Source: a virus. Taken from it: DNA of 20,956 bases. Shown here piece by piece: positions 1-20,956 of the stretch. How positions within the stretch are numbered: the stretch's first letter is position 1; every line of letters begins with the position of its first letter. A model generated the notes under the pieces. The model was not told the DNA's origin. It ran no database searches and worked only from the letters and a program-made list of their open reading frames with translations. A program made the translations under genes and the position numbers. Location: positions 1 to 20,956 of the IMG/VR virus record IMGVR_UViG_3300030294_000181; one strand, 5' to 3'.

Positions 1-742
1 AATTAGAATTAACATATTTAACTCCGCTCTTAACTGCTATACCACCATTTGTTCCAGTAGTATCGACTATGTTTTGCATATCTTTATTTGGTTTAAGAAC
101 ATTATCCCTTATATCAGTTACTTCTTTACCATATAAAGGATTCTTTTTAAAATCTAGTACTCCTCCTGATGGGATTTGAACTCCATAATAACTTCTTTGA
201 GGAAAATCACTTCCAAATTCATCTATCTTTCCTAACCCATTATATGCCTGAATTTGATGTAACTCGTCATTATAACCAAGGTTTTTAGCGTATGCTCTTT
301 TCTGTTGTAACGTGTATACTAAATCATCTTCTGCAGAGTCTGCTTTATCTGGATGCATTTGCGTAGTAAGTATATGCCCTGGATTCTCTGGATCTATCTT
401 GCCCATACCGGTTTCTACCTGTGCAACTCCAAGAGGGGTCCATGGGTCTTCTCCTCTATCTTTTGATGCAGCCACAACATTTACAGCAGTAGAAGTTGGA
501 TATATCCCAGCTTTAGAATCTCTAGTAGGAACCATCGGAGCTCCTGTTGTTGCACGTAATACTCTTTTATCTCGAATATTTATTGTCCTTGGAGTAGGGT
601 CTCCTTTGACGACTCTGGACATATCTATCTGTGGATTTATATTATTTACTGGAGCGACATATGTAGAGGAATTAGTCTGAACGTTATTCCTCCACGCGTC
701 TGTTAATAATGAATTTAGTTTTGGTATAATTTTATTTGGCAT
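1..742 (-). CDS. Putative virion transglycosylase-like protein (3' end outside window)
   Basis: The reading frame opens with ATG at 742-740 (protein begins MPNKIIPKLNSLL) and stays open for about 247 codons to the window edge, so the C-terminus is missing. Around residues 95-145 it reads ASKDRGEDPWTPLGVAQVET, then GMGKIDPENPGH and later AYNGLGKID. This resembles the lysozyme/lytic-transglycosylase pattern of a catalytic Glu (E110 here) in a Q-x-E-[TS]-G-x-G setting, which would locally cut peptidoglycan during DNA entry. The start lies 1 base beyond the portal stop codon, so the two genes are co-transcribed and probably translationally coupled. The position right after the portal fits a virion protein. 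The enzymatic call rests on short motifs only; a plain structural protein is the alternative. Confidence 0.5.
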   Translation of the reverse strand, partial: MPNKIIPKLNSLLTDAWRNNVQTNSSTYVAPVNNINPQIDMSRVVKGDPTPRTINIRDKRVLRATTGAPMVPTRDSKAGIYPTSTAVNVVAASKDRGEDPWTPLGVAQVETGMGKIDPENPGHILTTQMHPDKADSAEDDLVYTLQQKRAYAKNLGYNDELHQIQAYNGLGKIDEFGSDFPQRSYYGVQIPSGGVLDFKKNPLYGKEVTDIRDNVLKPNKDMQNIVDTTGTNGGIAVKSGVKYVNSN

Positions 743-743
743 A

Positions 744-3296
744 TTATCTCTCCCCAACTACTTTATTTTTGAGCGCTGTCCTAGATTTAATTTTCTCTCT
801 AGCCATAGCTGCAGTATCTTTCATCTTCTGTAATTGCTGTTGCATATTAAGTTTTTTGCTTTCCAAGTCTAATTTAGACTTCTCCATACTTAATTTAGAT
901 TTTTCTATAGCCTTATCTGCTTCTATCCTAGATTTTTCAGTATCATTTTTCAATTGAGACTCACGAACTTTCTGTTCTCTATCCATTTGTTTATTAAACT
1001 TATCAGCTTCATGTTGATTTTGAGACAAAGATAGATTTGCAATCTCCATAACATCTGGTATACTATTACCATTGGCATCTAAACCAGGAGTTCCCTTATA
1101 CGCATTAAGTTCCGCTACAGCAACTTTAGTTTGGTTATCAGCGTCAACCTTATATTTCTCAAGATCTAATTTCTGTTGATCCATCTGAATGGCTTGTTGC
1201 TTAACTTCATTATTAGCTTGAATCTGTTGCATTTGATTCTGTTGTTCTTGTTGTTGTGCCTGCTGTTGTTGTTGTGCTTTAACCTGCTCTATATCTGCTA
1301 ATTTTGATTTAATTGCAGTGACACTATCTAATGTCATAATTTCAGCAACATCTAATAATGTAGCGCCATTTTGCATTGCAGGTTGATACAGGGATTTAAT
1401 AGCTTCTAAATTCTGCATATCTTTAGATGAGTCAGAAACAAATACATCCATATCTTCATAAAAGAAGTTATCAGCCAACTTCATAAAGATTCTAGTAGCA
1501 TCATTCATTACATATTGTATATTCTGACGTTTAGAATCTCTCCAACACTCTTTTGCAGTATTAAGTAGCATCCTTAATGCATTCTTTTTACACTGATTAT
1601 GCATCCAAAATAATGGCTCTGTAATATTAGCAGAATTATTAACGGCAGTATTTACATTTCCAACTAGTTCACTAGAAGTAACTTCTCCCTGTCTCTGTCT
1701 ACTTACGCCAGATATTTCAGCAACCATATCCTCGATCTTAGCCATTAGATTTATGTACTGACTAATAACATCAGACATAGTTAAATCAAGTGCCGAGATC
1801 TGATTAAACTGAGATGGTTTTCCACCTTCTCTGCCTGGTATATCCCAACCTTCTTCATATGGATTAACAAAGTTTACGCCAACAGCAGATAGATAATGCA
1901 TCCATTTTGCCGCATCTATATTCATTGACTTAGGGATCTGTGTAATATCCATTGTTATTACTTTCCCTTTATCTCTAGATAACGCAAGCTCTAATCGATA
2001 CCATACAATTATATACATATATTGAAGTGGTTTCATTATAGACACTAAAGATCTTGATTTTGAGTTAGTATTACTATAAATTACTCCTGAATATGGTAAT
2101 TTCTGAGAATTTAAATTATCAGAGGATACAAATTGATATTCTAATGGCTGTATGCCAACATATCCATCTTCTCCGAATCTATATCCTTCCCATACCTCAA
2201 TAACCCATTTCCATTCTATATTAAGTTCATTACCAATGGCCATGTAGTCTTCACTCACTATCATTTCTTGTGGTTGGTTATTCTCGTCAAGTACTGTTAC
2301 GAATCCAATCTTTTTATATGATTTCCATGTAGCATGCCATAAATTTATTTGATTTGGACTACCAATAGTAGAATCCCCTGGACCTGTAACTGTTTTCATA
2401 TCTAAATGAATATAATCAACATTAGATCCATCTCTACCATATCCATTTCCACCAGGCTTGACATTAGTCTCTTCAAGTAACTTATCTAATTGCTTATCAG
2501 TCATTTTATCATATAGTCTGTCATATATTTCTGTATGAGACATTCTCATGCGCCTAACAGCCCAATCACCATCTTCTATAAATTCTAAATCAGGAGAGTG
2601 ATCATGTCCAAAGTACATTGGATTTACATGCTCTAAATTTGGTTCTCCATTAATAACACCAGTATAATATATTTCTTTACCAGCGATTAATGCATCCTTC
2701 CACCCTTTATGGAACTCATGAGAGAGGCCTAACTTTTCTTTTAGATAATTTAAACTATGATAAGCCGTTTCTTCTGCAATGTCTTTATAGTCTTTTGTTA
2801 TAAAAGAAGATATTTTTTCAGGTGGCATTATTTCGCCAGTGCTCAATTTGGACTGGAATTCTTGCGCCTGTTCTGGAGACATAGTAGACATGACTTCTGC
2901 CATCATGTAGTCGACAATCATCTTCTTCATTTGATCTTGAACATCAGAAGACGCATCTTGGCTCGTCCTGATTACCCTGAAATTAAAGGGGTGTTTTGTT
3001 TCTTCTCCAAGTAAAAGGTCTACCTTTGGTCTAATAATATTAAAATCTTGTGCCGTAGCTGGAAATCCATCATCTTGTTTGAATGGGTCAGTTACATACT
3101 TTAAATCTTTTTCGTCAAATATACTATTATACAGATCATAATATGTCTGCATTTCCTCAAAGTTAGTTTTATCGGAACCAGAAGGAACAGTTTCCCCCAT
3201 ACCAATAATATAGTCTACGCAAGCTTCTCCCCACTCCTTAGTCTTCTTTTTAAGACTCAGTTTTTGTGCTGGAAACATAGTTGTTGTATTGTTCAT
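744..3296 (-). CDS. Phage portal protein (crAss-like type)
   Basis: An 850-residue protein encoded immediately downstream of the large terminase, the canonical place for the portal. The portal forms the ring at the capsid vertex through which the terminase pumps DNA. The N-terminal half has mixed alpha/beta content with many aromatic residues (for example IEWKWVIEVWEGYRFGEDGY around residues 360-380), followed by a helical region. Residues about 670-705 are extremely Gln-rich (runs such as AQQQQQAQQQEQQ), and the last 150 residues are highly charged and predicted coiled coil (KSRIEADKAIEKSKLSMEKS). Large portals with long charged C-terminal extensions are known in crAss-like phages. ATG at 3296 is 2 bases from the terminase stop. 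The family call comes from size, context and recognisable resemblance, not a search. Confidence 0.85.
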   Translation of the reverse strand: MNNTTTMFPAQKLSLKKKTKEWGEACVDYIIGMGETVPSGSDKTNFEEMQTYYDLYNSIFDEKDLKYVTDPFKQDDGFPATAQDFNIIRPKVDLLLGEETKHPFNFRVIRTSQDASSDVQDQMKKMIVDYMMAEVMSTMSPEQAQEFQSKLSTGEIMPPEKISSFITKDYKDIAEETAYHSLNYLKEKLGLSHEFHKGWKDALIAGKEIYYTGVINGEPNLEHVNPMYFGHDHSPDLEFIEDGDWAVRRMRMSHTEIYDRLYDKMTDKQLDKLLEETNVKPGGNGYGRDGSNVDYIHLDMKTVTGPGDSTIGSPNQINLWHATWKSYKKIGFVTVLDENNQPQEMIVSEDYMAIGNELNIEWKWVIEVWEGYRFGEDGYVGIQPLEYQFVSSDNLNSQKLPYSGVIYSNTNSKSRSLVSIMKPLQYMYIIVWYRLELALSRDKGKVITMDITQIPKSMNIDAAKWMHYLSAVGVNFVNPYEEGWDIPGREGGKPSQFNQISALDLTMSDVISQYINLMAKIEDMVAEISGVSRQRQGEVTSSELVGNVNTAVNNSANITEPLFWMHNQCKKNALRMLLNTAKECWRDSKRQNIQYVMNDATRIFMKLADNFFYEDMDVFVSDSSKDMQNLEAIKSLYQPAMQNGATLLDVAEIMTLDSVTAIKSKLADIEQVKAQQQQQAQQQEQQNQMQQIQANNEVKQQAIQMDQQKLDLEKYKVDADNQTKVAVAELNAYKGTPGLDANGNSIPDVMEIANLSLSQNQHEADKFNKQMDREQKVRESQLKNDTEKSRIEADKAIEKSKLSMEKSKLDLESKKLNMQQQLQKMKDTAAMAREKIKSRTALKNKVVGER

Positions 3297-3297
3297 T

Positions 3298-3950
3298 TTA
3301 ATTCCAATTTATATCTACTGAATTTTTTGCTATTTCTCCTAATGCGTCATCTGATGATCCCCACCATTCTCTACTAAATAGAGGTTTATTAAAGAGATTG
3401 TTTTTTCTAACATCTTCATTTTTTTTCTTTACATGAAGATTATGTAATTGTTGCCTATAGATCATTACCATTATAAGGGCTATAACCCTATCAAAGTTAC
3501 CTTTGTCGTTATATTGTATTAATTCTTCTAGTAATGGTTCTGATAATATCTTAGTTAAGTTCTTTTTGCCAGGAGCATATTCTTCATTTAACCATTCCTT
3601 TATAAGTCCTTCACCATAGTCCTTTATTTGGACATTCATATGAATTCCTTTTCTACGCTGTACTGTGGATTTTCCTATGATATCATTAATAATATCTGGT
3701 TGATCTGCTAGTAGGTAGTCAGAATGTTTCTGTGTAAAATATGGAAAGATCCCCTTACGTTCATTCTCATATAGTAGTCTAGCATTATAATACAGTAATA
3801 ATTTACGTACATTCTCGTAGTAATCTTCTGCAGTATCTGGCCTCCCAGTATACTCTGCCACTATTATATCATAGTATGATTCAAAGTCTTGTATTCGTTT
3901 ATAAATGAATGTAGCTCCTAAGGAATTAGTACCAGCCTTATCGTGATCAT
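3298..3950 (-). CDS. terL: Large terminase TerL, exon 2 (nuclease domain, C-terminal part)
   Basis: This stretch encodes the C-terminal 217 residues of the large terminase plus the last two bases of a split Tyr codon. The protein starts DHDKAGTNSLGATFIYKRI and continues with IVAEYTGRPDTAEDYYENV and YENERKG, typical of the RNase H-like nuclease domain that cuts concatemeric DNA at the end of packaging. A longer open frame extends upstream to an ATG at 4011, but its first 20 residues (MLSYMATYRSKDKK...) look unrelated and lie in the intron. Joining T4193 to A3950 creates the Tyr codon TAT and restores CDPYDHDKAGT in frame. The exon is therefore not an independent gene unless splicing fails. It ends 2 bases before the portal gene. 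Confidence 0.85.
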
Positions 3951-4192
3951 CAGTTTTGTTATCGTAAAGCTTTTTATCTTTACTTCTATATGTCGCCATA
4001 TAGCTCAGCATATATTATCAAGTTTGATTCTTGTCGAGCACTCTTGGCAGAATTATATTTATTCATCTGCTATGCGTTACGGTGATAATTAGCCTTTCGA
4101 AATCTAATTATTTACCTAGGTGTTTTCTACTAGAGACGTTCACCGATTTTGCTCAATTCTTACAGAAATTAATCTGCACCGCCATATCGTTA
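3951..4192 (-). mobile_element. Putative self-splicing group I intron (no ORF) in TerL
   Basis: A 242-base insertion separating two terminase exons. The upstream exon ends in U (4193) and the intron ends in G (3951), the group I rule. Exon CCGU (4196-4193) can pair with intron GCGG (4182-4179), giving a P1 helix with the diagnostic U-G at the splice site. Further helices visible by eye are UUGAGC/GCUCGA (4156-4151 with 4039-4034, P3-like), CGGUG/CACCG (4145-4141 with 4084-4080, P4-like) enclosing AUAAUUAG/CUAAUUAU, and CUAUAUG-GCGA-CAUAUAG (4003-3986), a 7-bp stem with a GNRA loop like P9. GUAAAG/CUUUAC (3983-3964) follows. I could not place P7 with confidence, so the subgroup is open. No homing endonuclease is encoded; the neighbouring intein may supply mobility. 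Confidence 0.75.
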
Positions 4193-6731
4193 ACGGGTCA
4201 CAATTATGTGACGTAATGTTTCTACACATATATGTATGTGTGTCGCATTCGAAATTATATACAGTTCCAGTATATTTAGATTTTTCAATCTTCGCTATCT
4301 TTAGATATATATATTTTCCGCATGAGGAGATTACTGCTTTATCTCCAGTCTTGACGACATCTTGAATCTTCTCTTCAATTATTCGTCTCATTTTTTCACT
4401 CTGAAGAAAGTGTTCAAATCCAGTTGGTATTATCCTTTTTATATATTTTCTTCCAATAGACAGCCTATACGATTCTTTACTTATGCATTCCTTACCATTA
4501 AATATAGATATACACTTTTTACTGTGTCTTGTTATTGTATTAAAAATTCCAGTAGCATATAACATATCCTGTAATGACTCTAGCATTTCTAAATTTATAC
4601 TAGTGAAGTTAACTCTAAGTTTTCCTCTATCATAAAATGCGCTTCCATCTGAATCTAAATATCCAGCAATAAAATACTTACGTAAATCGTTTCTTGCAAA
4701 TTTAACCCATTCTGGAATTCTTTTTCCATATGAATATCTTCCAAATTCATTTTCTAAAAACCCATATAAAATCTTACTAGTGAATCTTCTTGTTTCACCA
4801 CCATTCCATTTACAATGAGTGGTCTTTCTGTCAAATATTTTCTTAATTATATTATCGAATTGCAATGCAGACTTAGTTTGATCTTTTCCAAATGCAACGT
4901 ATATGTCATGAGAGTTTTTGTTTTTATTATTAAAACCATCTCCTAACCAACAGCCAAGAAACCACCAAAATAAAGGATTTTCAGAATTAAACTCCGCTCC
5001 AAAATATTTATATATAGTTGTTATGTATTTTTCATTTGATTCGCAATATCTATTTGGTATTTTTAATCTATCTCCTACTGAAACATCTTTGGCATTTATA
5101 AATTGATCCTCTATTAGCAATGGGTGCTCTCCAGTAAAATTAGTCCCTCTATATGAACCATGAGGAGTTACTCTATATGTATCGCAGTTTTCTTTGTATC
5201 TTTTTTGAAATACCTTAATTTCAACTTCCTCTCCTTTTTCATTTATAAGCAAATCATTATGGTCTATTTTTTCAACATCTTTAAGCCCATGATTTGTTAA
5301 AACTTTTTCTCCAGGAGTTAAACATCCTGCTATGTATAATTGATTTGAAGTGTCCTTGCTTGGATGCTCCCATATGACTATGCTCCCCTCATGTTTATCA
5401 TCCCTACCAAGTGGATATTTAGTTATATCACCTTTCTGTTTGATAGTCCAGTTTAATTCACCATTAATGTAATTTAAATCGCCTACTTGTTTATGTGATT
5501 GTAGCTTCCTGTTAGTACGTATTGCTGCTAACTGTATCATTAACTCTTTCTTTGGAAATATATTCCCTGTGAGCTCTAAAACAGCTTCCTGAGGGGTTAT
5601 AGGGTTCTCTGCAATATACCTATCAATTGCTCTAGAATCAGACGATCCATCTATTACTTTTTGACGCTCAGACATAGCATAATCAATAGCTTTAGTCTTT
5701 AGGCTATTGCCATTCTTATCCATGAACATCCTTTTGCTATTTGCATCAAGTACAGACATATTAGCATATACCGGAACAAAGAAAGCACATGTATTACCAT
5801 CTGCACCTTCATCCCATATATTTGGGAATGCCTTAATGTTATATCCAGATGGATTGTAGAACATTTCTTTTAGCCCATCAAATCTAGATCCTTCATCACC
5901 ACCAGTACCAAACGCTATCATTAAACCAAATGCCTTTCCATCTTCTTCTACAGATGGTCTAGCTATCTGCCAAGCTTGTAAGATATCTTTAAATGATCCA
6001 GCCTCTTCCCATAGTATAAGTTTACCACGTTTACCACGAGCTTTATTGGGGTCATTCTTTAATGATACTCCAATTATTTCAGACTTATAACCAACTTCAA
6101 TCTTATTACCCATTTCGTCAGTAGTAATAATAGAAGCTTTTCTATGCATTTTAGTATTAATCGCTTGACGTTTCTTAGACCATGCAGTATGTTCATCTAT
6201 GAAGTCCATATAGTCCCATGCCTTAGTTAGTAGTCCATCTCTTACTAAATATTCTGTTTCTGCAGCAATAGCATATCCTTTAGAATCGGGTATTAGATAA
6301 TAGTTTCTATCTAGCATAGACCCGCCCTTAAATGAATATCCTTTACCACGCGACTTTAAAACACACATATGGCTGCCATCTTCCTCTGCCTCTTGAACAG
6401 CAGTAAAGTAATAATAATCATAATCGTAAAAGTCAGGAAACTCTCTTGATTTCTCTCTGCGCGTTTTTACATTTCCAAATCTATCTTTATATGTAAACTC
6501 TACTAATCGTAGTATTGGACAATAATTTAAGTAAAAATAGTTATATCCGCTTATCCAATCTCCATCTGGAGCAGTATATCCCTCTACACATCTCTCTGCT
6601 TCTTTATCCCAATATGTTAAGTATTCAGTAGTACCATATGGTGCGAAACAGTAAACCCCATGGTCCTGAAAGTGGATCGCGGGGTTTCTGAATTTATTTG
6701 AATTTAAAACCTTCTTATTGAAATTAATCAT
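4193..6731 (-). CDS. terL: Large terminase TerL, exon 1 (ATPase domain, interrupted by an intein)
   Basis: This is the ATPase part of the DNA-packaging motor, starting with ATG at 6731. Residues 126-137 (KSRGKGYSFKGG) match the crAss-like Walker A region. LILWEEAG at about 238-245 is the Walker B with catalytic Glu, and AFGTGGDEGS at about 273-282 fits the coupling motif. Residues 470-843 are an intein, after which the terminase resumes with Cys-Asp-Pro. Without intron removal the frame runs 17 more codons (LTIWRCRLIS...) and stops at 4140, losing the nuclease domain. With both elements removed, exon 1 plus exon 2 gives a 1063-residue precursor and a 689-residue mature protein. The Asp after the extein Cys corresponds to the first metal-binding Asp of the nuclease (G-x-D-P pattern). 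Adjacent genes are portal downstream and a small basic protein upstream. Confidence 0.88.
4203..5324 (-). mobile_element. Intein with LAGLIDADG homing endonuclease inside TerL
   Basis: A 374-residue in-frame insertion with all hallmarks of a self-splicing protein element. It starts with Cys1 (CLTPGEKVLTNHGLKDVEKI, splicing block A), has the block B pattern FTGEHPLL with the key His, and ends with YNFECDTHTYMCRNITSHN followed by the extein Cys (blocks F and G; terminal Asn and Cys+1). Between them sit two dodecapeptide motifs of a LAGLIDADG homing endonuclease, LGCWLGDGF and IAGYLDSDGS, each with the Asp expected for metal binding. The element should splice itself out of the terminase. The endonuclease would cut intein-less alleles and drive copying. 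The exteins flanking it read LYIAG and CDPYD. All residues needed for splicing are present, so it looks active. Confidence 0.93.
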
Positions 6732-6740
6732 TATTAGTTT

Positions 6741-7037
6741 TTACTTTTTCAACCATTCTTTAAATTGCGTATATTTTGCTTTTAAGAATGATGCAATATA
6801 ATTACCAATTCTTTTGAAAATATTCAATTTTCTTACTGTTTTAATTACTACTACTTCTGGGGTAACAGATACAGTGGTATCAGTTGATGGAGTGGTAATG
6901 GAAATGGATTTACGTTTACGTCTCTTATTGTATGGTTTCTTTACTATAGGAGCAATCTCAACTGAATTAACAGGAGCTACGATTTCATTTGTTGTAGGTG
7001 TCAATGCCGTGGCAGAAACCTTATTTGTATTATTCAT
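6741..7037 (-). CDS. Small basic Thr/Val-rich protein, unknown
   Basis: A protein of 98 residues starting at ATG 7037 (an upstream TTG at 7043 is less likely). The first half is Thr/Pro/Val-rich and low in complexity. It then has a very basic patch KKPYNKRRKRKS, a second Thr/Ser-rich stretch, and a basic amphipathic C-terminus (FKRIGNYIASFLKAKYTQFKEWLKK). I do not recognise it. Its position 9 bases upstream of the terminase raises the possibility of a DNA-binding packaging accessory protein such as a small terminase, but it lacks an evident helix-turn-helix, so this is only a guess. An inverted repeat lies just upstream of its start. Confidence 0.6.
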   Translation of the reverse strand: MNNTNKVSATALTPTTNEIVAPVNSVEIAPIVKKPYNKRRKRKSISITTPSTDTTVSVTPEVVVIKTVRKLNIFKRIGNYIASFLKAKYTQFKEWLKK

Positions 7038-7050
7038 AATCAATAATTAT

Positions 7051-7066
7051 TGTTTAGTGTTCTAAA
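7051..7066. promoter_or_regulatory. Inverted repeat GTTTAG-tgtt-CTAAAC upstream of the small basic gene
   Basis: A perfect 6-bp inverted repeat with a 4-base spacer lies 14 bases upstream of the ATG at 7037, in the 70-base gap between two leftward genes. It could be an operator or a small RNA hairpin in the leader. The sequence ACGTTTA next to it resembles the core of the leftward promoter-like motif seen at 12111 and 13679, but the match is too short to call. Confidence 0.35.
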
Positions 7067-7113
7067 CGTTGTTTAATTTAATTTGTTTTATTAATAGTAG
7101 CATGGTATACAAC

Positions 7114-7449
7114 TTAATTATGTATAGATCCGCAATAAACTTTTTCTGAACAATCATTTTTACTTCTAAGTTCCATCCTCCTTTTCTCCATTTCTACTGT
7201 AAAGTTAGTCAAATCATCATTATCTATGATAATCAGTCTTTTTATATTATCATTCGGATACATCTTCAGAATAATATTATCTTTTTTAGCAATTTTCATT
7301 TCGTCCTGATATGTTACTTCTAGATCTTCATTAGCAATATACCAACAGTCTACATTATTTGATATACTATTGTTTACCCTAGTCTCTAAAGTTTCTGGAT
7401 TAAATAATATGGCAGTACTACTATTTTCACTTAATATCAACTTGTTCAT
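7114..7449 (-). CDS. Unknown protein of 111 residues
   Basis: ATG at 7449 overlaps the stop of the upstream nuclease gene in an ATGA arrangement, so translation is probably coupled. The sequence (MNKLILSENSSTAILFNPET, later VTYQDEMKIAKKDNIILKMY and NDNIKRLIIIDNDDLTNFTV) alternates hydrophobic and polar residues in short strands, suggesting a small beta-rich fold. No signal peptide or membrane segment. I do not recognise a family. The 70 bases after its stop are the only sizeable gap before the terminase cluster. Confidence 0.65.
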   Translation of the reverse strand: MNKLILSENSSTAILFNPETLETRVNNSISNNVDCWYIANEDLEVTYQDEMKIAKKDNIILKMYPNDNIKRLIIIDNDDLTNFTVEMEKRRMELRSKNDCSEKVYCGSIHN

Positions 7450-7922
7450 TTCGTTTCTTGTTTATTTGGTTTTTTTATTATATCAACGCACATCACTACT
7501 TCTTTCTGACTTTCTGGTTTCATTACTATACCTTGAAAATCTAATTCATTTAATTTGGCTTTGAATAACTTCCATCTTAATGGAAATGCATCATTAGCAA
7601 AACCTTTTGTTTCTATTATCCAACCATTATCTACTCCACAGAAATCAGGCGTATATGCAATCTCTCTTACATTCTCTATTAGATCAAATCGCTTAGTAGA
7701 TGATAGTATCTTCTTATTCTTATCTCTAGTGATCTTACCAGTATCTTCATAACATTTAAAGTTTGCTTTAAACTTCTGTATTAGAACATATGGTTCTGGT
7801 TGATATATAAATGGTATGTTATTCTCTTTTAATAGTTTATAACAGAACAACTCCAATCCAGATTTAAATTTTTGACCATCATATTCATGAGTCTTCGCAT
7901 TCTTTACTTTAACATTTACCAT
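7446..7922 (-). CDS. PD-(D/E)XK-type endonuclease (DUF1064/VSR-like)
   Basis: A 158-residue protein with the spaced acidic residues of a PD-(D/E)XK nuclease. SGLELFCYKLL at 21-31 carries the first Glu, YTPDFCG at 90-96 the Asp, and WIIETKGF at 101-108 the E-x-K pair. This layout, with N-terminal SxLE, is seen in phage DUF1064 endonucleases and VSR/TnsA-like nucleases. Likely roles are cutting branched or unmodified DNA during replication, recombination or packaging. It overlaps by 14 bases the short upstream ORF and by 4 bases the downstream gene. The fold call is fairly firm, the substrate is unknown. Confidence 0.75.
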   Translation of the reverse strand: MVNVKVKNAKTHEYDGQKFKSGLELFCYKLLKENNIPFIYQPEPYVLIQKFKANFKCYEDTGKITRDKNKKILSSTKRFDLIENVREIAYTPDFCGVDNGWIIETKGFANDAFPLRWKLFKAKLNELDFQGIVMKPESQKEVVMCVDIIKKPNKQETK

Positions 7923-8037
7923 TTATAAGATAATTTAAATATTCTATTTCTTTTCTTGCTCTATAATCATGAAATGCTATCCATTCCTCATAAATCATCC
8001 ATCTAATTTCTTTAGTAGATTTATTAGTTGCGTCCAT
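7909..8037 (-). CDS. Small ORF, 42 residues, unknown
   Basis: An ORF from ATG 8037 to TAA 7911-7909 encoding MDATNKSTKEIRWMIYEEWI, then AFHDYRARKEIEYLNYLING. It fills precisely the gap between two leftward genes, starting 2 bases after the upstream stop at 8039 and overlapping the next start by 14 bases. The composition (Trp, Tyr, Arg, Glu in a helical pattern) is protein-like. No known function; likely a small soluble helical protein. Confidence 0.55.
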   Translation of the reverse strand: MDATNKSTKEIRWMIYEEWIAFHDYRARKEIEYLNYLINGKC

Positions 8038-8038
8038 A

Positions 8039-8434
8039 TTAATTAATCCTCATTTGATCAAATTCTACTTTACCTTCTTGTATCAATCTCTTTATATTCT
8101 TCTGACTATCACTTAACTTGGATTCTCCAGATTTAATCTCAAGTAATACAATCTTATCTTCTTCAAATATAATGTAGTCTATTGGATTACCTAAGAAATG
8201 TGCTTTCTTTGGATTGTATTTAAAGTCCTTTAAGAACGGTGCTAGGTTTTCTGATATCTGACCAAGTCTGACCTCAGATGATTTCTTTTGTGACAATAGA
8301 GTTGAATATGATTCTAATAGGTCTTTTATATATGCCTTTTGATACCCTATTTTATTTAATGTCCATAGAACATATGCAAATATAGAAGATAAGAACAATA
8401 TAAATATTGGAATTAAATATTTTAATGATTCCAT
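8039..8434 (-). CDS. Membrane-anchored Holliday-junction-resolvase-related endonuclease
   Basis: I start it at the ATG at 8434 (MESLKYLIPIFILFLSSIFA) because this sits 1 base from the upstream stop; an earlier ATG at 8479 would overlap the neighbour by 44 bases. The 131-residue product has one N-terminal membrane helix (about 4-24), a helical linker, then a nuclease-like domain. The latter contains RLGQISENLAPFLKDFKYNP, FLGNPIDYIIFEED and VLLEIKSGES. The Asp, the E-x-K and the early Glu match the family described as endonucleases related to archaeal Holliday junction resolvases (Pfam Endonuc_Holl), which also has an N-terminal membrane segment. Probable substrate is branched DNA near the membrane; this is inferred from the family. 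Confidence 0.78.
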   Translation of the reverse strand: MESLKYLIPIFILFLSSIFAYVLWTLNKIGYQKAYIKDLLESYSTLLSQKKSSEVRLGQISENLAPFLKDFKYNPKKAHFLGNPIDYIIFEEDKIVLLEIKSGESKLSDSQKNIKRLIQEGKVEFDQMRIN

Positions 8435-8435
8435 A

Positions 8436-8972
8436 TTATCTTGATTTAGGCATTTCATAATGACCAACTTCACTACCACCCTGTACTCTAGACGATTCTA
8501 ATTCATCCTTACGTACTTGCTTCTCTAGTGATGTTACAGACTTAATTGTCTTATCTAATTGAGCTCCAGCTGTTAATGCTTCTTTTACCATACGCATATC
8601 GAGGGTCCCTGTTACAATGTTATTTAAATACTTACTTATGGCGCTTAGTGTATTTCTATATCCAGTTAATAACTGTAGTAATAATGTATCCAGGAACTCT
8701 AAATATGTTTGTTCTGCATATATAATATCAGGAGTAGGTTCCCAATCTTCAGTAAACAATTCTTTCCTTAATCTTTCGTCTCTATACTCTAATGGCATTG
8801 AGATTACATAAGGACTATCTGGATGATGTTTGAAAAATATATAATCTATGTATTTTGTAGCTAAATCTTTATCTGTATTGTCATTCCATATCTTTTTAAA
8901 ACAAGGAATTTCTAATGTGTCTTGATGTATAACTACCTTCCCTCCAACTATATCTGCAAGTTTATTATTCAT
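8436..8972 (-). CDS. Conserved-looking phage protein of 178 residues, unknown
   Basis: A mostly helical protein. Its middle reads TYLEFLDTLLLQLLTGYRNT, then LSAISKYLNNIVTGTLDMRM, with a charged helix near the C-terminus (KTIKSVTSLEKQVRKDELES). No membrane segment or known catalytic motif. The start overlaps the upstream stop by 8 bases, and its stop abuts the resolvase start. Its place in the block ahead of the terminase suggests a virion-assembly or DNA-metabolism accessory, but I cannot assign a role. Confidence 0.7.
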   Translation of the reverse strand: MNNKLADIVGGKVVIHQDTLEIPCFKKIWNDNTDKDLATKYIDYIFFKHHPDSPYVISMPLEYRDERLRKELFTEDWEPTPDIIYAEQTYLEFLDTLLLQLLTGYRNTLSAISKYLNNIVTGTLDMRMVKEALTAGAQLDKTIKSVTSLEKQVRKDELESSRVQGGSEVGHYEMPKSR

Positions 8973-9399
8973 TAATTCCTAATTGCTTTAGTAATATAAT
9001 TAACTCTGATTTATTTTTGATTGTTCCTTGGAATACAAATCCATTATCTTTTATAATCTGAATAAATAAATCGGCATCTATTAATAATTCAAAATCATCT
9101 TTATAGTACTGGTCTTTAATCGTTTGCTTAAATCCTAATGATTCTATATCTTCTTTATCGAGATATTTAACTCTGAGTCTATTATCATCTAATACCATTT
9201 TAAAATCATATGAACTATTCCATATAGAAAAATGATGTAGTCCAAAAGTCTCCTTTATCCATGTTGGAGTAGATTCACTTACAACATCTTTTGTAGGATC
9301 TTGAAAATCTAATACTGCAAATGAAGTAGAGAATGTGTTGGACTCAAACTCGAACCCAACATGAAATTCTTCTATAACTGGAGTATAATACTTATCCAT
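8965..9399 (-). CDS. Unknown protein of 144 residues
   Basis: I place the start at ATG 9399 (MDKYYTPVIEEFHVGFEFES), because this opening is typical of small phage proteins of Bacteroidetes phages; an upstream ATG at 9423 would add eight residues. The stretch DDFELLIDADLFIQIIKDNG and the C-terminal GTIKNKSELIILLKQLGINE suggest a compact alpha/beta fold. There is no signal sequence. It overlaps the dUTPase-fold gene by 8 bases. Function unknown; I have a sense that the N-terminal pattern recurs in gut phages, but no family name. Confidence 0.65.
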   Translation of the reverse strand: MDKYYTPVIEEFHVGFEFESNTFSTSFAVLDFQDPTKDVVSESTPTWIKETFGLHHFSIWNSSYDFKMVLDDNRLRVKYLDKEDIESLGFKQTIKDQYYKDDFELLIDADLFIQIIKDNGFVFQGTIKNKSELIILLKQLGINE

Positions 9400-9862
9400 T
9401 TGACTGTGACAATTCTTCTGCAACTACCTCTTCTACATTCTCAGAAACCTCTTTCTTTTCTTCAACTACTGGCAATTCCATTGGTAATTCATTAATCTCA
9501 AGTGATGGTAATTCTACTATAATTAACTTAGCAAATACTTCACCTGGTTCATAAATAGCTGGAACCGAATCAGTGTTAGTCTTAAATCTTGCTACTATTT
9601 CATCTGTATAATTACTAGTAAAAGTAGCTACAGCATTAGTAAGCACTAATGAATTAATAAAAGCTCCATCAGCTAAGAATAACATTCCAATATATCCTGT
9701 TGGGATATTGATCTTTAAACCTGTTTTATATTCCAGAATCAAACGCCCATCTCTACCAACTCCAGTTTTAATATCGATACATGTTATATCTAATACATTA
9801 CCATTTGGTTGCAGTACTGGTAGTACCGCTTTTTCGTTAATTTTCTTTATATCTAATTGCAT
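9392..9862 (-). CDS. dUTPase-fold protein, catalytically diverged
   Basis: A 156-residue protein whose core (about 15-118) follows the trimeric dUTPase order. There is an early strand region GRLILEYKTGLKINIPTGYI, then LTNAVATFTSNYTDEIVARF in the place of motif III (usual VIDxxYRGE), then YEPGEVFAKLIIVELP for motif IV (usual GDRIAQLIV). The motif III Asp is absent and the motif II PRSS signature is not seen, so dUTP hydrolysis is doubtful. The last 35 residues are acidic and low in complexity (VVEEKKEVSENVEEVVAEEL). A dUTPase normally keeps uracil out of phage DNA; this copy may instead be a binding or structural version. Neighbours are unknown small genes. Confidence 0.6.
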   Translation of the reverse strand: MQLDIKKINEKAVLPVLQPNGNVLDITCIDIKTGVGRDGRLILEYKTGLKINIPTGYIGMLFLADGAFINSLVLTNAVATFTSNYTDEIVARFKTNTDSVPAIYEPGEVFAKLIIVELPSLEINELPMELPVVEEKKEVSENVEEVVAEELSQSNG

Positions 9863-9867
9863 ATTAT

Positions 9868-10035
9868 TTATTTTTTATTCCATTTTGCTGCATTCTGTGC
9901 GAATATAGCTCTCTTTTTTGTAACTGGATTCTTAGAATGAGTAAGTTCCTCTGTTGATTTTCCAGTATCCTTTTTGGTAGCAGTAAATTTACCCACATTC
10001 TTAGGATCTATATGTATAGGATTTTTCTTAGTCAT
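9868..10035 (-). CDS. Small basic phage protein, 55 residues
   Basis: ATG at 10035, TAA at 9870-9868. The product runs MTKKNPIHIDPKNVGKFTAT, then KKDTGKSTEEL..., ending FAQNAAKWNKK. The pattern 'PIHIxPxNxGKFTA ... RAxFAxNAxKW' is one I associate with a small protein common in phages and jumbo metagenomic viruses. Here the central part is shortened. Function unknown, possibly nucleic-acid binding given the charge. It is bracketed closely by two genes, which supports it being real. Confidence 0.65.
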   Translation of the reverse strand: MTKKNPIHIDPKNVGKFTATKKDTGKSTEELTHSKNPVTKKRAIFAQNAAKWNKK

Positions 10036-10052
10036 AATATTAATTTTAGTTA

Positions 10053-10514
10053 TTATTTCTTTTTAGGCGGTTTGGTTTTTCCTCCACCACATTTTAATTT
10101 ATTCATTTTATTTTCTTTTTTATTATCTTGTATAGCCTCATCAATACACCTTACAATCCATTCAACAAAATACGCATGTGGCTCTCCTCCGATATCGACA
10201 CAGTCTGCGCCAATATGAGAATATATTCTGTCTACCGCATGACATGCCTCGTGAGCTAATGCCCCAACTGTCATTTTATCTGGTCTTAGTATTGCAACAT
10301 AGACTCCATATTTTCGTGTGTCTTTTTTAACATTCATTACTGATGTACATGCAACCCATCCATCATCTAATATTGAATTTGTAGTATTTTCATCTTTTGG
10401 TTCAAATGTATTGTCTATTTGTTCTCTGGATGGATTTATTAATACCCAGAATTGAATTGGATAAATATCTGAGTAGAACTCATGTATAATCATTTTTTTC
10501 TCAACTTTCCCCAT
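10053..10514 (-). CDS. Zincin-like protein with HExxH motif
   Basis: A 153-residue protein with ALAHEACHAVDRI at about 85-97, the zinc-binding HExxH with Glu as catalytic base, and GGEPHAYFVEWIVRCI at 109-124 that could supply the third ligand (Glu111 or Glu118). The N-terminal half looks like beta strands (FWVLINPS, WVACTSVM, YGVYVAILRP). The C-terminus is Lys/Gly-rich (KLKCGGGKTKPPKKK). Such mini-zincins occur in crAss-like and other gut phages; whether they cleave protein is not known. An internal ATG at 10493 is an alternative start. It starts 9 bases after the stop of the 57-residue gene. Confidence 0.7.
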   Translation of the reverse strand: MGKVEKKMIIHEFYSDIYPIQFWVLINPSREQIDNTFEPKDENTTNSILDDGWVACTSVMNVKKDTRKYGVYVAILRPDKMTVGALAHEACHAVDRIYSHIGADCVDIGGEPHAYFVEWIVRCIDEAIQDNKKENKMNKLKCGGGKTKPPKKK

Positions 10515-10523
10515 TCCTAATTC

Positions 10524-10697
10524 CTACTGTTCTAATTTTTTAATAAAATTCGCTCTAACTGGGCAACCACCTTTTCTTTTTATGCAGATAGTAGCTTTAT
10601 CTGCACCGGTTTTACACGCCGTTTGACATACCGCATAATCAAATGCTCTTATTGCAAAGTTCTTTGTTACTGTCTCTTCTTTCTTTCTGTTCGTCAT
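10524..10697 (-). CDS. Small Cys-containing protein, 57 residues
   Basis: ATG at 10697, TAG at 10526-10524. The product MTNRKKEETVTKNFAIRAFD continues YAVCQTACKTGADKATICIK and RKGGCPVRANF. Cys at 24, 28, 38 and 45 could bind a metal, but the spacing matches no finger that I know. Its start overlaps the end of the upstream gene by 59 bases, which is long for this operon. Still, it fills an otherwise empty 120-base interval. It ends in TAG, which argues against TAG being recoded here. Confidence 0.55.
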   Translation of the reverse strand: MTNRKKEETVTKNFAIRAFDYAVCQTACKTGADKATICIKRKGGCPVRANFIKKLEQ

Positions 10698-10902
10698 ATA
10701 ATTTTCTTTTATTACCCTTGAACCTTCTTTTTAATCTAACCTTAAACAAATATGCAAACATTAAACTCTTTTCATCGTCAGGATTAGAAATATGCCTAGA
10801 TGCAAATATAAAAGGGTGATTGCAAATCATTGATACTACGGATTTATGCAATCCATGTTTTTCTGCTAGTATAGTATATATATCTGTGTTTTTGGATACC
10901 AT
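10639..10902 (-). CDS. Small protein, possible HTH-type, 87 residues
   Basis: The N-terminal 40 residues read IYTILAEKHGLHKSVVSMIC, then NHPFIFASRHI. This fits a helix-turn-helix-like pattern recurrent in Bacteroidetes phages (AEEFNIPVKTVEMIVNHQF-like). The C-terminal half is strongly basic (KVRLKRRFKGNKRKLYDEQK), consistent with DNA or RNA binding. ATG at 10902 overlaps the upstream gene by 37 bases. The family resemblance is from memory and unverified; the role is unknown. Confidence 0.65.
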   Translation of the reverse strand: MVSKNTDIYTILAEKHGLHKSVVSMICNHPFIFASRHISNPDDEKSLMFAYLFKVRLKRRFKGNKRKLYDEQKERRDSNKELCNKSI

Positions 10903-11102
10903 GTTTTTTCAGTAACAATATAGTAATCACTACATCTGTTTCTATTATAAAAACTATTGTCTTTTTTGCGTTCTTTTCTATTTTTAGATTTCCATTCTAA
11001 TTGGTGGTCACTAGTAAAGTAGCAAGATTCATCTTTCTCTCCAAATATTCTGGAAAGTAATGACCCCCTTTTAGGCTGACTAGTTGGATTGTAATAATTC
11101 AT
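10866..11102 (-). CDS. Small charged protein, 78 residues, unknown
   Basis: ATG at 11102 (MNYYNPTSQPKRGSLLSRIF). The middle is highly charged (LEWKSKNRKERKKDNSFYNR) and the end is Tyr-rich. It overlaps both neighbours (23 and 37 bases) in the packed operon. No recognisable domain. It could be a shadow of overlapping genes, but no other frame explains positions 10903-11079. Confidence 0.5.
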   Translation of the reverse strand: MNYYNPTSQPKRGSLLSRIFGEKDESCYFTSDHQLEWKSKNRKERKKDNSFYNRNRCSDYYIVTEKTWYPKTQIYILY

Positions 11103-11466
11103 CTTCTTTTATTTTTAATATCATTATTATTTGAACTGTCTTATTCCCGATTGCTATTGGAGTTAAAGCCCTACTCATAGATAATATACCGTCTTCTTTT
11201 ACAAAAATTTTCTTTTCTCTAAATATTTTGATATATCTACAAAGATTATCTTTAGTTACAGTAGTGACTTTCATTATATAACGTCTATTATCTGTTGAGT
11301 CTATAGGAGTTTTGCCTTTCCTAGTTTTCATATTTCTTAAATGCAAGTCTAAAAAGATAGAGAGCAATTCTAACTCCCTATCTGTTAGATCTAATAATCC
11401 ATTTAAGCTACGCAAAAACTCATAACCTAATTTATCTGGGGATATGGTTTTTATAAATTTATTCAT
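11080..11466 (-). CDS. Winged-helix-like protein, 128 residues
   Basis: The protein reads DKLGYEFLRSLNGLLDLTDR, ELELLSIFLDLHLRN, then a region where KVTTVTKDNLCRYIKIFREK is followed by KIFVKEDGILSM. This resembles a winged helix: three helices, a recognition-like helix (KDNLCRYIKIFREKK) and a hairpin. It may bind DNA as a regulator or packaging initiator. ATG at 11466 overlaps the upstream stop (TAATG), so the pair is coupled. A small-terminase role is possible but unsupported. Confidence 0.65.
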   Translation of the reverse strand: MNKFIKTISPDKLGYEFLRSLNGLLDLTDRELELLSIFLDLHLRNMKTRKGKTPIDSTDNRRYIMKVTTVTKDNLCRYIKIFREKKIFVKEDGILSMSRALTPIAIGNKTVQIIMILKIKEDELLQSN

Positions 11467-12071
11467 TATGCTTTAACCTTTTCCAGTAAGTCAATCATAT
11501 TATAAAATACGGTATACGACTCACTTAATTTCTCTAAACGTTCGCCACTAGTTGTAGTGAGTTCAAGTTCATTTGCAACTGCATTAAATTCTTTTCTATA
11601 TTCAGCCAATTTTGTACTAATTCTACTCAGTACTCCATCTGTATATGTTTTTTTAAATGCCCGTTCATCTTTTATCTTATCAATACACTGGCTTAATGAT
11701 TCGGAAAATGATTTGTGGAATGCCACAGTTTCTCTTAATTCTTTAATTTCATTGTTTAAAAAGATTATATCATCTTTTAAGTAGTAAACCTCTTTAGTCA
11801 GAACGTTATTCTCTTGTCTTAATTGTTTTGTAGAACTTAATTTCTTTGATTCTGCTGGTGCTGGAGCTTCAAACCACTCAGTAACTTCAAAATACTCATC
11901 TCTGATAATGTCAGGAGAAATAGAAACTGAATTCTGAATTAAATATCCTTCCCCTATTCTATTATCTTCTAATTCAAAGTTGCTATTACTATCAGTTCGA
12001 CTAAGCGTTGCACCAATAGTTAATCCAATAATCTCTTTAATTACTTTAATTGTTTTAATATTGCTCATCAT
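11466..12071 (-). CDS. Coiled-coil protein, 201 residues, unknown
   Basis: The N-terminal 70 residues are mixed and hydrophobic. From about 78 onward (KQLRQENNVLTKEVYYLKDD, IIFLNNEIKELRETVAFHK) a heptad pattern predicts a long coiled coil. There is no membrane helix. It is the first gene after the terminator and promoter-like site near 12111-12224, so it probably opens a separate leftward transcription unit. A second ATG directly follows the first. Function unknown; could be a scaffold-like or regulatory coiled coil. Confidence 0.7.
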   Translation of the reverse strand: MMSNIKTIKVIKEIIGLTIGATLSRTDSNSNFELEDNRIGEGYLIQNSVSISPDIIRDEYFEVTEWFEAPAPAESKKLSSTKQLRQENNVLTKEVYYLKDDIIFLNNEIKELRETVAFHKSFSESLSQCIDKIKDERAFKKTYTDGVLSRISTKLAEYRKEFNAVANELELTTTSGERLEKLSESYTVFYNMIDLLEKVKA

Positions 12072-12110
12072 CTATTAATATTGTTATTATTATTATTGTA
12101 GTTAATGGCC

Positions 12111-12134
12111 TACACATATATAAACGTAATTAAA
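12111..12134 (-). promoter_or_regulatory. Leftward promoter-like motif, copy B
   Basis: Read on the minus strand this is TTTAATTACGTTTATATATG followed by TGTA. It shares the exact 12-mer TACGTTTATATA with the site at 13679-13699, and both stand at the head of leftward gene groups. It lies 40 bases upstream of the coiled-coil gene and just after the RNase H terminator. I infer a phage or host sigma promoter; start site unproven. Confidence 0.5.
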
Positions 12135-12185
12135 TAGAAAAGGTTGTATGGAAATGAAAGTAATATATGACTTTATTTAAAAAGG

Positions 12186-12224
12186 AAAGGGGAACCTCAA
12201 TCTTTCGATCCAGTGCTCCCCTTT
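12186..12224 (-). terminator. Intrinsic terminator after the RNase H gene
   Basis: An 8-bp perfect stem (AAAGGGGA at 12186-12193 with TCCCCTTT at 12217-12224) is followed on the minus strand by CCTTTTTAAA. It lies 23 bases beyond the stop of the RNase HI gene, so it ends the first leftward unit. A weaker U tract on the plus side makes it partly symmetrical. Confidence 0.75.
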
Positions 12225-12246
12225 ATTTCACAACTAAAAATAAGTT

Positions 12247-12720
12247 TTAAATTTCCATTATACCTCCACTAGTCCTTTTTAGATTCATGGCCTCAACTGC
12301 TAATCTATCGACTATATCATTTCCTATTATTCCCGAATGTCCTTTTACCCACTTGACAGTTATAAAATCGCATTTACTTATCACGGTATATACCTCTTGC
12401 CATAAGTCTGGATTCTTGATTTTAACAAATCCTTTTCTTGCCCATTTATTTAACCATCCGCAATTGATAGCGTTCTCTATATATTTAGAGTCGGTGTGTA
12501 TTATTACTTCGCCTTTAAACCCATTATAGACTTCATTTAAAGTGAGTCTTAATGAGTGAATAAATCCACTCAATTCCATTCTATTATTAGTCGTATACTC
12601 ATTGTACCCTGAGTAAAACGATACTGTAGAGTTCTTAAATATTATCGCAGCTGCGAATCCACCTGGTCCGGGATTGCCGGCACAAGCCCCATCACACCAA
12701 ACATTCAAAACCTCATTCAT
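12247..12720 (-). CDS. rnhA: Ribonuclease HI
   Basis: A 157-residue type 1 RNase H that cuts the RNA strand of RNA-DNA hybrids, for example primers during phage replication. Catalytic residues are all present: Asp10 in WCDGACAGNPGPGG, Glu49 in NNRMEL, Asp77 in IIHTDSKYIENA, His128 in VKGHSG and Asp138 in GNDIVDRLA. The length and the basic handle region (GWLNKWARKGFVK) match bacterial RNase HI. ATG at 12720 overlaps the stop of the GroES-like gene (TAATG). A terminator follows directly. Confidence 0.96.
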   Translation of the reverse strand: MNEVLNVWCDGACAGNPGPGGFAAAIIFKNSTVSFYSGYNEYTTNNRMELSGFIHSLRLTLNEVYNGFKGEVIIHTDSKYIENAINCGWLNKWARKGFVKIKNPDLWQEVYTVISKCDFITVKWVKGHSGIIGNDIVDRLAVEAMNLKRTSGGIMEI

Positions 12721-13322
12721 TATGCTACCTTTGCAAGTATTTCATAATATGGAACTAGTGCTGAATCTTTAAACAAATCAAAGTCAATTGATCGTTTGTT
12801 TGGATATACGACAATATCTCCAACGTTTAATACTAACATTCCTTCTTTGCCTTCAGTTGCCTTAAACGAAGCCGGAGTGGCCAATACTACACCTTTACGA
12901 AGCAGTGATTCTGTTTCTATTTGTTTGATAGTCATTTGCATTATAGGTTGACCTTCTTCATCTTTTTCGCCTGAATCTTCTGGTACTGTAAGTGTTTTAA
13001 ATACCTTTTCTATATCAATTGGTTTCACTAGAACCATATTGGCGAATTCATAATTAACCTTGTCTGCAACTATATTTGCTAATGTTACATTATCCACGTT
13101 TTCAATAACAGTCTCATTGACTGATTGTTCTTGAACATTATTTTGTATCTCTTCCATTTTACCTTGTTTTATTGGTTTTAATTCTCCGCCGTATATTGCA
13201 TCTATTATATCATTTACATTAGATGTAGCCCATTCGGATTCTTTTGTTTTTAAATATTCTATTTTATTTGACTTAATAAATTCAGTAATAGAATCTGTTT
13301 CTATTATTTCGACATTATACAT
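12720..13322 (-). CDS. GroES-like co-chaperonin with an N-terminal extension
   Basis: A 200-residue protein. Residues about 1-90 are variable and acidic. The C-terminal domain begins NYEFANMVLVKPIDIEKVFK, has LLRKGVVLATPASF, and continues LNVGDIVVYPNKRSIDFDLF. That order (V-L-V-K-P, then G-V-V, then V-G-D-x-V-x-Y) matches the GroES beta-barrel, with a putative mobile loop at about 113-130 (PEDSGEKDEEGQ). Phages such as T4 (gp31) encode their own co-chaperonin to fold the capsid protein. The conserved core is recognisable, but the extension and the altered end make this a family-level inference. Confidence 0.6.
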   Translation of the reverse strand: MYNVEIIETDSITEFIKSNKIEYLKTKESEWATSNVNDIIDAIYGGELKPIKQGKMEEIQNNVQEQSVNETVIENVDNVTLANIVADKVNYEFANMVLVKPIDIEKVFKTLTVPEDSGEKDEEGQPIMQMTIKQIETESLLRKGVVLATPASFKATEGKEGMLVLNVGDIVVYPNKRSIDFDLFKDSALVPYYEILAKVA

Positions 13323-13503
13323 CTTTTATATTCTTTCGTATATTCTTTCGTATATTCTTGTTTACCTTATTCATTCCATTAAGTATAGTACTTACTAGAT
13401 AAACTATTATACTGTTGATTACCGGATGTAATGCATATCCTATAAATAATGCTATAGCGAAGACGATTGATTCATCCCAAAGATCTAGTGTCATTATAAT
13501 CAT
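13315..13503 (-). CDS. Small membrane protein with basic tail
   Basis: A 62-residue protein with hydrophobic stretches at about 12-26 and 28-41 (SIVFAIALFIGYALHPVINS, IIVYLVSTIL), one or two membrane helices, followed by NKNIRKNIRKNIKDV. The tail comes from a near-perfect 12-bp tandem repeat in the DNA (core TATTCTTTCGTA on plus). It could be a holin-like or regulatory membrane peptide, but there is no lysis gene nearby. An internal ATG at 13494 is an alternative start. It overlaps the GroES-like gene by 8 bases. Confidence 0.6.
   Translation of the reverse strand: MIIMTLDLWDESIVFAIALFIGYALHPVINSIIVYLVSTILNGMNKVNKNIRKNIRKNIKDV
13324..13353. repeat. 12-bp tandem repeat inside the membrane-protein gene
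   Basis: TATTCTTTCGTA is repeated directly, encoding repeated KNIR units near the protein C-terminus. Copy number may vary between related phages. Confidence 0.6.
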
Positions 13504-13511
13504 ATATTAAT

Positions 13512-13679
13512 TTATCTTGATTTCCATAATTTCTTAAGTCTATTCTTATCTTTGGTACTTAGATTGAATTGAGTTCCCCGGGATTCTATCTTATCATTAA
13601 TAGTATAGTCATTGACTGAACCATATTCGTCTAGAACCCTTTTGCTACTCAATATTCTCTTTATATGTGCCCAATTCAT
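13512..13679 (-). CDS. Small protein, 55 residues, first gene of the leftward operon
   Basis: ATG at 13679, TAA at 13514-13512; MNWAHIKRILSSKRVLDEYG, then SVNDYTINDKIESRGTQFNL and a basic tail STKDKNRLKKLWKSR. It looks protein-like and ends 9 bases from the next gene. The promoter-like motif at 13679-13699 touches the start codon, so the mRNA would be leaderless, or the gene is read from farther upstream. Function unknown. Confidence 0.55.
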   Translation of the reverse strand: MNWAHIKRILSSKRVLDEYGSVNDYTINDKIESRGTQFNLSTKDKNRLKKLWKSR

Positions 13680-13699
13680 ACTTATATAAACGTATTTAA
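13679..13699 (-). promoter_or_regulatory. Leftward promoter-like motif, copy A
   Basis: On the minus strand it reads TTAAATACGTTTATATAAGT followed by A, sharing TACGTTTATATA with the motif at 12111-12134. It sits at the head of the leftward operon. A weaker relative sharing CGTTTATA is at 14112-14132. Confidence 0.5.
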
Positions 13700-14165
13700 C
13701 CCGTCCTTTGTTGTACCATTATTAAGTATTATGTATCTTTGTTCACTCTTAAACACAGTTTACCCCTTGAGACCGGCCCATATTCGGTATGGTTTATTGA
13801 TTATTTCCTTATTAAATCTGTACGTTCCCTTTCGGTATCACTTAACCCGTCTATCGCAATCTCTCCTTCTTAGCTATAAATAGCAACGGCATTTAACTTG
13901 TACTTTAATCATTTTGACACTACCGGAGAAAACTAATAGACTAACTAACGGCCTTTTATTGACTATAAATGCATAGAGTTTGGCGCTTGACCTTTATCTC
14001 ATTTGAGTACTCACCTACTGCCTTTATCTACGTCCTCGGTTAATCTATTATAATCCGATGTCTAACCCTTTATTGATTACCTTAGGGTGATCAGTCTTTG
14101 GAGACTGGTATCGTGTGTATAAACGAAGTATATTCTATTTTGTTGTCACTGTTGTAAAAAATTTT
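13700..14165. other. Gene-free stretch with repeated CCTTTAT boxes and hairpins
   Basis: No plausible gene on either strand. The plus strand is pyrimidine-rich and carries CCTTTTAT at about 13952 and CCTTTAT at about 13991, 14021 and 14068. Hairpins include CAGTCT-TTGG-AGACTG (14090-14105) and CCATA-TTCGG-TATGG (13778-13792). A weak promoter-like CGTTTATA on the minus strand at about 14120 would transcribe it leftward into the operon. It may be a long leader or a separate RNA. Confidence 0.4.
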
Positions 14166-14334
14166 CTGAAAAAAAATAATTGATAGCATGTGCGAGTGCG
14201 CGAAACTCTCTATATATGTCTCCCCCGGTCGGATCTGATGGTCCAAGTCCCCCGTCAGCAATGTTGAATCGTAATTTCCCAATCATGACTCCTTTAGGTA
14301 GAATTGGAATGGTTTAACCTTGATTAATTCTACC

Positions 14335-14362
14335 TTAAGGTCACTGTCAAGACTCCTTTAGG
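14335..14362 (+). repeat. 28-base RNA module, copy 1
   Basis: Begins TTAAGGTCACTGTCA and ends CTCCTTTAGG. It matches copy 2 at 14627-14654 at 23 of 28 positions. A partial copy (GACTCCTTTAGG) lies at 14287-14298 and a looser one (TATCAAGACTCTTTAG) in the terminator near 15434. Confidence 0.6.
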
Positions 14363-14626
14363 CTGATTAGGCAATGTTATTGCTGTTTACTCTCTCATAT
14401 TACAGGTCAATGTAATATAGCATGTGACATATAATGGTGTGTCATACGCTCTCAATGCAACCATTATGCAGTAGTTAGTACGCATTGTCGAGCTAAGACT
14501 AAGACAATTGTTTAGACACAGTTGATGTTGGAACACTACTGCAACTCTCTCTAATAGATCATGTATGTTAGTTACACTAATGTACTATACAATATATAGA
14601 GTGCGTTAGATCGCATTAAAACCCTA

Positions 14627-14654
14627 TTAAGGTCGTTGTCAGGCTTCCTTTAGG
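14627..14654 (+). repeat. 28-base RNA module, copy 2
   Basis: Begins TTAAGGTCGTTGTCA and ends TTCCTTTAGG. As with the first copy, a hairpin lies close by and an octamer GTTTACTC occurs downstream, suggesting a duplicated RNA domain. Confidence 0.6.
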
Positions 14655-14830
14655 TGTAGTTGGATAGGCGCATTGTAGCAATGGCAATTAATTCTATCCT
14701 TACTGATTGTATGTGGCAGTTTACTCACATTCTCGTTTCGTTGGGATCGTAGGTCCAACATACATTTCCCAAGACTGGGGTCATACAGCCAACGTTCAGC
14801 ACTAACGTACAATAAGTGCTCCTTTTTCTT

Positions 14831-14910
14831 AAGTAATGCACAATGTATGCCACTATAGTAGTGCCTGGATGATCCAGCTAAACCTATGTCCGCATTGTGT
14901 ACTACTTTTT
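14831..14910 (+). terminator. Three-way-junction terminator ending the 14.2-14.9 kb RNA
   Basis: AAGTAATGCACAATG (14831-14845) pairs with CATTGTGTACTACTT (14893-14907) with one mismatch and one G-U. Inside are CACTA-TAG-TAGTG and CTGGA-TGA-TCCAG. A T5 tract follows, so it should end rightward transcripts. Confidence 0.75.
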
Positions 14911-14911
14911 A

Positions 14912-14958
14912 AATCAGTAATACATGTAAGACAGACGACATGCATTGTATTACTGATT
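14912..14958. promoter_or_regulatory. 13-bp perfect inverted repeat before the lipoprotein gene
   Basis: AATCAGTAATACA pairs with TGTATTACTGATT around a 21-base loop. It lies between the preceding terminator and the lipoprotein start. It may be a second (bidirectional) terminator, an operator, or a leader hairpin. No strong U tract follows on the plus strand. Confidence 0.5.
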
Positions 14959-15000
14959 ATTACTATTAATTAACTATTATTAACTATAATCATTATCAAA

Positions 15001-15339
15001 ATGAAATTACGTACTTCTATTATTCGTGTTATTATTGTCGCTATTGTTGTGACATTATGTTTTGTATTTGGATCTTGTACTCCTGCTCACAATGAGAAAG
15101 TAAAACCTGTAGCTATTGTAAAAGATTCTACTGATCTTACTGTAAAGGCCAATGAAAAAGTCTTTAAAATAAGCCTTAAAATTGAACAAGAGAACATTGA
15201 CACAGTCGTATATGTCCAAGCAAGAGACAAATACGATGCAGAAAGAATGGCAGATAACATCGTCATAAAGAATGAAGATGATACTTGTCATGTAAGTACT
15301 GATATTGAACTTGTTTTAATAAATAAGGTAAAATATTAA
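15001..15339 (+). CDS. Putative phage-encoded lipoprotein
   Basis: A 112-residue protein with a basic N-terminus, a hydrophobic signal segment (residues 7-23) and a lipobox ending FGSC, Cys26 being the predicted lipidated residue. The mature part (KVFKISLKIEQENIDTVVYV, then ARDKYDAERMADNIVI) is alpha/beta and polar. It would be anchored in the host cell envelope, as are many phage superinfection-exclusion or surface-altering lipoproteins; the specific role is inference. It is the first gene of the rightward block, preceded by the A-rich leader TTATCAAAATG instead of a Shine-Dalgarno site, and followed by its own terminator at about 15432. Confidence 0.7.
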   Translation: MKLRTSIIRVIIVAIVVTLCFVFGSCTPAHNEKVKPVAIVKDSTDLTVKANEKVFKISLKIEQENIDTVVYVQARDKYDAERMADNIVIKNEDDTCHVSTDIELVLINKVKY

Positions 15340-15431
15340 TAATCAAGCTTGTAGGTGGCATGCTAAACCTTCGTATGTGCTAAATATATTATAGTACTGT
15401 CAGATAACTGCTGGCCTACTATTAATATCTC

Positions 15432-15469
15432 TATCAAGACTCTTTAGTTAGTATTGATATGTTTTTTAG
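15432..15469 (+). terminator. Terminator after the lipoprotein gene
   Basis: TATCAA pairs with TTGATA, enclosing ACT/AGT, and TGTTTTTT follows. The loop carries AAGACTCTTTAG, a relative of the 28-base RNA module. A further gene-free stretch of about 90 bases precedes the next gene. Confidence 0.65.
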
Positions 15470-15557
15470 CAATATCCCGATCAATTCGCCTTTAGATGGA
15501 TTAGCGTAGGTTTGAGTTCTGCGTCAATTATTAATAACCCCTTAAAAATATACAATT

Positions 15558-16103
15558 ATGTTGTACAAATGTTTATCTTTTATTGCTGCAATTATACCTT
15601 CAACAGCAAAACGTCATGCAGGCGAAACTTATTTCAAAGGTATCTTTATGAATATTGAAGACGAATGGGATTTGAAGGATGTAAATATCAATTTCTTCCC
15701 TGAATCTGATGCTCGTAAGGCTAGAATGCAAGAATGGGCTGACACTAACACTGTTCCAAACATGCAGATTGCCAAGATTACGGTTGAATTGCCTGACTTC
15801 AAATTGAAAGACGATGCTGGCAATTTCAGAGATACTATTCATGACTCTCTGGATGTCTATGTACGTATGTCAAAGAATCCTGACTATGTACCCGGTAAGA
15901 CTACAGAGTTTGTACCTGCTGAAAATCCAAAAACTAAAGCGGCAAAGACTGTTGAATCATTTGGAGCGTGGATTGCAAAAACTACTGCTACCGAAGTTGG
16001 TACAAAGGCCATTGAACCAGTATTATTGCCACCTCCTACAGGATTTGGATTTGATCCAGCCTCAGGGAAGCCATTGGATGCTGAAGGTAAAGTAATAAAT
16101 TAA
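15558..16103 (+). CDS. Unknown protein of 181 residues
   Basis: ATG at 15558 after an A/T-rich leader. The protein has no clear signal peptide or membrane helix. It contains an acidic region (NIEDEWDLKDVNINFFPESD, about 32-51), a middle VPNMQIAKITVELPDFKLKD, and a proline-rich C-terminal part (EPVLLPPPTGFGFDPASGKP). It resembles a small structural or binding protein; I do not recognise a family. The Met at residue 31 is a possible alternative start. It is enclosed by terminators on both sides, so it is a single-gene unit. Confidence 0.65.
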   Translation: MLYKCLSFIAAIIPSTAKRHAGETYFKGIFMNIEDEWDLKDVNINFFPESDARKARMQEWADTNTVPNMQIAKITVELPDFKLKDDAGNFRDTIHDSLDVYVRMSKNPDYVPGKTTEFVPAENPKTKAAKTVESFGAWIAKTTATEVGTKAIEPVLLPPPTGFGFDPASGKPLDAEGKVIN

Positions 16104-16190
16104 GTAAAATAGAACAGTATAGTAGAATTCGACACACCTAACTTGATTGTATGGGTAACGTTAGAACTATTATGCTGTTCTTACTTATTT
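16102..16190 (+). terminator. Long-stem terminator after the 181-residue gene
   Basis: AGAACAG (about 16111) pairs with CTGTTCT near 16174, extended by AAGTA/TACTT with an internal bulge, and ATTTTTG follows. A nested stem CTAAC/GTTAG lies inside. It starts right at the stop codon. Confidence 0.6.
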
Positions 16191-16387
16191 TTGCTGCAAA
16201 CTATGACTACTTTTTGCATTTTATACCGCAAATTGTAGTGTGAATGAGGGGAACAGTCTCCCTTCTACCCCCAAAAGGGTATTTAGCAATTCATATTTTC
16301 AGTAACTTAGATGATTATATGGCTCTTTGAGTCATTTTAAGCTCATTTAAGACATTATCTATATTAGCTAGTATAATCCTATTAAAA
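16191..16387. other. Gene-free interval with two G/C hairpins
   Basis: No gene seen. It contains GGG-GAACAGTCT-CCC and TACCC-CCAAAA-GGGTA near 16236-16281. It probably holds the promoter for the downstream small-gene cluster, but I see no certain promoter. Confidence 0.35.
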
Positions 16388-16549
16388 ATGGATAAAGAGA
16401 CAAAGAAAGTGATAGCAAGAGTAATCCTAACACTTGAAATTATGGCAGGGCTAGGATTGTTTGTGTCAAAAGGAGGACCAATAGTATTATTAGCATTAGT
16501 ATTAGCATTAGCTTTCACATGGTCACTATGGCAATTACTTGATGAATAA
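16388..16549 (+). CDS. Small membrane protein, 53 residues
   Basis: ATG at 16388, TAA at 16547-16549. It starts MDKETKKVIARVILTLEIMA, continues GLGLFVSKGG, then a long hydrophobic helix PIVLLALVLALAFTWSLWQL and ends LDE. One or two membrane helices. The leader ATTAAAAATG fits the local start pattern. Could be a holin-like or accessory membrane peptide; unassigned. Confidence 0.6.
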   Translation: MDKETKKVIARVILTLEIMAGLGLFVSKGGPIVLLALVLALAFTWSLWQLLDE

Positions 16550-16571
16550 CAAACATTTAAATTCATATCAA

Positions 16572-16778
16572 ATGAGCAAAAGAACACCAGGATGGATAGA
16601 TTCATCAGACGAAAGAGGAACATATATGCCAGAACTACACTCGGTCGCTAGCCCTTGTGCAAAAGACATACTAGCAAATCAAGCTAAATGTAACATGCCA
16701 ATCATAGTAAGAATAACAGCAGAAAACGCTAATCCAAACAAGGTTATAGACATCATTAAAAAAAGTTTATTAAACTAA
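16572..16778 (+). CDS. Small protein, 68 residues, unknown
   Basis: Start chosen at ATG 16572 (MSKRTPGWIDSSDERGTYMP), preceded by the leader TTCATATCAA; an ATG at 16539 would overlap the previous gene. The remainder (SPCAKDILANQAKCNMPIIV, then ENANPNKVIDIIKKSLLN) is a small alpha/beta protein with two Cys. No known family. Its stop is directly followed, in the same frame, by another open segment. Confidence 0.6.
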   Translation: MSKRTPGWIDSSDERGTYMPELHSVASPCAKDILANQAKCNMPIIVRITAENANPNKVIDIIKKSLLN

Positions 16779-16832
16779 ATAAAAATAGCAAATAAATACG
16801 AAGATAGAATTGATCCTAAAACATTAAATAGA

Positions 16833-16979
16833 ATGAAAACGAGGGACAAACAAGTACTAGCTGAAATTAGTTCATTTGTTTCTAGTTCAGCAGCTAGAGG
16901 GAGAGCAAAAAAAGCATCTTTAAGCAAAACTACAGAAAAGCAACTAAAGAAGAAAGGAATCAATATTACAATAATCTAA
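16833..16979 (+). CDS. Small basic protein, 48+ residues, uncertain start
   Basis: From the ATG at 16833 it encodes MKTRDKQVLAEISSFVSSSA, then ARGRAKKASLSKTTEKQLKK and KGINITII. The open frame extends upstream to a stop at 16776-16778, adding IANKYEDRIDPKTLNR from an ATA at 16785 that occupies the expected start position after an A-rich leader. The added residues look genuine. The true start is either the noncanonical ATA, the ATG, or reading through the preceding TAA. A very basic product; role unknown. Confidence 0.5.
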   Translation: MKTRDKQVLAEISSFVSSSAARGRAKKASLSKTTEKQLKKKGINITII

Positions 16980-16997
16980 CATTTTAAATCAATTACA

Positions 16998-17282
16998 GTG
17001 AAAGATAATTCAAAGTTAATTAAGCAAGGAGCAAGAATCAAATTGTTAAGATTTGAAACATTACTAAAAGAATGCGAACTGATACCTCTTGGGGGCCCAA
17101 TGTACAGACTTCCAAACATGGAGCAAGTATTTATTGGAGAAGAAGAGAAACTGGACTGGAGAAAACCAAAATTAGTAACAAAAAAAGAAAATTGGTTCAG
17201 AACAGAGTGTATTGAAACTCCATCAGAAAATGGAACTTCATGGGTATATCCTATTAGATGGATTCTTAAAACCATTAAATAA
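16998..17282 (+). CDS. Small protein, 94 residues, unknown
   Basis: Begins at GTG 16998 after the leader TTTTAAATCAATTACA, which matches the other rightward genes and supports the unusual start. The product (VKDNSKLIKQGARIKLLRFE, then CELIPLGGPMYRLPN, later SWVYPIRWILKTIK) is small, basic and soluble. No recognised domain. Its stop is 1 base from the next ATG. Confidence 0.6.
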   Translation: MKDNSKLIKQGARIKLLRFETLLKECELIPLGGPMYRLPNMEQVFIGEEEKLDWRKPKLVTKKENWFRTECIETPSENGTSWVYPIRWILKTIK

Positions 17283-17283
17283 T

Positions 17284-17724
17284 ATGGAATATACGAAAGA
17301 ATCATTACGTGAAACATGTGTATTGTGCACAAGCAAGAAGCAAGGAAAACGTATTATTGGATTTTACAGATCGTTTGGATTTAAAATGTCTGAACATGAG
17401 CCAACGAAAGGAACATATTATGCTACATATAAAAATAGTGATAGCATACATATTGAAAATCACAAGCAAAGTTGGCAAACTGTTATCAAACTACCCTCAA
17501 CTCCACGCAAAAAGAAACTAACATTTCCAAGAGAAATGTGGGTATCTGACATAAAAGAATGTATTGGTATGGAAGGGAAAGCAACAATAATTGCATATTG
17601 CAAAGAATTAGAATACCCATGGCTCGCAAAAAAAGCAAATGCAGCAGAAGGATATTATATTGGATACAAATATGCAAAAGAAATTAAGCCAAATCCATAT
17701 AATGATGGAAAAAATAGATCATAA
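17284..17724 (+). CDS. Unknown protein of 146 residues
   Basis: I use ATG 17284 (MEYTKESLRETCVLCTSKKQ) since it adjoins the previous stop; an upstream ATG at 17212 would overlap the preceding gene. The N-terminal CVLCTSKKQGKRIIGFYRSF suggests a Cys-x-x-Cys element, single so probably not a full zinc finger. The C-terminal part has Trp and aromatic clusters (YPWLAKKANAAEGYYIGYKY). Unassigned. Confidence 0.6.
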   Translation: MEYTKESLRETCVLCTSKKQGKRIIGFYRSFGFKMSEHEPTKGTYYATYKNSDSIHIENHKQSWQTVIKLPSTPRKKKLTFPREMWVSDIKECIGMEGKATIIAYCKELEYPWLAKKANAAEGYYIGYKYAKEIKPNPYNDGKNRS

Positions 17725-17753
17725 CAACAATAACCTTTAATTCATTATCAAAA

Positions 17754-18095
17754 ATGAAACAGTTTAAATCACATTCATTAATATTATTATTCTATGAAAT
17801 AGTAGGATGGTGCATAATGCACAAACAATTACCCAGAAAATTAGACATTTGGATAGAAGACAAGGACGACGGCAAATTCATAGCTAACGTACATCACTAC
17901 CCAGATAGAAGACCTATTTCAGCTAATGAATTGGAATCACCACTTAAAACCAATGAACCGGTTATTAAGAACAAAAATCAAATTGAGAACGAAAGAACTC
18001 AAAAAATAAGAGAATTTTCAGAAACTCACTCATCATTATCAAAGCAGGATATTGCTAATGAATACGATGAAATGGTGAAAGAAAGAAACAAATAA
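17754..18095 (+). CDS. Unknown protein of 113 residues
   Basis: ATG at 17754 preceded by the leader TAATTCATTATCAAA. An amphipathic or partly hydrophobic N-terminus (HSLILLFYEIVGWCIMHKQL) is followed by WIEDKDDGKFIANVHHYPDR and a charged helical C-terminus (ENERTQKIREFSETHSSLSK, QDIANEYDEMVKERNK). It is the last gene before the 1.7-kb structured region. No known family. Confidence 0.6.
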   Translation: MKQFKSHSLILLFYEIVGWCIMHKQLPRKLDIWIEDKDDGKFIANVHHYPDRRPISANELESPLKTNEPVIKNKNQIENERTQKIREFSETHSSLSKQDIANEYDEMVKERNK

Positions 18096-18212
18096 TTCAA
18101 TATAACAAAAATAGAATTTTAAGCTAGTTTCAAAAACAGCAGCAGTTACCAGTAGCCTAGGATGGCGAATCTAACTGAAACGGGTGGGACTCCCAGGTTA
18201 ACATGTCAGGGA

Positions 18213-18234
18213 ATGCTTCCAAAGGGCATACTAT
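18213..18234 (+). repeat. TTCCAAAGG hairpin module, copy 1
   Basis: ATGC-TTCCAAAGG-GCAT followed by ACTAT. Downstream, ATAAAACATGGATGG occurs at 18338-18352, mirrored by copy 2. Confidence 0.65.
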
Positions 18235-18443
18235 TATTTACACACGCAGTAAGCTGTATATCGATTGCAATCTATGATAACACTAGGATTTGTATAAATT
18301 CAAGAATATCATAATACGAGTCGCGAGTACTTGAATAATAAAACATGGATGGATCAAAAGAAATAGTAATAATAACGTGGGATGACCACTCGACAGCAAG
18401 AATATCGTCTTGCATTACTATTTCTGGCTAACACGTCGTGAAA

Positions 18444-18465
18444 CTACTTCCAAAGGGTAGACTAT
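18444..18465 (+). repeat. TTCCAAAGG hairpin module, copy 2
   Basis: CTAC-TTCCAAAGG-GTAG followed by ACTAT. Two of the four stem pairs differ from copy 1 yet remain paired. Downstream, ATAAAACGTGGATGG lies at 18518-18532. Confidence 0.65.
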
Positions 18466-19748
18466 ACTATATATAATATTGACAAAGCAGTAATGCGCTT
18501 GACTGTACAAAATAGATATAAAACGTGGATGGGCTATAAATAAAGACGAATCCCGAACTATACTTCATAGGGACGCAGTGATGCGATAAGTAAGTGAAAA
18601 AGTGCTGTTGAGTTAACTAAGGCAGCAATTTCATAATTCTCAAGTTAATTACTCGTTATTTTATAATTTCTATGGACGTATGACGCAGCTGAACCAGTGT
18701 CGAATTAGGATAACACTGATAAGGTTACACCCTGATTTGAATTAGGCGGAGCGGATGGGAATTATATATAACCAGTTGATTAGAAAAGATTAACAATTCA
18801 CGATCGCTCATAGTGAAAATCGTGAGCAAAGTCCAGCATTATAGTCCAATGATTTATGACTATTTACAGTAGATGGACCAGTTTGATTGATGGCTTTAGA
18901 CCAAACAAAACGACAACAACGTACCGACATTAAATTGGGTAAATGTTAAACTGGTGGCTAATAACGGTATTCGTATTGTATTAGTTGTGCCGTATTAAAT
19001 CGGCTAAGAGGTTGCAACTAAACTGCAGACATTCAGAAGTTGATGATTAGTTAAGAACTCAAACTGGAGAAACTTGGCATGAGTCCAGAAGTTAAGTTGA
19101 CGAATCCAATACTTAACAAAAACTTAGTTACGTAATCCGAGGGATAGACGCTAATGATTGGTTAAGAACCACAAATATGTACAGCCTACTAGTAGAAGCT
19201 GATGAAACTAGAAAAACAACGCTTGCCTAAAGCTCAGTGAAATGCTGAAAAGAAATGGTGCTAGAAAGGTATTAACTACCAATCTAAAATCCTATCCCTA
19301 GCCAAAACTCCCGGAAAGTACTAACTAGGAATAGTCCGTGACTGCAGAAGAACGGATATATCTGTAGTATTACAGATGAAAACAAAAAAAAGTGAAATGC
19401 AAACAGCAATGCAATGCTACCGTTAAGAGGAGCTCGAAAGGCAGATTAATCTTAGACAGTCGGTCCAACAAACCAGTAAAAGTAAATGTTCGCCGATAAT
19501 CGGTCATTAACCGACTCTTGATTGAGTCACTGGGAACAATAAGTAACAAATAAAAAGCGTATTATAACCGTATAGGCGCCGTGGAGGCTCAATAGTGGGG
19601 TATAAAGTTCCTACCTATTATTTGCTACTTACCAATATTAGTGAAATCGAAGTACAACGCCGTCACATATGTGGCAGGACACGCGCAGGCCTGTAAATAC
19701 TGCATAATAAAACTTACGAATACGGAAAAGAAAGTAACTAAACACATT

Positions 19749-19815
19749 AACACCCATACATAAGGCGAATAATAGAACCATGGTTCCGCTTTACAACTAA
19801 TGTATGGGTGTTTTA
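19749..19815 (+). terminator. Strong terminator closing the 1.7-kb region
   Basis: AACACCCATACAT (19749-19761) pairs perfectly with ATGTATGGGTGTT (19800-19812), followed by TT. The loop contains GAACCATGGTTC, itself a hairpin. It ends a rightward transcript. Confidence 0.75.
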
Positions 19816-19848
19816 AAATATTAATCAACAATCTAAAATCAATTTAGT

Positions 19849-20154
19849 ATGTCAAAACAACAAATTAACATCCAATTTAAACCAGATTTTGAATTAAAAC
19901 TCAAAAGATTAAGGATTAAAGCAAAATTCATTAAAGAACTAAGAGCATACCTATTAAGAGTAGGTACTGAAAGCGCTCCTGGACCAGTTTGCATTCACGC
20001 AACAGAATGTGTGGATATTACCACTTGGAGAACAATGGATTCAGCAATGTATTTAAATAAACTAAAACATTGGAGAACTTTCATAGCAAGAGCGTTTGAT
20101 TGGGCGAAAACAAAAGATGGATACCAATATTGGAATGAAATCTTAAAAAGATAA
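19849..20154 (+). CDS. Unknown protein of 101 residues
   Basis: ATG at 19849 after the leader CTAAAATCAATTTAGT. The protein is basic at the N-terminus (FKPDFELKLKRLRIKAKFIK) and Trp-rich later (TWRTMDSAMYLNKLKHWRTF, ARAFDWAKTKDGYQYWNEIL). It looks like a small helical protein. It lies between the giant RNA terminator and a tRNA-like sequence. I do not recognise a family. Confidence 0.6.
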   Translation: MSKQQINIQFKPDFELKLKRLRIKAKFIKELRAYLLRVGTESAPGPVCIHATECVDITTWRTMDSAMYLNKLKHWRTFIARAFDWAKTKDGYQYWNEILKR

Positions 20155-20162
20155 TGGCACAA

Positions 20163-20234
20163 GGCAGTATCTACATAGTATGAGAGCACTGTGATAGACA
20201 GCGGAAAGAACGGGTTCGAATCCCTAGGCTGCCA
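20163..20234 (+). tRNA. tRNA-like sequence, probably degenerate
   Basis: The 72-base segment has a canonical T-loop GGGTTCGAATCCC and acceptor arms GGCAGTA and GGCTGCC that pair at 6 of 7 positions (one G-U). The discriminator is A. The D arm is weak (TCT/AGA), the outer T-stem pairs are mismatched (C-T, A-A), and the anticodon arm pairs only as CTGT-GATAG-ACAG with an abnormal 5-base loop, so no anticodon can be assigned. It may be a decayed tRNA or a tRNA mimic. It lies 8 bases after a gene end and 30 bases before the next leader. Confidence 0.5.
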
Positions 20235-20267
20235 CAAATTAGTATTAACAATTTAAAATCAATTTAA

Positions 20268-20639
20268 ATGAAAAATCTTTTATTAGCAATTGTAGTGATA
20301 ATCTGCATACTTTTGTTTTCGGTAGTAACACAGACAACAAAAGTGAATGGGATTAAAGAAGGTAAACGAATAGAAAAAGCAGAGTTTTTAGCAGGGACAT
20401 CAATTCCAAAAAATGAATTATCAACCCGAGTCACAGAAAAGTTATCGGCAAATTATATATTCTATGACGAAACATACGCACAGGTAGTAAGTATTTATTC
20501 AGATCTAAAAACATCAGAAGTAATACGATTAACCAGGTATATATACCCAAAAGAATGTAGATTAATATTAATAAATATCAAACCAGTAGCCACTATAGAA
20601 CAAGAGCTAAACAAACCAGGAATGCCAATAGAAGAATAA
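20268..20639 (+). CDS. Membrane-anchored small protein, 123 residues
   Basis: MKNLLLAIVVIICILLFSVV is an N-terminal membrane helix or signal anchor, followed by a soluble domain (KAEFLAGTSIPKNELSTRVT, later VSIYSDLKTSEVIRLTRYIY). No lipobox Cys follows the hydrophobic part. ATG is preceded by TTTAAAATCAATTTAA, nearly the same leader as the gene at 19849. It may act in the envelope. No family recognised. Confidence 0.6.
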   Translation: MKNLLLAIVVIICILLFSVVTQTTKVNGIKEGKRIEKAEFLAGTSIPKNELSTRVTEKLSANYIFYDETYAQVVSIYSDLKTSEVIRLTRYIYPKECRLILINIKPVATIEQELNKPGMPIEE

Positions 20640-20712
20640 AAAAATCTTTAAGCGTGGTAGATTAAACGCTAAAACCACCAATTTATAAATAACACTCTAA
20701 ATTATCAAAATC

Positions 20713-20956
20713 ATGAGTAAATTTCGTTTATCACTATTAAATTACAGATTTGCAGCAAATGCAAAAGTGACTTCATTATTGAAAGGTACAAAGTCAACAG
20801 ATTTGGAATTAGCAACCGCAGTTAAGTCGACAAAAGCCTACAAAGACTCAAAAGACCTGCAAACAGAAGTTGCAATAATTATCGCCGGAAAACCAACGCC
20901 AGCACAAGAGCCTGAGAAATCAAAATCAAAGGCCGACGGAGAACCTCCACGCAGAT
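20713..20956 (+). CDS. Unknown protein, 3' end outside window
   Basis: ATG at 20713 after the leader AAATTATCAAAATC. It encodes MSKFRLSLLNYRFAANAKVT, then SLLKGTKSTDLELATAVKST and a Lys/Glu-rich tail (AGKPTPAQEPEKSKSKADGE). The frame is still open at the window end. A small basic protein of unknown function. Confidence 0.55.
   Translation, partial: MSKFRLSLLNYRFAANAKVTSLLKGTKSTDLELATAVKSTKAYKDSKDLQTEVAIIIAGKPTPAQEPEKSKSKADGEPPRR

Follow-up and report, generated by a model that had tools for sequence, protein, structure and literature searches.

Giant structured RNAs of bacteria and phages number, to our knowledge, only a handful, and two of these form RNA-only cages, namely the 14-mer GOLLD, whose expression goes up at lysis, and the octamer ROOL. 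The question raised by the locus analyzed here is whether a crAss-like phage encodes a further RNA of this kind. The window, i.e., the whole 20,956-base IMG/VR virus record (IMGVR_UViG_3300030294_000181) of a crAss-like phage genome, features about 1.7 kb of noncoding DNA between the ORFs at 17754-18095 and 19849-20154, which a sequence-only reading had taken for a giant structured RNA.

A noncoding element and its homologs in crAss-like phages

The element (18120-19815, + strand, its 5′ end being approximate) is delineated by the lack of ORFs, by blastn homologs and by covariation, and is encoded in the direction of the neighboring genes. The only ORF of at least 60 amino acids within it is a 68-aa frame on the minus strand that runs across the terminator. 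No convincing frame opens when TAG is translated as Q or TGA as W either, and a recoded protein gene was rejected on this account; likewise, no reading frame is common to the homologs in related phages. Thus, the earlier statement that the region lacks a plausible gene holds under the standard code as well as under both reassignments.

The portal and terminase proteins of the window match the PHROGs families 6547 and 6681, and by portal protein its closest GenBank relatives are gut phages of the Suoliviridae in the Crassvirales (54-58% identity); hence, we assign it to the crAss-like phages. Homologs were collected by gathering portal-protein relatives first, i.e., independently of the RNA, and then searching their whole records with the DNA of the element, which gave blastn matches with E values from 6e-130 to 2.5e-4. 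These comprise an identical copy in G001, homologs in G007 (E 6e-130), in G025 and G029 (one identical sequence; lowest E 2.5e-10) and in G012 (E 2.5e-4), weak colinear matches in G009, and two matches to a repeated motif in G020/G016. Further members came from motif scans of viral contigs, three motifs leading to G031 and a fourth to G033, which is identical across three records. There are, in all, eight distinct members (the window, G007, G031, G025, G012, G009, G033 and G020) of about 0.65-1.7 kb: the long complete ones span 1.3-1.7 kb, that of G020 is short, at about 0.65 kb, and those of G007 and G031 are cut by a contig end. The contigs of G001, G007 and G031 end within the RNA, as though assembly failed there owing to strain variation, and those of several environmental relatives end near its site, where absence cannot be claimed.

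The ORF that adjoins the RNA upstream (17754-18095, +) is syntenic in relatives by alignment, belongs to one family in the window, G007, G025, G012 and G009, and has a similar counterpart preceding the RNA in G033. The ORF on the downstream side (19849-20154, +) is syntenic in G025 (55% identity), and the gene that follows the RNA differs between members. Neither of these small ORFs has a Pfam domain, and the downstream one gained no homologs as a search bait. Beyond the family, neither a blastn search of 50,697 GenBank phage records with five members nor a search of five Suoliviridae genomes with the models R1 and R2 returned a match, and, among the matches listed in a pattern scan of genome contigs, no fetched locus carried the other motifs. 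A long gap in the gut phage cr52_1 was considered as a possible relative and rejected, as it shares no motifs and contains short ORFs. Our search of the open-access literature turned up no account of such an RNA in the Crassvirales.

Modules, compensatory changes and the 3′ terminator

Islands of conserved sequence follow each other in a constant order, namely P1, A-B, C, J, E, K, G, H, T and the terminator, and in the stretches that separate them base pairing persists despite divergence of the sequence. All of the following features lie on the + strand of the window. The 5′ domain helix P1 (18143-18177) joins CAGTTA (18143-18148) to TAACTG (18172-18177), and in G012 (13 bp), G007 and G025 its arms are swapped for unrelated complementary arms. 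Module A-B is duplicated only in the window, the other members having one copy or none: the first copy (18197-18352) displays the hairpin ATGCTT-CCAAA-GGGCAT (18213-18229) and the helix CATGT (18202-18206)/ACATG (18343-18347), and the second (18427-18532) the hairpin CTACTT-CCAAA-GGGTAG (18444-18460) and the helix CACGT/ACGTG (18523-18527), with compensatory pairs between the copies in both helices. Module C (18635-18766), which is closed by a helix of 18663-18671 with 18757-18765, is supported by covariation, and the model R1 matches its place in relatives with E values of 1e-24 to 1e-27, most of these relatives having trained the model. Module J is represented in the window by a remnant hairpin, GCCG-TATTAAAT-CGGC (18989-19004), which reads TCCG...CGGA in relatives; the full module covaries in five of them and finds a weak match in the window. 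The repeated hairpin E, with one to three copies per member, occurs at 19044-19059 (TGATT-AGTT-AAG-AACT) and at 19155-19170 (TGATT-GGTT-AAG-AACC), and here too the copies differ by a compensatory pair (AGTT/AACT versus GGTT/AACC). Thus, the compensatory changes between internal copies that had been proposed from the window are seen in both the A-B and the E repeats, as paired differences of their arms.

In the 3′ part, module K (19221-19247; RNAalifold z -4.5) consists of the hairpins GCTT..AAGC and CAG..CTG, with a compensatory change in G009. Module G (19287-19358) has a helix followed by the hairpin TCCGT..ACGGA with the palindromic loop CTGCAG (19342-19347); the model R2 matches it in the window at 1.4e-12, the window being a training member. 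Module H (19392-19463; GTGAAATGCAAACAG ... ACCGTTA ... GACAGTCGG; RNAalifold z -2.1) is conserved in seven members, and module T (19473-19533), with the outer helix CCAGT/ACTGG and the hairpin ACTC-TTGATT-GAGT, shows covariation. The element closes with a 3′ hairpin and terminator (19749-19814; z -6.9), wherein 32-nt arms (19749-19812) are followed by TTTT, in keeping with the strong terminator that had been suspected; a terminator hairpin is likewise present in G012. A simple terminator scan does not list the hairpin at 19749-19812 because its loop is large.

Members differ in their complement of modules: G033 starts at C and has no A, G020 comprises the 3′ part only, and G025 is without G. 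The greater length of the window's element stems from the doubling of A-B and from a 3′ extension after T. The RNA of G007 is 83-85% like that of G012 in two stretches and, over the 320 bases between them, 92% like that of the window; this switch in relatedness along the molecule indicates recombination and points to an RNA that may recombine by module.

The principal evidence for a structure under selection is covariation, which was counted over named helices on sequence-only alignments of this small family of eight, whose variable parts align with uncertainty, and compared with a control in which the partners were slid by 1-3 columns. The proportion of paired cells reaches 100% in module A (4 two-sided changes) and hairpin E (5), 98% in module C (4), 97% in module J (7), 95% in module T (7, with two-sided changes in 5 of its 11 pairs) and 82% in module G (7). 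When the partners in these six modules are slid, pairing falls to 19-69%, and the covariation score lies well below that of the real register. Further, the RNAalifold energy beats that of column-shuffled alignments in eight modules, with z between -2.1 for H and -8.7 for J. A swapped-arm test, in which arms picked by eye were paired with their own partner or with that of another member, gave 100% paired versus 31% for the terminator arms (window, G012 and G020, whose sequences are unrelated) and 95% versus 52% for those of P1. Over the six modules the stem cells hold 52 G-U pairs as against 9 A-C mismatches, which favors an RNA of the + strand, an excess that is partly biased by the structures having been chosen on that strand.

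Single-sequence minimum-energy folding of the window's element gave z of -3.4 and -4.6; its reverse complement does nearly as well (z -3.8), and the sequences of G009 and G012 (z -1.0 and -0.65) fold no better than shuffles, so such folding was rejected as proof of structure. Accordingly, the "dozens of perfect stems" of the sequence-only reading were an overstatement, as folding of the single sequence is moderately above chance; the convincing evidence is that homologs exist and covary. In light of this, the element is very probably a conserved structured RNA, and there is good reason to believe that it acts as a molecule in that form.

Relation to known giant RNAs and possible mode of action

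Scans against Rfam 15, with gathering and with permissive thresholds, found no match to any family inside the RNA, be it GOLLD, ROOL, OLE, HEARO or any other. The GOLLD model RF02032 gave nothing in the window at E 5 and in relatives reached at best 5.5 bits (E 1.3; gathering cut-off 150), outside the covarying modules; the ROOL model RF03087 gave nothing in the window at E 5 and nothing at E 10 in eleven records, with no positive in the control set either. OLE, HEARO and the group I and II introns are likewise large structured or mobile RNAs, but had no Rfam match in the window (E 5) or in relatives (E 1); the best score for the group II domain RF01998, 13.6 bits, was below cut-off and outside the RNA.

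With GOLLD, the RNA nonetheless has in common that it is giant, phage-encoded and near tRNAs, that a variable 5′ half is joined to a more conserved 3′ half (E and H are found in every member reaching them, and P1, A and C are missing from some), that a self-complementary hairpin loop switches its palindrome, and that no protein partner is known. It differs in lacking a match to RF02032, in its presence in crAss-like phages, in the duplication of a module inside the window's member and in length, with 1.3-1.7 kb for the long complete members versus about 0.83 kb. ROOL too is a large phage RNA near tRNA genes, but the present one is two to three times longer and no motifs were seen to be common. 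The published sizes, about 0.83 kb for GOLLD env-38 and 0.66 kb for ROOL env-120 (PMC12286853), agree with the initial estimate that the 1.7 kb element is about twice as long. Hence, the likening to GOLLD and ROOL was apt as a resemblance, and we conclude that this is an undescribed family of giant ornate phage RNAs that is a member of neither but may well work as they do, with the RNA looking like a larger counterpart of both. That crAss-like phages have a longer family of their own, unrelated to these two, suggests that giant structured RNAs arise repeatedly in phages, and modules that are present or absent from phage to phage offer a ready way to ask which part does what.

We propose that the element is a gene for a very large folded noncoding RNA, ended by its terminator hairpin, which would be transcribed, released as its own molecule and act in trans as a folded scaffold. 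Action in trans, which we deem probable for a separate transcript, is suggested by the variation of the following gene between members and by a size far beyond that of known leaders. A promoter of the Bacteroidetes type (TTG..TAnnTTTG) was sought upstream of the RNA and not found, and therefore it may be read or processed from the upstream operon; in G012, a search of the phage genome itself for an antisense target found none. Four members have CGTACG in the loop of the module G hairpin, where the window has CTGCAG, and either sequence is self-complementary. Given a constant outer pair, chance alone would give such a change of palindrome about 1 in 16 times, and it is therefore only a hint of possible self-pairing between copies; a switch of the same kind has been taken as evidence that GOLLD and OLE make intermolecular contacts (Kretsch et al. 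2025, PMC12286853). Self-assembly of the RNA copies, for which loop-loop contacts as in GOLLD and ROOL would be the likeliest route, is thus a tentative proposal. More speculative is a modular class of giant phage RNAs (long members 1.3-1.7 kb) with domains that duplicate and recombine from phage to phage and with self-assembly into a multimer exceeding the GOLLD cage in size, which we regard as rather unlikely.

Alternatively, the structured RNA might be a scaffold or sponge that works together with proteins or the ribosome, for instance in translation, rather than in an RNA-only assembly. We regard this as a credible though tentative possibility: tRNA genes lie downstream, a tmRNA gene lies further downstream in two members, and ribosomes bind GOLLD in pull-downs cited in PMC12286853; however, apart from the two small Pfam-less flanking ORFs, no conserved protein partner stands out. 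A cis-acting role, as a leader or intergenic structure that controls the neighboring small genes, is improbable: the element shares their direction and no promoter of its own was found, but it is far larger than known cis-regulators, at least two members have their own 3′ terminator, and the next gene differs between members. A DNA element with a folding single strand, e.g., a replication origin or packaging site, would accord with the other long noncoding segments of these phages, but is very unlikely in view of the great excess of G-U pairs over A-C mismatches, the terminator at the 3′ end, and stems that are short, varied and unlike origin repeats. Finally, a patchwork left by the decay of introns, ribozymes or tRNA genes and now devoid of function, to which the mosaic structure and the mobile elements signaled by an intein-like LAGLIDADG insertion in the terminase might point, is largely refuted by covariation, since the compensatory changes show ongoing selection and group I, group II, HEARO and tRNA models are unmatched inside the RNA in Rfam even at permissive E values; it is the least probable reading.

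tRNA-like neighbors and other features of these phages

The giant RNA was also noted to lie beside a tRNA-like sequence, and such an element is indeed present outside it, at 20163-20234 (+), with an irregular D/anticodon region that ARAGORN does not call as a tRNA. Genes for tRNAs are found downstream of the RNA in G009, G025, G020 and G031. A related tRNA-like element follows the RNA in G012 (about 19407-19512). Both combine an acceptor stem and a TTCGAAT T-loop with a D/anticodon region formed by a single hairpin, the loop being TATGAGAG / ATGAGAGC; the stems differ between the window and G012, yet pair, and the permuted tmRNA model gives the G012 element 19.9 bits. The same model recovers tmRNA genes in G025 (73917-74099, -), L303 (618-800) and G031 (3339-3616), with scores above cut-off in G025/G029 and in the gut phages cr50_1 and cr10_1 and weaker ones in G031 and others. 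The GenBank annotation already has a tmRNA in cr50_1 and cr52_1.

Other long noncoding stretches are also encountered. That at 13504-15000 of the window lies where two gene directions meet and is homologous in G014, G010 and G012. A second common noncoding region of about 2 kb (G012, 29940-31966; G031, 9325-11364; G019, 42662-44365; G014, 77798-78731) is mostly little structured and is perhaps a replication origin; the gut Suoliviridae have an unannotated gap of 1.9-2.5 kb near the DNA polymerase. The large terminase subunit of the window (4140-6731, -) is split by the intein-like insertion with its LAGLIDADG domain. Lastly, G030 probably reassigns TAG, because its very long frames at 1569-3739 and 66625-69001 open only with TAG as a residue.
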